A DNA stretch of 64,000 nucleotides, taken from Bradyrhizobium altum (GTDB lineage: Bacteria > Pseudomonadota > Alphaproteobacteria > Rhizobiales > Xanthobacteraceae). The notes beneath the pieces are model-generated. The model made no database searches. It was not told where the DNA came from and saw only the letters and a program-made list of their open reading frames with translations. The DNA lies in assembly GCF_020889705.1 (NCBI RefSeq), contig NZ_JACMYP010000010.1:1-64000 (forward strand). The letters are read 5' to 3'. The translations under genes were made by a program, and so were the position numbers. Positions 1 to 64,000 of this stretch are shown here, piece after piece; the first letter of the stretch is position 1, and each line of letters opens with the position of its first letter.

Positions 1-190
1 GATGTTCTCGGAAACGTCTTCGCTCCAGGCTTCGGCGGTGTTGAAGCCGATCACCCGCAGCGGATTGGAATACTCACCTGCCAGCATGGCCCGGATCACG
101 GTTTCGAGGTCGGTCGCCTCAAGGCCGGCCTCGCGCCAGGCGCGGCCGATTGGGCCAAAGTCGTCGGCGACCAGGTTGACCGTCTGATCC
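1..190 (-). CDS. Conserved hypothetical protein, partial (runs off left edge)
   Basis: The minus strand is open from the window edge to about position 190. It reads STDQTVNLVADDFGPIG, then AWREAGLEATDLETVI, then EYSNPLRVIGFNTAEAW. The mix of acidic and hydrophobic residues looks like a real protein, and it resembles small Bradyrhizobium proteins with an FNTAExWSxDVS motif. The C-terminus lies outside the window. No ATG is in frame near the upstream end; a TTG lies further upstream, so the start is unresolved. Function unknown. Confidence 0.5.
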
Positions 191-263
191 GTCGAGGGGA
201 ACGATCGAGGGTGTCCAATTGGACCGACGCATGACGCAACTCCACCCAACTGAGGGTGCCGGC

Positions 264-365
264 CTAGAACGCGATAAAGAAACAACCCAAGAGCAATAGG
301 GTGAGCAAAACAGACACCCCGGCTGCCAATTCTAGGGCGTCGCTGGGCTCTGTTGATCGGTTCAC
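264..365 (-). CDS. 33-residue single-pass membrane peptide
   Basis: GTG at 365-363 opens a 33-codon frame ending TAG at 264. It reads NRSTEPSDALELAAG after the start, followed by one strongly hydrophobic helix (VSVLLTLLLLGCFFIAF). The GTG overlaps the TGA stop of the gene at 362-565 as GTGA, which points to translational coupling. Too small for family assignment; a membrane-anchored micropeptide made together with the upstream protein is the simplest reading. Function is not known. Confidence 0.5.
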   Translation of the reverse strand: MNRSTEPSDALELAAGVSVLLTLLLLGCFFIAF

Positions 366-565
366 ATTGGGGGCTGCAAACCGGGCGAACAGAGCCATTC
401 CTCGAGATGGGAAGCGGTCTCTGCCTGTCTGGCCTTCTTAAGGGTGAGGTGCTTTTCGTCGCCAATTGGCAATTCCTGGGCCCTCGCTCTGAGGCGCTGC
501 GCCTCGTCGCATAGACGCTCATGGAGGGATTGAGAGTGTTTGAAACGACGACGCTTCATGGCCAT
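362..565 (-). CDS. Small EWLxSPGLQP-family protein (copy A)
   Basis: A 67-residue basic, helical protein. It has a KRRRFKHSQSL start, ERLCDEAQRLRARAQELP in the middle and ARQAETASHLEEWL-CSPGLQPP at the end. Three paralogues lie in this window (18263-18535, 56509-56712, 60363-60575) and share R-x-R-[FNY]-K, ERLxxEA, ARxAETxx and EWLxSPxL. The ATG at 565 follows a purine-rich AAAGGA. Upstream are a conserved leader and an EcfG-type promoter; downstream is a coupled membrane peptide. No known domain; charged helices could suit RNA or protein binding, but that is speculation. Confidence 0.8.
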   Translation of the reverse strand: MAMKRRRFKHSQSLHERLCDEAQRLRARAQELPIGDEKHLTLKKARQAETASHLEEWLCSPGLQPPM

Positions 566-655
566 ACCGCTATCCTTTCCGTTTTGGAAAACGGCGTGAG
601 CGCAGTGATGGCGTTCTCGTCACCGATAGATACCGAGAGTCTCGCGGCAACGATG
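566..655 (-). promoter_or_regulatory. Conserved 5' leader RNA, copy A
   Basis: On the minus strand this leader aligns over almost its whole length with 18171-18262 and 56713-56800. The shared core is CTCGGTATCTATCGGTGA, then GAGAACGC. TCGTTGCCG (653-645) can pair with CGGTGACGA (625-617); the second arm can instead pair with TCACTG (608-603). Compared with copy B, one A-U pair becomes G-C and two pairs become G-U, so pairing is kept. Here CCGTTTT/AAAACGG forms a separate hairpin just before the ribosome-binding site. Confidence 0.6.
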
Positions 656-658
656 TGT

Positions 659-684
659 AACGCCTGTAACCGAACCGAAGTTCC
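659..684 (-). promoter_or_regulatory. EcfG-type stress promoter upstream of leader A
   Basis: Read on the minus strand: GGAAC, 17 nt, CGTT, matching the alphaproteobacterial EcfG consensus. The leader starts within about 10 nt of CGTT, so the transcript would begin almost exactly at the 5' arm of the first hairpin. Confidence 0.6.
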
Positions 685-716
685 CGACGGTTCCCCACAG
701 CTCGGAGATCAAAAAT

Positions 717-905
717 GGCCCCAGCAAACCTTGGAGGCCGGGGGCGATTGCTGGGGCCACATGGCCAGTCCCGCGTCAGTCGAGATTGGTCGACCTAACT
801 GTGATCCGGATTTGCGGTAGCAGCAAGCTTGAACCGCGGCCAGCAGCCAACGCTGAGGAACAAGTGGCAATTTTGCTTCGGTCGATTCACATGCGTTATT
901 CCGAT
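717..905 (+). repeat. Dispersed repeat R1 (partner of 52961-53210)
   Basis: This segment shares long near-identical blocks with 52961-53210: a block around GCGTCAGTCGAGATTGG, a block AAGCTTGAAC-GGCCAGCA, a block AAGTGGCAATTTTGC, and TCGATTCACAT at the end. The other copy carries about 75 extra bases before the last block. No gene is evident in this copy. Confidence 0.6.
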
Positions 906-928
906 CCCGACCCCATCCGAGACGGTCT

Positions 929-1306
929 CTATTTTGGAAAAAGCTTGTCCCTTACGTATCGGGATGTCGGCGTAAGACGAACACCTCGCGGCTTACGCCA
1001 GATCGCCTTGTCGATCTCGTCCTTGTCGCCGATTGTCAGGCGACCGGACGCTTTCCTGGCGACAAAAATAGCATCGCTCATGATTTTTCCCGAGCGGCCG
1101 TTCTTTGATTTTACCTCCTTCCAGAGGCGGACGCTTCCGAGCTTCAGCTTGGGAAGCTCCTCTTTGATTTCTCTCCGCAGGCAATCCCGTTCAGTCTCGC
1201 GGGACCGCTTGCGGCCGCCAGGAAACATCCAAAGCCGATCACTTTTGCGCCGCACCAACAGGACCCTGCCGCGCTTCACCGCGACGAGTTTTGAGGATTT
1301 TGCCAT
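929..1306 (-). CDS. NUDIX hydrolase
   Basis: A 125-residue single-domain NUDIX protein. The Nudix box lies near residues 30-53: G, five residues, E, seven residues, RE-IK-EEL, which fits GX5EX7REUXEEXGU except that the last glycine is proline. Before it comes the usual VLLVRRKSDRLWMFPGG segment. Such enzymes hydrolyse nucleoside diphosphates linked to another group; the substrate cannot be told here. The ATG at 1306 is preceded by AGGAG, and a TATAAT-like sequence lies further upstream, so it may be sigma-70 dependent. Flanked by unrelated small genes. Confidence 0.85.
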   Translation of the reverse strand: MAKSSKLVAVKRGRVLLVRRKSDRLWMFPGGRKRSRETERDCLRREIKEELPKLKLGSVRLWKEVKSKNGRSGKIMSDAIFVARKASGRLTIGDKDEIDKAIWRKPRGVRLTPTSRYVRDKLFPK

Positions 1307-1360
1307 TCGACACTCCTGCTGCGCCGATCAGAATCGGCAGCAATTATAGCAGGGTATCCA

Positions 1361-1582
1361 TTACCTGAGGCCAATCCGGGCTACGGCCAGGTCCGCGATT
1401 TCTTTCGGATCGTTAATGCCGGCAGCGCCAGCCTCGATCACCTTGCGGGCCACCAACTCGCAAAGCGGGTCGTTACGATCGACCAAGCCAATTGAGCGTA
1501 AGGCGAAATTGAAGGCCTTGTTCAAAAGTTCAACTTCCGCCGGCGTGTGTTTGCCGACTTGAAGCAAGCGATTGATCGGCAT
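1361..1582 (-). CDS. Conserved small protein (PINRLLQ family)
   Basis: A 73-residue all-helical protein: MPINRLLQVGKHTPAEVELL, a central LVDRNDPLCELVARKVIE and a C-terminal DPKEIADLAVARIGL. The pattern matches a short hypothetical protein frequent in Bradyrhizobium. The ATG at 1582 is preceded by CAGG. No enzymatic motif; function unknown. Confidence 0.7.
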   Translation of the reverse strand: MPINRLLQVGKHTPAEVELLNKAFNFALRSIGLVDRNDPLCELVARKVIEAGAAGINDPKEIADLAVARIGLR

Positions 1583-2076
1583 GTGTCACCTGCCAGGAGA
1601 CGCGCGTTCCATCCTTATAGCACGGGAACCCATTGGCGGCCCGAGATTATGGACACATCCTAAAATGCAAATTGGCTCCGTATCCGTGGCGGATCAGCCA
1701 GCCGCGACCGCGAAATTAGACGCTTGTCAAGTTGGGGTAGCCCGGGAGGGCCATCGCGGTTGCTGCGCTTTTTGCGATACGATGAAGTCGCGCTCCAAAT
1801 GGTGCGCTCGTAATTGGGCGGCTCATGGCGCCGCCGCCTAGCCCCGGAAAGGCTGCTGGAACCGTCTCGATTGCGAGTTTGCACCCCAACAGCACAACGC
1901 CGCCCGCTTAAAATTCATGCGGTCGGCGTCGGCGCTAGCCCCAGGATTGGAAATTGCAAAATCCTGACCCTCGAAGTCTATATCTTTCGTGCCAAGAGGG
2001 AATTGGCGAAAGCGGGGTACTGCGAACGAATGCCGCCGTCCCATCGCTGGGGCCGTTTCTCTTCTTCGGCCGCGGC
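1583..2076. other. Intergenic stretch without recognised gene
   Basis: Open frames here on both strands are arginine- and proline-rich without family features, and no tRNA, repeat or clear promoter was found. Confidence 0.4.
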
Positions 2077-2283
2077 TCAGTTTGAATTTCGCTGATCCAA
2101 AAGCCGCTTTAGGTCGCTCTCAAATATCGCCAGCGCCTGCTCAAAATGTTCGAGCAGTTCCTGAGCCTGGGCCTCGTTAGCAACCTTGCCACTCGCAATC
2201 CGTTCACGCTGGTTCGCCACAATGCGGCGTCCATCCTCAACGCGCTCTTCTGCGATTGCTATCTGTTCATCAAGAGTAGGCAT
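2077..2283 (-). CDS. Small coiled-coil protein
   Basis: A 68-residue acidic helical protein. It opens MPTLDEQIAIAEERVEDG and continues with a heptad-like stretch (RRIVANQRERIASGK ... ELLEHFEQALAIFESDLKRLLDQ), suggesting a coiled coil. This type is common in Bradyrhizobium accessory DNA. It stands alone; function unknown. Confidence 0.7.
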   Translation of the reverse strand: MPTLDEQIAIAEERVEDGRRIVANQRERIASGKVANEAQAQELLEHFEQALAIFESDLKRLLDQRNSN

Positions 2284-2874
2284 GAGTTCGTCTCCCGACC
2301 GTTGGCAGGCGGAACTCGAAATTGGTCATGTTGGATTACCATATGTAAATTTTTAGACTGGGCCGCGAATATTAAGGTTGGGACGGGCCGCTCATTCCGG
2401 CGAGGCCACAGCCATCGCGTCGGGAGTAATCTTGCGCAGCTGGAAAGGGTCGAAATCATGCCTGAGTCGGACCGGTTGCCAGAAGGCGATTATTTGCCTG
2501 CAGAACCAGCGGAGCTTTCAGAAGCTGGTGACGTAAGAATATTTGGGCCGTGATGTCGCGGCCTATGTCGCACAATGTCCAACGGATCGTGCATGTCCTT
2601 AGAAAGTTAACTGGCATTGCTAAACGATGGGGGAAGGCGAGTTCGATCCTCGTCAGGGGCGCCACTTCGATATTGCGCTATCGCCCGGTTCTTCGATTGA
2701 ACCCGGCAAGTTTTCGAATTGAGCGCACCGTCAGCGTAATCCCGACCACCGACGGCCGGGAGCGACATCGTCGCTTTTACCTTACCGTCTCGATTGGCGC
2801 ATGCGCGGGTCGTCGGTCTGCTCCTCGCCGTTCCTGTGCCCCTTAAGTCGCAGCACCTGCTCTCGCGAGGCAAA
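2284..2874. other. Intergenic stretch; only a tRNA-like fragment
   Basis: No convincing gene. A 31-codon frame at 2458-2553 (MPESDRLPEGDYLP) is possible but unsupported. The only recognisable element is a tRNA 3'-end-like sequence at 2637-2664. Confidence 0.4.
2637..2664 (+). other. tRNA 3'-end fragment (T arm, acceptor, CCA)
   Basis: GCGAG-TTCGATC-CTCGT forms a T arm, followed by an acceptor-like CAGGGGC, a G and CCA. No matching 5' acceptor or anticodon arm lies in the preceding 80 bases, so it is not a complete tRNA. Such scars are typical of integration at tRNA genes. Confidence 0.4.
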
Positions 2875-4458
2875 TCAAAGCGGGATTTCAGGCGGCCTTG
2901 TAAATCCCCCATACTTCCTTTCGAGCAGTTGAGCGAACGCAAGTGGGGTGCGGTCCTCGAACAGCGGGCCGATGATCTGCGCGCCAATGGGAAGTCCTGA
3001 CTTCGACCGGCCTACCGGCATCACCGTCGCGGGCAGGCCCGGAGGCGTCGCGACCGTCGCCCAGACTATCAGCGACAGATAGGGGTGAGCCTCGCCGTCG
3101 ATGTCGATCGTTCGATCCTCCTGATCCGGCGTTTGGTCGTGCGGGAACGCGGTCACGGAAAACGGCGGACAGACAACCACGTCGAATTCCCTGAACAGAC
3201 CTGCCCATTGCTGGCGCAGGCGGGCCCGCGCGATTTCCGCCGTCATCCACGCGTGGTGGCTAAGCAGCGGCGCGCGCATTCGCCATGCCTTGAGACTATC
3301 GTCATCCGGCTTCAGCGCTGCGACGCTCTCCTCAATCTTCTTGAAAAATTCAGGAGGCCGGCCGAACGCGGTAAAGTTGCGTACCATGCGGGTATGCAGG
3401 CGTGCCGACTCGGCGAGATCGGGGACGAGCGAACTGGACCGTGCGACGATTGCGCCCGTCGCCGTGAGCCGGCCGGCGAGCCGATCGAGTGCGTCCCGAA
3501 TATCGCTTGCCACCGGCAGCAGTGGATGACTATCCAGCACAAGAACGCGGAAGTCCCTTAGTACTTCATGTCGTGGCGCGGGAAGCGCGAGATGGTATGC
3601 GCGCGCCTCGTATTCGTCCGGACCGGCGATCACGTCGAGCGTGGTCGAAAGATCGGCCGCGGTACGGGCCATCGGTCCGCAAACGCCAAGCCCACTGGTC
3701 AGGTCGGTTGCCAATGCGGGTGAACGAGGCGGTGCGAGGCCGCGCTGGGGGACCAGATTGGATGTCGGCTTGTGAGCGAACACCCCGCATAAATGTGCCG
3801 GCACGCGCAGCGAGCCGCTGATGTCGGAGCCGAGCTCGAGCGGCACGTATCCGGCGGCCAGCGCGGCGGCCGATCCGCCGGACGAGCCGCCGGGCGTTCG
3901 CGTGAGATCCCACGGGTTGTTGGTCGTTCCATAGATCTCATTGAAGCTTTGCCAATCGGCCATCGCGGTTGCGAGATTGGTCTTTCCCAGGATCACGGCT
4001 CCCGCGGCCTTGACGCGGGCCACCGCAACGGCGTCTTCGGCGGCCCGCCATCCACGGCCCGACGGGAAGCCCCAGGTGGTCGGCAGGCCGCAGATATTGA
4101 AGGCTTCCTTGACTGTCATCGGTATTCCGAGCAACGGCTGGCGCTCGCCGCGGGCGAGCGCGGCATCGGCCTCGCGCGCCGCCGCCTTCGCGCGTTCGAA
4201 GTCGCGCACGACCACGGCATTGATGCGGGAATCGAGCGCCTCGATCCGGCCAACCGCGTGCTCGAACAATTCGGTCGCCGAAATCTTGCGAGCGTCGAGC
4301 AGCGCCCGCAGCTCGCCGGCGCTGCGATAGTCCAGTCCTTGCTCGGCGGAGGATGAGTGCGGGGCCTGCTGGGCTAAAGCCGAGGGGAGCCGGGGTGCGG
4401 CCGTGGCCGCGACGGTGCTGGCAACCGCCCCGAGAAGGACACGTCGGTTGATTGTCAT
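2875..4458 (-). CDS. Exported amidase (amidase signature family)
   Basis: A 527-residue amidase-signature enzyme hydrolysing carboxamides. An N-terminal INRRVLLGAVAS segment followed by an Ala-rich stretch ending ALAQ looks like a twin-arginine-like or Sec signal, so a periplasmic site is likely. The family's Ser-Ser-Lys triad is visible: Lys near 117 (MTVKEAF), cis-Ser near 192 in GGSSGGSAAAL, and nucleophile Ser near 216 in SDISGSLRVPA. Length suits a stand-alone amidase rather than GatA, which is cytoplasmic. It is divergent from the regulator at 4602, which may control it. The substrate is unknown. Confidence 0.88.
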   Translation of the reverse strand: MTINRRVLLGAVASTVAATAAPRLPSALAQQAPHSSSAEQGLDYRSAGELRALLDARKISATELFEHAVGRIEALDSRINAVVVRDFERAKAAAREADAALARGERQPLLGIPMTVKEAFNICGLPTTWGFPSGRGWRAAEDAVAVARVKAAGAVILGKTNLATAMADWQSFNEIYGTTNNPWDLTRTPGGSSGGSAAALAAGYVPLELGSDISGSLRVPAHLCGVFAHKPTSNLVPQRGLAPPRSPALATDLTSGLGVCGPMARTAADLSTTLDVIAGPDEYEARAYHLALPAPRHEVLRDFRVLVLDSHPLLPVASDIRDALDRLAGRLTATGAIVARSSSLVPDLAESARLHTRMVRNFTAFGRPPEFFKKIEESVAALKPDDDSLKAWRMRAPLLSHHAWMTAEIARARLRQQWAGLFREFDVVVCPPFSVTAFPHDQTPDQEDRTIDIDGEAHPYLSLIVWATVATPPGLPATVMPVGRSKSGLPIGAQIIGPLFEDRTPLAFAQLLERKYGGFTRPPEIPL

Positions 4459-4601
4459 GGTCGGCCTCCTCCGTATCCGATCCGGTGCCGTTCCCGCGCC
4501 CCTCGATTTGGACTAGGTTGGTGGGCCGGCACGGCGTCGGCATCGCCATCGTTCTGCAGAGGCTAGGCGGACTGGCGCCGCGACGCCCGAAAGAGGGCCG
4601 A

Positions 4602-6365
4602 ATGAACCCCGAAATTGGCACGAAAACCAAGCCGAGTGCCGCCGATGGCGACGAACCGCCCCCGATTCGCCGCGGCGTTCTTCACTTTGCCGATTTTGAC
4701 GTGGACCTGGAGCGGGCCGAATTGCGGGTCCGCGGCACCGTGGTTGCGTTGCGCCCGAAGAGCTTTGCGCTGCTGGTTTACCTAGCCTGTCATCCCGGTC
4801 GGCTGCTGACCAAGGATGAGCTCATTGAAACGGTTTGGCCGGATGTGTCGGTAACCGACGACTCCCTCGTTCAGTGCATCAGCGAACTACGAGCCGCGCT
4901 TGGAGACGGCGATCAGCGCCTGATCAAGACCATACCTCGCCGTGGTTATTTGCTGGATGCCCCCCCTGTCGATGCGCCGCCTACCGATGAAACGGTCGAA
5001 CGCGGTGCCGGTGCGGTCGACTCGCACAGCCCATCGCCACGACTTCCCCCGCGCCGCGGATCGTTGTGGTGGCTGCCTGCATTCGCGACCGTATGTAGTG
5101 TCTCGCTTGCCGGCGCGCTCTGGTTCGGGTTTCCGCATCGCGGACAATACGACGCCTTCGTCAGCAAGAACACCATCACGGTTTTACCCCTCGTCGGTGT
5201 TGGCGGCGAGAACGCCGCTGACCTCGCCGAGGCCGTGACCGAAGATCTCACTATTGAGGTGTCGCGCCTGCCCGACACGCTCGTGATCGGACATCTACCA
5301 GAGGATTCGCCGGCGCGCGCTGATAGCGATGCACAGAACGTCGGCCGCCGATTGGACGTGGCCTACGTCTTGGGTGGCAGCCTGCACCGGCAAGGTGAAG
5401 CCGTCTCGATCGCCATGAAACTGCAGGCGAGTGCCACCGGCGCGCTGTTGTGGTCGGGCCGGTTCGACTACGCCGAACAAGCCGGATGGAATTGGCGCCG
5501 AGACGTCACGGCGCGCATCGCCAACGAGCTGAAGGTACGTATTGACGAGGCCGCGAGGCCCTTCGACCGTCCTTATGCCGGGCGTACGTTTGCCGCTATT
5601 GATCCCACGCTTCAGGGCTGGCGCCTGCTGAAGCGGATTCATACACGGGAAGAGCCGCAGCGGGCGCGCGCGCTGTTCGAGCTGGCGTTACAGATAGACC
5701 CCGACTCCGCCTCTGCGCTGGCCGGACTTGCCCTGAGTCACATCACCGAGGTGCTGACGCGCTGGAGCAAGGCGCCGGGCACCCAGACCGCGCTCGCCGC
5801 GCAAGCGATTGAGCGTTCATTGGCGCTGCAACCAAACGATCCCCGCGCAAACTACGTGCGAAGCCTGGTGTTATCGGCGCAAGGTCGGATCGATGATGCG
5901 GAACAGGCCATCCAACGCGTGCTGTCACTCTATCCGAACCAGCCGCGGGCACTGCAGCGGCTGGGCTTTCTGAGGCTGCAACAGGGCCGTCCGGAAGAAG
6001 TAGTCGCGCCGGTCATGCTATCGCTCCGCCTTGATCCACTCGATGCCGAACAGGTGAGCCTTGGCCACTTCACGCTGGGAATGGCCGAATTCCACCTGCA
6101 TCATGACGAGGCGGCCTACGCACACATGCGTCAGGCGATGATAAGTAGTCCGCAAAATGGCTTTGCCTGGCAATGGCTGGCGGCGATCGATGCCCTGCAC
6201 GGTCGTAGCGAGCAAGCCAGGAACAACCTGATCGAATACCAGAAGCGCATTCCCGGCTCTACGGTCAGCAGCCTGAAAGCATCGGAACCCTCGCGCAATG
6301 CGGCGTTCTGGCAGGAGCGCAATCGCTTCTATGAAGGTCTGAGGAAAGCGGGACTGCCGGAGTAA
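4602..6365 (+). CDS. Winged-helix regulator with TM segment and TPR domain (CadC-like)
   Basis: Residues about 25-125 form an OmpR/PhoB-type winged helix (ALRPKSFALLVYLACH, LLTKDELIETVWPD, DDSLVQCISELRAALGD, IKTIPRRGYLL). One transmembrane helix follows (WWLPAFATVCSVSLAGALWF). The remainder has an adenylate-cyclase-like region (VLPLVGVGGEN ... ADLAEAVTEDLT) and TPR repeats. This is the one-component CadC-like plan: a membrane-tethered DNA-binding protein. I chose ATG 4602 because GAGGGCC precedes it; an earlier start at 4452 would overlap the divergent amidase and adds unlikely sequence. The stimulus is not apparent. Confidence 0.85.
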   Translation: MNPEIGTKTKPSAADGDEPPPIRRGVLHFADFDVDLERAELRVRGTVVALRPKSFALLVYLACHPGRLLTKDELIETVWPDVSVTDDSLVQCISELRAALGDGDQRLIKTIPRRGYLLDAPPVDAPPTDETVERGAGAVDSHSPSPRLPPRRGSLWWLPAFATVCSVSLAGALWFGFPHRGQYDAFVSKNTITVLPLVGVGGENAADLAEAVTEDLTIEVSRLPDTLVIGHLPEDSPARADSDAQNVGRRLDVAYVLGGSLHRQGEAVSIAMKLQASATGALLWSGRFDYAEQAGWNWRRDVTARIANELKVRIDEAARPFDRPYAGRTFAAIDPTLQGWRLLKRIHTREEPQRARALFELALQIDPDSASALAGLALSHITEVLTRWSKAPGTQTALAAQAIERSLALQPNDPRANYVRSLVLSAQGRIDDAEQAIQRVLSLYPNQPRALQRLGFLRLQQGRPEEVVAPVMLSLRLDPLDAEQVSLGHFTLGMAEFHLHHDEAAYAHMRQAMISSPQNGFAWQWLAAIDALHGRSEQARNNLIEYQKRIPGSTVSSLKASEPSRNAAFWQERNRFYEGLRKAGLPE

Positions 6366-6537
6366 GGATCCCAAGCCCTTGGCCGCCATGGCCTGTTCCT
6401 GCCACATCTCATCGGCTCCGCGGACTGATCGAAAGGGCCGTGGTCGACCGTAATAGGGGCCAGAAGTGCGACTTGCTGTGCGCAAATTGTCACCGCGAAG
6501 TCCATTCGCCTGAGTGGATGATACCAGAACAACATAA

Positions 6538-6625
6538 GGAAGCTTGGCAGAGTGGCCGATTGTGCTGCGGTGCTAACGGAGTAGACCGCCAGGTCTCAGA
6601 GGTTCAAATCCTCTAGCTTCCGCCA
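6538..6625 (+). tRNA. tRNA-Ser-like (anticodon GCT), degenerate
   Basis: A perfect 7-bp acceptor (GGAAGCT/AGCTTCC), discriminator G, encoded CCA, a good T arm (AGAGG-TTCAAAT-CCTCT) and a class II variable arm (AGACC-GCCA-GGTCT) are present. The TGCTAAC loop would carry GCT, but the flanking bases do not pair as a normal anticodon stem. It may therefore be non-functional or unusual. Confidence 0.55.
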
Positions 6626-6630
6626 ATACG

Positions 6631-6673
6631 TGACCTTCGGGTCTGGCGAGTTCGACTCTCGCTCTCTCCGCCA
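6631..6673 (+). tRNA. Partial tRNA-Ser (3' half only)
   Basis: A variable-arm hairpin (GACC-TTCG-GGTC) is followed by a T arm (GCGAG-TTCGACT-CTCGC) and an acceptor 3' strand with CCA. The 5' half is missing, leaving a class II tRNA fragment directly behind the Ser-like tRNA. Confidence 0.5.
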
Positions 6674-6675
6674 CA

Positions 6676-6876
6676 TCATCCGGCGTCAAAGCGCCGTCTC
6701 GCCGCGGCAATAACTTCGCGGGTTGCCAGATCACCTTGCTCAGCCATGTCGGCGCAAGGATCCGTCTTCTGCTCCTCGCATGCGCACGAGCCATGAAGTT
6801 GCCGGCAGAACGCCCATGACCTGAGCCGCCAGACACGGTTCTCGGTTTCGGTGAAATTCATGCCCGCTTGGGTCAT
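6676..6876 (-). CDS. Possible small protein within the tRNA array
   Basis: An open frame reads MTQAGMNFTETENRVWRLR, then CRQLHGSCACEEQK, then AEQGDLATREVIAAARRRF. Composition is plausible for a real small protein, unlike the upstream extension of the frame, which merely shadows a tRNA. No family is recognised. The 5' end overlaps the tRNA-like gene at 6862-6935 on the other strand. Confidence 0.3.
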   Translation of the reverse strand: MTQAGMNFTETENRVWRLRSWAFCRQLHGSCACEEQKTDPCADMAEQGDLATREVIAAARRRFDAG

Positions 6877-6935
6877 AGGTTGATCACCTGGTTTCCACCC
6901 AGGCCAAGTCGGTTCGAGTCCGGCAGCCCGCACCA
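6862..6935 (+). tRNA. tRNA-Gly-like (anticodon TCC)
   Basis: The anticodon arm is perfect (CCTGG-TTTCCAC-CCAGG, anticodon TCC). The T arm is GTCGG-TTCGAGT-CCGGC and CCA is encoded. The acceptor 3' strand AGCCCGC does not pair with the corresponding 5' bases GCCCGCT, so the molecule appears defective. Confidence 0.45.
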
Positions 6936-6950
6936 ATTTTCAAAGGGAAA

Positions 6951-6977
6951 CCCCGAGGAGAATGAATCTCCTCGGGG
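6951..6977. terminator. Perfect 11-bp inverted repeat
   Basis: CCCCGAGGAGA, a 5-nt loop (ATGAA), then the exact complement TCTCCTCGGGG. There is no T-run, so it may be a processing or termination hairpin between array tRNAs. Confidence 0.45.
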
Positions 6978-7061
6978 GCCCTCCATTCGAGCGCCGGGCG
7001 CCGCGGTAACAGCGTTCCGGCGGTTGCCTTCCTACTCGCGGAGGATGTGGGCGGCAAATAG

Positions 7062-7136
7062 CCTGCCATCGCCTGGTGGAAAGGGTACGGCTCTTTAAGC
7101 CGGACTTCGCGGGTTCAACTCCCGTTGGCAGGACCA
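7062..7136 (+). tRNA. tRNA-Lys-like (anticodon TTT, C33)
   Basis: A perfect 7-bp acceptor (CCTGCCA/TGGCAGG), A73, encoded CCA, and a T arm GCGGG-TTCAACT-CCCGT. Counting from the T arm, the anticodon loop is TCTTTAA with anticodon TTT. Position 33 is then C instead of the near-universal U, and the first anticodon-stem pair is mismatched. Confidence 0.6.
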
Positions 7137-7141
7137 ACCAT

Positions 7142-7218
7142 GGGCGCGTAGCCAAGGTGGCTAAGGCACCGGATTTTGATTCCGACATCCGCAGGTTCGA
7201 GCCCTGCCGCGCCTGCCA
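7142..7218 (+). tRNA. tRNA-Gln (anticodon TTG)
   Basis: Acceptor GGGCGCG/CGCGCCT, anticodon arm CCGGA-TTTTGAT-TCCGA (one terminal mismatch), T arm GCAGG-TTCGAGC-CCTGC, discriminator G and encoded CCA. All arms are in normal register with U33 present. Confidence 0.75.
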
Positions 7219-7225
7219 ACATCAT

Positions 7226-7298
7226 CGCAGGGCCTCTAGGGTAGGGTCTCGGTCTCATAAGCTGGGATAGGCCGGTTCGAAGCCGGTACCTGCGACCA
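7226..7298 (+). tRNA. tRNA-Met/Ile2-like (anticodon CAT)
   Basis: Anticodon loop CTCATAA gives CAT; the stem has three G-U pairs. The T arm is GCCGG-TTCGAAG-CCGGT and CCA is encoded. Acceptor pairing is 6-7 bp depending on register. CAT could be elongator Met or lysidine-modified Ile. Confidence 0.6.
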
Positions 7299-7301
7299 TC
7301 C

Positions 7302-7376
7302 CCTGACTTCGTTCAATGGTAGGACGCTCGGCCGTGGACCGGGAGACGCGGTGTTCGATTCACCCACTCAGGACCA
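7302..7376 (+). tRNA. tRNA-His-like (anticodon GTG, C33)
   Basis: Acceptor CCTGACT/ACTCAGG (one mismatch), D arm GTTC-AATGGTA-GGAC, anticodon arm CTCGG-CCGTGGA-CCGGG with anticodon GTG, A73 and CCA. As known for alphaproteobacterial tRNA-His, there is no G at -1 and A is at 73. Position 33 is C, as in the Lys-like tRNA. Confidence 0.6.
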
Positions 7377-7565
7377 TTAGGTGTGGGTCAGTGCTTGCGC
7401 GGCGATATTGCGGACCTGTTTCAGCGTGTTCTCGTATCCGAGGGGCCCGAGCGTACCAACTGTTGCCACGCGCAAGATCTCTTCGATCGACGTGCGCAGC
7501 GTGTCGATTTCCGCCGCGCCGACATCGAGAGCGACGTGGGTAGCCCTTTGCCAAAAATCGGGTGC
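7377..7565 (-). pseudogene. Helical protein fragment inside the tRNA array
   Basis: A minus-strand frame ending TAA at 7377 reads FWQRATHVALDVGAAEIDTL, then RTSIEEILRVATVGTLGP, then ENTLKQVRNIAAQAL. The amphipathic helices look like real coding sequence. The frame is bounded upstream by TGA at 7568-7566 and contains no ATG, GTG or TTG before the conserved part. A lost start or frameshift is likely. Family unknown. Confidence 0.45.
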
Positions 7566-7641
7566 TCAGACCGGCCGCTTGGCGTCGCTCCGCTAGCTTT
7601 TGCTCCAGTCTATCTTTCGTCTTCGTCGTGCCTGTCTCCAG

Positions 7642-7715
7642 GGGAGTGTCGTCTAGTGGTAAGGCACCGGCTTCCAACGCCGGTTACGTGGGTTCGATTC
7701 TTACCGCTCCTGCCA
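7642..7715 (+). tRNA. tRNA-Trp-like (anticodon CCA)
   Basis: Acceptor GGGAGTG/CGCTCCT (two G-U pairs), a perfect anticodon stem CCGGC/GCCGG with loop TTCCAAC, which places CCA at 34-36. T arm GTGGG-TTCGATT-CTTAC, discriminator G and encoded CCA. If the stem were shifted by one the anticodon would read TCC (Gly), but pairing favours CCA. Confidence 0.65.
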
Positions 7716-7719
7716 AACT

Positions 7720-8275
7720 TCACAACCCTGGGCCGACCCGCGGCGCCGACGCCTGCCGGGCCGCTAACTCAGCCTCAGCTGCGCGCAGCGAGGCCCACGC
7801 CTGTTCGAGCAGCGGCGCCGGCGCGTTCGCCAGGATCTCGAGCGTGGCGCGTTTCTCTGGCAGATACGTCTTCGCGAAGCCGGGATTGTGCTTCGAGATC
7901 GTCGACGTGTTGCTGATGAGGTCGGCGCACTTGATGCCCTGGGTCTCGGTTCCGGTCATCTCGAGTCGGAGCCGATCGGCACGTTTTCGGCGCTCGCGGT
8001 TCATGCCCTCGGCTGGCGGCGTGTCGGTGAGGTCGAAGACCATCAGGGCGACGGCGGAGCCAAACTTGGCGCAGACCGCGGGCAGGGTGACGTCGGTGTC
8101 CTCGACGACATCATGCAGCCATGCCGCGGCGATCGCGGTTTTCTGACAAGCCGGTCCGTTCCACAATGCCGGCGACCTCCTCGAGGTGAACGAAATACGG
8201 TTCGCCGGTGTAGTTCCGTTTCTGTAGTGCATGCTTCTCCCGCGCGAATTCGCGAGCCATTTCGATCAAGTTCAT
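7720..8275 (-). pseudogene. HD-domain (SpoT-like) hydrolase with frameshift
   Basis: From ATG 8275 the frame reads MNLIEMAREFAREKHALQ, then NYTGEPYFVHLEEVAGIVE, then stops after a shift at an AAAA run near 8140. The other frame continues TAIAAAWLHDVVEDTDVTL, ending at 7720. Together they make a standard small HD phosphohydrolase of the RelA/SpoT type, with the metal-binding HD inside WLHDVVEDT. The enzyme would hydrolyse nucleotides such as (p)ppGpp. A single-base indel breaks the gene unless it is an assembly error or a programmed shift. It borders the tRNA array. Confidence 0.7.
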
Positions 8276-8512
8276 TTTCTCTCCATCGCCCGCTGCCGCT
8301 GAGCGGCCGCATATTCGCGGGCCAAAGACCTGGACGCTTCGCCGCCAGCCAACTCCCCCAAATCAATCATCCTATTCCGACGGCCATGCCAATATGAAAG
8401 GCGGCGGTTCGGCCCGACCTCGGGTGCTGTCCGTCGGCCAAGGTTCTGTCCGCAGGCGTCGGTGGCTGAGAGACCGCGAGCGCTCCCGCCGCACTAGGAA
8501 TGGAGCCGGTCA

Positions 8513-8632
8513 TGCATTGGTATGAGGAGCTCGGCAAGCAAGCGCGCGCCGTGTCTGACGCGGCGCAACTTCGCAGATGGGCCAAAGCCGGCCCTGGCAG
8601 GCGCATCGGAGGCGGGTCCATTGAGCATTGAG
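8513..8632 (+). CDS. 39-residue protein containing a repeated SDAAQLRRWAK motif
   Basis: ATG 8513 follows GGAG at suitable spacing. The product reads MHWYEELGKQARAVSDAAQL, RRWAKAGPGRRIGGGS and ends IEH. The SDAAQLRRWAK segment is encoded by a 34-bp sequence repeated exactly at 9379-9412, where a different tail follows. It may be intact or a truncated member of a larger family. Function unknown. Confidence 0.45.
8553..8586 (+). repeat. 34-bp direct repeat, copy 1
   Basis: Identical over 34 bases to 9379-9412. The two copies flank the cupin gene. Confidence 0.8.
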
Positions 8633-8726
8633 AGGGAGGAGGAACGGGCCTTATACTTGCGCGCTGGAAGCCGAACAACCGTTCTGGTTTCGCTCGCACA
8701 CCATCACATAGCTAGGCGAGGTTGCC

Positions 8727-9278
8727 ATGCACACCAAAGCCATGAAGACACGTCTCGGCCTTCTTTATTTGCTTGCCGCCGTTGTTGTCGTCCTTGCTCT
8801 ATCCTCCATCTCACGCCCGGTCTTTGCAGCTGAGAGGGCATTCATCGTTCTGCCCGGCGAAGCATCCCGCTACGGCGGACAGCAAGGCCGCGAGGGAGAT
8901 TTCACCGAACTATTGGCGACGGCTGACGAAACTGGGGGTGTGCTCGGCATCTTTCGTCAAACCATCGCACCCAAGAGCGGCCCTCCTACGCACCTGCACG
9001 GAATGGAAGCTGAGTTTTGTTACGTTGTGAGCGGCCAGTTCAACTTCAAACTGGGCGAAAGTATTGTGAGCGCGCCCGCCGGGGCCTTTGTCTTCATTCC
9101 TCGCGTTACTCCGCACACGTTCCAGAACATCGGGACGGAGCCCGGTGTATTGCTGTTCGGTGTGACGCCCGGTGGGTTCGAAAAGATGTTCGCTGAGCGG
9201 CAAGGCGTCGATGCCGACACGAACCAAAAGCTGATGGCAAAGCACCACATGCAAGTTGTGGGGCCGCCTCTTCGGTAG
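8727..9278 (+). CDS. Exported cupin-domain protein
   Basis: A 183-residue protein. An N-terminal signal (LGLLYLLAAVVVVLALSSIS, then PVFAAE) precedes a single cupin barrel. Cupin motif 1 is visible as PPTHLHGMEAEFCYVVSGQF and motif 2 as PAGAFVFIPRVTPHTFQN, with histidines and glutamate able to bind a metal. The role could be an enzyme or a small-molecule binding protein in the periplasm. The start could be ATG 8727 or the second ATG at 8742. The gene lies between two 34-bp direct repeats. Confidence 0.8.
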   Translation: MHTKAMKTRLGLLYLLAAVVVVLALSSISRPVFAAERAFIVLPGEASRYGGQQGREGDFTELLATADETGGVLGIFRQTIAPKSGPPTHLHGMEAEFCYVVSGQFNFKLGESIVSAPAGAFVFIPRVTPHTFQNIGTEPGVLLFGVTPGGFEKMFAERQGVDADTNQKLMAKHHMQVVGPPLR

Positions 9279-9378
9279 GCTCTCGATTGAGTTAGGACCG
9301 ACTTCCGCTAAGGGTCCAAAATGCGAAGAACTCAGGTTGACCAAATCTAGTCCGGTGCGCCGCGATCAGCGGACCCCC

Positions 9379-9412
9379 GTCTGACGCGGCGCAACTTCGC
9401 AGATGGGCCAAA
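9379..9412 (+). repeat. 34-bp direct repeat, copy 2
   Basis: Identical over 34 bases to 8553-8586. It again encodes SDAAQLRRWAK, followed by TGLDPRKSVGRRSGS and a stop at about 9480, with no start codon close by. Confidence 0.8.
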
Positions 9413-9563
9413 ACCGGACTCGATCCCCGAAAGAGTGTCGGACGCAGGAGCGGCAGCGAGTATGATCGCTCTCATGGTTAGACAATTGATGACAAGATCA
9501 GCGTCGCGAAGAACGCGGTCTGCGCACCGCGGAGGAATGAACGAGACCGCCGACTGCGGGGGC

Positions 9564-9872
9564 TCAATCCGTGGGCTGCGGGCCGTCGTAGCCTTCGATC
9601 ACGATGATATCGATGTCCACGGCGCCCGCGCGCAGTGCCCTCGCCTTGGTGTATTCGGGTGAGCGGTAGCAGGCGAGCGCGGTTTCGTAGTCCTTGAACT
9701 CGATCACGATGTTGCGGTCGCGCGCCTTGCCCTCCACCGCCTCGAAGGTGCCGCCGCGCACCCGGAATTTCGCGTCGTATTTGCGGAGCACCGCCGCGAG
9801 GGCGGGCCCGTAGGCTTTGGTGTATTCAGGTTTGATCACATCGATGCGCCCGATCCAATACCCCTTCGGCAT
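9564..9872 (-). CDS. DUF1330 protein, cytoplasmic
   Basis: A 102-residue dimeric alpha-beta barrel (DUF1330) protein. MPKGYWIGRIDVIKPEYTKAYG begins the first strand and helix, GGTFEAVEGKARDRNIVIEF is the central hairpin, and DYETALACYRSPEYTKARAL precedes the final strand. ATG 9872 is chosen because the longer frame upstream is not family-like. A second DUF1330 gene with a signal peptide lies at 10450. Function is unknown. Confidence 0.85.
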   Translation of the reverse strand: MPKGYWIGRIDVIKPEYTKAYGPALAAVLRKYDAKFRVRGGTFEAVEGKARDRNIVIEFKDYETALACYRSPEYTKARALRAGAVDIDIIVIEGYDGPQPTD

Positions 9873-10175
9873 GTTGTCCTCCTCATCTTTGCATTTCTCA
9901 AAATCAAAAGGGGCCACTCCACTGGGGGTTAAATTGCTCTGCGGTGCCGATGGTTCCGTCGGGTTGACGACACCGTTGGGCTTGAGGTAGCGGCGCGGCG
10001 GGGCCAGGCTAATCGAGCGTGGAGGTCCGTTCAGGGGCATTTTCGACGCATTTGGCAGAGATTGAGGACTGGTTGATGTCCGCTCCTGTCCGTAAGCGCC
10101 GTACCAAAAGCGGGCCAGGAGCGTTGCGTTGGCCGGACTGCCGTGATTCAAACTCCCGAACTGGGGGCTCGAATC

Positions 10176-10256
10176 ATGCGCTACGAACTCGCCGACCATG
10201 AATGGACCGCCATCAAGCCGATGCCGCCGAACAAGCCGCGTGACGTTCCTCGGGTA
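10176..10256 (+). mobile_element. IS5-family transposase N-terminal remnant
   Basis: ATG 10176 opens MRYELADHEWTAIKPMPPNK, then PRDVPRVYERR. This is the typical start of IS5/IS1182-like insertion-sequence transposases. Homology stops after about 27 codons and no catalytic DDE region follows, so only a fragment remains. It lies between the two DUF1330 genes. Confidence 0.6.
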
Positions 10257-10449
10257 TACGAGCGGCGAGAGGCGGGGCGGGCCCCATTCCAAGGCATCAT
10301 ATGCAGGAGCACCCAACAGGTACCCAGGCAGAAGTGCTGCACTCCGAAGCCAAATTGATGAACTTCCGGTCGGCCGTCGCGACTCACGCTAGGGCACGTT
10401 GCCTTAGCCAATAGCTGCTGAGTTTTGTACCCAACGGAGGGACTTTGCC

Positions 10450-10839
10450 ATGAGATCCAAATTTGGAAGCGTAATGGTAATGCTCGCAGGCGTCGCAATT
10501 GGAGCTATCGCAGTTCAAGGCCTCCACGCTCAGGGAGCCAAGCCGAAGGCCTACGTCATCAGCGAAAATGAGATCCTCGATGCTTCGGCCCAGGCCGCTT
10601 ACCTGCCCACGGCCCGCAAGTTGATAGCAGACGCTCATGGTCGCGCTTTGCGTACCGCGGCCGGACGGGTTGTTCAGATAGAGGGTGGCGCACCGCCCAA
10701 GAGTGCAGCACTCACCGAATGGGACAGCGTAGATGACGCGGTGGCATTCTACAAATCGAAAGCCTGGGCGGACCTTGCTCCCCAGCGCGACAAGGCGGTC
10801 AAGGTCGTGCGCAGGTATGCCGTCGAAGTCGAGAAATAG
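10450..10839 (+). CDS. DUF1330 protein with signal peptide
   Basis: A 129-residue protein. A signal peptide (MRSKFGSVMVMLAGVAIGAI, then AVQGLHAQ) precedes a DUF1330 domain: AYVISENEILDASAQAAYLP, VVQIEGGAPPKSAAL and DDAVAFYKSKAWADLAPQR. GGAGGG lies shortly before the ATG. It is paralogous to the cytoplasmic protein at 9564-9872 but exported. A strong hairpin follows the stop. Confidence 0.85.
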   Translation: MRSKFGSVMVMLAGVAIGAIAVQGLHAQGAKPKAYVISENEILDASAQAAYLPTARKLIADAHGRALRTAAGRVVQIEGGAPPKSAALTEWDSVDDAVAFYKSKAWADLAPQRDKAVKVVRRYAVEVEK

Positions 10840-10871
10840 CCTCCAGACCGCGTGCCGCAATAACTGACCAG

Positions 10872-10895
10872 GAGGCCGCCCGCCTTGGCGGCCTT
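10872..10895 (+). terminator. Terminator after the exported DUF1330 gene
   Basis: AGGCCGCC-cgcc-TTGGCGGCCTT forms a GC-rich stem followed by TCCTTCC, 33 bases after the stop codon. Confidence 0.6.
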
Positions 10896-11090
10896 CCTTC
10901 CAGCGTCGACAGCGCGGCTCGGGAGTGCCTAACAAACGGCCCTTCACTCACTCTCGGTCGCTAGCAAAGTGCCGTACTGCCTGAGCTCGACGAATATGCC
11001 CAGCGCGATCCGCGCTCGCGTTGGGAGGAGGCGGGACAGCCAGCGGGTTGGTGCAGTGTTTAGAAGTTGCTCGGTCCAGATTACGGCATT

Positions 11091-11167
11091 CCAGTCGTTT
11101 TCGTAGGTAAACATCGGCTGCCAATGATCTTGCCGTCCGGGCTCATGAAGTATGCGCGATAATCTTT
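11091..11167 (-). pseudogene. Fragment of a YRAYFxxPDGxI small protein
   Basis: The minus strand reads KDYRAYFMSPDGKIIGSR and then goes out of frame; the neighbouring frame continues FTYENDWNAVIWTEQLL. The first part matches a small Bradyrhizobium protein beginning YRAYFIGPDG. The original start is replaced by TGA. It is a decayed gene. Confidence 0.5.
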
Positions 11168-11281
11168 TCATTCTATTACCGATGGATCGCGAGTCTCCCG
11201 TAGCGGCGCGATGAAGCGGCCTCAGCGTTCGTTCCCAACGCGCTGGGGCAGTTTTCAAGTGCGTCCGTCCGCCACGTTCCG

Positions 11282-11806
11282 CTAAAGCACCTCCGCATGA
11301 ACGTGGACTACGCCACGATCCGTAATGCCCAAACTACGCGCGGCGCCGAGTGAAAGGTCGAGCATGCGACCGGGAACAAACGGTCCGCGGTCCGTAATGC
11401 GAACCACAACCGATTTTTTGCTGGCGAGATCGGTGACGCGGACTCTCGTGCCGAACGGCAGGCTGCGATGGGCCGCCGTCAGTGAATCCCGATTGAACGG
11501 TGACCCATTCGCTGTTTTTCTTTTCCCGTATGAGTAGAACGAGGCTTTTCCGGTAAAGACTTGATTGAAGGATCGTTTCCCTGAGCGGGGCGTCGGATCA
11601 GATGCCGACTCTTGTCCGGTCGGAGGAGGTTGCGTTTGTGGCTCATCCTTCCTCGTCTGGTCCGGTGGCGCAGGGGCAGGCTCCGCGTGAGCCTTGGGAA
11701 TGATGGACCACCTGTCTTCGAAGGATTGCGCTACAGCAGGATTGGCGTGAAGGGCCAAGCAGGCAGGGACGGTTGCAATTGTGATCATTCTGGAGAGCAA
11801 ACGCAT
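11282..11806 (-). CDS. rlpA: RlpA-like septal/peptidoglycan protein
   Basis: From ATG 11806 there is a signal peptide (MRLLSRMITIATVPACLALH, cut after VAQ), a Pro-rich linker and a C-terminal double-psi beta-barrel. The barrel shows GKASFYSYGKRKTANGSPFN, AAHRSLPFGTRVRVTDL, VVVRITDRGPFVPGR and LDLSLGAARSLGI, the hallmark RlpA-like sequence. RlpA proteins act on denuded glycan strands in the periplasm at division sites or chain ends. There is no SPOR domain, which is usual for short alphaproteobacterial versions. The longer start at 11893 is unlikely because the signal peptide would be internal. Confidence 0.85.
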   Translation of the reverse strand: MRLLSRMITIATVPACLALHANPAVAQSFEDRWSIIPKAHAEPAPAPPDQTRKDEPQTQPPPTGQESASDPTPRSGKRSFNQVFTGKASFYSYGKRKTANGSPFNRDSLTAAHRSLPFGTRVRVTDLASKKSVVVRITDRGPFVPGRMLDLSLGAARSLGITDRGVVHVHAEVL

Positions 11807-11885
11807 AATCTGCCTCACTAAAAATCCAAAAGCATAAGAGTAGAATGCAAGCCTGTGAGATGCGTTCCTCCACGTCACGGCGGTC

Positions 11886-12005
11886 ATGCCCAAGCGGCCC
11901 GGTCTTGCCTATCTCCGCAGCCTGCAATTCGTCGACAAGGAGAACATCGGGCTCGAGGGCCATTCGATGGGCGGCTGGACCGTTCTGGGGCCCGTCGGGG
12001 CGGAC
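11886..12005 (+). pseudogene. Alpha/beta hydrolase fragment
   Basis: A short segment reads LAYLRSLQFVDKENIGLEG, then HSMGGWTVLGPV. GHSMGG is the nucleophile elbow of an alpha/beta hydrolase. Nothing upstream or downstream completes the fold, so this is a remnant between two intact minus-strand genes. Confidence 0.5.
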
Positions 12006-12063
12006 AAAAGCCGCCCCGGTCGTTGTCGGGGCGGGCATGGCTTTTGGAGCAGCACCGGAGTCG

Positions 12064-12468
12064 CTAGCGTTTCGCAGGTGGCCCGCTCTTGTTGCCGGGC
12101 AGGCCTTTCACGTTCGAAGGATCCTGTTGCTGTACGTGCTCGTTCTGAGGATTCGAGCCTACCGTGCTTTGGCCCGGCGCCGGCCCGTTCTTGTTTCCTG
12201 GGGAGCCAGCTATGCCGGTGCCGGAATTCTGCGCGCTAGGAGCGCTGCTAGTCCCAGTCGGATCGCTTGCAGGGCCCGGCCGACCCGGAGGCGTTGCGGC
12301 CGCTCCAGGACTGTTCTGGTCTCCCACGTATCCGGACTCGCCGGAATTGCGCGTCTTCACGCCCTTGTCGGCCTCGCTCTGCTGGTTCTGGGCGCTGGCG
12401 CGTTCAGCCATCATCGGACCGGCCGCCACAATCCCCGCAACGAGCAGCGCAATGGTGCATTTTTTCAT
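12064..12468 (-). CDS. Exported Pro/Gly/Asn-rich protein
   Basis: A 134-residue protein with a clear signal peptide (MKKCTIALLVAGIVAAGPMM, then AERASAQ). The rest is low-complexity, rich in Gly, Pro, Ser and Asn, with repeated PGNK motifs (GSPGNKNGPAPGQ, GLPGNKSGPPAK). It is probably disordered in the periplasm. The ATG at 12468 follows AGGAGG. A GGAAA-type -35-like sequence lies upstream but does not reach the EcfG consensus. Function unknown. Confidence 0.75.
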   Translation of the reverse strand: MKKCTIALLVAGIVAAGPMMAERASAQNQQSEADKGVKTRNSGESGYVGDQNSPGAAATPPGRPGPASDPTGTSSAPSAQNSGTGIAGSPGNKNGPAPGQSTVGSNPQNEHVQQQDPSNVKGLPGNKSGPPAKR

Positions 12469-12573
12469 GAGCTTCCTCCTAAAGGTTGCCCCCAACTCCA
12501 CAACTCTCTCCCGTATGATCGTTTCCGCGCTGGCTAAAAGATTGCTGATCACGCCGTGCGGAGGACAAGTACG

Positions 12574-12807
12574 CTAGGCCTGCCAAGGCATAGGCTGGCC
12601 CCGAGATGGCAGCCAAGAGTCAGGTTGCGTCGCGAGAAGACGTGCCCCGTGGCGGCAAAGGGGCGCGAGTGAACGCGACTGAACAAGTCTTTGGCCGGGC
12701 TGGGTCAGTCTCACGAACGTCTGCACGCATGGTACTTGAGCCCCCTTCATCGCGTACTGCAGCCCGGCCCAATATTCTGCCGGCGTCGCTTTGTCCTCGT
12801 CGATCAT
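12574..12807 (-). CDS. Small protein with ATPAxYWAGLQYA motif (copy 1)
   Basis: ATG 12807 reads MIDEDKATPAEYWAGLQYAM, then KGAQVPCVQTFVRLTQPGQ. The motif recurs at 60901-61068 (ATPAGYWAGLQYAI ... TYVRMLQPGKHLF). In that copy the protein ends soon after QPG; here the frame runs on through arginine-rich sequence, so the C-terminus may be a readthrough after a small deletion. No known domain. Confidence 0.45.
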   Translation of the reverse strand: MIDEDKATPAEYWAGLQYAMKGAQVPCVQTFVRLTQPGQRLVQSRSLAPLCRHGARLLATQPDSWLPSRGQPMPWQA

Positions 12808-12988
12808 GGGCGGCCGATGACCGGCGGTAGCTCAGGCCGATGCCTCCGTGCATGTTTCCCCCCAAGAGACCTGGCCGCCCTAATCGGCATCCGGCTCGTT
12901 TTTGCGTTCAGTTGAAAGCAGACGTGGAGGAGGCCATCTGCCGTTGCGAGGGTGTCGGAGCAGATGACGGCTTCAAGTCTCGCCTACG

Positions 12989-13459
12989 ATGACTTACGGG
13001 ACCGGCGTCGGCGGCGCCGGGGGCGGCGGTAGCGTGAATGTCGGCGTTCAGGGCGAGGTTCACGGCGAAGTCGAGAACAAACTGATCGTCGAAGCCGGGT
13101 CGTCGCTTCTGCAAGTCGTGAAGCAGGCGCAGCTAAGCGATCAAGATCGCCGGCAATTTGAACGGCAACGGCCCCGGGTCGCTGGGGCATTCGTCGCCGG
13201 ACGCGGCCGCCGGCGCCGTCGACCGGGAAACCGCTGGGGCCGCATTTTGCGGCGAAATCCAAGTCCTGTGCCAGTTGTTGAGGCAGCCTGTACGGCGGTC
13301 GCCGCCATTCTGAAGAACCCAAAACTCGGCGACGAGATCGCGATCGCTTTGATCGGCACCCGCCACGCGGTCTTGATCCCGATCGCTGATGGCGTCGGCA
13401 AGATCGCCGCCGAAGTTCAGGTACTCAACGGCGAACATGAACACGGTCGAACGAACTGA
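12989..13459 (+). pseudogene. Phage tail-like C-terminal remnant
   Basis: The first part reads GVQGEVHGEVENKLIVEAG, then SSLLQVVKQAQ. After a frame change comes GNLNGNGPGSLGHSSPDA, a pattern seen at the C-terminus of phage tail tape-measure-like proteins. The later part (AAILKNPKLGDEIAIALIGT ... VGKIAAEVQVLNG) may be a separate small gene. The region is frame-disrupted and has no intact tail operon around it. Assignment is tentative. Confidence 0.35.
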
Positions 13460-13724
13460 ACGGATCAAAGCGCTCATCAAAATCGCGGTCGCCATTCTTC
13501 GGCGCAACGACGTCGGTGGCTATCTCGATTTTCCCGAGGGTGGGCGCGTTCGCTCCTATGAGTTTCGCTTCAACGAGATGGTGCTATCGTTGCGTCGTCG
13601 TGTCGACGTCGACGCAACGGAAACAACGTTGATCGTGAAATTCGATGGCGAGAAGGTCTTGGGAGTGTCGTGGACGGTCGACGGCTTCACGAAGCGATCG
13701 GGAAGCGCAGCTTTGTCGATATAG
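13437..13724 (+). CDS. Hypothetical small protein
   Basis: A 95-residue frame from ATG 13437: MNTVERTERIKALIKIAVAI, GGYLDFPEGGRVRSYEFR, and VDATETTLIVKFDGEKVL. The start overlaps the end of the preceding frame. Mixed alpha/beta composition is consistent with a real protein; no family is recognised. It belongs to the phage-like segment around 13-17 kb. Confidence 0.5.
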   Translation: MNTVERTERIKALIKIAVAILRRNDVGGYLDFPEGGRVRSYEFRFNEMVLSLRRRVDVDATETTLIVKFDGEKVLGVSWTVDGFTKRSGSAALSI

Positions 13725-13921
13725 CCGGTTGCCCGCACTGGGCGGACCGTGTGATCCAACTAACAAAGGCCGCAGCGTGGTTCATGGTAACGTCTGAAAC
13801 GGCGTTGGCTCCGTCCCCTCGGCGCCGACGTTCCGGACGCTGCCCGCCCACTACCAACCGCTCAGCTGCCGCGGGCGTGGCAGCCCTGCGGGCGCTGGCG
13901 GCCTAATCGTCGATGGACGTA

Positions 13922-13946
13922 GGAACGGCCGTGGAATTGGCACGTT
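13922..13946 (+). promoter_or_regulatory. EcfG-type stress promoter of DUF6894 gene
   Basis: GGAAC, 16 nt, CGTT: a full consensus match. The ATG at 13955 is only 8 bases after CGTT, so the transcript should be leaderless or nearly so. Confidence 0.6.
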
Positions 13947-13954
13947 GCGGATTT

Positions 13955-14182
13955 ATGACGCGATATTTCTTCGATTATCGCCCCTCGGACAGCGAAGCCG
14001 CGATCGACGAAACGGGGCACGAACTCGAAAGTCTTGACGCTGCACGAGCGATGGCTTTTGCTGCCCTCGGCGATGCAGCCTTCGACAAGGGTAGGGACGC
14101 GCACGAGTTCCGTCTGACGATCGACATAAGAGAGGGCTCGGAGGTCGTAGGCACCGCTACTGTGACTATCTCAACCACGTGA
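13955..14182 (+). CDS. DUF6894-type small protein
   Basis: A 75-residue protein: MTRYFFDYRPSDSEAAIDET, GHELESLDAARAMAFAAL, and TIDIREGSEVVGTATVTI. This is the [R]YFFD ... D-E-x-G-x-E-L ... E-A-A pattern of the DUF6894 family, frequent in Rhizobiales stress islands. A paralogue is at 59789. ATG 13955 is preferred over the in-frame 13913 because the latter would place the promoter inside the coding region. The Crp/Fnr gene follows after 6 bases, so the two are probably co-transcribed. Confidence 0.75.
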   Translation: MTRYFFDYRPSDSEAAIDETGHELESLDAARAMAFAALGDAAFDKGRDAHEFRLTIDIREGSEVVGTATVTISTT

Positions 14183-14188
14183 CCCGCA

Positions 14189-14905
14189 ATGCATCAACGA
14201 TTGATAGCGCGCTTGCAGGCAGTTTCCGGCCTTGCTCAGGAAGAGCTTGCTGTACTGAACGCGCTTCCTCACACCGTCAGAAGTCTTGATGATCGAGAGA
14301 GCATTCTGAAGGAAGGTGACGGGGCGTTTAACTGTGTCGTGCTCATTAGCGGCTTTCTATATCGCCGCAAAATCGTTGGTGATCGAAACCAAATACTATC
14401 GCTGCACGTCCCGGGCGACATTCCCGATCTGATGACCTTGTACTTGCCGACGATGGATCACGATCTGATCAGCGTCGGGCAAAGCGTAGTAGGGACAGTG
14501 CCGCACGCGGCGCTAAGGGCGATGTTCGACAGGCAGCCCTCGTTGGTCCATACGTTTTGGCGCGAGACACTTATTGACGCGGCAATCTTCCGACATTGGG
14601 TCGGCAACCTCGGCGCCTTGGACGCCCTTCATCGCGTTGCACAATTGTTTTGCGAACTTGCCGTGCGTCTTGAGTTTGTAGGCCTGCTCAACAGGGGCAG
14701 CTTTGCTTTCCCCCTGACGCAGGCTGATATTGGATCAGCTTGCGGCCTTTCGACAGTTCATACCAACAGAACGTTGCAGGCCCTTCGGAGGCGAGGGCTG
14801 TTAGAATGGCGTGGAGAGATGGTGACGCTTCCGAACCGCGGAGCGTTGGAAGCGCTTGCTGATTTCAACGCTGACTATCTGCAACGAAGTTCGAAATCGG
14901 CGTAA
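14189..14905 (+). CDS. Crp/Fnr family transcriptional regulator
   Basis: A 238-residue regulator. The cyclic-nucleotide-binding fold covers the first 130 residues (ILKEGDGAFNCVVLISGFLY, LSLHVPGDIPDLMTLYLP). The C-terminal winged helix shows FPLTQADIGSACGLSTVHTN, then RTLQALRRRGLLEW. There are no cysteines arranged for an Fe-S cluster, so oxygen sensing as in FNR is unlikely; the ligand is unknown. Very short spacing to the DUF6894 gene, driven by an EcfG-type promoter, suggests stress-induced expression. Confidence 0.88.
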   Translation: MHQRLIARLQAVSGLAQEELAVLNALPHTVRSLDDRESILKEGDGAFNCVVLISGFLYRRKIVGDRNQILSLHVPGDIPDLMTLYLPTMDHDLISVGQSVVGTVPHAALRAMFDRQPSLVHTFWRETLIDAAIFRHWVGNLGALDALHRVAQLFCELAVRLEFVGLLNRGSFAFPLTQADIGSACGLSTVHTNRTLQALRRRGLLEWRGEMVTLPNRGALEALADFNADYLQRSSKSA

Positions 14906-14934
14906 TTGGCGCCTACGCAGGCGCCGAGGGATGG

Positions 14935-15162
14935 TCAACGTTCACCCCAGTTTTTGGGAAAGGACTTCCATTGCACATAATCGTAGTTGCCGGACCACCG
15001 ATGAACGATGCCGTCGCGTTGCTCGCATCTGAAGTACTTGGTCGCCGGCCGCGACACTTGGCTGGCTTCGTAAACGGCCTTGCAGCCCCCACAAACGAAC
15101 ATGACACTGACGGTCCGTTCTGCGCCGGGCATCCTCATTTTCTTGCTGCTGGTGTCTGTCAT
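14935..15162 (-). CDS. Small zinc-ribbon-like protein
   Basis: A 75-residue protein with VMFVCGGCKAVYEASQ and YFRCEQRDGIVHRWSGNYDY. The first CxxC resembles half of a zinc ribbon; the second knuckle here is C-x7-H rather than CxxC. A frameshifted relative with two CxxC pairs lies at 54196-54392 (CRECGALYSASQ, CERCGKPVHHW), showing that the family is a zinc ribbon. Function unknown. Confidence 0.6.
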   Translation of the reverse strand: MTDTSSKKMRMPGAERTVSVMFVCGGCKAVYEASQVSRPATKYFRCEQRDGIVHRWSGNYDYVQWKSFPKNWGER

Positions 15163-15335
15163 TGGGCCGCCAGGTTGGGCGGAGCCACAATCTCTCCCGG
15201 AGAACGGCGGCCCCTGACCGCGCGGTACGCATGACCAAAGCCAATCCGCACGGCTGGCACGATGATTGGACGTAGACCGAGGGGCAGCAACGCAATTCAG
15301 TTCTTAACCTTGCCGTTTGAGGTTAACGGCTAACA

Positions 15336-15731
15336 TTGATCGCCGCTGCCTACAGCGCACAGGCCGATGCGCCGGATATCGACGCGCAGGCGAAGCGGCG
15401 GCTGGCTGACGAATACGATGTGGCGCAGGCGCGCGGCGAACTACGGAAGCTAGGTGACAACCAAGCCTCTTCCCGTTCGGGAAAACCTGGCCTTCGCGAT
15501 ATCGGAATTTCCGACAAAGGCGTGCTCGACGCCCGCCAAATCCGCGACGCCGAAGCGCGCGATCCGGGCGTCGTTCGACGGACCGTCGACGCCGCCTTGA
15601 AAGCTGGCAAAGAACCGAAAAAGGCGCCGTCCGGAAAGCGACGGCGAAGGCTCGCCCGCCGGCGCCGTCCAATTCAGCGCCCTTGTCCAGCGACGTCCCG
15701 GCGATGCGGTCCAGATCGGCGCCTAGACTAG
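15336..15731 (+). CDS. Phage-type protein fragment (IRDAEARDPG motif)
   Basis: The frame carries RRLADEYDVAQARGELRKLG, RDIGISDKGVLDARQIRDAE and ARDPGVVRRTVDAALKAG. This order resembles phage-associated proteins with a conserved EARQxRDAExxxPG segment. The frame opens only with TTG, and no N-terminal domain is visible, so it may be 5'-truncated. The arginine-rich end after about residue 90 probably reflects a frame change. Confidence 0.45.
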   Translation: MIAAAYSAQADAPDIDAQAKRRLADEYDVAQARGELRKLGDNQASSRSGKPGLRDIGISDKGVLDARQIRDAEARDPGVVRRTVDAALKAGKEPKKAPSGKRRRRLARRRRPIQRPCPATSRRCGPDRRLD

Positions 15732-16013
15732 CGCCCTGGCGCGGGTCGCGTCGCGCTGGATCGATCGTTCGGGCTTCCCCGTCTTGGCGGCTGTGTCTGC
15801 GCTTAAGCGATCCTTCAAGTCGCCAGCTTGGCGAGTTGACCCTCGCCGCGCGCCGCCATGCTTCGTTTCCGGATGCACAGCTTCATAAGCCGCCTTCCGC
15901 TTCGCGATCAGCTTCGCCCGCTGCGCCGGCGTCCGTCACGGCGGATCAGTCAGAGTTTTGACCGGCGGTTAACCGATGTCGCCTAGGCTTTGTACCCAGC
16001 CAGACCCGGAGAC

Positions 16014-16433
16014 GTGGAAGTGTCCTTCCAACTGACCGTCTTGAAAGTGCTGGCCGGCCAGTCCGCCGGGCGGGCCTCCGTTGCCGAAGTCCGGCACGCC
16101 GTCGAAATCCTGATGAACAGCGGCAGAGACTGGACCGATCGCATGAAGCGGTTGGCCGAACATGCGCCCGACCTGAATATCTTCTCGGCCAAGTTCATTC
16201 TTCGCGATGCCGCCGGCTGGGAAATCACGGAGGAGGGGCGACAATTCCTGGCCGCGCTCGAAACGGCGGCCGCCGTTCAAAGGTCACCGCTTCGATCCGT
16301 GGACGATCTGCCAACGACCGAGCCCGCCGCGCCGACGGTGACGGAAGCCGCAAAGTTGTCTGATCCTCCGCGAAGACGCCGTCGTGCTAGGCCGCGATGG
16401 CGAAGCGGGAAGGATCGGCAAGGTCGTCGGTGA
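16014..16433 (+). CDS. Winged-helix-like conserved protein
   Basis: GTG 16014 (or TTG 15990) opens a protein whose first 85 residues are well formed: FQLTVLKVLAGQSAGRASVA, EVRHAVEILMNSGRDWTDRM, LNIFSAKFILRDAAGWEIT, EEGRQFLAAL. This resembles small Bradyrhizobium proteins with a winged-helix fold close to Mrr N-terminal domains. The tail is Pro/Arg-rich and less reliable. Role unknown, possibly DNA binding. Confidence 0.65.
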   Translation: MEVSFQLTVLKVLAGQSAGRASVAEVRHAVEILMNSGRDWTDRMKRLAEHAPDLNIFSAKFILRDAAGWEITEEGRQFLAALETAAAVQRSPLRSVDDLPTTEPAAPTVTEAAKLSDPPRRRRRARPRWRSGKDRQGRR

Positions 16434-16459
16434 ATGTGTACTGTCAGAGACACTCAACC

Positions 16460-16654
16460 TTATCGGCCGTTCGCCGCGGCTCCGGCCGGCGTCACCGAGT
16501 AGACCGTTTCTTGGAGACTATGATTTTGGCTTGATAGCCAGCCGAAGTTCTGCAGTCGCATGCAAGGTCGATGGTCGACGTTCCCTTCGAGCCGAACGGA
16601 GCCGCCACTGTCGATGATCTTCGCAAGAAGCTCGCGATCTGATGCTGCCCGCAT
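16460..16654 (-). CDS. Small conserved winged-helix-like protein
   Basis: A 64-residue protein: MRAASDRELLAKIIDSGGSV, VDHRPCMRLQNFGWLSSQN, LQETVYSVTPAGAAANG. The order helix, sheet hairpin, TPxGxAA is typical of small one-wing proteins in Bradyrhizobium. Its ATG overlaps the stop of the preceding minus-strand gene (TGATG), so the two are coupled. Function unknown. Confidence 0.6.
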   Translation of the reverse strand: MRAASDRELLAKIIDSGGSVRLEGNVDHRPCMRLQNFGWLSSQNHSLQETVYSVTPAGAAANGR

Positions 16655-16833
16655 CAATCGCGGGACACGAGTGCGAAGCCACGTTCGAGCGCTTGTCTGA
16701 ATACGGACTTGAGGCCTTGATCCGCCAAAATTGCTTCGCCCGGCCGGAAGTTGCTGACGACGCGCCATTCGAAGACGGCGCTCGGTTCGGGCAGCTTTGC
16801 AGGATCTAAGGCATAAGCCGTTCGGCCAGGAGC
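16654..16833 (-). CDS. Conserved protein, start unresolved
   Basis: The minus-strand frame ending TGA at 16654 reads YALDPAKLPEPSAVFEWRVV, SNFRPGEAILADQGLKSVF and RQALERGFALVSRD. This looks like the C-terminal part of a conserved rhizobial protein. No ATG lies just before the conserved part, and the upstream extension overlaps a plausible plus-strand gene, so the 5' end given is only approximate. Confidence 0.5.
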   Translation of the reverse strand, partial: APGRTAYALDPAKLPEPSAVFEWRVVSNFRPGEAILADQGLKSVFRQALERGFALVSRD

Positions 16834-17102
16834 TTCGCCATAGGCACCTTGGCGCGAAGGCCATCGAAGCGTCAGGCATCGCTGCCGCGCGCGATCGAGC
16901 GCGCGAAATCCATTCCCTGTTGTCCAAAATTCGGAAGCATCCGCCGCGAACGGTGATTGGCGTGCTGATCCTCGCGCGCGCCGTGACGCTTTTCGAAGAG
17001 GCGCAGCGGGGCAACTATGACGGCGGCGAACAGGGGCGGGGTCTGCTCCTCGGCCGAGAGCTTGCCGATGCGGTGCTCCGCGTCGCGGGTGCAACGGCGT
17101 AA
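16797..17102 (+). CDS. Helical hypothetical protein
   Basis: The frame shows IEASGIAAARDRAREIHSLL, SKIRKHPPRTVIGVLILARA and VTLFEEAQRGNYDGGEQGRG, then LLLGRELADAVLRVAG. The last 75 residues are convincing; the first 25 overlap the minus-strand gene and may not be translated. Only TTG at 16797 is available as start. Unknown function, in phage-like surroundings. Confidence 0.45.
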   Translation: MQDLRHKPFGQELRHRHLGAKAIEASGIAAARDRAREIHSLLSKIRKHPPRTVIGVLILARAVTLFEEAQRGNYDGGEQGRGLLLGRELADAVLRVAGATA

Positions 17103-17210
17103 CCTCCACCGGCCGGCGGCTTCGGCCGCCGCCCAAGGAACGGGCGCGGCCATTGACTATGAAATATTCGAAGTGACCCCAGCGCGACCGCATCGTTCGA
17201 AGATCAAAAA

Positions 17211-17465
17211 CTAGGACGGTTCACGCTTCGGAGCAGTCGCTGCAGTACTGTAGGTCTTCGCGAAGACGGCCGCGTCCTGCGCCGCTCTGATTTCACGAGC
17301 GGTCTTCAGTGCCCGACGTAGAAACGGGTCTTCAGTTTCCTTCGTCAAAGTTATCAGCTTGTTGCAATTGTGGCAGTTGACTTGCAGGCCGTCGCGAATT
17401 CGATTGGCCTTCTCTCTGAAAACGCGCGTGCAGGCTGGGCAACGAATTTTGACTTTGTCATCCAT
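17211..17465 (-). CDS. Zinc-finger-like small protein (two CxxC)
   Basis: An 84-residue protein with IRCPACTRVFREKANR and LQVNCHNCNKLITLT: two CxxC knuckles 20 residues apart, the zinc-ribbon pattern of MJ0042-type fingers. A basic helical C-terminus follows (RRALKTAREIRAAQDA). Probably nucleic-acid or protein binding. ATG 17465 begins MDDKVKIRC. Confidence 0.7.
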   Translation of the reverse strand: MDDKVKIRCPACTRVFREKANRIRDGLQVNCHNCNKLITLTKETEDPFLRRALKTAREIRAAQDAAVFAKTYSTAATAPKREPS

Positions 17466-17618
17466 CGATTTTGCGCCCTGTGCCTGATTAAATCCTAAAA
17501 GAATGGCGCATCTGAGCCGTCATCCGGCCAATCGCGTCAGTGTATTTGGCTCCTGCGAAATGCTGATCTGCAACGTACAAGCCCGTGGCCAAAATTGCCG
17601 CAATGAGAAGTGTTCGGA

Positions 17619-17807
17619 TCATGAGGTTGGCTGCAGCGTTTGCGGAACGCCGTATACCGGGACGCGCTTATTTTCGTGCTCAACGAGATCAAGCACGTTC
17701 TTGCAGACCGGACACTCGAACGACCTAAGCTGATAGCGCTCCGCAATAGGCGAAAGCCTGATCAACTTCCGTTCTACCTGACAGAGAAGACAAACAGCGA
17801 GCAGCAT
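17619..17807 (-). CDS. Small CxxC protein
   Basis: From ATG 17807: MLLAVCLLCQVERKLIRLSP, then SFECPVCKNVLDLVEHE. Two CxxC pairs suggest a zinc-binding ribbon. The longer frame starting at 17939 adds unlike sequence and is rejected. Unknown role. Confidence 0.55.
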   Translation of the reverse strand: MLLAVCLLCQVERKLIRLSPIAERYQLRSFECPVCKNVLDLVEHENKRVPVYGVPQTLQPTS

Positions 17808-18170
17808 GTTGGTCGTGAGTTGCTTCGATAATGCGTTGGTACTTGAAAAAAGGTGCGCCGTTTTGGGCGTCGTTGGCCATGACCGCAAGGCAGCCCTGCC
17901 GTAATGTGACCCGCCGCGCTGAGAACGTGACGGGGTCACTTCACAACAAAGTCAGGGCCGGGCAAGTGGTCCAGACCACCGAACGGTATTTCTGATGCCC
18001 TAATAAATTCTTACTCGCCGATCAGTTCTGCGATTCCGGCGGTGTTGCATCGTTTAGCACCGCGTCTGGCGGGGAATTAGTATTCTGAGCCGTTTGAGTA
18101 TTTCTGAATGAGAACAATAATTTACGCGAATAACGTAGGATATAGAAGTCCATCCCCGCCCGTCGTAGTT

Positions 18171-18262
18171 GTTACTCATCACCGCGCAGTCCCTCGGTAT
18201 CCATCGGTGATGAGAACGCTGTCACCGCGCTCCCGCCTTCTTCCAGCGGAAAGGAGCGCGCT
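18171..18262 (+). promoter_or_regulatory. Conserved 5' leader RNA, copy B
   Basis: The best-formed copy. CTCATCACCG (18175-18184) pairs perfectly over 10 bp with CGGTGATGAG (18205-18214). CGGTGA of the second arm can instead pair with TCACCG (18222-18227). CGCGCTCC (18226-18233) pairs over 8 bp with GGAGCGCG (18253-18260), which contains the Shine-Dalgarno AAGGAG placed 6 nt before the GTG start. TCACCG and CGCGCTCC overlap by two bases, so the hairpins compete. No clear EcfG motif was found upstream of this copy. Confidence 0.65.
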
Positions 18263-18535
18263 GTGATCAAGCGTCGCAATCGAACCAAGCATACGAAGAC
18301 ATTCGAAGAGAGATTGGCCGACGAGGCCGCGCGCTTCAGGGAAGCTGCGGCTGAACTCCCGCCGTGCACTCAGCGAGAGCTATATCTTCGTCGAGCCCGT
18401 CAGGCCGAAACGGCAGCCCATATCAACGAGTGGCTGAGGTCGCCCGGGCTACAGCCGCCTAAGGCGATTCAGAAAGAGCATGTCGCCCGAATGGTGAAGG
18501 TTAGCCGAGAAGGCGATCTCAATGGCCAAGGTTAA
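18263..18535 (+). CDS. Small EWLxSPGLQP-family protein (copy B)
   Basis: A 90-residue member with GTG start at 18263, placed after AAGGAG. It reads MIKRRNRTKHTKTFEERLAD, EAARFREAAAELPPCTQREL and ARQAETAAHINEWL-RSPGLQPP. It has an extra 20-residue C-terminal tail compared with copies A, C and D. The leader before it can sequester the ribosome-binding site. A small basic ORF starts inside its last codons (18522). Confidence 0.78.
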   Translation: MIKRRNRTKHTKTFEERLADEAARFREAAAELPPCTQRELYLRRARQAETAAHINEWLRSPGLQPPKAIQKEHVARMVKVSREGDLNGQG

Positions 18536-18707
18536 AAATCCCGGCGAGCCCGCCGGAAAGGGCGAAGTCTCGCACGACCAGTTGAATGATTGGCAGCACA
18601 AAGACTCGGTTCGCCCGAGCGAGCGCGAGGCACGGCGCGACAAGCCGGATGGAAAAAGGCAGGCCGGACGAGCAGGGCCTGCTGATCGGCGAAGCAGACG
18701 AAGATGA
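18522..18707 (+). CDS. Small basic protein overlapping copy B
   Basis: ATG 18522 overlaps the end of the copy B gene by 14 bases. It reads MAKVKNPGEPAGKGEVSHDQ, LNDWQHKDSVRPSERE, followed by an Arg-rich end. The first half looks real; the tail may result from a frameshift. Coupled translation with copy B is likely if it is expressed. Confidence 0.4.
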   Translation: MAKVKNPGEPAGKGEVSHDQLNDWQHKDSVRPSEREARRDKPDGKRQAGRAGPADRRSRRR

Positions 18708-18817
18708 CGTTGGAAGTGTTCGAACAGCACCGAGTCAAGATGGGGGACGACATTTTCGGCGAACTGGTGCTGTGCATGAGCGAGGAGGCGAAGCGCCCGG
18801 CGGAGACGCTGCAATGA
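18704..18817 (+). CDS. Possible 37-residue protein
   Basis: ATG 18704: MTLEVFEQHRVKMGDDIFGE, LVLCMSEEAKRPAETLQ. The acidic amphipathic composition is plausible. It starts within the last codons of the 18522 frame. No family recognised. Confidence 0.3.
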   Translation: MTLEVFEQHRVKMGDDIFGELVLCMSEEAKRPAETLQ

Positions 18818-18827
18818 CGGCCGGCGC

Positions 18828-19091
18828 TCACCAATCGAATTGCACCAAATACCGCTCCTTCAACCTGTTAGTTATGGCTGTAACAGCATACTGGACGCGA
18901 TCGAGATCCGCTCCGTCGCGGACGGTTGCTACGAGTGCCCAGTCCTCGCCGGTCTGCTCGACTTCGACATGTGTGACGAACTCTCCGCCAGCGAAGCTGC
19001 GAATTTCGCGCAGTGCCATGAGCTGAAGATGCTTCGCGGATATCAAGGTGTTGGGCACCGGGTTGCTCCTTGGCGTCTGGCTCGGATTCAA
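18828..19091 (-). CDS. Conserved small alpha/beta protein
   Basis: An 87-residue frame with REIRSFAGGEFVTHVEVEQT, GEDWALVATVRDGADLDRVQ and YAVTAITNRLKERYLV. The strand-helix pattern matches a conserved small Bradyrhizobium protein. The start may be ATG 19091 or one of the later methionines near LQLMALREI. Unknown function. Confidence 0.6.
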   Translation of the reverse strand: MNPSQTPRSNPVPNTLISAKHLQLMALREIRSFAGGEFVTHVEVEQTGEDWALVATVRDGADLDRVQYAVTAITNRLKERYLVQFDW

Positions 19092-19825
19092 CCAGAGTCG
19101 TGCGGCGCCGTTCCTATGCCGGCATTAAGCCTCCAGGTGGGACGCTTCCAATGATCCCCAAGCAGCAGCATTCGGCCCTCAAGTTTGTATCAAGTGTGGG
19201 ATTGTGGTTCTCGACGCGCTCGGAGTGTCGAATAAAGAACTCGCACACCAGATTTGCCCGACGCAAGCTGAGCCATCTCCGAGAACACGAGCGGGCGGAG
19301 TTTCGATTTCCGTCGCCGATGCCCGCCGTGCACGCGATGTCGGGCGTCGCGGTCCAAGCCGCTTCGTGTCGAAAAGCGACTGACGGATGGTCGAGCATGG
19401 GGGTGTAACCAAGGACCGCAATGTCTCCCCGACGCGCCCGCTTATTATTCGCTGAATCTATAAGCTCCCGGTCCGCTCTCCTGGTGAAGCAGAGCTTGGC
19501 GGTTGCCAGCGGCAGGTTTCCTAACTCGCTGGCGATTCGGCCTCTTTCAGCTAGTCGCCGTCGGATATGGCTTGAAGCCCGGCGAACATAGGCGCCGGCT
19601 AATCCCCCGGATCAGAAGGAAAGGCGCGCAATAGTCGCGCGAATGTCAGAGCATGTATTGTTCACTTGATCAAATTCCGCGCGAATGTCGGCTTGCAACG
19701 CCTCACTTCGCGCAGCCTGATATCGGCAACTGTTTAGCGTCAAGATCGTGTGCGGGTCCGTGCGCGTGGCTAAAGGTTGAAGAACTTCGGAAAACGGCAC
19801 TTGCATCAAAACGGTTCGCTGCTCG
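19092..19825. other. Gene-poor stretch upstream of truncated kinase
   Basis: One frame on the plus strand (about 19127-19384) has VCIKCGIVVLDALGVSNKEL, which could be a fragment, but it has no start codon. The last 45 bases continue the kinase frame upstream of its ATG back to a TGA at 19778-19780. No other feature is seen. Confidence 0.35.
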
Positions 19826-21517
19826 ATGCAGGTGAAACCGGCAGATGACCACGACGATCATGGGTCGGGTACCGCGGTGGTTTTGTTCATAGAGGGCGAG
19901 GCGGTCGACCTCGCCATCGAAGGATCTTTCCCGAAGAACGGCGCCGCCAGCGAAACCGTCGCTCGGCTGCGCGAGGAGCTTCAGCAGACCCAGGCGCAGC
20001 TGCGGACAACCCGGGAGGAATCCGATGGCGCCAACGAGGAATTGCGCGCGGCCAACGAGGAACTGCAATCCATCAACGAGGAATATCGGTCCACATCGGA
20101 AGAGCTGGAGACCAGCAAGGAAGAGTTGCAATCGATCAACGAAGAATTGCAGACCGTCAACAGCGAGCTCAAGCTGAAGCTGGAGGCCGTATCGCGCGCG
20201 CACAGTGACCTCCAGAACCTGATGGCGGCAACCGATTTCGGAGCACTGTTTCTCGGCTCGAGCCTGCGCATCAAGCGTTTCACGCGGCAGGTAACTGAGT
20301 TGTTCAGCATCACGCCGAGCGATGAAGGCCGCCCGATCTCGGACTTCGCGCATCAGTTGGAATACGAGAGCCTGGTCAGTGACGCGCGTGCGGTGATCAG
20401 CAACCTTGCTCCTATCCAGCATGAAATCCGCAGCCGCGACGAGCGCTGGTATGTCGTCCGCCTGCGCCCGTATCGAACCGTCGACGACAAGATCGACGGT
20501 GTCGTGCTCACCTTCGTGGACACGACGGATCGCCGTCACGCGGAAGATGCCCTCAAGGTCAGCGAGCGTCGGCTTTACCAGCAGACGCAACTCGTCGATC
20601 TCTCGCGGGATCCAATTTTCACCTGGGATTTCGACGGCACCATCATCGAGTGGAACCGCGGAAGCGAACAGCTTTACGGCTATAGCCGCGATGAGGCGAT
20701 TGGAAAACGAAAGGACCTGCTGCTGGGCACGATCGTTCCCGGGAGCTCGTTCGCCGAGTTGCGGACCAAGTTGCTCGGCGAAGGCCATTGGAACGGCGAA
20801 CTGAACGACAGAACCAAGGACGGCCGGCAGTTGATCATTGAAAGCCGCATCATCCTCGAAACAATCGACGGTCGACGGCTTGCCCTGGAAAGCACACGCG
20901 ATGTGACCGAACGCAAGGCGTGGGACGAGCAACAAAAATTGCTGCTTGGCGAATTGACGCACCGCGTCAAGAATACCCTGACGGTTGTCCAGTCGATCGC
21001 GCATCAGACCCGGCGCTACAGCAAATCGTACGATGAATTCACCGATCGACTGGATGGCCGCCTTACCGCGTTATCCAAGGCCCATTCACTGCTGGTGGAC
21101 TCCGACTGGAAGGGGGCCGATCTCGCATCATTGGCTCGCACGCAACTTGAACCCTATATTGCTGACAATCCTAGCCGGGTTAGGATCGCAGACGAACCGG
21201 TCTCTTTGCCTTCCGATTTGGCTACGCCGTTCGGATTGGTCTTCCATGAACTGGCCACCAATGCCACCAAGTGCGGCGCATTCTCACGGCAAGCTGGTAT
21301 CGTGGATCTGAGCTGGACGTTGCACAAGCGGGATAAGGATCGGTTACTGACGTTGGTTTGGCGTGAAAGCGGTGGTCCGCCGATTGCGGTCTCGAATGTT
21401 ACCGGTTTCGGAACGATATTGATCGAGAGGGCGATTCCCAACGCTATGGTCCGCCGTGAATTCGGCTCTGACGGAATGGTCTGCACGATCGATGTGCCCC
21501 TCCCGAAGACTAGCTGA
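19826..21517 (+). CDS. PAS/HWE histidine kinase, 5'-truncated CheB-CheR-type fusion
   Basis: A 563-residue protein. Residues 45-130 are a long coiled coil with repeated ANEELQSINEEY-like heptads, typical of CheB/CheR/PAS fusion proteins. Then follow a PAS_10-like domain (SLRIKRFTRQVTELFSITPS), a second PAS (DLSRDPIFTWDFDGTIIEWN) and an HWE-type kinase with H-box LLGELTHRVKNTLTVVQ and ATP-binding FHELATNATKCGAFS. The CheB esterase and CheR methyltransferase normally preceding the coiled coil are absent. Family-like sequence extends a little upstream of the ATG, so the gene was probably truncated; the kinase half may still work. Confidence 0.75.
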   Translation: MQVKPADDHDDHGSGTAVVLFIEGEAVDLAIEGSFPKNGAASETVARLREELQQTQAQLRTTREESDGANEELRAANEELQSINEEYRSTSEELETSKEELQSINEELQTVNSELKLKLEAVSRAHSDLQNLMAATDFGALFLGSSLRIKRFTRQVTELFSITPSDEGRPISDFAHQLEYESLVSDARAVISNLAPIQHEIRSRDERWYVVRLRPYRTVDDKIDGVVLTFVDTTDRRHAEDALKVSERRLYQQTQLVDLSRDPIFTWDFDGTIIEWNRGSEQLYGYSRDEAIGKRKDLLLGTIVPGSSFAELRTKLLGEGHWNGELNDRTKDGRQLIIESRIILETIDGRRLALESTRDVTERKAWDEQQKLLLGELTHRVKNTLTVVQSIAHQTRRYSKSYDEFTDRLDGRLTALSKAHSLLVDSDWKGADLASLARTQLEPYIADNPSRVRIADEPVSLPSDLATPFGLVFHELATNATKCGAFSRQAGIVDLSWTLHKRDKDRLLTLVWRESGGPPIAVSNVTGFGTILIERAIPNAMVRREFGSDGMVCTIDVPLPKTS

Positions 21518-21636
21518 CCAATCCCTCAGGCGCTCTGAGTTTGACGCGCCGTTACTCGGTATCGTTTCCGTTTGGGTCACAAGCAAAGCAACGGGGTAAC
21601 GGCAGGCGTCCGACCGCCGATCGTTTGCTTCGCGGA

Positions 21637-22176
21637 CTATTTGCGGTTCTTGTCGAGCGCCTGGGCCATTTCGAGGTGATGCTGAAGGTGCGGCAAAGTC
21701 TTGCCGGCCCAATCCTTGAGCTTAGGATTCTCGCCGCCTTTGGCGTAGCGCTCAAAGAGAGAGACGGCATCCTTATGTGCGCTGACCTGCATCGGATCAT
21801 ACTCCGAAGCGAAGTCCTCGGCCTTGGTATCATTCAACTTGTCGACTTTCCTCTGCGAGGAGTTGTCGAGCGCAGTCGGAAGCTCAGCCTTCACGTCGCC
21901 ACCTGTGACGAGCGCCTTCAACTCCGAGCTCGTCTTGGTATGATCCGTGACCATCTGCTCGGCAAATTTCTTTTCATCCCTATTGCCCTTGGCCAGCGCA
22001 ATCTTGGCGGCCGCAATCTCGGTCATGTCGCTGATGGCTGCTTCTTTCACGAAGTCCTCGGTCTTCGGCGTGATGCCGAGCGCCGAATTGACGCCGGTCT
22101 TTTCGCTGGCCGATTGCGCCAACGTTGCGTTCGAAAGCAGGCAGAGGCCCGCGGCGATAGCGGCAATACTTTTCAT
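21637..22176 (-). CDS. DUF4142 exported protein
   Basis: A 179-residue protein. Signal peptide MKSIAAIAAGLCLLSNATLA is followed by a DUF4142 helical bundle: DFVKEAAISDMTEIAAAKIA, KKFAEQMVTDHTKTSSELKA, DAVSLFERYAKGGENPKL and KTLPHLQHHLEMAQAL. The domain resembles ferritin-like four-helix bundles. An EcfG-type promoter lies 50 bases upstream, with GGGAG before the ATG, which fits the stress association of this family. Confidence 0.88.
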   Translation of the reverse strand: MKSIAAIAAGLCLLSNATLAQSASEKTGVNSALGITPKTEDFVKEAAISDMTEIAAAKIALAKGNRDEKKFAEQMVTDHTKTSSELKALVTGGDVKAELPTALDNSSQRKVDKLNDTKAEDFASEYDPMQVSAHKDAVSLFERYAKGGENPKLKDWAGKTLPHLQHHLEMAQALDKNRK

Positions 22177-22225
22177 GATTCACTCCCGGCTGCGCCCGGC
22201 AAGGCGCCAGGTCATTCGCTCACCT

Positions 22226-22250
22226 AACGGTGAACGAAGAAGCCGGTTCC
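22226..22250 (-). promoter_or_regulatory. EcfG-type stress promoter of DUF4142 gene
   Basis: On the minus strand GGAAC, 16 nt, CGTT, 50 bases before the ATG at 22176. Confidence 0.65.
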
Positions 22251-22271
22251 AATAGCGCCCTTTGTGAGTGG

Positions 22272-23675
22272 CTATCGCCGGGAGGCGAGGGTTGGCCCTT
22301 GTGTCCCCGCTTGATCGGAGGGACCGCTCTGCAGCGCCGCTCGCCTTTCGGCGACGGCATGATCGAACAGTTCGAGGACCAGACCGAGTGCGGCCATGTC
22401 CTCCTGTTCAATAGCTCCATCATCGTAGCACTTGAGGCTTTGGCCGATGATCGCATCGACTTCGCGTTGGCATGTCAGCAGGTCCTTTTCGGAACGAGCT
22501 TCTCGAACGTCCGACACCACGGCAAGAATCTGGTTGCGATGGCTGGTGTAGTCGTCCCGTTCGTCCCGGTTCAGATAGCGACGCAGCCAGGCGGCGGCCG
22601 AACCGATACCGGAAAGAAGAAGCAAGGCGAACCAGAAGTAGTCACTGTACTTGTCCAGAAAGGTACGCTCGGTGCCGTTGATGACCGCTGCAGCGCCTCG
22701 GTGCACGGACGGCTCCGCCTCCTTCTCCGTCTCGGGCTTCGTGATATGTGCGGCGCCGGCGACACGTTGCGTGATCGTGTCGCGCACCGCGAAAAGCTGA
22801 CGGTAGAAGGCCGCCGCCTTGGCTTCGGACAGTTCTTTTCTGCCCAGGATGAGATGGTTGACGCTGATGGTGTCGACCTTGTCCTCCGGCCAGGCCGGGT
22901 TGGCGTTGAAGACGCTGCCGGGGATCTCCTCGGCTTCGTATCGGGGGTGCCTCAGGGCGATGGCCTCGGACGCTTCGACCGGAAGAAACTTCGGCGCTCC
23001 GCGCGATCGGGAAGTCGCGGCAATGGCCGTGGCCGTGATCTTGCTGTCGAGTGGACCGACGGCGAGATACGCGTCGAGTGTGGTGTCTTGAGCAAGCTTT
23101 TCGATCTCTTCGGTCCCGAATTGAGCCGTGGCGACCTTGTCGGGCTGCACGCCTGAGCCCTCTAGAATTGCCCGCAGGAGCGCGACGTTGGCGCCGGTGC
23201 TTCCGATGATGCCGACCTTATGCCCCGCCAGATCGGCGATCTCTGCGATCTTGGCCCCTGCCTTTTTCTTGGAATCCTTGCCGGGTCGGCCGGAGGGCGA
23301 CCACAGGACGACGTAATTTTTACGCAGGATGGCGAGCGTCTGCGCGTCGGCTGGCATGGCAAGATCGCCCCGGCCGACCGCCAGGTCGGTTTTGCCGGCG
23401 CCCATGAGGGCGAGGGCTTCGGCCGCTCCTGCGGTCGTGATCGGCGAGATCCTGACCGTCCTGCTTTCCTCGTCGAAGGCCTCGGCCATCGCCTGGACCA
23501 CCTGGTGGTCCTCGCTACCTGAGGGTCCAACGGCGATCCGCAGGGTCTCGGGTTGCAGGACGTAAAAGAGGGCCGCCGCTGCAACGCCGAAGGTTACGAA
23601 TCCCAAAGCTAACACGATCAGGAGCCTTCGTTGGCGTCGATCGGGAGCACTTCTGACTGCATCGGGCGGTGGCAT
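22272..23675 (-). CDS. TAXI-family TRAP-type substrate-binding protein, membrane anchored
   Basis: From ATG 23675 the protein has an N-terminal membrane anchor (RRLLIVLALGFVTFGVAAAA), then a TAXI solute-binding domain: ETLRIAVGPSGSEDHQVVQA, KTDLAVGRGDLAMPADAQ, AGHKVGIIGSTGANVALLRA. A second membrane helix follows (FWFALLLLSGIGSAAAWL), then a cytoplasmic coiled segment. No TRAP permease is nearby, so it may be a receptor rather than a transporter component. The longer frame to 24041 has no family features. An EcfG-like motif lies 63-87 bases upstream of the ATG. Confidence 0.8.
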   Translation of the reverse strand: MPPPDAVRSAPDRRQRRLLIVLALGFVTFGVAAAALFYVLQPETLRIAVGPSGSEDHQVVQAMAEAFDEESRTVRISPITTAGAAEALALMGAGKTDLAVGRGDLAMPADAQTLAILRKNYVVLWSPSGRPGKDSKKKAGAKIAEIADLAGHKVGIIGSTGANVALLRAILEGSGVQPDKVATAQFGTEEIEKLAQDTTLDAYLAVGPLDSKITATAIAATSRSRGAPKFLPVEASEAIALRHPRYEAEEIPGSVFNANPAWPEDKVDTISVNHLILGRKELSEAKAAAFYRQLFAVRDTITQRVAGAAHITKPETEKEAEPSVHRGAAAVINGTERTFLDKYSDYFWFALLLLSGIGSAAAWLRRYLNRDERDDYTSHRNQILAVVSDVREARSEKDLLTCQREVDAIIGQSLKCYDDGAIEQEDMAALGLVLELFDHAVAERRAALQSGPSDQAGTQGPTLASRR

Positions 23676-23737
23676 CAGCGGACTCTCCGTGAACAAGCGT
23701 CGCCTGGGAGCGCAAGAGCGTCGCCGGAAGCTTGGCG

Positions 23738-23762
23738 AACCGGCGCCAGGCCGGAATGTTCC
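23738..23762 (-). promoter_or_regulatory. EcfG-like promoter of TAXI gene
   Basis: On the minus strand GGAAC, 16 nt, GGTT: one base differs from CGTT. Confidence 0.4.
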
Positions 23763-24034
23763 GCCGCATGCAAGGACGTCGTTGGTGGGCAGGAACCTTG
23801 CCAGCACTCGAGGGTTCTCGATGCTGCCGCATGTAGACATGGACAAGCTTCTATTGACGGCTGCGATGGCGGCGATGATCAGGTGAAGCCGTCGATGAGA
23901 GAGCCCGAACGCGGCTTGCCTTTGATCGGCACGACCCGTTTTCCGGCGGAGGGTGGTGAGCAAAAAGTCTCGGCTGGCCGCGACGAAAAAAGGCCGCGCT
24001 TCCTCGCGGCCTCCATTATGCAGTTGGTCCTGTC

Positions 24035-24208
24035 TCACCAATGATGACGATGCCAGCGATGCCGAACGACCGGGCGAACGACCGGATAGGATCCGCCGTA
24101 ATAGGCATAGGCAGGGCGCACGACGCGGCGGTAGCGATAGCCGTAGGACACGGGTGCCGCATAGTAGGTCGTGGTGTTAGCCGCCGCCCCAGCGATACGG
24201 CTCGTCAT
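24035..24208 (-). CDS. Small Tyr/Arg/His-rich protein
   Basis: ATG 24208 (preceded in frame by TGA) opens a 57-residue product: MTSRIAGAAANTTTYYAAPV, SYGYRYRRVVRPAYAYYGGS, VRPVVRHRWHRHHW. Such YGYR/HRWH-ended proteins are common at the C-terminus of small rhizobial exported proteins. No signal peptide remains in this frame, so it may be the C-terminal part of a longer gene lost by frameshift. Confidence 0.45.
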   Translation of the reverse strand: MTSRIAGAAANTTTYYAAPVSYGYRYRRVVRPAYAYYGGSYPVVRPVVRHRWHRHHW

Positions 24209-24587
24209 AGCCGTAGATGCGTCTCCGGCTCAGGATCGCGCGCTATTCCATCCTGCTGGCTCGCAAAGCTGGCGACGCTCGCAGCGGCATGCTGTTCTAG
24301 CCGTCCCAGAAAAATACGCCGCCGGTCTCAGAAATATGTGCCCGGCGGCGTTCATTCCAAAACCTGGGCCCTGAAAATTCCCAAGCGCGGGCAAACGTCA
24401 GTGCCTGCGCCAGAGTTGCTATTTTTTTAAGGGGCTTGCCGGTTCACGCCCGGCGGCTTTTTCCTTGCGGCTTGATGCACCGTCCCTCTAGGCTGACTGT
24501 CATTGCCGGGTGGGCTGACGCCACGTCAGGAACAACTGGCAACTCCCGGGGGTTCGCTTTAATGCTTCCGTGGTTTCAGTTGCCCAA
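24209..24587. other. Intergenic stretch with GC-rich hairpin
   Basis: An inverted repeat CGCCGCCGG ... CCGGCGGCG lies near 24317-24356; a similar one occurs at 48842-48876. Near 24436-24472 is a GCCGG/CCGGC hairpin followed by CTTTTTCC. No gene recognised. Confidence 0.4.
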
Positions 24588-24641
24588 CCCCGACTGCGGG
24601 AGATTGAAGTGGCGGCCCTGGCGCTCCCCGCGCTGGGGTCG
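24588..24641 (+). repeat. Dispersed repeat encoding KWRPWRxPRWGR (copy 1)
   Basis: About 53 bases nearly identical to the minus strand of 48518-48567. Both read (P)D...KWRPWRxPRWGR in one frame, differing by one codon in length and one Ser/Cys change. It might be a micro-ORF or a structured repeat, since GGCGGCCCTGGCGC and GCGCTGGGGTCG partly pair. Confidence 0.5.
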
Positions 24642-24671
24642 TTTCTCTGTAGCGGTCGCTCTTTTCCAGGC

Positions 24672-24851
24672 CTATGACCGGCGGCGTCGATGCGCATCGA
24701 GCGTACGCGGCAACTCGTTGATGATCTGGGTGAGCGCCCACGCAAGGCCAGCGCCGATCATGGCCGCCAAGTAGCCGTTCGGTGTCCAGCGCCAATGTAT
24801 GTTCGACGCGATCACCGCGAAGATCACGAGCGATTGGAACAGGTGCCACAT
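24672..24851 (-). CDS. Small membrane protein
   Basis: ATG 24851 opens a 59-residue product: MWHLFQSLVIFAVIASNIHW, RWTPNGYLAAMIGAGLAWAL, TQIINELPRTL. It has two short membrane helices, a pattern familiar in Bradyrhizobium. It lies 9 bases downstream of another small membrane gene, and GGATG precedes its ATG. Function unknown. Confidence 0.65.
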   Translation of the reverse strand: MWHLFQSLVIFAVIASNIHWRWTPNGYLAAMIGAGLAWALTQIINELPRTLDAHRRRRS

Positions 24852-24860
24852 GGCGGCATC

Positions 24861-24971
24861 CTATCCCGGTTCGCCGAAGCTGTTGACCTTGGCGATCAGC
24901 GCGACCGCAGCAGCCAATGGCGTGAGCAGCACCAGCGAGGCAATCCCGAACACCAGGAAAGCGATCGTCAT
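24861..24971 (-). CDS. 36-residue membrane peptide
   Basis: ATG 24971: MTIAFLVFGIASLVLLTPLA, then AAVALIAKVNSFGEPG. One long hydrophobic helix. It forms a two-gene operon with 24672-24851. Confidence 0.55.
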   Translation of the reverse strand: MTIAFLVFGIASLVLLTPLAAAVALIAKVNSFGEPG

Positions 24972-25062
24972 AGCCGCACCTACTGTGTGCAAGGTGTGTG
25001 CACATCGAAATTCAGTAAGTCGTTCGGAGGTTTGATTTTTGAGGTAAGTATTTGATTTTGCT

Positions 25063-25107
25063 TGGTGAGCGCGGTGGGACTCGAACCCACGACCCCATGA
25101 TTAAAAG
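25063..25107 (-). other. 3' half of tRNA-Lys(TTT), probable att scar
   Basis: On the minus strand: CTTTTAAT, then GGGGTCGTGG, T arm GTGGG-TTCGAGT-CCCAC, acceptor GCGCTCA and CCA. Only the sequence from the anticodon loop to the 3' end is present. Tyrosine integrases typically recreate such 3' tRNA ends when an island inserts, so this probably marks one island boundary. Confidence 0.6.
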
Positions 25108-26240
25108 AAATGGGCCAATGGCGATTTCCTCAACAATTACAAATGCTCGGGCAAGCCTTCTTCGGTAGTAGCATTCAGTAGACCGCGCCGGCGAGAGCCA
25201 GGCAGGAAGCAGGTAGACGACCTGGGCCGGCACAAAATAGCACAGCCTGGCGGCCCGCCGGGCACTCTGGAAAGCGGCGTCCAAAGCGGCAGGCGGATGG
25301 AAGCTGGAACCGCCTGTCAATAGTGGTTCAATAGTGAAACGCCCTTCGTTCGCGTAGCGTTCGATCATCGTTCTGACCTCCGCAATCGCAAAACATTCGA
25401 TTTTTCTTCGTTATCGGGGCTTGTTTGCTCGTTTACACCGAGAGGGTCGGGACTTCGAATCTCTCCTCGCCGCTTCGCGCCAAGTCGCGCGCATTCAACC
25501 GAACTTCAAGAGCAAACAGGCCGCGATGTCCTGCATGATCAAGTCGATGGCTATCGCGACGTCGGAAGGAAATTCCGAATCGAAGGCCTCGAGTCGTCCG
25601 AAATCCTTACTTGATGCTGTGGCCGAGCCGTAGCGACGGGATGAGCGCGCCGCTTAAGGAGGGCACTTCTATAGAGGCGCTCTTGCAAGAGGCCTTCCTA
25701 TCGCCCTACGACCTTCGTGATGGGGGGCAAGGTCATTATCAGTGGCGCGCGCAGGACGGATCTGAGCGCGCGCTCTTCCAGGCGCTCGCGAGGTTGAAGG
25801 TGGCAGTCCGTCACCATCTGCCGCGTCATTCTCACGGAACGCCGCGGGCGGCCTTGGCCGAGCACCGAAAGTGTATTTGGCCTCAATAACCCATGGTTGG
25901 TAGGCCGCTTCGGCCTCGGCGTAATAGCGATTCTGGGTTGCCGAACACTGCTGGAGGCGATGCAGACGTAAGGGATATTTGTACCGACGCCTCAGCCTTC
26001 AGAACCCTCCAAATCGAGCACAACCCGATGCCAGGCGTCCGACCTGCCAAGAGTTCTCACACGGCCTGGGCCAGGAACCGACATGCTGCACTGGTCATTC
26101 GACACTGAATGACAGCTCAGTGAACGCACGACTCGATCAGATTGAAGCGCGGCGGCGCGGTTAACCGCGATCATACGGGGCCGCTTCGGTCAGGAGCTGT
26201 CGATATTCCTTTTCGGTCCGTTCCCGGTCCATCTAGGAGG
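25108..26240. other. Gene-poor stretch
   Basis: A frame at 25641-25889 (MSAPLKEGTSIEALLQEAFL ... ALFQALARLKVAVRHH) might be a small gene, but no family or ribosome-binding site supports it. Other frames are arginine-rich shadows. Confidence 0.3.
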
Positions 26241-27420
26241 TCACCGGCAGGCGCTCGTTGCTTTTTCGACATCGTAGTCGTAAAGCGACTTGCGGAACGT
26301 CGCAGGGTTCGCGATCTCGAGGTCGCGCTGTGCCAAGCTCTCGTACTTCGAGTCGTACCGCAGGCCGTTCTGCCGGGCTTCGGCCTGGACGACGTCAGTC
26401 CGCACGCGGCGCACCCGCTCATAACGAGGCAAGATGCCGGGAACATCGGCGGGGCCGCAGCCTTCAAGCAGCACCGCGAGTGCGACGCCATCCTCGATGG
26501 CCTGATTGGCGCCCTGGCCGAGATGGGGGAGCATCGCGTGCGCCGCGTCGCCCAGGAGTGCGAGCCGGTCCAGCACGCGAGCGGCTGGCGATCGTAGAGG
26601 CCCCACCAGTAACACGTCTCGACCTTCTTGAGCAGGCCGGTGACGCGCGGATCCCACCTCCCTTGAAACGAAGCGGCGAGTTCATCGCAATCGCCCGGTG
26701 CGGACCAGGACTCTACGGTCTCGCTGCTGGTCGGAACGAAGCCGACGTAACTGAGCAAGCGGCCGCTGCACACGGGATACACCATGAAGTGCTTGCCGTC
26801 GCCCATCCACACCTGGTGCGCCTCGTCCCGCCACTGCGGCAGTTTTTCGCGCCCGATGAGGCCGCGATAGGCGCGCACACCCGAATATTCCGGCGGCTGC
26901 GGTGCGACGACATATTTCTGCAGCACGGACCGGATGCCGTCGGCCGCGATGACGACATCGGCTTCCGCGGTCGCCCCGTTCGCGAACGTCAACCGCGCCA
27001 CGGCGTCGGTCTGTTCGAAGCCTGTGCAGCGATGATCGACGCGCACCACACCTGGCGACAGCGCCCGCGCAAGCACCTCCACAGATCGGCTCGGTGCATG
27101 CCGTACATGCCGTTCCAGCCGCTAGAGTCGGTAGTGAGGATCGGGCCGACCACCGTGCCGTCCATCCGGTAATATTGCGAGCCGGGGCCGACCTTCGCGC
27201 CGACCGCCGCGAGCGCCGCACCGAACCCCATGCGTTCCAGCTGCCTCAGGCTGTTGGGGTAGATGAAGACACCGGCGCCGACTTCGCCCAGCGCCTTCGC
27301 CTGCTCGTAGACTGTGACGTCGACGCCGCGCTGGCGTAGCGCGTTGGCCGTGGCGAGGCCGCCGATGCCGCCGCCGACGATGGCGGCGCGCAGGCCGGTC
27401 GATCGGTTGGTGGTGTTCAT
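26241..27420 (-). pseudogene. FAD-dependent monooxygenase, two frameshifts
   Basis: From ATG 27420: GLRAAIVGGGIGGLATANAL is the FAD-binding GxGxxG, followed by GVFIYPNSLRQLERMG. The frame shifts near 27075 to EVLARALSPGVVRVDH and NGATAEADVVIAADGIRS. It shifts again near 26590 to DRLALLGDAAHAMLPHLGQG, the second FAD motif, and ends at 26241. The combined protein is a salicylate/nicotinate-type aromatic hydroxylase. Two indels make it a pseudogene. Confidence 0.8.
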
Positions 27421-27476
27421 GGGATCGCGTCTCTTCTCGTTCGAAGCAAGTCTTCGAAAACGGCCATAAGCTGCTG

Positions 27477-27728
27477 TTAGTCTTCGATCGAAAATCCTGA
27501 CGCCTTGACGATCGGCCCCCAGTGTTCGAAGTCGGCGTGCTGAATCTGTTTGAGTTCTTCCGATGTTGTCCCGGTTGGCTCGCAGCCCATCGCACGAATC
27601 TTTGCGCGCATTTCGGGATCGCTGCCGATCGCAATGATCTCCTTCGTCAAGCGCTGAACGAGCTTGCCGGAGAGACGAGCCGGCGCATAGAAGGCGTACC
27701 ATCCGGACGCGTCGACATTGATCCCACA
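27477..27728 (-). pseudogene. C-terminal fragment of TctC/Bug substrate-binding protein
   Basis: The frame reads INVDASGWYAFYAPARLSG, KLVQRLTKEIIAIGSDPEMR and IRAMGCEPTGTTSEELKQI. This is the C-terminal lobe of tripartite tricarboxylate transporter binding proteins. The N-terminal two thirds are absent; the sequence joins directly to an NmrA fragment. Confidence 0.7.
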
Positions 27729-28361
27729 TGTCGTCAAACGACAGGTCGTCGGGGCCGAGCACCGGCAGATCCTCATTGCCCGACCAGCTCCGGTCGATCA
27801 GCAGGCGCGCGGCTGCGTCCGCCATATCGCGGGTGGCTGTGTGAGGTAGCTTCTTGTCGGGGTCGATCGGACCGAACAACTGGCCGGCGCGGATCGCATC
27901 GAGCTGCATCAGAGTATTTTCCATGAAACTGGGCATGGCGATGCCGCGAACAGCAGCGTTCGTCGCGCGAAATAGATCAACCATTCGAACCGAGGCAGTC
28001 ACCAGCCCGGCCTGGTCCTCCCACTGCGTGCCGCGCCCGAGCCCGGTCACTGCGACGACATGCGAGGTCCCGTGGCGCGCGACCGCGTCTGCCGCCGGCC
28101 GAGTAAAGCCCGAATGCTCTCCTCCATCGTCGAACGAGGTGAAGGCGGCACACACCAGAAGAGCGCGTCCGCACCATCGAGCGCTCGGTCGATCGTCTCT
28201 GCATCTCCATGCGAGCCTTCGATCACCTCGACGCGTTCACGGACGTTTGCCGCCAGTTTTGCGGGGTCGCGAAGGATGACGCGAACTGCCTGTCCGGCCT
28301 CGAGAAGAGCGCTGACAACTTTGCTGCCAATCTGGCCATTAGGTGTGGTGACGACGATCAT
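27729..28361 (-). pseudogene. NmrA-like NAD(P)-binding protein, frameshifted and truncated
   Basis: ATG 28361 begins MIVVTTPNGQIGSKVVSALL, a Rossmann start, then VRVILRDPAKLAANVRERVE. Near 28125 the frame shifts to SGFTRPAADAVARHGTSHV, MPSFMENTLMQLDAIRAGQL and ATRDMADAAARLLIDRSW. It ends by running into the TctC fragment near 27729. Such proteins bind NAD(P) in redox regulation or reductase roles. Confidence 0.72.
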
Positions 28362-28578
28362 GGGGATCTCCGATAGGTTTGCTGCCGATCGAGCCGGCGG
28401 AAAAGTCTTCTAGGATCTGTTGCTGCTTCATGTTGCTCCTCCAAGATGGCCGGATGCGGATGAGTGATGAACGGCTTGAACCGTTACTATGCTCAGGAGT
28501 TCAATTTTCATAGAATGAGCATTCGCGAGGGGGCTCGTGAGGGGGGCCTTAGCCATTTACGATGGGAGTGGCTTCATC

Positions 28579-28902
28579 ATGACCCACATACAAACGGGTA
28601 ATCGGATAGTCACGCAGATCACCGTGATCGAGGCAGAGCCGAAAAAGCAGAATGAGGCGCTCTCGTTGATGGTCGATCGAGCACGATTCATGGCTCGCCA
28701 GCCGGGCTTTGTTTCAACCAGCTTGCATCGAAGTCTCGATGGTCGGCGCATCGTCAACTACATCCAATGGCAAAGCCGCGAGCTGCTGGAGTCTGCCCAC
28801 CAATCGCCCGACTTTCGCAAGGAGTGGGTCAAGTTTGATCACTTGACCGATCAAATCGATCCGCACCTCTATGAAGTTGTCGAAGTCCTGGACGCAGACT
28901 AA
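28579..28902 (+). CDS. Antibiotic-biosynthesis-monooxygenase (ABM) domain protein
   Basis: A 107-residue single ABM domain: IVTQITVIEAEPKKQNEALS, FMARQPGFVSTSLHRSLDG, RRIVNYIQWQSRELLESAHQ. These ferredoxin-like dimers act as small oxygenases or detoxifying proteins. I prefer ATG 28579 (MTHIQTGNR) over the upstream frame start at 28537, which adds sequence not typical of the family. It is divergent from the decayed catabolic cluster. Confidence 0.82.
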   Translation: MTHIQTGNRIVTQITVIEAEPKKQNEALSLMVDRARFMARQPGFVSTSLHRSLDGRRIVNYIQWQSRELLESAHQSPDFRKEWVKFDHLTDQIDPHLYEVVEVLDAD

Positions 28903-29149
28903 CTCTTCGCATTTGGATCAGATTCTGCACGCAGGCTATGCCGGTTGCTTCCTGGATCTGGGCGCGGATTGAGACCTGACTTCTCGAGGAGGACGGTTCT
29001 TGGCAGCTTTGGATGCCCTTCTTGACGCGTGATCAGCGCCCCAACACCGCAACCGATCATTCTCGCCGCCATTCAACCGCGTCCCATTCTATGGAGAAAG
29101 TACCCGAGCAACAGGCGGGCGGTCCCGGCGCAGCTAGCGGCCGGCGATC

Positions 29150-29284
29150 TTACAGACGCACACCGGTTGTAGAAAACGCCTGGTCAACGGGCTCCTGCAC
29201 CTGATCCAGGATCGCCATTGCTGCGATTGCGATCACGACGGCAGCAGCGCAGCCGAGCAGAAAAGCCTTCATCGCAAACTCCAT
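29150..29284 (-). CDS. Small membrane protein (AFSTTGVRL ending)
   Basis: ATG 29284 (or 29272): MEFAMKAFLLGCAAAVVIAI, AAMAILDQVQEPVDQAFSTT, GVRL. One membrane helix followed by a conserved-looking tail. This small protein type recurs in Bradyrhizobium. Unknown function. Confidence 0.6.
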   Translation of the reverse strand: MEFAMKAFLLGCAAAVVIAIAAMAILDQVQEPVDQAFSTTGVRL

Positions 29285-29371
29285 CATTTACACGCTGCAC
29301 GCATCTTACGATGCGGCTTGCAGGCAGCAACTGTGACGAACGATTTGAAGTTCGCCTTGTACCTGCCGGCT

Positions 29372-29578
29372 CTAAGGGCCCTTAAAAGCCGGGTCGATCG
29401 AAAATGCATCGCCCATCAACCCCAAAGAGTGAAGGTCGGCGCTGTACATGTCCACTTCCAGTATGGCGAGGAGCAGTGCGAGCACAATGACCGTAAGGAT
29501 AAGGAGAGGCGAGGCTTCTCCCGCCGACAGATTTGGGGCGATCATGGACACGCGCGCGGCGCGTAGCCACGAGATCAT
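29372..29578 (-). CDS. Small single-pass membrane protein
   Basis: From ATG 29578: MISWLRAARVSMIAPNLSAG, EASPLLILTVIVLALLLAIL, then EVDMYSADLHSLGLMGDAFS. The hydrophobic helix and acidic tail look genuine; the longer start at 29635 is less likely. Unknown function. Confidence 0.5.
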   Translation of the reverse strand: MISWLRAARVSMIAPNLSAGEASPLLILTVIVLALLLAILEVDMYSADLHSLGLMGDAFSIDPAFKGP

Positions 29579-29723
29579 CTGCAGCAATGGCCTCGATCGC
29601 CCCTGCATGCCGTCTTCCTTTGACGTGACGAGCAAAGACGTAACAAACCAAAGCTAGGACTCGCGCTGTCGGCATTCAAGGGAATAGTGCCGACGATGGA
29701 CGAACTGACGCAGTGCCAGCTGA

Positions 29724-29748
29724 GGAACGGATATCGATACTCCTCGTT
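29724..29748 (+). promoter_or_regulatory. EcfG-type stress promoter
   Basis: GGAAC, 16 nt, CGTT, 29 bases before the GTG start at 29778. Confidence 0.65.
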
Positions 29749-29777
29749 GAGGCTGGGCTTCAAAGGAGGATTTCGCC

Positions 29778-30041
29778 GTGAAGGCACTGGCATCCATCCT
29801 ATGTCTGGCGGCGGTCGCGAGCTTCGAAAGCGCGCTGGCCCAGCCCGGACCGACAGAGGCGCCTGCCGCACAGACCCGTCCCGAAGAGAAGGGCCAACCA
29901 CAGCCACAGGGTTGGACCGGCCCGATCAATACGGGTTCGGGCGGCGCCCCCGCCGAAAGTCCGCAAGGCCAGAGCCCGCCCGGGATGCAGGCGGCGCCCG
30001 AGGGCTCGTCCAAGAAAGTCGTGGCACCGGAGAAGAAGTAA
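29778..30041 (+). CDS. Exported Pro/Gln-rich protein
   Basis: GTG 29778 follows AAAGGAGG. An 87-residue protein: signal peptide MKALASILCLAAVASFESAL cut after ALA, then a disordered tail rich in Pro, Gln and Gly (TGPINTGSGGAPAESPQGQS). A full EcfG-type promoter precedes it. Its composition resembles 12064-12468. Unknown function, periplasmic. Confidence 0.75.
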   Translation: MKALASILCLAAVASFESALAQPGPTEAPAAQTRPEEKGQPQPQGWTGPINTGSGGAPAESPQGQSPPGMQAAPEGSSKKVVAPEKK

Positions 30042-30108
30042 ACGGGGTGCCGCGGGGATTTATTTCGTGCATTCTTGAAGGCATGGACGTGACCATGGCC
30101 GGCAAAGA

Positions 30109-31401
30109 TTGATGGGATGGGCTTCGTGTGCCCGGGCTGCCGCGGCCTTCCTGGCGGTTGTTGCTGCATCCGCGGTGGATGCGCAACTCGCGGGTCACGG
30201 CGGCGCCGTCCGAGCGCTCGCCGTTTCGGCTGACGGCGACAGCTTGTTGTCGGGTAGCTTCGACACGTCCGCCATCCGCTGGTCGCTGGGGACGGAGACG
30301 GCGGTTGAGGTGCTGCGGTATCATGCGGATGCCGTCAACGCCGTTGCGTTCTTGAAGGACGGTCGCATGATCACCGCTGGTGCCGACGCCCGGATTGCGG
30401 TGTGGACGACCGGCCGGCAGCAGCCCGATCAGGTCCTGGAGGGCCATACCGGTCCCGTCGTGGCACTCGCCGTGGCGCCGGACGGATCGACGCTCGCCTC
30501 GGCCTCTTGGGACCGCAGCGTGCGACTCTGGTCCTTGGCCGATGGCGCCTCCCGGGTGTTCGAAGGTCACGCGCAGAACGTGAATGGTGTCGCCTTCGCG
30601 CCGGACGGCAGATCGCTCGTGAGCGTCGGCTATGATCGTGCGTTGCGCATCTGGCGCTTGTCGGAGGGCCAACCCCAAACGGTGGCATTGCCGGCGCCAT
30701 TGAACGCCGTTGTCGTCGCGTCCGATGGCGAGATCGTCGCGGCAGGGGCGGACGGCAAGCTGCGCCTGCTGACGACAGACGGAAAGCCGGCGGGCGAGGT
30801 GGCCGCCGGCTCGGCGCCGATCGTCGCCCTGGCGCTGTCCGATGACGGGGAGTTGATTGCTGCCGCAGGCATCGGCGGCACGGTCGCCATAGTCGAGCGC
30901 AAGTCGCGGAGTGTGTTGCAGACTCTGGTGGGGCCCGGCTTCCCGATCTGGTCGGTCGTGTTCCTGCATGATGCAGCAACGCTCGTGACCGGAGGTGCGG
31001 ATGGAAAGATCCGCCGCTGGAATGCGCAGAGCGGTGAGCCGATCGGCTCGAACCTGTTCGGGACGCCAGCGGATCCGCTGGCCGCCTATGCGGGCGATCA
31101 TGGCGCCGACGTCTTTCGCGCCTGCGTTGCCTGCCACGCGCTGTCGGCGAAGGAAGCGCAGCGTGCGGGGCCAACGCTAGCCGGATTGTTCGGCCGGAAG
31201 ATCGCCTCGCTCCCCGGCTATCGGTTTTCCGAGGCCCTCAAGACGATGGATATCGTCTGGACAGCCGAGACGATCGCAAAGCTATTTGAACTAGGACCAA
31301 ACGCCTACACGCCGGGAACGAAGATGCCGGAGCAGCGCATCGGCTCGGCGGAGGACCGCCGCGCATTGACCGACTTCCTGGCCCGGGCGACCTCGCAATA
31401 G
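30109..31401 (+). CDS. WD40-repeat protein with C-terminal cytochrome c domain
   Basis: A 430-residue protein. After a signal peptide it has about seven WD40 blades with GH...DG..L.S.S.D..I.W patterns (LSGSFDTSAIRWSL, LASASWDRSVRLWSL, VTGGADGKIRRWN). The C-terminal 100 residues form a class I cytochrome c: FRACVACHALSAKEAQRAGP with the CxxCH haem site, a GTKMPEQR distal methionine and a final helix. It faces the Fe-S gene tail-to-tail (35 bases between) and lies beside the formate dehydrogenase block, so electron transfer linked to that enzyme is plausible but unproven. Confidence 0.85.
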   Translation: MMGWASCARAAAAFLAVVAASAVDAQLAGHGGAVRALAVSADGDSLLSGSFDTSAIRWSLGTETAVEVLRYHADAVNAVAFLKDGRMITAGADARIAVWTTGRQQPDQVLEGHTGPVVALAVAPDGSTLASASWDRSVRLWSLADGASRVFEGHAQNVNGVAFAPDGRSLVSVGYDRALRIWRLSEGQPQTVALPAPLNAVVVASDGEIVAAGADGKLRLLTTDGKPAGEVAAGSAPIVALALSDDGELIAAAGIGGTVAIVERKSRSVLQTLVGPGFPIWSVVFLHDAATLVTGGADGKIRRWNAQSGEPIGSNLFGTPADPLAAYAGDHGADVFRACVACHALSAKEAQRAGPTLAGLFGRKIASLPGYRFSEALKTMDIVWTAETIAKLFELGPNAYTPGTKMPEQRIGSAEDRRALTDFLARATSQ

Positions 31402-31436
31402 GGGAGGACCCCAACGCTAATGAGGGACGTTCGCGC

Positions 31437-33461
31437 TCAGGTCTTGCTGTCCGGCCGGTGCAAATAATCCTCGGTGGTGCGGGGCGGCGCGCGTTCCGGC
31501 ACGCCCTCGAACGGATCGAACTGTTGTTCGCTCATCACGATCACGCGGCAATCCGCGCACATCCTGATGGCGTCGAGGCGTTTGTCGCCCGCTGGATACA
31601 TCCAGTGCCGGCCCTCGAGCTTGGCCGCGATCCGGTCAATCGTGCTCTTCACGCCGAACGCCGTGCCGCAGCGGATGCAAAGCGCAGGCTCTTCCTCCTT
31701 GATCACGACAGCGGCCGCGCGGCCGGCGTGGAAATCGATCTGGGGCTTCAGCGTGATGACCTTCTCGGGACAGGTGCTCTGGCACAGGCCGCATTGCACG
31801 CAGGCGTCTTCGACGAATTTGAGCACCGGGCGCTCGGGATCGTCGCGGAGCGCCCCGGTCGGGCAGACGGAAACGCAGGACAGGCACAGCGTGCATCCAG
31901 CGGTATCAACGTTCACTGCGCCAATCGGAGCGCCCTGAGGTAGGGCAATGACGTCGACCGGTTTCGGCGCGAGGCGATGCAGTTCGCTCAACGCGAAGCG
32001 AAGCAGGTCGCGCCGCTTGCCGACGGTCTTGAACGTGGCAGGCGTCTTCACCGCAGTGAATTGCCCGATGCCCTTCAGTTGCTCCAGCAGTGCATCGGGA
32101 TCATCCGTTTCCATCGTCGCGACCCGGCGCCCGTCAAACCCGAGGCCAGAAAGGATGGCCTCTGCCATGCCGACCGTCTGCGCGAGGCCGGTCACGTCGT
32201 GCCGCGGCTTGCCGCGGAGCAAGAACCGGAACGCGGCCGCTCCGTAGGCAAAGGCGCCGATGACAGCCTCGAGTCCGACCTGCGTCACTTCGTTGACGGC
32301 CAGCGGGATGACCTCGGCGGGCAGACCGTCCCCGTGCCTCGCAAGCACGTCGATCAAAGGTGTGCCGTGCTGGCCATCGTGCAGCAACAGGATGGGGTTC
32401 GATCCACCCGCCTGATGATAGGCGAGCAGCATGGCGCGGATGGTGTGAAGCTGGATGTCCGCAGGCGGCAACGCGTAGGACGCCGCGCCCGTCGGGCAGG
32501 CGGCGGCGCATTGGCCGCAGCCGGCGCAAATCTCGGCGTTGATGGCGACGTGATTGCCGGCCGGCGTGATCGCACTCGTGGGACATAGATCGAGACAGCG
32601 ATGGCAGCCGGTCAGATTCGAGCGCGAATGGGCGCAAAGGTCGGGCGTGAACTCGATATATCTGGGCTTGTCGAAACGTCCGACGAGATCCCGCGCGCTC
32701 AGCACGGTGCGCAGCACGGCGCTCGGGTCCTTGGGATCAGCTCGCAGATAGCCATCGCGCAGATCATGTGCCGGGAACAGTGGTCTTTCTCCCGATAGGT
32801 CAAGGACGATGTCGCAGTGCGAGGTGACCCCGCTGCGGGGATTTTCAAAGAGGTAGTGATCGCGCGAGGACGGGCGTGGGCGGGCGTAATCGTCGATCGT
32901 GAGCTCGAAAGCGCTAAAATGTCCTCTGGCGGTACGGATCGTTCCCTTCACGACCGGGAAGGGAGTTGCCACAGGCGCGGCGATCTCGCCGAACTCCCTC
33001 AGCATCACCGTCACATCGAGATGATCCGAAAGCAGCCGTCCGGCTTCGATCGCCGCCTCATCCCGGCCATAGATCAGGATGACTCCGTCGCTCTCAAGCG
33101 TGACCAGCGGATAATCCGGCGCCTGCACGGCGCTCGCTGCGAGCAGCGCCGCCATTTTCGGGCCAGCTTGTGCGCCTTCGGTCGACCAGCCTGCCGTCTC
33201 GCGAATGTTTGCGAAAGCGATCGGCGCGGCACCCCCGCCGGCTTCCGCCTCAAACAAGGATTGCTGATAAGTGCAGGCAACGGTCAGCTGGCCTTCCGTC
33301 TTTGCGGCTGCGTGAAACTGGTCGAGCTCTGGCCCGCACAGGTGATGAAAGCTCTTGATGTCGCTATTGCCGCATCCGCGCTTGATCGCGGCCGCATCAA
33401 GCCGCATCGTGTCTTCACACGAGCAAATCAGGATGGTCTTCGCTGGCTGCTCCAGGTTCAT
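31437..33461 (-). CDS. Four-cluster 4Fe-4S ferredoxin-like protein
   Basis: A 674-residue protein from ATG 33461. Four 4Fe-4S motifs are visible as two pairs: CHRCLDLCPTSAI, CAGCGQCAAACPTGA, CTLCLSCVSVCPTGAL and CVQCGLCQSTCPEKVI. Additional cysteine pairs occur near the C-terminus (CIRCGTAFG, CADCRVIVM). The N-terminal half has the start ILICSCEDTMRLD. It is divergent from the accessory genes of formate dehydrogenase and probably carries electrons from, or helps assemble, that enzyme. Confidence 0.82.
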   Translation of the reverse strand: MNLEQPAKTILICSCEDTMRLDAAAIKRGCGNSDIKSFHHLCGPELDQFHAAAKTEGQLTVACTYQQSLFEAEAGGGAAPIAFANIRETAGWSTEGAQAGPKMAALLAASAVQAPDYPLVTLESDGVILIYGRDEAAIEAGRLLSDHLDVTVMLREFGEIAAPVATPFPVVKGTIRTARGHFSAFELTIDDYARPRPSSRDHYLFENPRSGVTSHCDIVLDLSGERPLFPAHDLRDGYLRADPKDPSAVLRTVLSARDLVGRFDKPRYIEFTPDLCAHSRSNLTGCHRCLDLCPTSAITPAGNHVAINAEICAGCGQCAAACPTGAASYALPPADIQLHTIRAMLLAYHQAGGSNPILLLHDGQHGTPLIDVLARHGDGLPAEVIPLAVNEVTQVGLEAVIGAFAYGAAAFRFLLRGKPRHDVTGLAQTVGMAEAILSGLGFDGRRVATMETDDPDALLEQLKGIGQFTAVKTPATFKTVGKRRDLLRFALSELHRLAPKPVDVIALPQGAPIGAVNVDTAGCTLCLSCVSVCPTGALRDDPERPVLKFVEDACVQCGLCQSTCPEKVITLKPQIDFHAGRAAAVVIKEEEPALCIRCGTAFGVKSTIDRIAAKLEGRHWMYPAGDKRLDAIRMCADCRVIVMSEQQFDPFEGVPERAPPRTTEDYLHRPDSKT

Positions 33462-33519
33462 CCCTCCCGAGAAGACGACGAATGGCGGGCTCGCGCCGAT
33501 CCTTTGCCTCGTGTAGATA

Positions 33520-34308
33520 TTGTCAATCGGGAAAAAGGGGAAAGTGGAGGACGGCCTGCGGTCGATCCCAACCAGCCACGTTGCCACGGCGCAACCAATC
33601 CGATTGCCGCCACCCTTCACCTTGGTCCGGTTGCGCGAGAGCGGAGATGCGTTTGCCCATGCATGCCGCATTGCACCCGAAAGCGGTGCCGGCACGCTGG
33701 TCTACGTCGGGCGGTTCGACCTCGCCGAGTTCGCGGTGGTGCTGGAGCCGGCCGAGCCGCTGATCACCGCGCGCCGCGCCTTCTACGCCGGCATGGTTGC
33801 CCTGACGGACGCCCCGCGCGCCTGTGCGCCGCTGGCCAAGGAGGTCGCGGTCGGTTGGCCGGATGCGGTGCGCGTCGACCGAGGGCTGATTGGAGGGGGG
33901 CGGCTGGGCTGGCCCGCATCCGCTGATGAGGACGAGCCGCCCGACTGGCTCGTATTCGGCGCCATGATCCGGACAGTCATGATGACCGATGATCCCGGCC
34001 TTCGTCCTCTGGCCTCCGCCTTGGATGCGGAGGGGTTTGGCGAGGCCGGCGCCGCAGAGGTGACCGAGAGCTTTGCGCGGCACCTAATGCGGGCGATCGA
34101 CAGCTGGCAGGTCGATGGATTTGACAGCGTCGCGCGCGACTATCTCAGCCGCATCCCCCGCGAGCGGCAAACGGTTCGACGCATCGATGATCGCGGAAAT
34201 CTGCTCACGCGCCGCATCGGCAGGGACACGACTGCACAGGCAGACCTTGTTCAGGCGCTCGCCACGCCATCCTGGCTCGATCCTGATCTTGGAGGGCCAA
34301 GGCGGTGA
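33520..34308 (+). CDS. Biotin/lipoate protein ligase-like (DUF4444) protein
   Basis: The family sequence starts at RLPPPFTLVRLRESGDAFAH, then GAGTLVYVGRFDLAEFAVVL, AVGWPDAVRVDRGLIGGGRL, the last part being the ligase-like core. The C-terminal half includes SFARHLMRAIDSWQVDGFDS. No ATG opens this frame; TTG 33520 or GTG 33544 are candidates. It heads a tightly overlapping operon with the following four genes, which accompany FDH3 formate dehydrogenase in related bacteria. A role in cofactor or protein maturation is inferred. Confidence 0.75.
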   Translation: MSIGKKGKVEDGLRSIPTSHVATAQPIRLPPPFTLVRLRESGDAFAHACRIAPESGAGTLVYVGRFDLAEFAVVLEPAEPLITARRAFYAGMVALTDAPRACAPLAKEVAVGWPDAVRVDRGLIGGGRLGWPASADEDEPPDWLVFGAMIRTVMMTDDPGLRPLASALDAEGFGEAGAAEVTESFARHLMRAIDSWQVDGFDSVARDYLSRIPRERQTVRRIDDRGNLLTRRIGRDTTAQADLVQALATPSWLDPDLGGPRR

Positions 34309-34799
34309 AAAAGGCGGTGAAACTTCTGCGCACCATCGCGCTCGATGCTTCAGACACCTTCGTGTTCGACGCGCCGGCAGTATCGGGCGAATGGGCCGTC
34401 TCCGGCGCCTTCCGCTTCTGCGACCAGGATCCGGCGAAGCTGAGCGGAAAGGCGCGCGCCGCCTTCCGTAGCGGCTTCCTCGGCGTGCAATCCTGGGGAT
34501 GGTCGACGTTGACGCAGATTGTTCCGGCGAGCGAAGACGATTGCCAGACGCTGATCGAGCTCCTAGCCAGGCAACTCGTTGATCGGTTCGGCGCACCGGA
34601 CATGGCAGTCGCGCGGATTGCTGCAGAAGAGGAAGTCGCCTTTGCGCAGTCGCTCTGCACGCACCCGATCAGTTCGCTCATTGCGGTTCACCGTTCGGCG
34701 CGCGATGGCGAGGTCCACGAGGCCTTCCGCAAGCTGCAACTGCGCGAAGGGCAGGGGCATGGCAAGGCGTTCTCGTTCATGGAAGTCGAGGATGAATGA
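34305..34799 (+). CDS. DUF6505 family protein
   Basis: A 164-residue protein with GTG start overlapping the preceding stop. It reads LLRTIALDASDTFVFDAPAV, SGEWAVSGAFRFCDQDPAKL, FRSGFLGVQSWGWSTLTQIV, the DUF6505 pattern. The gene ends inside the start of the next one. Found with FDH3 operons; likely an assembly or maturation factor, by context only. Confidence 0.75.
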   Translation: MKKAVKLLRTIALDASDTFVFDAPAVSGEWAVSGAFRFCDQDPAKLSGKARAAFRSGFLGVQSWGWSTLTQIVPASEDDCQTLIELLARQLVDRFGAPDMAVARIAAEEEVAFAQSLCTHPISSLIAVHRSARDGEVHEAFRKLQLREGQGHGKAFSFMEVEDE

Positions 34800-35799
34800 T
34801 TTCTGGATCGCATGTGGACATCATCTGCTCGATCGCGACGAGAGCGGGGGGCTTCGTGTTACCGACGAATTCTTGAAGGCTTATTTTGCTCGTCCCGAGC
34901 TGATGCCGCCGAAGGACGCGTGCCTGGTCGAACAAAGACTGCATCGCGGGATGCTTGCCGATCCGCGCCAGGCGGTCGGTGCGGATGAGGTCACTGCGAT
35001 CGCCGATGAGGACGCGCGGGAGAACTGGCGCTTCGTGCTGGGGTTTCGCGATCTCATGTTGCGGCACCCAACGCTCGAAGCTGCGTATCTCGCGGCCGTA
35101 CGCTCGCGATCAAACGACCTGCCGCCGCTGTTCATCAATCAGCTCGTGCAGGTGATCCTGCGCAACGCTCTTGATGGCAACGACGATCCCTCCGTGCTGC
35201 GTGCCGCCGAGCTGTTCTTCCGACCGCAGCGGATCCTTCCGCACGAACAGGCCTTGCTGCTTGGCGATGAAGAGGTCGTCGGTGGTCGCAGCCCGACGCC
35301 CATCTTGTCGTTGAACTCGATGCTGGATACCAAGACGGACGCCCAGCTCGATGTATTGAGCGAAGAAAACGCCGAGACCTATTGGGAACGCAGCGACCGG
35401 TTCGATATGGCCCTCGATCTGTCCACAGGTGCGCGAGGGCCTCGCGCACTGGCGCAGGTGATGACGCGCTGGGTTTCCCATCTGCTCGGGATCGATGTCG
35501 CCATTGAGCCGTTGACGGAACTACGCGAGGTGAGCCTGAGCTGGTATATTGGACTGGACGCTGACGCCACCAGGATGGGCGATCGGCTTTGGCACGGCGA
35601 CGAGCTTGACGAGCACAGCGCAGGGCGAGTGCTTTCGCTGTTTCGCCTGACCTTTGCGGATCCTGGCCTCGCCGGGGGGACCTTGCGGGGCGAGCCGGTC
35701 TATCTGATCCTGGCGATGACAGCCGATCAGAAGCTCCGCATGAAACCGCAGAATCTGTTGACGGGACTGCCGATCAAGCGCCTGGAAGCCATCTCATGA
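34792..35799 (+). CDS. DUF6352 family protein
   Basis: From ATG 34792: MNDFWIACGHHLLDRDESGG, LRVTDEFLKAYFARPELMPP, then a helical protein with LFINQLVQVILRNALDGND and DVLSEENAETYWERSDRFDM. At 335 residues it fits DUF6352 proteins linked to FDH3. The start overlaps the previous gene by 8 bases; the end overlaps the next by 4 (ATGA). The longer start at 34579 is rejected because it only shadows the preceding gene. Confidence 0.75.
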   Translation: MNDFWIACGHHLLDRDESGGLRVTDEFLKAYFARPELMPPKDACLVEQRLHRGMLADPRQAVGADEVTAIADEDARENWRFVLGFRDLMLRHPTLEAAYLAAVRSRSNDLPPLFINQLVQVILRNALDGNDDPSVLRAAELFFRPQRILPHEQALLLGDEEVVGGRSPTPILSLNSMLDTKTDAQLDVLSEENAETYWERSDRFDMALDLSTGARGPRALAQVMTRWVSHLLGIDVAIEPLTELREVSLSWYIGLDADATRMGDRLWHGDELDEHSAGRVLSLFRLTFADPGLAGGTLRGEPVYLILAMTADQKLRMKPQNLLTGLPIKRLEAIS

Positions 35800-36308
35800 G
35801 CTCCGCCCTGCCAATCCTGCGTATCCCCGTCGGCATCGTCGTCGAACGGCGCGAGGCGGATTCGCCCTGGGTGGATTTCATCTGGCGGAGCGCCGCCGCG
35901 TTGCCTGACGAACCGGACACGGAGGCCTGGACAATCCTGCGCGAGCAGGACGGCACGACCTTGTTCTATGCCGGCAGCGCAACGGTTGATTTGTACGTGT
36001 CGGAAACCGCGCGTTATCGTGACAATCTCGCCTCCGGCATACCGAGCATCTGGGTGGTCTTGAGCCCATCCGAGGGGGCTTGGCCTTATGCGGTCGCCGC
36101 GGCGACCGCTGATCCTGCGGAAGGAGAGGGGTTTACCGAGGCCGCTGACAATCTGGTTGAAGCCGTGCCGATGCCAGAGGTGGTGCGCGAGGTGATTGAA
36201 AGCTTCATCGCCGAACACCACGTCGAGAGAGAGTTCGTCAAACGCGAGCGAAGGCGCGCCGATCCCGAGGCCCTGGCGCGTCGGCAGCATGAAAGCGGGC
36301 AAGAATGA
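35796..36308 (+). CDS. DUF3305 protein
   Basis: A 170-residue protein: ILRIPVGIVVERREADSPWV, DFIWRSAAALPDEPDTEAW, FYAGSATVDLYVSETARYRD, IPSIWVVLSPSEGAWPYAVA. This is the DUF3305 pattern, commonly paired with DUF3306 next to formate dehydrogenases. The basic C-terminal helix (EREFVKRERRRADPEALARR) may contact a partner. Translationally coupled on both sides. Confidence 0.82.
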   Translation: MSSALPILRIPVGIVVERREADSPWVDFIWRSAAALPDEPDTEAWTILREQDGTTLFYAGSATVDLYVSETARYRDNLASGIPSIWVVLSPSEGAWPYAVAAATADPAEGEGFTEAADNLVEAVPMPEVVREVIESFIAEHHVEREFVKRERRRADPEALARRQHESGQE

Positions 36309-36913
36309 CTGAGGAAGAATTCCTTGCGCGCTGGTCGCGCCACAAGCGCGAGGCAAAGTCGAGCATTCCGGCTCCGCAAACGGCCAAGCCTGCCAGCGAG
36401 ACCCCAGCGCCATGCACGGAGGTCGAGGTCGCCCCCGAAGTCGATCTTGCGAGCCTGCCGTCCATCGATTCAATCACGGCCATGACGGACATCACCGTAT
36501 TCCTGCGCGAAGGTATTCCGCGGGAATTGACCCGCGCAGCGCTTCGCAGCGCCTGGACGGCCGATCCGGCGATCCGCGATTTTGTTGGTCTGGCCGAGAA
36601 CGCCTGGGATTTCAACGATCCGAACGCCATGCCGGGGTTCGGACCGCTCGATTGCTCGCAGGCTGAGCTGGCCGCCTGGGTCGACCGGATTGTCGGTGGC
36701 CTGCGTAACGCGGCAGAGGCACAGCCTGACACGCCGACGCAGTTGCCGGAGTTCTCGGACGTTCCGAACACGGATGTGGTGCACTCTGCTATGCGTACAG
36801 AGAAGCCTGATCAAGCGGACCACACGGAGATCGCGACTTCCGTTGCACCGCAACCGACCACGGAAGCGGATGCAGTTCGGCGCTGCACACACGGCGGTGC
36901 CCTGCCTCGCTAA
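36305..36913 (+). CDS. DUF3306 protein
   Basis: A 202-residue protein beginning MTEEEFLARWSRHKREAKSS, the usual DUF3306 start, with SLPSIDSITAMTDITVFLRE and REGIPRELTRAALRSAWTAD. It partners DUF3305. The last 60 residues are probably disordered. Its start overlaps the previous gene (ATGA). Confidence 0.82.
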   Translation: MTEEEFLARWSRHKREAKSSIPAPQTAKPASETPAPCTEVEVAPEVDLASLPSIDSITAMTDITVFLREGIPRELTRAALRSAWTADPAIRDFVGLAENAWDFNDPNAMPGFGPLDCSQAELAAWVDRIVGGLRNAAEAQPDTPTQLPEFSDVPNTDVVHSAMRTEKPDQADHTEIATSVAPQPTTEADAVRRCTHGGALPR

Positions 36914-36996
36914 TGTTGCGACCAAAGGCTATAGCCTCAAGCTATGGGTCGGCGATTGACCATCTGCGGAACCAGGTCTACGCTTCGTTAGCGCTT

Positions 36997-37010
36997 TGTT
37001 GCGCAAGCAA
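36997..37010. promoter_or_regulatory. Possible operator: TGTTGCGCAAGCAA
   Basis: An imperfect palindrome around TTGCGCAA, 37 bases before the start of the HTH-TorD gene. It is the only palindrome seen in the 130-base gap. An autoregulatory site for the HTH part is possible. Confidence 0.3.
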
Positions 37011-37046
37011 AATCAGTCACTCGGGTCTCAGGCAACAGAGGTCCTT

Positions 37047-37838
37047 ATGCGTGACGCCGGGCTTGATCGCGCCATTGACGCCGCAGGCGGCGTGGCTCAG
37101 CTTGCGCGCAAGATCCGCATCAGCCAGCCCTCGGTTTCGAACTGGAGCAAGGTACCCGCTCAGCGGGTGATTGCGGTGGAAGCGGCAACGGGTGTTCCCC
37201 GCGCCGAACTGCGGCCTGATCTCTATCCTGATCACCATCACGAGCGCACGGTATCGCCAGAGAGCATCGATCCGATCGATGTCGCGCGAGCGCAGGAATA
37301 TGCCCTTCTCGCCGCCTTGCTCGCGGTTGCACCGTCCAAGAGCTTGCTCGATCTGCTTGCAGGCTTGAGCGGAGATGGGACGCCGCTTGGACAGGCTCAC
37401 GCCGCCTTGGCGGAAGCCGCGATGCGCACGATCGCAGGTCAAGTCGAGCGCGAATATTTTGACCTGTTCGTCGGTCTCGGCCGCGGTGAGTTGCTGCCTT
37501 ACGAGTCCTATTATTTGACCGGCTTCCTCAACGAACGGCCGCTGTCACGCTTGAGGGCCGATCTCGCTGCGCTCGGCATCGAGCGCGCCGCGAACAGTTC
37601 TGAGCCTGAGGATCATGCCGCCATGCTCTGCGAGGTCATGGCAGGAATGGTTGGCGGCCGCTTGGAAGCGTCGTTCGAGGCGCAGCGCGCCTTGTTCGAC
37701 AAACACATCTCGCCATGGATGGGACGTCTGTTCGCCGACTTGGAGCAGGCGGCAAGTGCAAAATTCTATCGTGTGGTTGGCACCCTCGGCCGCCTGTTTA
37801 TCGAAATCGAGATGCAAGGATTCACCTTCGCCAATTGA
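37047..37838 (+). CDS. HTH (Cro/YdaS-like)-TorD chaperone fusion
   Basis: From ATG 37047, residues 1-60 form a Cro/YdaS-like helix-turn-helix: MRDAGLDRAIDAAGGVAQLA, RKIRISQPSVSNWSKVPAQR, VIAVEAATGVPRAEL. Residues 80-263 form a TorD/DmsD chaperone: LLAALLAVAPSKSLLDLLAG, EREYFDLFVGLGRGELLPYE, SYYLTGFLNERPLSRLRADL. TorD proteins bind twin-arginine signal peptides and guide molybdoenzyme maturation. The HTH may couple apoenzyme level to transcription. It precedes the structural genes and follows AGAGG. Confidence 0.85.
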   Translation: MRDAGLDRAIDAAGGVAQLARKIRISQPSVSNWSKVPAQRVIAVEAATGVPRAELRPDLYPDHHHERTVSPESIDPIDVARAQEYALLAALLAVAPSKSLLDLLAGLSGDGTPLGQAHAALAEAAMRTIAGQVEREYFDLFVGLGRGELLPYESYYLTGFLNERPLSRLRADLAALGIERAANSSEPEDHAAMLCEVMAGMVGGRLEASFEAQRALFDKHISPWMGRLFADLEQAASAKFYRVVGTLGRLFIEIEMQGFTFAN

Positions 37839-37868
37839 CCACCCACACGTTGGTTCGGGAGAGATGCG

Positions 37869-38078
37869 ATGAGCGATGAAAAGAAAGCGACCGTCGGACG
37901 CCGCGACTTCCTCCGCAAGGTTGGCATCGGCACGGTGGGCGCTGGCGCCACGCTGGCGACGCCACTCGTCGGCTCCGCTGAGGCCGACAGCGAGAACAAC
38001 GATGAGAAGCGCAAGGCGCGCTACAAGGAATCCGATCACGTGAAGGCTTACTACCGCGTCAACCGCTATCCCGCCTGA
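37869..38078 (+). CDS. Formate dehydrogenase region twin-arginine small protein
   Basis: A 69-residue protein with GRRDFLRKVGIGTVGAGATL, a twin-arginine signal, and a short charged tail (RYKESDHVKAYYRVNRYPA). It matches the short protein that precedes FdhA in such operons. It may be an escort or a small structural part. Eleven bases separate it from the alpha subunit. Confidence 0.85.
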   Translation: MSDEKKATVGRRDFLRKVGIGTVGAGATLATPLVGSAEADSENNDEKRKARYKESDHVKAYYRVNRYPA

Positions 38079-38089
38079 GGGAGGCTGCC

Positions 38090-41038
38090 GTGCTTATCAA
38101 GCGCACACATCAGCATTCCGGATCCGACCGCCGCGGCTCTTTCGCAGACGTCCTCGCGAGCCAGACCAGTGGTCTCGATCGCCGCACCTTCCTGCGCCGG
38201 TCCGGTCTTGCGGGTGGCGCACTCGCGGCACTCGGCACCATGCCGGTTTTCGGCGTGCGCAAGGCGGATGCGGCCATGGCGGGTCCGCTGACCGCCGGCG
38301 CCACCGTCAAGAAAAGCATCTGTACGCATTGTTCGGTCGGATGCACCGTGACCGCGGAAGTGTTGAACGGAGTCTGGATCGGACAGGAGCCGAGCTGGGA
38401 TTCCCCCATCAATCGTGGATCTCATTGCGCAAAAGGTGCTTCCGTACGCGAGCTGGTGCATAGCGAGCGGCGTTTGCGCTATCCGATGAAGCTCGTGAAC
38501 GGGCAATGGACGCGCGTCTCGTGGGACACGGCGATCAACGAGATCGGCGACAAGATCTTCGAGATTCGCGAAAAATCGGGACCCGATTCCGTTTATTGGC
38601 TCGGATCGGCCAAAATGACCAACGAAGGCGCCTATCTGTTCCGCAAGCTCGGGGCGTTCTGGGGCACCAACAACACCGACCACCAGGCACGCATCTGCCA
38701 TTCGACCACCGTCACCGGCGTCGCCAATACCTGGGGCTACGGCGCGATGACCAACAGCTACAACGATATTCGCAATGCCAAGACCCAGATGATCATGGGC
38801 GGCAATCCGGCCGAGGCGCATCCGGTGTCGTTGCAGCATCTGCTCGAGGGCAAGGAGCTGCAAAAGGCCAACTTCATCGTCATCGACCCGCGCATGACGC
38901 GCACCGCGGCGCACGCGACGGAATATGTGCGGATGCGTCCGGGCACCGACATCCCGGTGCTCTACGGCATGATGTGGCACATCCTCCAGAACGGCTGGGA
39001 GGACAAGGAATTCATCCGACAGCGCGTCTACGGCTTCGACGATCTCCGCAAGGAAGTGGCGAAATGGAATCCGGAAGAGGTCGAGCGCGTCACCGGCATT
39101 CCCGGCGAACAGCTCAAGCGGGTCGCCAAGATGTTCGCCACCGAGAAGCCGGCAACCCTGATCTGGGCCATGGGCCAGACCCAGAAGACCGTCGGCACCG
39201 CCAATGTGCGGGCGAGCTGTATCCTGCTGCTCTTGACCGGCAATGTCGGCGGACCGGGCATGGGCGCCAACATCTTCCGCGGCCACGACAATGTGCAGGG
39301 CGCGACCGACGTTGGCCTCGATATCGTGACGTTGCCGTTCTACTACGGCCTTGCCGAAGGTGCGTGGAAGCACTGGTCGCGGGTTTGGGAGGTAGACTAT
39401 GACTTCCTGAAGTCGCGCTTCGACTCCAAGCAGATTATGGAAACCCCCGGCATTCCGTTGACCCGCTGGTTCGAGGCAGTGACGTTGCCCAAGGATCAGG
39501 TCGCGCAGAAAGACAATGTGAAGGCGGTGTTCGTGCAGGGACACGCCTCCAACAGCATCACCCGCATTCCTGAATCCCTCAATGGTCTGAAGGCGCTTGA
39601 GCTGCTCGTCATTGCCGACCCGCATCCAACGACCTGGGCCTCGCTCTCCGTCGAGGCGGGCCGCAAGGATGGCGTCTACATTCTGCCGGTCGCCACGCAA
39701 TTCGAATGCAAGGGGTCGCGCGTTGCCTCCAACCGCTCGCTGCAATGGGGCGAGCAGATCGTGAAGCCAATCTTCGAATCGAAGGACGATCTCGAGATCA
39801 TCTATCTGATGGCGAAGAAGTGCGGCTTCGCCGACCAGATGTTCAAGAACATCAAGGTCGAGAACAATCTGCCTGAGGCAGAAGATGTGCTGCGCGAGAT
39901 GAACCGCGGCAGCTGGTCGACCGGCTATTGCGGGCAATCGCCCGAGCGCCTCAAGGCGCACATGAAGAACCAGGCGAAGTTCGACATGCTGACGATGCGG
40001 GCGCCGAAGGACGATCCCGAGGTCGGCGGCGACTATTACGGCCTGCCTTGGCCATGCTGGGGATCACCGGACGTCAAGCATCCCGGCACGCCGCTACTCT
40101 ACAACACCAATCTGCACGTGATGGATGGCGGTGGCACATTCCGGCCGCGGTTCGGCATCGAGCGCGAGGAGAAGCTGCCGGACGGCACGACGCGAAAGGT
40201 GAGCCTGCTCGCGGATGGCTCGTACTCGTTAGGGTCGGGAATTCAGGACGGCTACCCGGAGTTCACGCTGGCGAGCCTGAAGAAGCTCGGCTGGGACGCC
40301 GAGCTCACCGAAGTGGAAAAGGCCGTGATCAACAAGATCAATCCCGCCAATCCGGACACGGTGTCGTGGGCGCTCGACCTGTCGGGAGGCATCCAGCGCG
40401 TGGCGCTGGCGCATGGCTGTGTTCCCTACGGCAACGGCAAGGCGCGCATGAATGCCTTCGGTTTGCCCGATCCGATTCCTGTTCACCGCGAGCCGATCTA
40501 CACGCCGCGCGTCGACCTCGTCGCCAAATATCCGACGCTGCCCGACGCCAAGCAGTTCCGGATGCCCAATATCGGGTTTTCCGTGCAGAAGGCAGCCGTG
40601 GAGAAGGGGATTGCCAAACAGTTTCCGCTCATCCTCTCGTCGGGCCGTCTGGTCGAGTATGAGGGCGGCGGCGAGGAGACGCGTACCAATCCGTGGCTTG
40701 CCGAGCTGCAGCAGGACATGTTCATCGAGATCAATCCCGCCGATGCTGCCGATCGCGGCGTCAAGGACGGCGGCTGGGTCTGGGTCACGGGTGCCGAAAA
40801 CAATTCCAGGGCGAGGATGAAAGCGCTCGTCACCGAGCGCGTCGGCAAGGGCGTCGCCTGGATGCCCTTCCATTTCGGCGGCTGGCTGGGGGGCAAGGAT
40901 CTTCGCGGCGCCTACCCGAAGGGTACCGATCCAATCGTTCTCGGCGAAAGCGCCAACACGATCACTACGTACGGATACGATCCCGCGACGGGCATGCAGG
41001 AGCCCAAGGTCACTCTTTGCCAGATCGCGGCGGCATAG
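38090..41038 (+). CDS. Formate dehydrogenase alpha subunit (molybdopterin, FDH3 type)
   Basis: A 982-residue Mo/W-bis-PGD enzyme oxidising formate to CO2. The twin-arginine signal is DRRTFLRRSGLAGGALAALG. The 4Fe-4S site is CTHCSVGCTVTAEV followed by CAKGAS. The active site ARICHSTTVTG carries cysteine (TGC, residue about 203) where E. coli FdnG has selenocysteine. PGD-binding motifs follow (GGNPAEAHPVSLQHLL, NVGGPGMGANIFRGHDNVQG). GTG 38090 is used as start. Expected to be periplasmic with the beta and gamma subunits. Confidence 0.93.
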   Translation: MLIKRTHQHSGSDRRGSFADVLASQTSGLDRRTFLRRSGLAGGALAALGTMPVFGVRKADAAMAGPLTAGATVKKSICTHCSVGCTVTAEVLNGVWIGQEPSWDSPINRGSHCAKGASVRELVHSERRLRYPMKLVNGQWTRVSWDTAINEIGDKIFEIREKSGPDSVYWLGSAKMTNEGAYLFRKLGAFWGTNNTDHQARICHSTTVTGVANTWGYGAMTNSYNDIRNAKTQMIMGGNPAEAHPVSLQHLLEGKELQKANFIVIDPRMTRTAAHATEYVRMRPGTDIPVLYGMMWHILQNGWEDKEFIRQRVYGFDDLRKEVAKWNPEEVERVTGIPGEQLKRVAKMFATEKPATLIWAMGQTQKTVGTANVRASCILLLLTGNVGGPGMGANIFRGHDNVQGATDVGLDIVTLPFYYGLAEGAWKHWSRVWEVDYDFLKSRFDSKQIMETPGIPLTRWFEAVTLPKDQVAQKDNVKAVFVQGHASNSITRIPESLNGLKALELLVIADPHPTTWASLSVEAGRKDGVYILPVATQFECKGSRVASNRSLQWGEQIVKPIFESKDDLEIIYLMAKKCGFADQMFKNIKVENNLPEAEDVLREMNRGSWSTGYCGQSPERLKAHMKNQAKFDMLTMRAPKDDPEVGGDYYGLPWPCWGSPDVKHPGTPLLYNTNLHVMDGGGTFRPRFGIEREEKLPDGTTRKVSLLADGSYSLGSGIQDGYPEFTLASLKKLGWDAELTEVEKAVINKINPANPDTVSWALDLSGGIQRVALAHGCVPYGNGKARMNAFGLPDPIPVHREPIYTPRVDLVAKYPTLPDAKQFRMPNIGFSVQKAAVEKGIAKQFPLILSSGRLVEYEGGGEETRTNPWLAELQQDMFIEINPADAADRGVKDGGWVWVTGAENNSRARMKALVTERVGKGVAWMPFHFGGWLGGKDLRGAYPKGTDPIVLGESANTITTYGYDPATGMQEPKVTLCQIAAA

Positions 41039-41050
41039 GGAGCAACGACG

Positions 41051-41647
41051 ATGGCACGTATGAAATTTCTCTGCGACGCCGACCGTTGCATCGAATGCAA
41101 CGCCTGCGTCACGGCCTGCAAGAACGAGCATGAGGTACCCTGGGGCATCAACAGGCGCCGGGTCGTCACCATCAATGACGGCAAGCCCGGTGAGCGCTCG
41201 GTCACGATGGCCTGCATGCATTGCACGGACGCGCCCTGTGCGGCCGTGTGTCCGGTGAACTGCTTCTACACCACCGCCGATGGCGTGGTGCTGCACTCCA
41301 AAGATCTCTGCATCGGTTGCGGCTATTGCTTCTACGCCTGTCCGTTCGGAGCGCCGCAATATCCCAAAGTTGGAAACTTCGGCTCGCGCGGCAAGATGGA
41401 CAAATGCACCTACTGCGCCGGTGGCCCTGAGGCCGACGGCAGCAAGGAGGAATACGAGAAGTACGGTGCGAACCGGCTCGCCGAGGGCAAGCTGCCACTC
41501 TGTGCCGAGATGTGCTCGACCAAGTCACTGCTCGCCGGTGACGGCGAGATCATCGCCCAGATCTACAAGGAACGCGTGATGAAACGCGGCTACGGCTCGG
41601 GTGCCTGGGGTTGGAAGACCGCCTATCGCGAGTCGATTGAATCCTGA
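41051..41647 (+). CDS. Formate dehydrogenase beta subunit (FDH3 type, four 4Fe-4S)
   Basis: A 198-residue ferredoxin-type subunit: CDADRCIECNACVTACKNEH, CMHCTDAPCAAVCPVNCFY, CIGCGYCFYACPFGAPQYP and CTYCAGGPEADGSKEEYEKY, later CAEMCSTKSLL. It relays electrons from the alpha subunit to the cytochrome b. It has no export signal and should be carried with alpha. Thirteen bases lie between alpha stop and this ATG. Confidence 0.92.
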   Translation: MARMKFLCDADRCIECNACVTACKNEHEVPWGINRRRVVTINDGKPGERSVTMACMHCTDAPCAAVCPVNCFYTTADGVVLHSKDLCIGCGYCFYACPFGAPQYPKVGNFGSRGKMDKCTYCAGGPEADGSKEEYEKYGANRLAEGKLPLCAEMCSTKSLLAGDGEIIAQIYKERVMKRGYGSGAWGWKTAYRESIES

Positions 41648-41688
41648 TGGAGGCCGCCGTCACGTGGCGTAAATGCCGGGAGGAGTTC

Positions 41689-42696
41689 ATGTCGTCATTT
41701 GGAAGGGTCATTCGCCTCGCTATCGGTGGGTGGGCATTGCTTCTGTTGATCACGGCGGCACCGGCACCGTCACTGGCCCAGCAGATCAACCCGACCGCGA
41801 GTTCGGTCAACGAGCGGCAGTTGCTGCAGGAGGCGGACCGGATCCAGGGCCGCGTCAGCATCCCCGACCAGCGTTCCAGCGTGCTTATGCAGCCGGCTGG
41901 CCGTGAGTGGCGTGAATTCCGCAACGTTGTGCTCCGCTGGATCGGTGGCGTCGCTATCGTCGGCATGATGGCGGTTCTCGTGATCTTCTATCTCACCCGT
42001 GGCATGGTCCGTCTGGAGAGCGGACGATCCGGCCGTACGATCGTGCGCTTCGACACTTTTGAGCGTTTCGTGCACTGGATGACAGCGACCTGCTTCATCA
42101 TTTTGGCGATCTCCGGACTGAATATCACCTTCGGTCGGCCGGTGCTGCTGCCGCTGATCGGCTTCGAGGCCTTCTCGGAGTGGTCGCAATGGGCCAAATA
42201 TGCCCACAACTATCTGAGCTTCCCGTTCACCATCGGCGTCGTCCTGATCTTCCTGATGTGGATCGGCGGCAATATCCCGAACAAGGTGGATGTTGCCTGG
42301 ATCAGGCGGGGAGGGGGCATTGTCGGCCATGATCATCCGCCGGCCTATCGCTTCAATGCCGGCCAGAAGATGATCTATTGGATCGTCGTGATCGGCGGCG
42401 GCCTGGTTGCCGTTACGGGATACCAGCTGATGTTCCCGTTCTATGTCACTGGGATCGAGGGAATGCAGCTGGCCCAGATCGTCCACTCCGTAGTGGCCGT
42501 GCTGTTCGTCGCGACGATGATCGCGCACATCTATATCGGTACGATTGGAATGGAAGGTGCGTTCGAGGCCATGGGCTCAGGTGAGGTCGACGTCAACTGG
42601 GCGCGCGAACACCACAGCCTCTGGCTCGATCAGCAGATGGCGCGAACGGGAACGGGCGGTAGCCAGCCACAACCCGCAAAGGCGGCAGCCGAGTGA
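41689..42696 (+). CDS. Formate dehydrogenase gamma subunit (cytochrome b)
   Basis: From ATG 41689 after GGGAGGAG, a 335-residue membrane protein. It has a cleavable-looking signal (LAIGGWALLLLITAAPAPSL), a linker, then four membrane helices (IGGVAIVGMMAVLVIFYLT, WMTATCFIILAISGLNITF, FTIGVVLIFLMWIGG, IYWIVVIGGGLVAVTGYQL). Histidines in RFVHWMTATC, KYAHNYLSF, HSVVAVLF and AHIYIGT fit b-type haem ligation and quinone reduction. The longer GTG/ATG start at 41647 is less likely. Confidence 0.9.
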   Translation: MSSFGRVIRLAIGGWALLLLITAAPAPSLAQQINPTASSVNERQLLQEADRIQGRVSIPDQRSSVLMQPAGREWREFRNVVLRWIGGVAIVGMMAVLVIFYLTRGMVRLESGRSGRTIVRFDTFERFVHWMTATCFIILAISGLNITFGRPVLLPLIGFEAFSEWSQWAKYAHNYLSFPFTIGVVLIFLMWIGGNIPNKVDVAWIRRGGGIVGHDHPPAYRFNAGQKMIYWIVVIGGGLVAVTGYQLMFPFYVTGIEGMQLAQIVHSVVAVLFVATMIAHIYIGTIGMEGAFEAMGSGEVDVNWAREHHSLWLDQQMARTGTGGSQPQPAKAAAE

Positions 42697-42733
42697 GACG
42701 GTGAGACAGATCATTCGAAGCGGATGGTCTGCT

Positions 42734-42949
42734 TCACTGTGCCGGCTCTCTCGCAAATACGACAGAGCGGTCCTGGATATCCTGATCGGGCAATTTACTT
42801 GCCTGGCCTGTCTGCAATTCTTGAATAGATGGCATACCGCTCCGTCCAAAATGGAGGAGTGCGTGCGATCTCAGTACGCCGGTGGCTGTACCGACGAGAA
42901 GCAAGGTCGCAATGAGCGAGAGCATGAGGCGTTTCATGCGCATCTCCAT
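42734..42949 (-). CDS. Small exported protein
   Basis: A 71-residue frame: MKRLMLSLIATLLLVGTATG is a signal peptide or anchor, followed by LRSHALLHFGRSGMPSIQEL and KLPDQDIQDRSVVFAREPAQ. It faces the formate dehydrogenase operon tail-to-tail. Start could be ATG 42949 or the third methionine. Unknown function. Confidence 0.6.
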   Translation of the reverse strand: MEMRMKRLMLSLIATLLLVGTATGVLRSHALLHFGRSGMPSIQELQTGQASKLPDQDIQDRSVVFAREPAQ

Positions 42950-43820
42950 CTGCCATTTCCACCCGGTACGACGGATACACGTAGATTGTCTTGCCGGATG
43001 TGAGCCACTTCACAGCCACAGTCGCTGAATCGACCCGCCCCGCGAGGCCGCGGTACGAAGCGAGGCAACGAGATGAGCTCGATCGATCTCGCGCCAACAC
43101 GCTCCGCAAGCTCTATTGAGATTCAGGTTGCGATCTCGATGAAAGCTAAATCGGCGTTCGCGCGGCAGATAAAGCGCTGCCGGCGGCCGCTTAGGCCCGG
43201 CCTCTGGGTAGATCGTCTAGGCTGCAGCGTGGCTAAGAGAGCCTGTTTTGGAAGCCGCCACGGATCACATAGGTGCGGCATGAACGCGCAATTTATACTC
43301 ACATTGCTGGATGAGTATAACCGATCCGCTTTCCCGACTTGAGGGCCCTGATGCATCCTGTGCGAGTGACGTGTGCACCCTCGCTCTCATGCGTGCCGTG
43401 GGCACTGATAATCCGAAGAAGCGATTTCCTCTTCCAATTCATGCATATATGGTCCTAGACAATTCATGCATATAGCTTAGATCGCAAGTTTGCCACAGCC
43501 CCATGATGGATTGGAGCGAGAGTTCAAATTCCACAATGGGTTAGAAGTCGGCGTGTGCACGACGTGTGCACCGGGAGATCAAGAAAAATCTGTTTGAGGC
43601 CAGCGTCAGCGTTCGTCCCCGGAAGTTGATTGATGTCCAGGGAAGCGTGAACGGCCCTGAGAGTGAAGCGGCGGAGCAGGGATCATCACCGAGCTTTGAA
43701 CCGCCTCAGCAGAGCTTGGCGTTCGAAGAGACTCAAGAAATACGGTGAACGCGAAAGGTGGTGTTGGGAGTTTGAGTGACTCCAGTGGCTCTTTCACGCG
43801 GAGATGTGCGAAGTTGTCAA
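42950..43820. other. Gene-poor stretch
   Basis: No supported gene; frames are short or arginine-rich. It holds the direct repeat at 43435-43474 and ends next to a cyclase remnant. Confidence 0.4.
43435..43474. repeat. Tandem 15-bp repeats CAATTCATGCATATA
   Basis: Exact copies at 43435-43449 and 43460-43474, 25 bases apart start to start, each with the palindrome ATGCAT. Could be a paired operator in otherwise empty DNA. Confidence 0.45.
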
Positions 43821-44220
43821 TTACGAAACAGAAGATGAGATGCAGATGCCGTCGGGGACTGCAATGCTTTCAAGACGCGCAGCGATATTGACGCCCTCTC
43901 CGAATATGTCGTGGGGCTCGACGATTACGTCGCCGATATTGACGCCCACGCGGAAGGCGATATGGGCGTCTTCCGGATCGGCAGCCGTCAGTTCGTGGAT
44001 GCGGGATTGAAACCGCAATGCCGCTCGAACACTCTGCCAAGAACCCGTCTCCGGTGTTCTTCACGACACGGCCGCCGTGATCGGCAATAGCGGGCTCAAC
44101 GTCACTTGCGAGAAGTTTGCTCAGCTTGGCGTGCGTAGCCTCTTCGTCATAGTGCATGAGCCGCGAATAACCGGCGACATCGGCGGCCATTATGGCCGAC
44201 AGCCTTCTTTCCGACCTGGC
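43821..44220 (-). pseudogene. Class III adenylate/guanylate cyclase, frameshifted remnant
   Basis: The frame begins ERRLSAIMAADVAGYSRLM, then EPAIADHGGRVVKNTGDGF and LAE. It shifts near 44010 to RFQSRIHELTAADPEDAHIA, FRVGVNIGDVIVEPHDIFG and GVNIAARLESIAVPDGICIS, where it stops. This is the class III cyclase catalytic core with the metal-binding DVAGYSRLM and VNIGD regions. No start codon precedes it and the usual C-terminal TPR part is missing. Confidence 0.75.
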
Positions 44221-44355
44221 TTCTCCTGCACCATGGCCCCGCGATCCAAGCTATGCCGATTGTACGACGGACAAGCCGTCCCGCCAACGGTCTTGGCGAA
44301 GGTGCCCGCGAGGCCGCCGATCAGCTATCGGCCCGAACGGGCGGTACCAACTCTA

Positions 44356-44381
44356 GGAACAGTCGATGTTCACCGGGCGTT
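44356..44381 (+). promoter_or_regulatory. EcfG-type stress promoter
   Basis: GGAAC, 17 nt, CGTT, 57 bases before the ATG at 44439. Confidence 0.6.
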
Positions 44382-44438
44382 AGCGCTCAAGCAGGAAGTC
44401 CGCTTGGTGTCTGTGACCGACCCAAGGAGGCTTGCCGC

Positions 44439-44654
44439 ATGACTGACGAAAGCTCTGATGCACCTACTGCCACACCCGAGGAGCGAATAGACCGAGCTTC
44501 GGAAGCGGTCCGGCGGATGGCCCAAGACGACGCGTTGCAACATTTCCCACAGCATGATCGGTGGCTGCACTATTTGAGTGAAACGACCCGGGCAGTTCCG
44601 CTTCAGTCGCTTGCTGTCGCATTCTTTCTTGGTGCGTTCCTAGCTCGTCGGTAG
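44439..44654 (+). CDS. Small protein with C-terminal membrane helix
   Basis: ATG 44439 follows AAGGAGG. A 71-residue protein: MTDESSDAPTATPEERIDRA, SEAVRRMAQDDALQHFPQHD, then VPLQSLAVAFFLGAFLARR. The layout, an acidic helix and a short C-terminal hydrophobic helix, recalls ElaB/YqjD-type tail-anchored stress proteins. An EcfG-type promoter lies upstream. Confidence 0.72.
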   Translation: MTDESSDAPTATPEERIDRASEAVRRMAQDDALQHFPQHDRWLHYLSETTRAVPLQSLAVAFFLGAFLARR

Positions 44655-44827
44655 CCCGAATATTCCGGTTGCTCGATGACTTTGCTCACGTCAGGTTCAT
44701 CTATCCCATCCGCCCGATTGCACCGCAAGGCATGCCAGCGCTGCACTGACAGCCATGCGCCTCTGCCGTCCAAGGTAAATGCGGATGGTTTTCGCTGACC
44801 CAACCTAGGCCGAAGCAGATTGGACAA

Positions 44828-45028
44828 TTAGGCTTGGTCATTCGTTTTGTCGGGAAGGCCTAGTTCCTTGCGGACCGCGGCGGCGGAGTTGCCGACCTTC
44901 TCGACCGCCTTCTGAAGGTCATCCTTCGAGACGCCAAGCGCACGGGTCCAGTACTTAACCTCGTGTGGTTCGTGCATGTTGATCTTCGAGCGGTCAGGCT
45001 GAAGGCGGTTCGTAAGATTGTCTGGCAT
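44828..45028 (-). CDS. DUF3606 protein
   Basis: From ATG 45028: MPDNLTNRLQPDRSKINMHE, PHEVKYWTRALGVSKDDLQK, AVEKVGNSAAAVRKELGL. This is a textbook DUF3606 sequence (66 residues), a family known from general-stress regulons. An EcfG-type promoter lies 95 bases upstream. The longer start at 45133 is not needed. Confidence 0.88.
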   Translation of the reverse strand: MPDNLTNRLQPDRSKINMHEPHEVKYWTRALGVSKDDLQKAVEKVGNSAAAVRKELGLPDKTNDQA

Positions 45029-45122
45029 GCCTCTTATCCCAGAATAAAAAGTTGCGGCCGGGTGTCTTGGTCCAAAGATCAGGCTATGGCCGGGCGGTTT
45101 GAAAAGTGGCCGTCGCGGCAGT

Positions 45123-45148
45123 AACGTCGCCATCCCAAAGCTAGTTCC
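45123..45148 (-). promoter_or_regulatory. EcfG-type stress promoter of DUF3606 gene
   Basis: On the minus strand GGAAC, 17 nt, CGTT. Confidence 0.65.
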
Positions 45149-45150
45149 TA

Positions 45151-46022
45151 CTAGCGCTTCGACAGACCCCTAAACGAACTAGCCCGAAGAAGTCCTTCGG
45201 ACGTGATGCTGCGGTACTCGACATCAGCATAGAACTTCGGCTCAACCCAGGTCGCCTTCGGCTTTCTGATCGGCCGGGTCAGCTTAGACTTCGGACTAAC
45301 AACCGTGTCGAGTTGCTTGCGGATTTGGCTGGAGACGGTGCGCGACCAGCCGGTGCCAACCTTGCCCATATACACCAGTTCTCGGCCGTCTTGCTTACGA
45401 GATAGAGCGCGGGCACACCCGTTGAGTCCTTTACGAACCCAACCACTGGAAACTTTTCGCGCTGAACCGCCTTGACCTTCAGCCAACCGTCATTGCGGTC
45501 GGAGCGGTAGGGCGCGTCTGCCTTCTTCGAGACGATGCCTTCGTAGTTCAGCTTGCTCGCGTGCTCGAACAGCTCTTGCCCATCGCCTTCTAGGTGCTCG
45601 CTATACAGGACCGGAGGGTTGAGTTCGTAGGCGTCGAACAAGCCACGTAGCATCCAGTTGCGTTCGATCTGCGGCAGCTTCCGCAGGTCTTGCCCATCGA
45701 GCCATAGAAGATCGAAGGCGTAATACAGCAAGCGATCCTGACTGCCTCTTGCAAGGTCGGCTTGCAGTTCGCCGAAGTTGGTACGGCCCTCAAGAACAAC
45801 GACGACTTCGCCATCGATGATAGCCTGGCCCGGGATGTCGAAAGCCCTAGCGATGACCGCGAACCGCTTGGTCCAATCGAGGCCGTTGCGGGTGTACGCC
45901 TTGGCCTTCCCTTGGTTCAGGTGAAGCTGAACCCGATAGCCATCGTATTTGATCTCGTGGTTGCCGGACTTGGGCGCTTTGCTCCGGAGCGTGGCGAGTT
46001 GCGGCTTGATGAAGCCCGGCAT
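45151..46022 (-). pseudogene. ATP-dependent DNA ligase (LigD ligase-domain type), frameshifted
   Basis: From ATG 46022: MPGFIKPQLATLRSKAPKSG, then HEIKYDGYRVQLHLNQGKAK with the adenylated lysine of motif I (KYDG), AIIDGEVVVVLEGRTNFGEL (motif III) and YEGIVSKKADAPYRSDRNDG (motif IV). Near 45395 the frame changes to KQDGRELVYMGKVGTGWSRT and KATWVEPKFYADVEYRSIT, the OB domain, ending at 45151. No polymerase or nuclease domain is attached. One indel separates the domains. The ligase would serve end joining with Ku (58433-59278). Confidence 0.8.
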
Positions 46023-46079
46023 CTTGATGCCTTGGGGACGCTTAAGCGGCAAGGTCGGCGCCACCAGGAAATCGACCAA

Positions 46080-47048
46080 TTAGACGGGCACAGAAATTTC
46101 GCAGACCAGTCCATCTTTGCGCCATTCAAAGTAAACCTTCCCCTTTAGCTGGGTGATCATCCCTTCAATGATACGGCTACCAACACCTTTTTGCGTGGGT
46201 GCCTGCGCGGTTGGACCACCCGTCTCTGTCCAGCAAAGACGCAATTGACGGTCAGCCGCATCCGACCATTCCAGGTGAACATGGCCGTTGGGGTGTGACA
46301 AAGCACCGTACTTCGCAGCGTTGGTCGCCAGCTCGTGCAGCGTCATGGCAATTGCCTGAGCGATGCCGGGTTCCAACACGATTTGCGGTCCGTCTATCCG
46401 CAGTCGCTTCGCAGAATACGGAGCCAGTTCCTGTTCGGCGATCGCCGATAGATCGGCACCGATCCAGCGCGTCGTGACGAAGAGTGAGCAAACCTTTGCA
46501 AGCGCGTCGATGCGCCCAACGATCGTCCGTTTGAGATCTTCCGGCGAGCTTGATTGAGAAAGATTAACCGCCGCCAGAACGCTCGCAAGCATGTTTTTGC
46601 TTCGGTGTTCGGCCTCGCGCGCCAATGTCGCGATCAGCTCGTGATTCTTCTTTTGCTCGGTGATATCTCTCGCGATCTTTGATGCACCAACGATTTTGCC
46701 ATTGGCATCTTTGACAGGAGAAACGGTCAGCGAAACGACGATCAGGCTTCCATGCTTAGTCTGCCGAATGGTCTCAAAATGGTCGATGCGCTCACCTCGC
46801 CTTACGCGCGTGAGAATTTCGCGTTCTTCGCTTTGCCGGTCCTCGGGGATCACAAGTGTAATGGGTCGACCGATCGCCTCGTCGGGCGAGTAGCCGAAAA
46901 TGCGTTCGGCGCCCCTGTTCCAACTCCTAATAATGCCGTCGAGATTCTTACTCACAATTGCGTCGTCGCTTGACTCGACAATGGAGGCCAGCCATCGCAG
47001 TTGTTGCTCGCTTTCGCGAAGCGCAGTTTCGACTTCTCTGTGTTTCAA
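46080..47048 (-). CDS. PAS-HWE histidine kinase
   Basis: I place the start at TTG 47048 because AAGGAGG lies 6 bases before it; the frame upstream is unlike coding. A coiled helix (HREVETALRESEQQLRWL) leads into PAS (IVESSDDAIVSKNLDGIIRS, WNRGAERIFGYSPDEAIG) with a PAC tail. The kinase has H-box AREAEHRSKNMLASVLAAV, ATP-binding LHELATNAAKYGALSHPNG and final WTETGGPTAQAPTQKGVGS. HWE kinases of this type commonly feed the PhyR general-stress pathway. The broken ligase frame follows directly. Confidence 0.82.
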   Translation of the reverse strand: MKHREVETALRESEQQLRWLASIVESSDDAIVSKNLDGIIRSWNRGAERIFGYSPDEAIGRPITLVIPEDRQSEEREILTRVRRGERIDHFETIRQTKHGSLIVVSLTVSPVKDANGKIVGASKIARDITEQKKNHELIATLAREAEHRSKNMLASVLAAVNLSQSSSPEDLKRTIVGRIDALAKVCSLFVTTRWIGADLSAIAEQELAPYSAKRLRIDGPQIVLEPGIAQAIAMTLHELATNAAKYGALSHPNGHVHLEWSDAADRQLRLCWTETGGPTAQAPTQKGVGSRIIEGMITQLKGKVYFEWRKDGLVCEISVPV

Positions 47049-47306
47049 AATCGCCTCCTTGCTGGGGTGCGTCCAGCAGGGCGTGCCCCTGGCGGAAAGA
47101 TCATACAACAAATGCTTCTGCCCGCACGCCGAGTTCGCTGGGTCATCGCAGGCATCCCTCGTGACGGCGTCGCGTGTCGACTTTGCCCTTGAAAGGGGAC
47201 ATCCCGGATTTATACTGCACGCGCCCTAAGGCGGCTCCATTTTGCAGTCTTGACTCATTGTTCGTGTTTCGTTCTTATGGGGCTCGTCGCGAAATCAGAG
47301 CGAATT

Positions 47307-47537
47307 ATGCCTACGCTCGAATTCGTCCGCTCGGAGATCGAGCGCATGCGCGTGCAGGTCGGCCGCCAGCGCAAGGAAATCCTTCAGCTCCAGAGAGCCG
47401 GTATCCCGACCAGCTCGGCCGAGGCGCTGCTGCAACGGATGCTCGACAAGATCGACATGCTTTGTGCTGACCGCGACCGCATGAAAGCTGCACTGCCGAA
47501 GCCAAAAGGCAAGGTTCTGGGAGGTCGGTCATGGTGA
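47307..47537 (+). CDS. Small coiled-coil protein
   Basis: ATG 47307: MPTLEFVRSEIERMRVQVGR, QRKEILQLQRAGIPTSSAEA, LLQRMLDKIDMLCADRDRMK. A helical 76-residue protein of a type frequent in Bradyrhizobium. Its end overlaps the next gene start by 7 bases. Confidence 0.7.
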   Translation: MPTLEFVRSEIERMRVQVGRQRKEILQLQRAGIPTSSAEALLQRMLDKIDMLCADRDRMKAALPKPKGKVLGGRSW

Positions 47538-47761
47538 ACGACCGTCCGCAGTGGTTCGATGATTGGGAAAATCCGCCGCCGTTTGTCAGGGCGCTAAACG
47601 AAGTTCGGCAACTCTCCACTCGTGAAGGCTGGTGCTATCACCATGTTCAGGCCGTCCAGGTTGCCATTGATCAATACGCCGAAGCCGCTCACGGCAACCG
47701 CGAATTCTTTTTGAACCGGCCTTACAGTATTGGCCCTACTGGAACGAAAGATGTCCCATAG
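47531..47761 (+). CDS. Small conserved protein
   Basis: ATG 47531: MVNDRPQWFDDWENPPPFVR, ALNEVRQLSTREGWCYHHVQ, VAIDQYAEAAHGNREFFLNR. A 76-residue soluble protein coupled to the preceding gene; the pair recurs in related genomes by my recollection. Function unknown. Confidence 0.7.
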   Translation: MVNDRPQWFDDWENPPPFVRALNEVRQLSTREGWCYHHVQAVQVAIDQYAEAAHGNREFFLNRPYSIGPTGTKDVP

Positions 47762-48369
47762 AAAAAGTGCAAAATGCAAAATCTCAATACATGGACTACG
47801 AATTGGCTAAACGAAACTACGGACATCGGCTGTGTACGAAGGAATAGGTTCTTCCGTTATCTCGCACAGTGCGTCGTATCTTTTTATTTCCCAAGAACTC
47901 AATTTGTTCAGAGGCTCGCGTCTGCATGCCCTCACACCGCTAGAGCATTCCCGCTGTTGCGAGGACGGCAAAGGACGAAAGTGCTGGACCCGGTGGAATT
48001 GTCGGGTCATTGAATTTTTTCAAGCACTTCGCGAATATTTACGTGCGCTGTTTATTGTCGCACGGTGTCACAACCGTGCTCGCATAGTTTCAATGAATTA
48101 CGAAACGTTCCGGCAACTCCGTGTCTCAAGCATGGGACAACAGAGAGAAGCAATGATGCTACGGATGGACGAATATGAATTCCTTCGTGGACTTGCACAG
48201 AGCGGTGGCGCGATAGAAGTGCCATCCACAATTGATTATCCCGGTGCGAAGCGAACCGCCCGCGAAACTGGCAACCACGAGTATGCTTCAGAGCGGCAAA
48301 GTTCGGTACGAGATCACCGCGGCGGGCGTGCGGCGGTCGCCCGTTCGGATGGCCTATTTCGCCAGTTGA
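47762..48369 (+). other. Gene-poor stretch with one possible short frame
   Basis: A frame around 48228-48369 reads LIIPVRSEPPAKLATTSMLQ, then SGKVRYEITAAGVRRSPVRM, ending just before the terminator at 48370. It may be a real small protein starting at an unclear codon. Nothing else is supported. Confidence 0.35.
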
Positions 48370-48392
48370 AGCCCGCCGTGAACCGGCGGGCT
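48370..48392 (+). terminator. GC-rich hairpin
   Basis: AGCCCGCCG, TGAAC loop, then its exact complement CGGCGGGCT, followed by TAGC. Confidence 0.55.
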
Positions 48393-48517
48393 TAGCTCGT
48401 CAGGCCCGATCGCGGGAGATCAGCGGCTGTGTACTACCGACTTTATCGGTCGCTGTATTTAGGCAGCCCTCTTCGGACTCGAGGAAGCCGTCACCAACTC
48501 CGCCGAAAGGCGAAATG

Positions 48518-48567
48518 CGACCCCAGCGCGGGCAGCGCCAGGGCCGCCACTTAAACTCCCAGTCGGG
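48518..48567 (-). repeat. Dispersed repeat encoding KWRPWRxPRWGR (copy 2)
   Basis: Minus strand nearly identical to 24588-24641. In frame with a longer ORF (48400-48645) that continues ISPFGGVGDGFLESEEG, so a small protein is conceivable. Confidence 0.5.
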
Positions 48568-48841
48568 ATGGGCGCCTGAAGGGGAGCACATGACGACTCC
48601 CGCCATTGCCACTTGTTCCCTAGGCGTTAGCAAATCAGCAACCAAGCCGGCGCACGCTTTCCTGCGGGACGGGACCGATTGGGGATTCGCGCGGTCGCGT
48701 TTCGGGGAGGAGCCAGGCGCACGGGCCCTGGTGCCGGCTCCTCTTCCTTAACCATGTGTTAACGAGGCCACAGTCAATTGACCTAAGGCCTGCTAGCCTG
48801 TGGATACTGGGGATTTCAGGGCCCAGGCTGGAAGCACAGGG

Positions 48842-48876
48842 CGCCGCCGGGACGCTGTATTTCAAGCCCGGCGGCG
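48842..48876. terminator. Perfect 10-bp GC inverted repeat
   Basis: CGCCGCCGGG, 15-nt loop, CCCGGCGGCG. Similar to the hairpin near 24317-24356. Confidence 0.45.
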
Positions 48877-48916
48877 TAGTTTCCTTGGGAGGTTAATCGG
48901 GCGCAGTCGACTGGTG

Positions 48917-49165
48917 TCATTCGAGCGGCATAGAAAGCACCGAAGGCATATTGCTCTGCTCGCAACCTGTTCGCCCCTTGACCGGCAGAATGGGAACCGA
49001 GACAGCCGTGGCGGCTTCGGCCTGGCTCATGAACCGGGCCAGATTAGCGTCCGATGACCACTCCACGTAACGAACGGCCGCAAAAGCGACCGCTCCCACG
49101 ATGAGCATACTGAGCACTGATGCGCCGGCTGTCGCCGACCAACTTTGGCTGCTAAAAAACGGCAT
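48917..49165 (-). CDS. Small single-pass membrane protein
   Basis: From ATG 49165: MPFFSSQSWSATAGASVLSM, LIVGAVAFAAVRYVEW, SSDANLARFMSQAEAATAVS, VPILPVKGRTGCEQ. One membrane helix and a soluble tail. Unknown function. Confidence 0.6.
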   Translation of the reverse strand: MPFFSSQSWSATAGASVLSMLIVGAVAFAAVRYVEWSSDANLARFMSQAEAATAVSVPILPVKGRTGCEQSNMPSVLSMPLE

Positions 49166-49410
49166 CACGACTCTCCGACACCGAGCTGCCACCCGCATTT
49201 GCGTTTAGATCAACTCGCGATGATCGAGTGTGAACGGCCTCACATTTCACGCGCACTTGATGCTGGGGCAGACTGAGAGCCGGCAAGAACCAGCGATATT
49301 GTCGACTGTCATCGGCCTGTGGCTTGGTTCGTACAGGACCGTTATGGCTGGGAATTTCAGTGTCCCAGTTCAAGACCGGCAGCGTCTTTTCTTGAGACAG
49401 CGCTTGGCGA

Positions 49411-49611
49411 TCAGGCGCGATCGCGAGGCTCGAGACGGTGCACGACGGACACTATCGGCCGCGTCTGGCCTGCGTGTTCGGATTCAAACAGGAAGCCCGT
49501 CACTAGCTGCTCAGCTAGACGCAGCAAGTGCGTCTGGGGATCTTCGGGAAGCTGGCAGGCAATCCGAACAGCATGGCGCCGATGCCAGGGGTGGTCTTTT
49601 TGATCGTTCAT
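49411..49611 (-). CDS. Small conserved protein (HPWHRRHAVRI)
   Basis: ATG 49611: MNDQKDHPWHRRHAVRIACQ, LPEDPQTHLLRLAEQLVTGF, LFESEHAGQTRPIVSVVHRL. It resembles small Bradyrhizobium proteins beginning HRRHAVQI. Two helices with a basic start. Unknown function. Confidence 0.6.
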   Translation of the reverse strand: MNDQKDHPWHRRHAVRIACQLPEDPQTHLLRLAEQLVTGFLFESEHAGQTRPIVSVVHRLEPRDRA

Positions 49612-51640
49612 GCCATCGCTCCCTGTTGCCAGTCCTGCGTACCGGCTTGCTCGTGCAGGCCGTCATGGTCGCCGATGCCGGGCTCGGCGGGACCATGTTC
49701 CAGATCGCGGCGCCCGCCCGCGGCCCATCTCTCTTGGTTGTCGTGCTGATCGAGGCTCCCAAGGCTGGCTCGCTGTCCGCTTGGTCCTGCTCGGCATCGA
49801 CGACGACAGTTTCTTCGCCAAGGCGCTCTCGGTTGCAGTGCTCTTGGTTCAGCATGCGGTCGAAGCTACGAGAGCCGTCACGGCCGCTACCAAGCTGAGC
49901 CGGCCGATGGCACAGCTCTTTCCTAAGCAGACAGCCTTTCGTCGCCCGGGCGCTGATCTCGGCCGGCTTTGATCCCAGCTCGGTGCTGATCGGCTGGAGG
50001 AGGGCAGCGCCGCCTGGGCGCTTAAAGCCACGCTCAAGGAAGCTTCCAAGCTGACGGTTGATGAGACCAAGACGTGCTTCGCTCGTTGGAAGCCCTTTTT
50101 CTCGTCGGCGGTCGGCGCTCAGAAGTGTTATTCCGGGGGGAGGCTATCCCACCACCGGAAAGCCCTAACGCCTCGCTGCGCGATCAGGATGGCTTGGCCG
50201 GACGTGTTGGATACAAGACCTTGGCCCCCGGGAACTCGGTGGCCGCCGGGCTCCTGGGGAGGGCGTCCGTTAACACTAGGCGCGAAGGTTGCCCCGACCA
50301 CGATCATCCGGCTCAAAGAGGCCGCTCGTCGAGGTCGACCCACTCCAAAAAGTCGAAGCCGCCGCACCGCCAGTGCGAGGGCCAATTCGACTTCGGATAA
50401 CGCTGCAGTGACTCCAATTATACCGAGGAAACGTCGGCTTCAAGTGAGACGCGCCCCAAGGGTTGTCTGAGCAACGGTTCGGCGCGCGAGCGCTGACGTC
50501 GACATCACACATGATTGGCATTGGTGTGGACGAGGGCTGTCCGCTCGGAGTTCCGGCGCCGTCAACACACCACTGGCAATCAGCGTGAGAATAGCGACGG
50601 GTCGAGATCGGCCATGATCCCGTCGCCGGCAGGCGAGTACACGCCCCGCAGATGAATGACCGCAGAGGGCCGCTCTCTCAAACAGCGGTAGCGAGCCGGA
50701 CGCTACACGCCTTTGCGCGATCGGAATGCAAAGTGCAGGCTACGCTGTGCCCATTGCGACCTGCGACCACACGGTAACCCGGCATCCCGGGTGAGGGTCG
50801 AGAGGCAGAACATGTCGTCAACGGCATGACCACCCGCACCGACCTGATCTGGGAGAGCGCCCAAAAAGCTCTCAGGTAGCACCGCACAATGTGGTGGGCG
50901 ATGCCAAAGGGAAACGAGTACCTAGCTCATCAACATGATGGGCCCCACTTCGTCAGTGGCCTGCCGGAAAGCAATACCGGAGGGAGAGAAAGGGCGAAGC
51001 TATGCGCAGAGTGGAAATCCAAGGCGCGTGCTTCTAGCCGACGGGTCTTCTCCGCTTTGCGAGCTCCGAGCAAGGCGATATGCCCAAAAATCGCGACCGA
51101 TACCAAGGTGCAGCATGTCAATGGGGGCAGGACCATGCCCAACAACCCTAGCTAACGGTCCCCGGTACTTGAGCCCCGACAGCGCGAAGGTTGCTCCGTA
51201 AATTACAGCTCCGGCAGTAGCTCATGCGCGCTTCTCGGGGGAATTGGATGCTCATGACGTCGACGCCAGAGAACCTGGGAGGAACGCAATACGACGAGCC
51301 GCTGGAAGAGCCGACATAGCGATCTCGCCGACATCGTCGTGCTGATGAGGGGAGAGGTGCTCGATATGTCCCGAAGAGCCGGGATCGGCCACACCCGAAA
51401 TATTGTGGTGCGAGTGACGACGATCCAGCGTCACACCCGTTGGCATGGTTCCAGGGCACCCGCTGAGATACTGCTTTAAGCGTTTTCATACTGAGATCGT
51501 TTTTCATGTCGCCCCGAGTGCATTGCAAAAATGGCTGGAGAGCATCAAACGGGCGGCGCGGTCGCGGGGCTGGCCAGCGCACGTGATACCACACGCGATC
51601 GCAAGCGGGTGCCGGCCGACGCGGATCGCTGCGGGCGGGG
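49612..51640. other. Two kilobases of decayed sequence
   Basis: Short pieces look like former coding DNA (SFFAKALSVAVLLVQHAVEA at about 49810; GSAAWALKATLKEASKLTV at about 50005) but they lie in different frames and match no family I know. No intact gene, tRNA or clear repeat is seen. Confidence 0.4.
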
Positions 51641-51659
51641 GTGGCGCTGCTGCTTGGCA

Positions 51660-52030
51660 TGACCCTGGACCGCCCGGGCTGGGCGGATGGTTTGCTGCTC
51701 GGCAACAACTCTGCGCTCGGCACGGGCACGCTGACTGTAAATGGCAATGCGACGCTGGATGGCACCACCTCCCTGAGCCTTGCCCCATATCTTGCTGCAT
51801 GCGGGCACCTCGCCGGATTTGCTCGGCGGGCAAGCCGTCACGCTTGGCGGTGTGATTTCGGGGGCCGGGTGGATTGATCAAGCATGGCGCCGCCACCTTG
51901 ACCCTGAATGGCGCCAACACCTTCACCTGTGACCTCAACGCCGGCACTCTTGCCTTGGGGGCGGGTGGCAGTCTCGCGGCTAACCGGTGCGGCTGGCTAT
52001 GCGGCGTCGCTGCAGCAGTCCGGCGCCAAT
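51660..52030 (+). pseudogene. Autotransporter passenger-domain remnant
   Basis: Pieces in different frames read GNNSALGTGTLTVNGNATLD, LLGGQAVTLGGVISGAG and HGAATLTLNGANTFTCDLNA, then GTLALGAGGSLAANR. These are autotransporter-associated beta-strand repeats. Frameshifts separate them and no beta-barrel domain follows. Confidence 0.6.
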
Positions 52031-52036
52031 ATCTAC

Positions 52037-52663
52037 TCACTTGTCTTCGTCTAAAACTTTGATCCAGAAGGACGCACCGTCACTCGCGAGCAGATCGCAC
52101 ACCACCGCAAACACAATGGAGCTTGCGCAGTCGAAGGTTTCTCCCTCGGCTGCGATCCGGCCTGAGCTGTCGTCGATGATCTTGGCCCGCCAACGCGGAA
52201 AGTACTCGTCCTCGATCTCCTCGATAACGAGCCGCCTGTCCCCGGCGATCCGAGAATGGTGCCTTTGAATCTGCAGGCATCATCCGTGTTTTCGGTGCAA
52301 CGTGGAACCTCGACCACTTTCGGAACATCTAACCATGTGCCGTCGATACTCGTGATGCTTTTGGTATCCCGGTCGAAGGTCTCATCATCGTTCTTGTAAC
52401 AATAAATGTACCCATCAACTTCATACGCCCATACTTCGATGGGCTTCCAGGTTTCACGTCCGTCCAACGTGATCGATTTCGTTTTGCGCACGATCATCGC
52501 TGTCGAACAGCTCGACATCGAGTTTTCGCGGATAGGTGCTAACGGTGGGCCGATTGGTCAGCATCGGGGCGAGTAGCTGATCCTTTATCCGCTCCAACGC
52601 CGATCGGCTGACCAGCTTCGGTTTCTCGCTGGAGTACTCAATTTTTGTCAGCTCGCCGGTCAT
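52037..52663 (-). pseudogene. Conserved hypothetical gene with two frameshifts
   Basis: From ATG 52663: MTGELTKIEYSSEKPKLVSR, STYPRKLDVELFDS. After a shift near 52500: MIVRKTKSITLDGRETWKPI, EVWAYEVDGYIYCYKNDDET, FKGTILGSPGTGG. After another near 52250: LVIEEIEDEYFPRWRAKIID and CASSIVFAVVCDLLASDGA, stop at 52037. The pieces clearly belong together. Family unknown. Confidence 0.55.
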
Positions 52664-52761
52664 CGGGGCGTCTGCGCAACGCTGTCGACGACAGAGCGCT
52701 CGACGGTGGTGTCCGGGGTGGTCCAACTACCCGTTACGAGGAGGTACGTGTCGCCTGCCAT
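52660..52761 (-). CDS. 33-residue protein coupled to the gene at 52663
   Basis: ATG 52761: MAGDTYLLVTGSWTTPDTTV, ERSVVDSVAQTPR. Its TGA overlaps the next ATG as ATGA. Plausible but very small. Confidence 0.35.
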   Translation of the reverse strand: MAGDTYLLVTGSWTTPDTTVERSVVDSVAQTPR

Positions 52762-52784
52762 CGCGCCATGAACATGGGGGCCTC

Positions 52785-52910
52785 TCACTTATCCGCGGCG
52801 ATCGCGTCCCGCTTAAGCGGGCTCGTTTCGGCATGGAACAGCTGCATCGTGGCGGCAAATTTTCGGGCCACCTCCGGCGGGATTTCGAGCGGCTTTCGGG
52901 CGATGGGCAT
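52785..52910 (-). CDS. Truncated RKPLEIPPEVARKF protein
   Basis: ATG 52910: MPIARKPLEIPPEVARKFAA, TMQLFHAETSPLKRDAIAAD, K, stop. Related proteins as I remember them continue for about 30 more residues, so this is probably shortened. The frame can be extended upstream to TTG 52970 through the R2 repeat. Confidence 0.5.
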   Translation of the reverse strand: MPIARKPLEIPPEVARKFAATMQLFHAETSPLKRDAIAADK

Positions 52911-52960
52911 GCCCTGGAGATAGGAATTCAGGGCTCGTTTGGCGAATGCAAACGAAGTGG

Positions 52961-53210
52961 CCTCCAGCAACTCCTGGAGGCCCGTAGGGCAGTTGCTGGT
53001 GCCGCATGGGCAGTCGCGTCAGTCGAGATTGGCCAACCTGGACGGGCTTGGAGGACCAGTAAGCTTGAACTGTGGCCAGCATTCAACACTCAGGAATAAG
53101 TGGCAATTTTGCGCGCGCGCGCTCGGCAGCCTCGCGCAGCTTACCGGACGGTACACGCCCTTCCGGTTCGGCGCCGTTCGATTCACATTAGCTAATCCTG
53201 GAACTTCCCT
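52961..53210 (+). repeat. Dispersed repeat R2 (partner of 717-905)
   Basis: Shares the blocks listed for 717-905, with about 75 extra bases (a GCGCGCGCGC run and following) before the last block. Confidence 0.6.
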
Positions 53211-53321
53211 GCGCTCCGATGATTTCATCAGCACTGGGGCGACTGTTTCATTCCCTATCTTTTTATTGGGCCCAGTACTGCCGCTGAGTTGCCAAGCCAG
53301 CGGCTGCGATCAACCTTGACG

Positions 53322-53362
53322 CGGCCCCAGTGCGTCACCTCGCTGGGGCCGTTCCTTTTTTC
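53322..53362 (+). terminator. Strong rho-independent terminator
   Basis: CGGCCCCAG, 12-nt loop, CTGGGGCCG, then TTCCTTTTTTC. It points rightward, 110 bases after repeat R2, although no recognised plus-strand gene precedes it. Confidence 0.7.
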
Positions 53363-53570
53363 ATGACACTTCGCCAGTTTGAGTTTAACCCTGCCTCTAC
53401 GAAGCGACGGCCAACGTTCTCAGTAGGACTACTGATCGATATATTCCACGTTTCACGCACATAGATTTGATGATCCCCGATTCGTTCTCATTCCACCGCG
53501 CAGATGGGTAGTGTCCGTATTTGACCTCAAATATCCTTAGCTTAAATTTGGGGTGTCCTTCATCGGATTA

Positions 53571-53595
53571 GGAACGCTGTGCTCGCGGCGCCGTT
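53571..53595 (+). promoter_or_regulatory. EcfG-type stress promoter of His-rich gene
   Basis: GGAAC, 16 nt, CGTT, 58 bases before ATG 53654. Confidence 0.65.
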
Positions 53596-53653
53596 TGTTG
53601 CCCATGTCGCAAGTTAACGACTTGCGGAACACCGGGATTAGAGGGAAACATCC

Positions 53654-53866
53654 ATGTCAAAGAATGCAGCCGAACACCACAAGCAGGCGGCAGAACACCA
53701 TACCAACGCCGCGCGGCACCACGGCGAAGCAGCTAAGCATCATGAGAGCGGGCAGCACGAAAAAGCAGCCCACCACGCTCATACCGCAAGCGGCCACGGC
53801 CATCACGCCACGCATCACACCGAAGAGGCGAGCAAGGCTCACATGGAAGAGCATGGCAAGAAGTAG
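53654..53866 (+). CDS. His-rich AEHH repeat protein
   Basis: A 70-residue protein made of imperfect heptads: MSKNAAEHHKQAAEHHTNAA, RHHGEAAKHHESGQHEKAAH, HAHTASGHGHHATHHTEEAS, KAHMEEHGKK. About a third of residues are histidine. The alpha-helical pattern could bind metals or buffer pH. The family is common in rhizobial stress loci and an EcfG-type promoter precedes it. A terminator follows. Confidence 0.85.
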   Translation: MSKNAAEHHKQAAEHHTNAARHHGEAAKHHESGQHEKAAHHAHTASGHGHHATHHTEEASKAHMEEHGKK

Positions 53867-53906
53867 CTATCCAAGAAATAGCTACCAAGGCTTATAACAT
53901 TTCCAA

Positions 53907-53928
53907 AGGCCGCCTCAGTTGGCGGCCT
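53907..53928. terminator. Terminator between convergent genes
   Basis: AGGCCGCC, TCAGTT loop, GGCGGCCT, then CTTTC. Serves the His-rich gene and overlaps the end of the minus-strand frame at 53915. Confidence 0.65.
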
Positions 53929-54019
53929 CTTTCATTGCGCGACGTTTCGCGCGCACGAGGACCTCGTGAGGATGAGCTTCATGAACGTTCTCTCCCGCGA
54001 TAAGCGAGATTGAAGTCAT
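53915..54019 (-). CDS. 34-residue peptide
   Basis: ATG 54019: MTSISLIAGENVHEAHPHEV, LVRAKRRAMKEAAN. Small and basic at the end; overlaps the terminator hairpin. Low support. Confidence 0.35.
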   Translation of the reverse strand: MTSISLIAGENVHEAHPHEVLVRAKRRAMKEAAN

Positions 54020-54071
54020 TGCCGCGCTTTGCGAAGGCGTCGGCACCACACCGTTTCGCGCTTGACCGGCG

Positions 54072-54212
54072 TTAACGTGGCGCCATCGGGCGGTTGATCT
54101 TCTGGATGTAGATCCTGCCGTCCTGCACGGGCTCGAACGCACGAGCGTACTTCATGATCCTGCGCGTGGCTTTCTCGGGGTCGGAGTAGGGGCGGTCACC
54201 CTTCATCTTCAT
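54072..54212 (-). CDS. 46-residue basic protein
   Basis: ATG 54212: MKMKGDRPYSDPEKATRRIM, KYARAFEPVQDGRIYIQKIN, RPMAPR. The composition is convincing. It starts inside the end of the zinc-ribbon gene (ATGAAGATGAAGGGTGA), so the two are coupled. Confidence 0.55.
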   Translation of the reverse strand: MKMKGDRPYSDPEKATRRIMKYARAFEPVQDGRIYIQKINRPMAPR

Positions 54213-54392
54213 CGGTCACGCGTTCCCAGTCAGAGTAACTATAGAGCCCCGCCCAATGATGCACTGGCTTGCCGCAGCGCTCGCATTTGAAGGCGCCTGA
54301 AATGATCGTGGGGCAGGATCCCGCTCTTGAGATGCAGAATAGAGAGCGCCGCATTCGCGGCAGAAAAAATAGACTTTAATATCAATCTCCCA
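54196..54392 (-). pseudogene. Zinc-ribbon protein, frameshifted
   Basis: The minus strand reads DIKVYFFCRECGALYSASQE, then after a shift near 54290 FKCERCGKPVHHWAGLYSYS, DWERVTDEDEG. With two CxxC knuckles it is the complete version of the ribbon seen at 14935-15162. No start codon is in frame, and one indel splits it. Confidence 0.55.
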
Positions 54393-54970
54393 TTAAACGA
54401 CTGAAACGTTCCATAGCCACCGCGGCGGGATCGCCGATAGCGTCACCGCCTGGCGAGCGAGGCCGTTCGCCCCAATGGACGGTCCCTCCGCACGATTGAC
54501 GTCGCGTTCGGACGGAGCCTTGCTGTCTCTGGACAGCGGAAAAGGATAATCACAAGCGATTGCCAGGCTCGGCGGTACCGCCGGCGATACGAGACCCTGG
54601 TCATTTGCGCCGGACCTCTGCGGGTGGGAAGTTGCTTGTTTGCCGAGCATCGCTACTTGCGTTTGCCTGTCCGAAGGGAACAACGAACCGGGTTAGGCAT
54701 CGTTCCTAGCCACGGTACTCCGGACCGCTCAGGAAGCGACCGGCAGACCGCAAGCCCTGCGCGGAGAATACTGCCGTCTTGCGAACAGCAAGTGCAACGC
54801 GGGGTAGGCATTCCATTGGTGCCCTGACCCCAAAGCCCGACATCCTGGATAGCGGCGACTTGGTTCTACCCAATTGAAGCCAGCGGCCCTGCCCAGGCTG
54901 CGAAAGCAGCGGTGCGGGCGCTCCATTCGTCACAGCGCACGCGATCTTCTGAACCCTGGAGGGCCGACTT
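54393..54970. other. Gene-poor stretch
   Basis: No family-like frame, RNA or repeat noticed. Confidence 0.4.
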
Positions 54971-55345
54971 CTATTGCTGCGGCGCCTGCCCGTTCGATGC
55001 AGAGACGCCGCCGTCGACCGCCACATTGGCCCGGTAATGAGGCTGGTGTTCTCGCTAGCGAGGAAGGCGATCACAGATGCGATTTCCCAAGGGAATGCGC
55101 TCGGCAAATTTGCCGAGAAGTTCTTGGTCATCCATCATGTCCGCTGTCATTCCCGTCCGCGTTAGCGAGGGACAAACGGCATTGACGCGGACACTCTTCT
55201 TGCCGAGATCCATCGCGAGCGCCCGGGTCAGATTGACGACCGCGCCCTTCGCGGCGTTGTAGGGTCTCATGGCCCAGGCGGGAACGGACACCCTTATGTT
55301 GCTGGTGCACGGCATTGACGGTGGCGGCGGCTGATTCCGCCTCCG
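54971..55345 (-). pseudogene. Short-chain dehydrogenase (SDR) C-terminal remnant
   Basis: The frame reads MRPYNAAKGAVVNLTRALAM, DLGKKSVRVNAVCPSLTRTG, containing the YxxxK catalytic pair. Other frames continue EIASVIAFLASENTSLITGP and NVAVDGGVSASNG to a stop at 54971. The Rossmann N-terminal half is absent. Confidence 0.7.
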
Positions 55346-55378
55346 CAAGACTGGAGCGCGGTCGCCAGCGGCCGTCGG

Positions 55379-55558
55379 ATGACGCAGACCAAGATCCGCG
55401 ACGAATTCGGTCAGGGCCGCATGGTCGGCGCGCGCGAGGCCATTGCGCGCGGCATGGCGGACCGGATCGCAACCCTCGACCAGTTCGTCGGCTGCGTGCT
55501 GCAGCAGCGCTCGCCGCGGCCGAGTTCGCGCCGGCGATCGGCGCTGGCGTTCGATTGA
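55379..55558 (+). pseudogene. Phage head protease (S49 type) C-terminal fragment
   Basis: ATG 55379: MTQTKIRDEFGQGRMVGARE, AIARGMADRIATLDQFVG. This matches the end of S49-family capsid proteases (GRMV..A...GM.DRI.TL). The catalytic part is missing upstream. With the capsid fragment at 57096 it indicates a prophage remnant. Confidence 0.6.
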
Positions 55559-55562
55559 ACGA

Positions 55563-55760
55563 TCAATCCTTGAGCAACAGTTTTATTCGCCTGCGCTCTT
55601 CAGGGATTGATGGAAATCGCATCCCGAATTTCCGGGCTTGCCGCTGAACCGATGCGATCGGACGTCGTAGCGCAGCAGAGGCCCGAGCCGCGCTTGCTCC
55701 CGAAGCAATCAGTGCTTTCAGACGATTTGTTTCCTCATCAGTCCAGCGCAAATGTCTCAT
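55563..55760 (-). CDS. SANT/Myb-like small DNA-binding protein
   Basis: A 65-residue protein: MRHLRWTDEETNRLKALIAS, GASAARASAALRRPIASVQR, QARKFGMRFPSIPEERRRIK. W-[ST]-DEE..L..L...G.S....A..L.R...SV..KA is the SANT/Myb-like tri-helix pattern. Likely DNA binding. Common in Bradyrhizobium. Confidence 0.72.
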   Translation of the reverse strand: MRHLRWTDEETNRLKALIASGASAARASAALRRPIASVQRQARKFGMRFPSIPEERRRIKLLLKD

Positions 55761-55822
55761 GCCTCAACGAGGGGAGCTTCCATCAATTTCTGTCTTCCGA
55801 GCCGCAAATCCCGGTGGCAAAA

Positions 55823-55842
55823 AAGCCGCCCGAAGGCGGCTT
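55823..55842 (-). terminator. Rho-independent terminator of CsbD gene
   Basis: On the minus strand AAGCCGCC, TTCG loop, GGCGGCTTTTTT, 9 bases after the CsbD stop. Confidence 0.75.
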
Positions 55843-55850
55843 GATCTTGT

Positions 55851-56042
55851 CTATTTTTTGAGGGCATCAGCTGCGTCGCGCGCTGCATCCTTCACGTCTC
55901 CCGCGGCCTTGTGGGCAGAACCCTTGGCCTTATCAATCTTGCCTTCGGCTTCGAGGTCCTTGTCACCGCTGATCTTACCGGCCCCTTCTTTGATGGCGCC
56001 TTTTGCCTTGTCGGCAACGCCCTTCACGTGTTCGCGATCCAT
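55851..56042 (-). CDS. CsbD family stress protein
   Basis: A 63-residue hydrophilic helical protein: MDREHVKGVADKAKGAIKEG, AGKISGDKDLEAEGKIDKAK, GSAHKAAGDVKDAARDAADA. This is the classic CsbD pattern (general stress protein of unknown molecular role). Full EcfG-type promoter 34 bases upstream; terminator directly downstream, so it is a single-gene unit. Confidence 0.9.
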   Translation of the reverse strand: MDREHVKGVADKAKGAIKEGAGKISGDKDLEAEGKIDKAKGSAHKAAGDVKDAARDAADALKK

Positions 56043-56075
56043 GGTCTTGTTCCTTTACTGTACGGGATACGAGGC

Positions 56076-56100
56076 AACGAAAGGATCGAGCAGTGGTTCC
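56076..56100 (-). promoter_or_regulatory. EcfG-type stress promoter of CsbD gene
   Basis: On the minus strand GGAAC, 16 nt, CGTT. Confidence 0.7.
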
Positions 56101-56295
56101 TAGGGCATGCGCCAGTTTCCACGCGCTCGGGGACAGCACCGTAGTCATACCGCTGCGCAAGGACTCTAACGTTAGGATTGATCCTTTCGCCAAGGTAGCC
56201 GCCAAGCGCCTATCTAAGCAGGGCGCTGAACGTTACCAATAAAATGCCGCTGAATGCGACGTCAAGGCGGCCAAGGCCACAAGCCTAAAACGAGC

Positions 56296-56508
56296 CTAAC
56301 CGTCCGCGCCGACGAAAATATCAAACGCCTCGTAAGCCTGCCGCGGCGTCTTTCCTTCCTTCAATGCGCTTTCGAAACTGAAGATTGCCTCCGCTAGGAA
56401 AAGTTCATCGGGGACAGGAAACATGGTGCGAAGTTCGGCGAGCCAGCTCGCATAGGAGCGCGGGTTGAACTTGCCCAACGTGTAGTTGTCGCTGAATGAG
56501 CTGCGCAT
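56296..56508 (-). CDS. Small protein abutting copy C
   Basis: ATG 56508 immediately follows the TAA of copy C (TAAATG). It reads MRSSFSDNYTLGKFNPRSYA, SWLAELRTMFPVPDELFLAE, AIFSFESALKEGKTPRQAYE. A 70-residue acidic helical protein. Coupled expression with copy C is expected. Function unknown. Confidence 0.65.
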   Translation of the reverse strand: MRSSFSDNYTLGKFNPRSYASWLAELRTMFPVPDELFLAEAIFSFESALKEGKTPRQAYEAFDIFVGADG

Positions 56509-56712
56509 TTAGGTCGGAACCTTCAGGCCGGGCGATGAAAGCCACTTGGCCATGCGCGAGCCGGTTTCCGCTAGCCGCGCCCTGCGAATAAGTTTTTCGC
56601 GCTCCACTCCCAATGTTGTGCCCATCGCTTCTTTCCGCAGGCATACAGCCTCCTGCGCAAGACGCTCGCCGAGTGGATCGAGTTGTTTGAAACGCTGCCG
56701 TTGGAGGATCAT
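56509..56712 (-). CDS. Small EWLxSPGLQP-family protein (copy C)
   Basis: From ATG 56712: MILQRQRFKQLDPLGERLAQ, EAVCLRKEAMGTTLGVEREK, RARLAETGSRMAKWL-SSPGLKVPT. It keeps ERLxxEA, ARxAET and the WLxSPGL ending. The start follows AAAGGAGCG, which can be hidden by GCGCTCC in the leader. The frame start at 56769 is rejected because it runs through the leader. Confidence 0.75.
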   Translation of the reverse strand: MILQRQRFKQLDPLGERLAQEAVCLRKEAMGTTLGVEREKLIRRARLAETGSRMAKWLSSPGLKVPT

Positions 56713-56800
56713 GGCGCGCTCCTTTCCAATTTCAGGAAGGCGGGAGCGCTGATCGGGCGTTCTCATCACCGATGAATACCGATAGCCGCGCGGTGATTGA
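56713..56800 (-). promoter_or_regulatory. Conserved 5' leader RNA, copy C
   Basis: On the minus strand ATCACCG (56797-56791) pairs with CGGTGAT (56771-56765), and GCGCTCC (56749-56743) pairs with GGAGCGC (56722-56716), which contains the ribosome-binding site. The shared core ATCGGTATTCATCGGTGATG is present. The third arm (TCACCG in copy B) is poorly kept here. Confidence 0.6.
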
Positions 56801-56804
56801 CCCT

Positions 56805-56829
56805 AACGAACACCCCTAGCGACACTTCC
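56805..56829 (-). promoter_or_regulatory. EcfG-like promoter upstream of leader C
   Basis: On the minus strand GGAAG, 16 nt, CGTT: one base from consensus. The first leader arm begins 7 bases after CGTT. Confidence 0.45.
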
Positions 56830-57095
56830 AAAACGAAATACTGGTCGAGGTCTCTAAATATCCCTCCAGAAACACAGCTCTACTGCTGCAACGCAAGCGA
56901 GGAAAACCGTCGCGGAAAGCGGCCGCGCTTTGGTTTAGCTGCCATCGGCGCGTTTTGCTCACTGAAAGCCGGCAGTCGGCCGATTCCCTTTTTCAGTTCC
57001 TGAGTTGCTCGACCCGCGCCGTCGCCTGGACAGCGGGAACGCGGGCTCTTTCTCCGTCCAGGCAAAACCACCGACCAACCAGGAGTCACTGATCC

Positions 57096-57820
57096 ATGCG
57101 AGTGGACATCAAGCAGCTGCGCCAGGCCCGCGCCAACAAGGCAAAGGACGGCAAAACCGCGCTCGAGCAGCTCAACGCGCTGCAGGGCAACGCCAACCCG
57201 ACCGAGGCCGAGACCGCGCAGGTCGGCGAGCTCGAGACCAAGGTCGACGCGCCCGGGGCCGAGGTGGCGGAGCTCGACAAGCAGATCTCGGCCGAGGAAA
57301 AGAAGCTGCGCCGGACGGCGCTGTTCGGCTCCTCGACCGCGCTCGGCGGTCCGGCGCTGGCGACCGTCGTCAATGATATCAATCCGGAGCGGACCGGCGG
57401 TTCCCCAGCGTTGCGGAGTTTGCGGTCTCAGTCCGCAACGCCATGACCGGCGGCCGCCTCGACCCGCGTCTCGGCGCGGCGCCGACCAATTTCCAGCAGA
57501 ACCAGGGCGGCAGCGGCGTGGGCTTCCTGGTGCCGACCGAGTATCCCGAGCAGATCTGGGGGCTCGTTTTCGACGACCAGAACCTGCTCGGCTTCTGTAA
57601 TCCGGAGCCGACGCAGGGGCAACTCGATCGCGATCGCAAAGGACGAGACCACGCTGTGGGGCGCCTCTGGCGTCCAGGCGCTCTGAGGGCACGCAGCTGA
57701 TCGCGACGAAGGCCGCGATGACGGGCGAGATCATCCAGTTGCATGAGCTCTATGCGTTCGTGCTGGCCTCGCAGAGGTCCTCGACGATGCGTCGACGGCG
57801 TCTACTGCGAGAGCGCGACG
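57096..57820 (+). pseudogene. HK97-type phage major capsid protein, frameshifted
   Basis: ATG 57096 opens MRVDIKQLRQARANKAKDGK and a coiled scaffold-like N-terminus (AEVAELDKQISAEEKKL). The frame shifts near 57400 to SVAEFAVSVRNAMTGGRLDP, FQQNQGGSGVGFLVPTEYPE, QIWGLVFDDQNLLGFCNPEP, the capsid core. A later piece, IIQLHELYAFVLASQ then EVLDDA in another frame, ends near 57820. Prophage remnant. Confidence 0.7.
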
Positions 57821-57873
57821 CCGTCGGAACAGCCGGCGCGCGGTTTCAGCCTGTTCAAGCGAAAGAAGGCGCA

Positions 57874-58250
57874 ATGAGCGGCGACGACACTGGCAGCGTA
57901 AATGCGGCCTTGCTTCAAATGGCCGCCAAGATCGGCGGCCTCCAGTCGACCGTCGCAACGCCGCTGCACACCTGGCAGCGCATGGAGGAGAAGGCCTCGG
58001 AGGGCCGGAAAGACCTGCATCAAAAGGTCGAGGCGTTGTGCGCTGAGGTCATGACGATGGGCGCGCAGATCTCGACGGCGACGAAAGAGATCGCCGACAT
58101 GAAGCCGACCGTCCAGGCCGTCCGGATGGGCAAGCGCCGGCAACCGGCGTGCGCAACTTCACGAAATTGATGTGGGGCGTCGGGATGTTCTTAAGCGGCG
58201 GGGTCGTCTGCATCGTCACGAACCTCGTCGAGATCCATGTCAAGCGTTGA
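57874..58250 (+). pseudogene. DUF1515 phage protein, frameshifted near the end
   Basis: From ATG 57874: MSGDDTGSVNAALLQMAAKI, GGLQSTVATPLHTWQRMEEK, KDLHQKVEALCAEVMTMGAQ, IADMKPTVQAV, a DUF1515 coiled coil. After a shift near 58140 it continues VRNFTKLMWGVGMFLSGGVV, CIVTNLVEIHVKR, a membrane helix, to 58250. Phage lysis or tail-region protein. Confidence 0.65.
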
Positions 58251-58251
58251 C

Positions 58252-58374
58252 ATGCTTCGTACCGCTGTCGTCGTCGCGCTCGCGCTGATTTGCTCGTGCT
58301 CGGCGGGCTATTGCTCGCCAGCGGCGCGAAAAGCGGCTACGTGTCCAAAGTTTGCTTTGCAGTTCGGTGCATAA
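58252..58374 (+). CDS. 40-residue lipoprotein-like peptide
   Basis: ATG 58252: MLRTAVVVALALICSCSAGY, CSPAARKAATCPKFALQFGA. Signal-like start with a cysteine-rich cleavage region. Its place behind a phage DUF1515 gene recalls small spanin-type lipoproteins, but this is not certain. Confidence 0.4.
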   Translation: MLRTAVVVALALICSCSAGYCSPAARKAATCPKFALQFGA

Positions 58375-58432
58375 GAAGGGGCGTCCTGTCCCTCCGGACG
58401 GAATGCAAGGCTGGAATAGCCGGACAGGCACC

Positions 58433-59278
58433 TCAGCCCGCTTTGCGCTGCGGCTTGGCCGACGTCTTCTTCGCCTTGGTTGATTTCGCCGGCGCCGCCT
58501 TGCCGCCGCTCTGGATGCTCTGCTTCAGCGCATCCATCAAGTTGAAGACGTTGCTCGGCGCGGGCTTGCGGGTCGCCGCGATCGGCTGGCCCTTCCGCTT
58601 TTGCTCGAGCAGTTCTTGCAGAGCCCGCTCATAATGGTCTTCGAATTTTGTCGGCTCAAAATGGCCGGACTTCCGCTCGACGATGTGCTTGGCCAGATCC
58701 AGCATGTCCTTCGTGATCTTCACGTCCTGGATGTCCTCGAAATACTCGGCCGAATCGCGCACCTCATAGGGATAGCGCAGCAGCATGCCCATCAGCCCGT
58801 TGTCGCGCGCCTCGAGCGAAATGACGTGCTCGCGGTTGGTCAGAACCACGCGGGCGAGGGCGACCTTATCGAGCGATCGGATGGTTTCACGGATGACGGC
58901 GTAGGCATCGTGGCCGACCTTGCCATCGGGGACAATGTAGTAGGGGCGGACCAGATAGAGATCGTCGATCTCGCTTCTGGGCACGAACTCGTCGATCTCG
59001 ATGGTACGCGTCGATTCCAGCGCGATGTTCTCGAACTCGTCCTTGGTGATTTCGAGATATCGGTCGGTGTCGACCTTGTAGCCCTTGATAATATCGTCGG
59101 ACTGGACCTCTTCGCCCGTATCGGCGTCGACCTTCAGATACTTGATCCGGTGACCGGTCTTCTTGTTGATTTGATTGAAGCTGATCTTGTCGGATTCAGA
59201 GGTCGCCGGGAATAGTGCGATAGGGCAAGTCACCAGGGACAACCGCAAAAAGCCCTTCCAATTGGCGCGCGGGGCCAT
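58433..59278 (-). CDS. ku: Ku DNA end-binding protein
   Basis: From ATG 59278: MAPRANWKGFLRLSLVTCPI, KISFNQINKKTGHRIKYLKV, EEVQSDDIIKGYKVDTDRYL, IDEFVPRSEIDDLYLVRPYY, ending in a Lys-rich tail (KAKKTSAKPQRKAG). About 280 residues, full length for bacterial Ku. It binds double-strand breaks and recruits LigD in non-homologous end joining. The ligase gene in this window (45151-46022) is broken, so another ligase would be needed. The upstream start at 59311 is not needed. Confidence 0.93.
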   Translation of the reverse strand: MAPRANWKGFLRLSLVTCPIALFPATSESDKISFNQINKKTGHRIKYLKVDADTGEEVQSDDIIKGYKVDTDRYLEITKDEFENIALESTRTIEIDEFVPRSEIDDLYLVRPYYIVPDGKVGHDAYAVIRETIRSLDKVALARVVLTNREHVISLEARDNGLMGMLLRYPYEVRDSAEYFEDIQDVKITKDMLDLAKHIVERKSGHFEPTKFEDHYERALQELLEQKRKGQPIAATRKPAPSNVFNLMDALKQSIQSGGKAAPAKSTKAKKTSAKPQRKAG

Positions 59279-59344
59279 ACTCAAAACTCCACCTACACTG
59301 AATGGTATCAATATAGGACGCCGGTCAGCGAAGTGGAGTCTCGC

Positions 59345-59620
59345 CTAGCAATCCGGACAGGTATCACCGATCCCGCGCAGGGTTTGATCGATCGCGGCCT
59401 GGCACTTTTCCGGAGTGGCGCCCGGGAATGGCTGGTTCCACGCCGCTTCACGAGCCCGGTTCCGCGCATCGGGGTCACTGCGATCGAGGGCATGGCCGTG
59501 GTGTTCGCACTCTCTCACGGCGTGGTGCTCGATCAGCATGCCGAGTGCCCAACCTTCGAGGCTACGATAGGCGGGCCGGGTAGCCTGTAGCGGCAGGCGA
59601 CGTTGTGCGTTGCTCTTCAT
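59345..59620 (-). CDS. Conserved small protein with HCGH-like cluster
   Basis: From ATG 59620: MKSNAQRRLPLQATRPAYRS, LEGWALGMLIEHHAVRECEH, HGHALDRSDPDARNRAREAA, ending TCPDC. Histidines and cysteines (HHAVRECEHHGH, CPDC) could bind a metal. Known to me as a Bradyrhizobium hypothetical type. Lies upstream of and on the same strand as ku. Confidence 0.65.
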   Translation of the reverse strand: MKSNAQRRLPLQATRPAYRSLEGWALGMLIEHHAVRECEHHGHALDRSDPDARNRAREAAWNQPFPGATPEKCQAAIDQTLRGIGDTCPDC

Positions 59621-59788
59621 GATGTGGCCTCGAATCAATTCGACGCCACCATTTATAGCACTTCAGTCAAGTCGCCCTTGGAACCGGATCGGTTGTACCC
59701 GCTATCCAGCCTGAGACAACCAAACTGGCCACCAGGAACGCTTTCTGGCCGGTCGCTTTGGGTTATCGGAATGAAGCGAGTGACTCTG

Positions 59789-60031
59789 ATGCCTCGATAT
59801 TATTTCGACCTAAAGGACAGCAAGGGCATTGCTCTAGATGAGGAAGGCCTAGACCTGCGGGATTTGGTAGCGGCGCAGAACGAAGCGGCGCTGTCCCTGG
59901 GCGCCATGGCCCGGGATGCTGTGGCCACCGCCAGCGGGGCCGACCAGATGGAGATTGCGGTGCGCGACGACGACGGTCCCGTTATGACCGTCCGCTTTGC
60001 CTTTGAAATTAGACGCGCAAGGCAGAGTTAA
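59789..60031 (+). CDS. DUF6894 family protein
   Basis: From ATG 59789: MPRYYFDLKDSKGIALDEEG, LDLRDLVAAQNEAALSLGAM, ARDAVATASGADQMEIAVRD. A textbook DUF6894 sequence (80 residues) paralogous to 13955-14182. The longer start at 59603 adds unrelated sequence. GGAAC motifs upstream have no correctly spaced CGTT. Confidence 0.85.
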   Translation: MPRYYFDLKDSKGIALDEEGLDLRDLVAAQNEAALSLGAMARDAVATASGADQMEIAVRDDDGPVMTVRFAFEIRRARQS

Positions 60032-60362
60032 TTGGACGTCGTGCGAGCTTCATCCTTTCGCTCTGTAGTGGGTCTTCTCCCTCTCTCCGAAACAATTAAT
60101 GAACGACCCGGATCAGGTAGTATCCAACCCCCGCCAACCACGAGAACCGTGGGTACAGCCCACCATAAGATTGCGGGCATGTCCGCCTTCAACGAGTCTT
60201 GTTCCCGAACGGGAACGGGGCGATTGAGAGGGCCGCGACCGGTCAGTCGCACGTCCTGTCCTTAAGCGTTGGTCGGGAGGAACAGTCAGCCATGCTGAGG
60301 CATATTAGGGATGGTTCCCTGTTTGAAACCCACGGATTAGGACCCGTATTTCGAGGTGTGCT
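60032..60362. other. Intergenic, no gene recognised
   Basis: Contains the leader region of copy D, which does not resemble leaders A-C. GGAAC motifs at 60212 and 60279 lack a spaced CGTT. Confidence 0.4.
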
Positions 60363-60575
60363 ATGCAGCATCGTCGCCGGTACAAACCACAAGCTGTTTC
60401 GCTAGAAGAGCGGCTCGAAGAACGAGCGAATGAGTTTCGCGAACGTGCCAAAGCGCTTTCCCCAAGCGCTGAGCGAGAAGCCCTTCTCAAGCTAGCCCGG
60501 CAAGCCGAAACCGGCGCGCGCATGAGTGAATGGCTCCGCTCACCGCGACTGCAGCCATCCGAGCGAACACCGTGA
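60363..60575 (+). CDS. Small EWLxSPGLQP-family protein (copy D)
   Basis: ATG 60363: MQHRRRYKPQAVSLEERLEE, RANEFRERAKALSPSAEREA, ARQAETGARMSEWL-RSPRLQPSERTP. It has all family motifs but G becomes R in SPGL. Its leader is not the conserved one. Its stop overlaps the next GTG (GTGA), as in copy A. Confidence 0.8.
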   Translation: MQHRRRYKPQAVSLEERLEERANEFRERAKALSPSAEREALLKLARQAETGARMSEWLRSPRLQPSERTP

Positions 60576-60871
60576 AAGCGACCGACCTTAACTACGAGCG
60601 CGTGATGGAGCTGGTAGCGGCGTTGCGTGAACGCACGCCAGCGGAAGTGACGATTGCATCGCTCGCGCTCGGCGCCAGCTTCACCCCAGAGATGTGGCTT
60701 GCGCGGGAGCCGCTTCGCAAAGCGCGCAGCAGCCATGACGAGAAGGTGGCTCATGACGCCGTCGCGCCGCCCCCCGGAGGAACGAAGGGCAATACGAAGA
60801 GTCTAAGTGCCAGCTCCCGTTGTTTCTGCCAAGAAGCTATTGGGAGTAGCGATCCCCGGCGCTTGCGTTAG
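60572..60871 (+). CDS. Small protein coupled to copy D
   Basis: GTG 60572: MKATDLNYERVMELVAALRE, RTPAEVTIASLALGASFTPE, MWLAREPLRKARSSHDEKVA. The first 70 residues look genuine. The frame ends inside the hairpin at 60848-60885, so the last part may be altered. No family recognised. Confidence 0.45.
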   Translation: MKATDLNYERVMELVAALRERTPAEVTIASLALGASFTPEMWLAREPLRKARSSHDEKVAHDAVAPPPGGTKGNTKSLSASSRCFCQEAIGSSDPRRLR

Positions 60872-60885
60872 GCGCCGGGGTCGCT
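60848..60885 (+). terminator. GC-rich terminator-like hairpin
   Basis: AGCGA-T-CCCCGGCGC and GCGCCGGGG-T-CGCT form a long stem, followed by GGTTT. Confidence 0.6.
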
Positions 60886-60900
60886 GGTTTAGCGTAGTCT

Positions 60901-61068
60901 TTATGCGAATAGGTGTTTGCCGGGCTGGAGCATCCGAACGTAGGTCCCGCTCTCGTGGTAATCGAGCCAGCCCTTAGCGATCGCATATTGCAGCCCGGCC
61001 CAATATCCGGCCGGCGTCGCCGGGAGGCGCTTTGGCACCTTCCAGCTCGGGAGCGCCGCCGGTCGCAT
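60901..61068 (-). CDS. Small protein with ATPAxYWAGLQYA motif (copy 2)
   Basis: ATG 61068: MRPAALPSWKVPKRLPATPA, GYWAGLQYAIAKGWLDYHES, GTYVRMLQPGKHLFA. A 55-residue product, probably the complete end of the family also seen at 12574-12807. The helix-hairpin arrangement suggests a small winged fold. It may be the C-terminal part of a longer gene. Confidence 0.55.
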   Translation of the reverse strand: MRPAALPSWKVPKRLPATPAGYWAGLQYAIAKGWLDYHESGTYVRMLQPGKHLFA

Positions 61069-61196
61069 CCGCAGGGACGGGCAATGGTGGGTTGCTTTCG
61101 GTCGCCAACCTGATCCGGCCCGCCGTCGTGGATCAGTCCGAAATCGCTTTCGATCTTGTCGCCGGCTATGACGGTGGGACGGAGGAAGAAGTCCAT
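61069..61196 (-). pseudogene. N-terminal fragment of a VIAGDK small protein
   Basis: ATG 61196: MDFFLRPTVIAGDKIESDFG, LIHDGG. A shifted frame continues RIRLATESNPPLPVPADATG. The start matches small Bradyrhizobium proteins with xLRPTVIAGDK. Frameshifted and overlapping the gene at 60901. Confidence 0.45.
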
Positions 61197-61463
61197 CAGT
61201 TCTACGGCCTGCGAAATGGCACCACGTCCCCGTCAGCCGCGCGGATCACGACCCGTGCGATCTCAAGGGGTCGAATCCGAGCTTGACGGGCACATCGGCG
61301 ACGCCCTGCCGATCCCATCTCACCTCTCGTGGAGGCACCTCTCTAATTTCCTTGGGCAATCCACTTTTTGATGATCGTCAGACGGGGTAACGACCGCAGC
61401 CTCAGTGCGCCCGAGATTGCTGCCTCAGCCCCGAAGTCCCCAACTTCGGGTACGCGTTCGTGA

Positions 61464-62423
61464 TCAGCTTTCGACGACGACCACAACTTGCACCTCGCAC
61501 CCTTGCGCCATCGGCGCCCTGGTCATGCCTCCCTTCATCTGGGCCGTCATCAAGTTGATCAAGCGGGTCCCCAGACCGCTCTTCGCCTCGGCGGGGCACC
61601 CGATTCCGTCGTCCCTCACCGTGATTACGACCTTTTCGTTTCTCGTCCGAACGTCAACTTCCACGACGCCCGGACGCCCCTCCGGAAACGCGTACTTGAA
61701 CGCGTTCGTCACCAGCTCGTTGACGATCAAGCCGACGGACGCGGCCTGCGAGCTCTTGACGGCGATCTCGTCGCAGGACACCCGTATCGCGATCGGGCGC
61801 ACTCCCCGGTGTAGATCAGAGAGGCTCCCGCACAACGCCTCAAGATAGGCCGGCAGGTCGACCGAGCTGTTGACCGGCGTGTCGCGCAGGCGATCATGGA
61901 CCTTCGCGACGACCTCAATCCGAGCCAGCGCGGACGTGATCGCCGCCTGCACGTCGGCATTAGGGTCCGACCGCGCCTGCAGACGGAGGATCGACATGAT
62001 CGTCGCGAGGTCGTTCCTCGTCCGGTGCGCTAACTCCATCATGAGAACGTCTGCGTAGGCCTTCGCCTCCGAGTGCTTCTGCAGTGCCGTGCGCAAGGCT
62101 TCCGTTATCGCTGCAATACATAGCCCGTTCGCCAGGAAGATCAGGAGCGGCAGGATCGCGGCGCTCGGCGGCGGGGGGATAAAGTATCGCGCCGCCAGCG
62201 CCGCGCTCGCGCCGGTGGCCAGAAAGCCTGAACCGCGATCGAAGATGACCGAGGCTAGGAAAATGGCGGGAATGAACAGCACCAGCGGATAGGGTTTCAA
62301 CTGATCGTCCAGCAGGAGCTTGGCGACAAACGCCAGCCCGACAAGCCCGAGGCTCAAAAGGTACCGCACCCACACAGGATATCTGGGCGTGACGGACATG
62401 AAGCGAAGCAGGAGCCGGTCCAT
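61464..62423 (-). CDS. Membrane HisKA_2 histidine kinase (DUF4118-like sensor)
   Basis: A protein of about 319 residues. N-terminal membrane helices (YLLSLGLVGLAFVAKLLL, PLVLFIPAIFLASVIF, ALAARYFIPPPPSAAILPLL) form a KdpD/DUF4118-like module. The kinase has H-box MMELAHRTRNDLATIMSI, a dimerisation helix and HATPase motifs (VNELVTNAFKYAFPEGRPG, TVRDDGIGCPAEAKSGLGT). The EcfG-type promoter at 62431-62456 lies inside the longer frame beginning at 62471, so I place the start at ATG 62423. The mRNA would be almost leaderless. Confidence 0.85.
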   Translation of the reverse strand: MDRLLLRFMSVTPRYPVWVRYLLSLGLVGLAFVAKLLLDDQLKPYPLVLFIPAIFLASVIFDRGSGFLATGASAALAARYFIPPPPSAAILPLLIFLANGLCIAAITEALRTALQKHSEAKAYADVLMMELAHRTRNDLATIMSILRLQARSDPNADVQAAITSALARIEVVAKVHDRLRDTPVNSSVDLPAYLEALCGSLSDLHRGVRPIAIRVSCDEIAVKSSQAASVGLIVNELVTNAFKYAFPEGRPGVVEVDVRTRNEKVVITVRDDGIGCPAEAKSGLGTRLINLMTAQMKGGMTRAPMAQGCEVQVVVVVES

Positions 62424-62430
62424 GGAAAAC

Positions 62431-62456
62431 AACGAACCGGCTTGTCGGCGCGTTCC
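62431..62456 (-). promoter_or_regulatory. EcfG-type stress promoter of HisKA_2 kinase
   Basis: On the minus strand GGAAC, 17 nt, CGTT, ending 7 bases before ATG 62423. Confidence 0.6.
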
Positions 62457-62544
62457 TGTCGCTTGTTTCAAGCGCGCGCTTCGGCCAGAGCGCGCACTGC
62501 TGAGCCTAGACCAAAGTTGGGACGCTCTTTGCGGGGCCTGACGA

Positions 62545-62569
62545 GGAACGATTCAACAAAGCGTGAGTT
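62545..62569 (+). promoter_or_regulatory. EcfG-like promoter of DUF3618-like gene
   Basis: GGAAC, 17 nt, GTT (AGTT in place of CGTT), 41 bases before ATG 62611. Confidence 0.5.
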
Positions 62570-62610
62570 CGTCCCGAAAGAACCGAACAAAAATCCAAGA
62601 GGGTAATGCC

Positions 62611-63594
62611 ATGACGCGATCAGTGGAGGAGCTGAGGCGGAAGTCCGAGCGCAGCCGTGCCGAACTCGCCGTGACGGTCGATAGGTTGAGGGAGCGGATA
62701 TCGGATACCGCTGACGATCTCCGCCACAAGGTCTCGCCGCAACACATCAAGTCGGAAGTCTCCGATTACATCAGCAACAAGACCCAGAGTTGGGTCGAGG
62801 CGCTGAAGCAACAAGCGATGGACAATCCGATGCAGGCGGTCGCTGCGGGGACTGCGGTCGCAATCCCGCTGCTGCGCCTAGCGCGGGGTTTTCCACTGCC
62901 ACTTCTGATGATCGGGGCTGGACTTGCCCTGACCTCGAAGACGGTGCGCGACGGGGCCGCGGAAGCGGCCGCACCGGTGATGGAGAAGGCGGGAGAGATG
63001 CTGGATCAGGCCGGCGACCGAGTGGACGCGCTAAGCAGCGACGTGAGAGACCGGCTGACTTCGGCTCAAAACCAGGCCAGCGATATGGTCAGCGACGCGC
63101 AAGATGCCGTTGCCGGCTTGGCCGACGATCTTGGTGGGCGGGCGGCGCAGGCCGCCGGCACCGTCGGCGATACGTTCAAGAGCGGCATGGATGCCGCTAA
63201 GGAAAGAGCGGGCGCAGCCAAGGACGCGGCGGCCACGGCGCCTGCAAGGGCCCGTCAGGTCATCGGCGACAATGCCGCCTTGATCGGCGGTCTTGGAATC
63301 GCGATCGGCGCCATCCTTGCCGCGGCTCTTCCCGAAACCAGCGCCGAAGTCAAGGCGATTGGCCCGGCGAGCAACAGCGTGAAACGGGCGGCGGGCGAGG
63401 CTGCACAATCCGGTTTCGAGGCGGCCAAGGACGCGACGATGTCAGCGGCCGATGCGGCGGCGAGAAGCGTCGGCGAGGCCGATCTCGGCGGGCACGCCAG
63501 CCGCTTGACGGAAAACGTGGCCGACAGGCTCAAAGAGGCTGCCGACGACGTCGTCAGGACGGCCTTCAGTCCTTCCCCAAACCCAAACACATGA
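62611..63594 (+). CDS. DUF3618-like protein with long helical, Ala-rich body
   Basis: From ATG 62611: MTRSVEELRRKSERSRAELA, VTVDRLRERISDTADDLRHK, the DUF3618 start (E-R-[ST]-R-A-x-L-x-x-T-V-x-x-L). Two membrane helices (AVAAGTAVAIPLLRLARGFP, LIGGLGIAIGAILAAAL) frame long amphipathic Ala/Asp/Lys helices. A membrane-associated stress protein is likely. GAGGGTAA precedes the start. The similar next gene begins 10 bases later. Confidence 0.78.
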   Translation: MTRSVEELRRKSERSRAELAVTVDRLRERISDTADDLRHKVSPQHIKSEVSDYISNKTQSWVEALKQQAMDNPMQAVAAGTAVAIPLLRLARGFPLPLLMIGAGLALTSKTVRDGAAEAAAPVMEKAGEMLDQAGDRVDALSSDVRDRLTSAQNQASDMVSDAQDAVAGLADDLGGRAAQAAGTVGDTFKSGMDAAKERAGAAKDAAATAPARARQVIGDNAALIGGLGIAIGAILAAALPETSAEVKAIGPASNSVKRAAGEAAQSGFEAAKDATMSAADAAARSVGEADLGGHASRLTENVADRLKEAADDVVRTAFSPSPNPNT

Positions 63595-63604
63595 AGGAAC
63601 GATC

Positions 63605-64000
63605 ATGAGCGATGTGGACCTGACTAAAGAGACGAATTTCCCGCAGAACCCGAATAGCGGCCCTTCGCAGACCCTGAAGGAGCAGATGGCCGATGCTGGC
63701 GCCGAGGTGAAGCAGCGCGCCGGCGATGCCCTCCGAGCGTCGACCGATGTCGCCCGCGACAAGTTCAGGGAGGCGGCTGACGCTGCCAAAGACGTGGCTT
63801 CCGGAACGGTGGACCAGATCGAGGACCAGGCGCGCGACAAGCAGCGGTCGGGCGCGGACTTCATGGCGCGCCTTGCCGGTAACATTCGCGAAGCGGCGCG
63901 CGCTTTCGAGAGCGACGCCCCGTTCGCTGCCCGTGGCATGACTTCCGCTGCCGAATATGTCGATGACGCGGCCGACAAAGTCCGCGAAGGAAGCCTCCGC
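63605..64000 (+). CDS. Helical stress-type protein, cut by right edge
   Basis: ATG 63605: MSDVDLTKETNFPQNPNSGP, SQTLKEQMADAGAEVKQRAG, DALRASTDVARDKFREAADA. The frame is still open at the last base (VDDAADKVREGSLR). Composition matches the preceding gene; the two likely form an operon. Confidence 0.75.
   Translation, partial: MSDVDLTKETNFPQNPNSGPSQTLKEQMADAGAEVKQRAGDALRASTDVARDKFREAADAAKDVASGTVDQIEDQARDKQRSGADFMARLAGNIREAARAFESDAPFAARGMTSAAEYVDDAADKVREGSLR

Follow-up and report, generated by a model that had tools for sequence, protein, structure and literature searches.

Structured leaders ahead of short open reading frames (ORFs) of unknown function are known from the downstream-peptide motif/glutamine riboswitch, whose hosts and architecture differ from those of the leader described here. 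ROSE thermometers, which sequester the Shine-Dalgarno (SD) sequence in 5' untranslated regions (UTRs), are known in Bradyrhizobium. For the alphaproteobacterial general stress sigma factor EcfG, the text of PMC3892343 and PMC7083833 gives the promoter consensus GGAAC-N16-CGTT. Bradyrhizobium small RNAs, repeats and start sites are covered by PMC5082802 and PMC4842269, whose passages on these subjects do not describe this leader.

The window, a stretch of 64,000 nucleotides from Bradyrhizobium altum, holds three copies of the leader (A, B and C) and a degenerate fourth (D). Each of the three combines a hairpin, P1, with a near-invariant 11-mer upstream of the SD. Two search models were used, R1, built from 12 leaders with P1 alone paired, and the broader R2. 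The features of the window are as follows.

18173-18262, forward strand: leader B, class I, matched by R1 at 18177-18237 (79.8 bits) and by no Rfam family.
18175-18184, forward strand: 5' arm of P1 in leader B, CTCATCACCG, pairing at 10 of 10 positions with 18205-18214; the core six pairs covary across copies.
18205-18214, forward strand: 3' arm of P1 in leader B, CGGTGATGAG, partner of 18175-18184.
18213-18219, forward strand: conserved AGAACGC of leader B, in which GAACGC (18214-18219) is complementary to GCGCTC (18227-18232) but for one A.C mismatch; a tentative candidate for an anti-sequestor.
18227-18237, forward strand: near-invariant block GCGCTCCCGCC of leader B, whose GCGCTCC part pairs with the SD region.
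18253-18260, forward strand: SD region GGAGCGCG of gene B, GGAGCGC(G), complementary to GCGCTCC at 18227-18233.
18263-18535, forward strand: small ORF B, 90 aa, EWLxSPGL family, GTG start.
566-658, reverse strand: leader A, class I, R1 match at 593-652 (73.1 bits).
362-565, reverse strand: small ORF A, 67 aa, EWLxSPGL family.
56713-56804, reverse strand: leader C, class I, R1 match at 56739-56798 (73.9 bits).
56509-56712, reverse strand: small ORF C, 67 aa, EWLxSPGL family, ATG start at 56712.
About 8420-8511, forward strand: leader D, a degenerate class III copy with GGCGTCGGTGGCTGAGAGACC (8455-8475) and GCGCTCCCGCC (8480-8490), the 5' arm of P1 being eroded.
8512-8631, forward strand: 39-codon ORF behind leader D, starting 21 nt after the block.
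60363-60557, forward strand: fourth EWLxSPGL gene, with no recognisable leader upstream.

Leaders A, B and C lie where the initial annotation had placed them and, as it held, they are more alike than the genes that follow, with 70-78% against 58-63% identity (global identity of leader/coding sequence: A-B, 0.76/0.59; A-C, 0.70/0.63; B-C, 0.78/0.58). The pairings named for copy B, among them the ten-pair stem and that of the block with the SD, were found in the sequence, and of the compensating changes claimed for the first stem of copy A, one A-U to G-C replacement next to the core stem stands; two other pairs there are U.G and G.U. Compared with shuffled sequences, predicted folding was clearest for B (z -4.15), followed by A (z -2.5), and C barely exceeded its shuffles (z -1.2). 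Leader D gave no R2 match at E 0.01. Elsewhere in the window, six tRNA genes (Ser, Gly, Lys, Gln, His, Trp) are packed into 1.2 kb (6538-7715, forward strand), four of them scoring below 40 bits in Rfam; this group is perhaps a piece of a mobile element.

The leader is a real, widespread, structured RNA that is absent from Rfam. The window leaders had no match in Rfam 15 at the gathering score or at E values up to 10, and 16 loci spanning the three leader classes had no leader match even at E 10. The earlier statement that no named RNA family has this core agrees with these searches and with a search of the open-access literature, among whose listings no paper describing the leader was found; its novelty rests on Rfam 15 and on that literature search. 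In the B. altum genome the element occurs far above chance: R1 gave nine matches (E 1.7e-16 to 4.5e-11), and R2 returned the same nine together with four weaker ones (E 5e-7 to 5e-5), one of which, C84 (L029), looks doubtful. Among 60 sampled Bradyrhizobium genomes, 59 matched at E 0.01, with up to 31 matches per genome, and at least three of ten Bradyrhizobium relatives of gene B carry the leader (L009, L010, L016), which is also present on plasmids of Bradyrhizobium and of Nitrobacter hamburgensis. Within the family sample 51 of 149 genomes, across 20 of 47 genera, matched at E 0.001, seven of the 51 being Bradyrhizobium. The order sample yielded 19 matching genomes out of 297, nine strong and all Bradyrhizobium, the other ten ranging from E 1e-4 to 1e-3 and including one of the family; in the class sample, searched with R2, five of 289 matched and the B. 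altum genome alone did so strongly. No strong match lay beyond the family in the order (297) and class (289) samples; any search of more than 40 genomes applied tighter filters, at the cost of weak matches. The low-scoring matches from outside the family (E 3e-5 to 1e-3) were put aside, L099 among them, which carries GAGAACGCC and CTCCCGCC on the reverse strand and may be worth attention.

A phage origin was considered and dropped after a single-leader query matched no phage record. In IMG/VR, seven stretches (L206-L212; six putative viral contigs) contain the exact class I motif, and all seven match R2; the leader module may travel with prophages or have been caught at prophage edges.

We propose that the leader is a cis-acting RNA that controls translation of a regulon of small proteins, partly under EcfG, and keeps the SD hidden until a common trans signal arrives; we put the probability of this reading at about 0.62. 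The leader would constitute the entire 5' UTR (about 85-90 nt) of numerous genes for small proteins. At the 5' end it would open with P1, a hairpin of 6-8 pairs whose loop is conserved; next come a conserved single-stranded stretch (GAGAACGCC in class I, GAGAGC in class II, GAGAGACC in class III) and the 11-mer GCGCUCCCGCC. By default the 11-mer is predicted to pair with the SD about 20 nt downstream and so to hide it. The putative signal, a metabolite or an RNA-binding protein, would recognise P1 together with its loop and the single-stranded stretch, and would shift the 11-mer off the SD, perhaps through a GCGCUC:GAACGC hairpin. This mechanism does not account for the CCGCC end of the 11-mer. 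A bolder version, held tentatively and at clearly less than even odds, is that the leader represents an undescribed class of RNA sensor, probably with a ligand or a dedicated RNA-binding protein, whose promoter-leader module has spread over at least ten unrelated families of tiny proteins in Bradyrhizobium and its relatives to form an RNA-level regulon in part of the general stress response.

For the comparative analysis, further regions were hand-chosen from the best matches listed in the genus and family searches. The 162 sources gave 197 matches at E 0.01, hence 188 non-duplicate leaders, of which 184 had an ORF of at least 25 codons; 174 distinct leaders had 14-30 nt to the start, and 167 had an SD-like motif. 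Excluded were loci coinciding with the window or with one another (L001-L008, L019, L021, L022), loci lacking the motif (L011-L015, L017, L018) and, by eye, the weakest matches (L031-L037, L097-L101, L103-L106). Some of the ORF calls are surely wrong (L096, L178, L184). Because the leaders are related to one another and P1 and the 11-mer were used in finding them, p values given below are indicative.

The genes behind the leader are small and diverse. The start codon lies 18-26 nt past the 11-mer in 162 of 184 leaders, in keeping with the constant position that had been predicted, although the distribution of distances is partly conditioned by the rule for choosing starts, which favours an SD, ATG and a distance near 24 nt. 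All but two of the 184 ORFs (182) are shorter than 100 aa, and they fall into ten clusters with at least two members and 18 singles, the clustering being single-linkage BLAST at 1e-4, so that distant kinship between clusters may still exist. The EWLxSPGL cluster is the largest (127 of 184 ORFs), followed by membrane peptides of 32-48 aa with REWLVPP.L.P.F (seven ORFs), EKRAAESALIA (six), MC.KC (five), YFFD.RDG (five, the sole member scanned matching DUF6894 at E 2.8e-15), FLGRKT.E (four), a zinc-ribbon-like CP.C...DPMKS cluster (four) and three further clusters of two or three members each. The initial annotation, which had placed the leader before EWLxSPGL proteins, is too narrow, since the leader also precedes dissimilar small ORFs and several EWLxSPGL genes do without it. 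An EWLxSPGL profile found 21 matches in the B. altum genome: nine have a leader, including two degenerate ones (L250, L251), no leader was recognised at another nine, and three weak matches (L256-L258) stood outside the comparison. The leader is accordingly not obligatory for these genes.

On plasmids, the neighbours of the leaders include Ku, DNA ligase, a universal stress protein, sensor kinases, Crp/Fnr regulators, RsbRD and DUF4142, among many others, and the surroundings also hold transposases and oxidoreductases, giving the impression that plasmid leaders sit in accessory stress islands. At one locus (L138; G047:C1:6988897-6990954) three tandem leaders lie within 0.8 kb, each with a different kind of small ORF (28 aa and hydrophobic, DUF6894-like, zinc-ribbon-like), and divergent leader pairs occur at L046/L127 and at L047.

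The predominance of EWLxSPGL ORFs among the collected leaders speaks for the first of two alternatives that differ from each other in the trigger and are sub-cases of the proposed reading. In it, the regulon is repressed or activated by an RNA-binding protein that attaches to P1 and the single strand and could itself belong to the EWLxSPGL family. The family has a basic KRRRFK N-terminus, R5, R7 and R46 are invariant across ten aligned sequences, and the predicted structure is a two-helix hairpin with a low-confidence basic N-terminus. Against this, the other ORF clusters lack the EWLxSPGL motif and several EWLxSPGL genes lack the leader; the predicted structure has no significant solved relative in Foldseek (best E 1.6), which leaves charge as the only hint of RNA binding. 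No EWLxSPGL ORF matched Pfam (five sequences) or NCBIfam (three) above the cut-off. We regard operation by such a protein as possible, at odds well short of even.

The architecture of the leader was resolved into three classes by a script rule, which assigned 130 of the 174 leaders to class I, 13 to class II and 24 to class III and left seven in none. Class I leaders run in the order caUCACCG, a loop ending in UGGcaUcUAU, CGGUGAUG, AGAaCGCc, mostly 3-6 variable bases and GCGCUCCCGCC, after which about 24 nt including the SD lead to the start codon. The sequence after the stem is GACUGAGAGC in class II and GGCUGAGAGACC in class III, some members of which also have an extended loop. All classes retain the 11-mer, which is altered within its first eight bases in 34 of 174 leaders, and in the 130 class I leaders the block is conserved at 93-99% per base. 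From leader to leader, the spacer that separates P1 from the 11-mer varies by single bases.

Covariation backs P1 as an RNA stem, in line with the compensating changes noted earlier for the first stem of copy A. Ten double changes, spread over four of the six core pairs, preserve pairing; examples are CACUG/CAGUG (L061, L062) and CACAG/CUGUG (L094, L144, L174). In a swap test on the 44 of 174 leaders that deviate from the consensus in the core stem, their own arms form 5.66 of 6 pairs against 5.45 for exchanged arms, the former being better in 2000 of 2000 shuffles. An independent covariation counter found five pairs changed on both sides in alignment A4, with 0 of 500 shuffles on every measure. 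The signal was weaker in alignment A5, where changes on both sides were matched by 91 of 500 shuffles and further pair types by 93 of 500; of the five measures there, two thus stood at about 90 of 500, one at 8 of 500 and two at 0 of 500. Both alignments were fitted to the P1 model and hence lean towards P1. One-sided changes comprise 29 G.U, 10 A.C and five others, and this excess of G.U over A.C is expected of an RNA from the coding strand. Kinship among the sequences inflates all of these P1 figures. In an anchored alignment of 175 leaders, mutual information chiefly reflected the mixture of classes, and P1 did not stand out. Two other features were discarded: an inner stem within the P1 loop (RNAalifold, 12 sequences), the halves of which pair worse with each other than when exchanged, and an upstream ORF at GATGAG, which by eye is not preserved in classes II and III and is out of register with the gene.

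This architecture is what gives some weight to the second trigger, a riboswitch for a metabolite or an ion, which we judge a minority possibility of the same rank as the protein. Conserved unpaired bases in loop and linker next to a variable spacer, one leader on many dissimilar genes, and a conserved structured leader with covariation, albeit in P1 only, would all fit; a single covarying stem is little for a riboswitch, our analyses revealed no pseudoknot or junction, and no gene in the contexts inspected points to a ligand.

Control of translation through SD sequestration, on which the proposed reading turns, is likely, judging from predicted folding. From the 174 leaders a random 90 were drawn and 86 folded; the mean unpaired probability of the SD was 0.115, against 0.272 in dinucleotide shuffles of the upstream part, and was lower in 75 of 86 (Wilcoxon p 1e-12). 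A helix of the 11-mer with the SD was predicted in 127 of 167 leaders. Covariation in this helix is weak (swap test 0.03-0.04 for 174 leaders, 0.13 for the 34 deviating ones), because the 11-mer barely varies, and the complementarity of CUCC and GGAG is partly forced by the SD itself. Cases that look compensated are ACG with CGU (L024, L167), GUGC with GCAC (L195) and CUCCC/GGGAG in L079 against CUCUC/GAGAG in its relative L084; pairing is below the median in L009, L029, L094 and copy A.

As to the alternative pairing, the competitor originally proposed, CGGTGA with TCACCG, did not hold up: in leader B TCACCG (18222-18227) does overlap GCGCTCC (18227-18233), but it occurs in the linker of just five of 174 leaders and is thus not conserved. 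A better candidate, still a tentative one, is the pairing of GAACGC with GCGCUC proposed by the RNAalifold consensus, in which the 11-mer takes part with its 5' half and which would release the SD. This hairpin is predicted in 11 of 167 leaders. Over its five pairable positions, compared in 138 class I leaders, there are two double and ten one-sided changes that keep pairing, along with 11 non-pairs, and the sixth position is A.C or another mismatch in 137 of 138. The swap test gave 0.009 for 174 leaders and 0.014 for the 23 deviating ones, and by class 0.12 for class I, 0.19 for class I deviants and 0.60 for class II; in class III the hairpin is not recognisable by eye. Regulation by a trans-acting small RNA carrying the antisense of the 11-mer was rejected: GGCGGGAGCGC occurs 18 times in the genome against 33 times for the reversed control, and eight of the 15 occurrence contexts listed are leaders.

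A hidden SD would also be expected of an RNA thermometer like the ROSE elements known in Bradyrhizobium, in which the SD hairpin melts on heating. We consider this improbable: the conservation of P1, its loop and the 11-mer exceeds the needs of a melting hairpin, no heat-shock family was found among 18 representative and the three window ORFs, and neither the window nor the 16 loci matched ROSE in Rfam.

Sequences matching the EcfG consensus were found immediately upstream of the leader in a subset of cases. With at most one mismatch, 25 of 183 leaders have GGAAC-N16/17-CGTT ending 5-8 nt ahead of the core, where 0.2 are expected from upstream regions; with at most two mismatches the figure is 42 of 183 against 2.7, mostly at a distance of 6 or 7 nt. 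Two of the window copies have such a promoter, and copy B has none (4 mismatches).

659-684, reverse strand: EcfG-like promoter of A, GGAAC (684-680), N17, CGTT (662-659), 6 nt from the core, no mismatch.
56805-56829, reverse strand: EcfG-like promoter of C, GGAAG (56829-56825), N16, CGTT (56808-56805), 6 nt from the core, one mismatch.

The other 142 leaders favour TA at -11/-10, TT at -6/-5 and A/T at -40/-39, at several distances, and their boxes are partly sigma-70-like. Both promoter patterns suggest a transcript whose first bases lie at the base of P1, and we infer that transcription begins at or within a few bases of P1; a start downstream of the leader, which would have spoken against a leader RNA, is thus not where the promoter boxes point. 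A subset of the leader genes is, on the same grounds, probably transcribed by EcfG, in which case the leader would superimpose a second level of control on part of the stress response. Palindromic motifs lie about 45-30 nt upstream of many non-EcfG leaders (L119, L171, L108, L057), at the -35 region; these palindromes (GTGCGCACAAGTGCAC, CACTAGTGGAC, TATCAAATGATA, GATCAATATTGACC) differ between leader subsets and look like operators of different regulators.

A P1 that begins at the inferred transcript start could merely be a 5'-terminal hairpin stabilising the mRNA, without any switching. This has little in its favour otherwise, as the conserved GAGAACGC, the conserved GCGCUCCCGCC and the hidden SD would be left unexplained. 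Promoter boxes at a fixed distance, in a module ahead of dissimilar genes, could likewise suggest a DNA element, that is, a promoter-operator module copied before genes in which the inverted repeat of P1 is a protein site on DNA; the preference of the coding strand for G.U over A.C, the fixed relation to SD and start codon, and the single-base variation of the spacer between P1 and the 11-mer make this equally unlikely. That the transcripts are mRNAs of type I toxins, structured and inert for translation at the 5' end, is highly improbable, for while some ORFs are 28-50 aa long with one hydrophobic segment, most are of other kinds (EWLxSPGL, zinc-ribbon-like, DUF6894).

If the leader does act as a translational control RNA, the many dissimilar small-protein genes that carry it form a regulon whose members cannot otherwise be annotated, and 'hypothetical' small proteins of nitrogen-fixing symbionts become linked to a single signal and partly to EcfG. 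The leader also provides a handle for finding that signal: one RNA, one assay.

Compared with described systems, the leader resembles the downstream-peptide/glutamine riboswitch in being a structured RNA ahead of short ORFs, but the Rfam model of that riboswitch has no match here. With ROSE it shares SD sequestration in Bradyrhizobium 5' UTRs, and it differs in having no Rfam ROSE match, in possessing a conserved 5' hairpin and 11-mer, and in the lack of a heat-shock family among the ORFs scanned behind it. The GGAAC-N16-CGTT promoters ahead of a subset of leaders recall the EcfG regulon, whereas a common leader RNA downstream of the promoter is not mentioned in the passages of PMC3892343 and PMC7083833 on this consensus. 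Br-REP1/Br-REP2 and the BjsR RNAs of B. japonicum are likewise multi-copy or structured RNA elements of Bradyrhizobium (PMC5082802). A BjsR RNA could, as far as sequence goes, be identical with the leader; Br-REP1/Br-REP2 are distinguished from it by their printed consensus and their location in 3' UTRs (PMC5082802).
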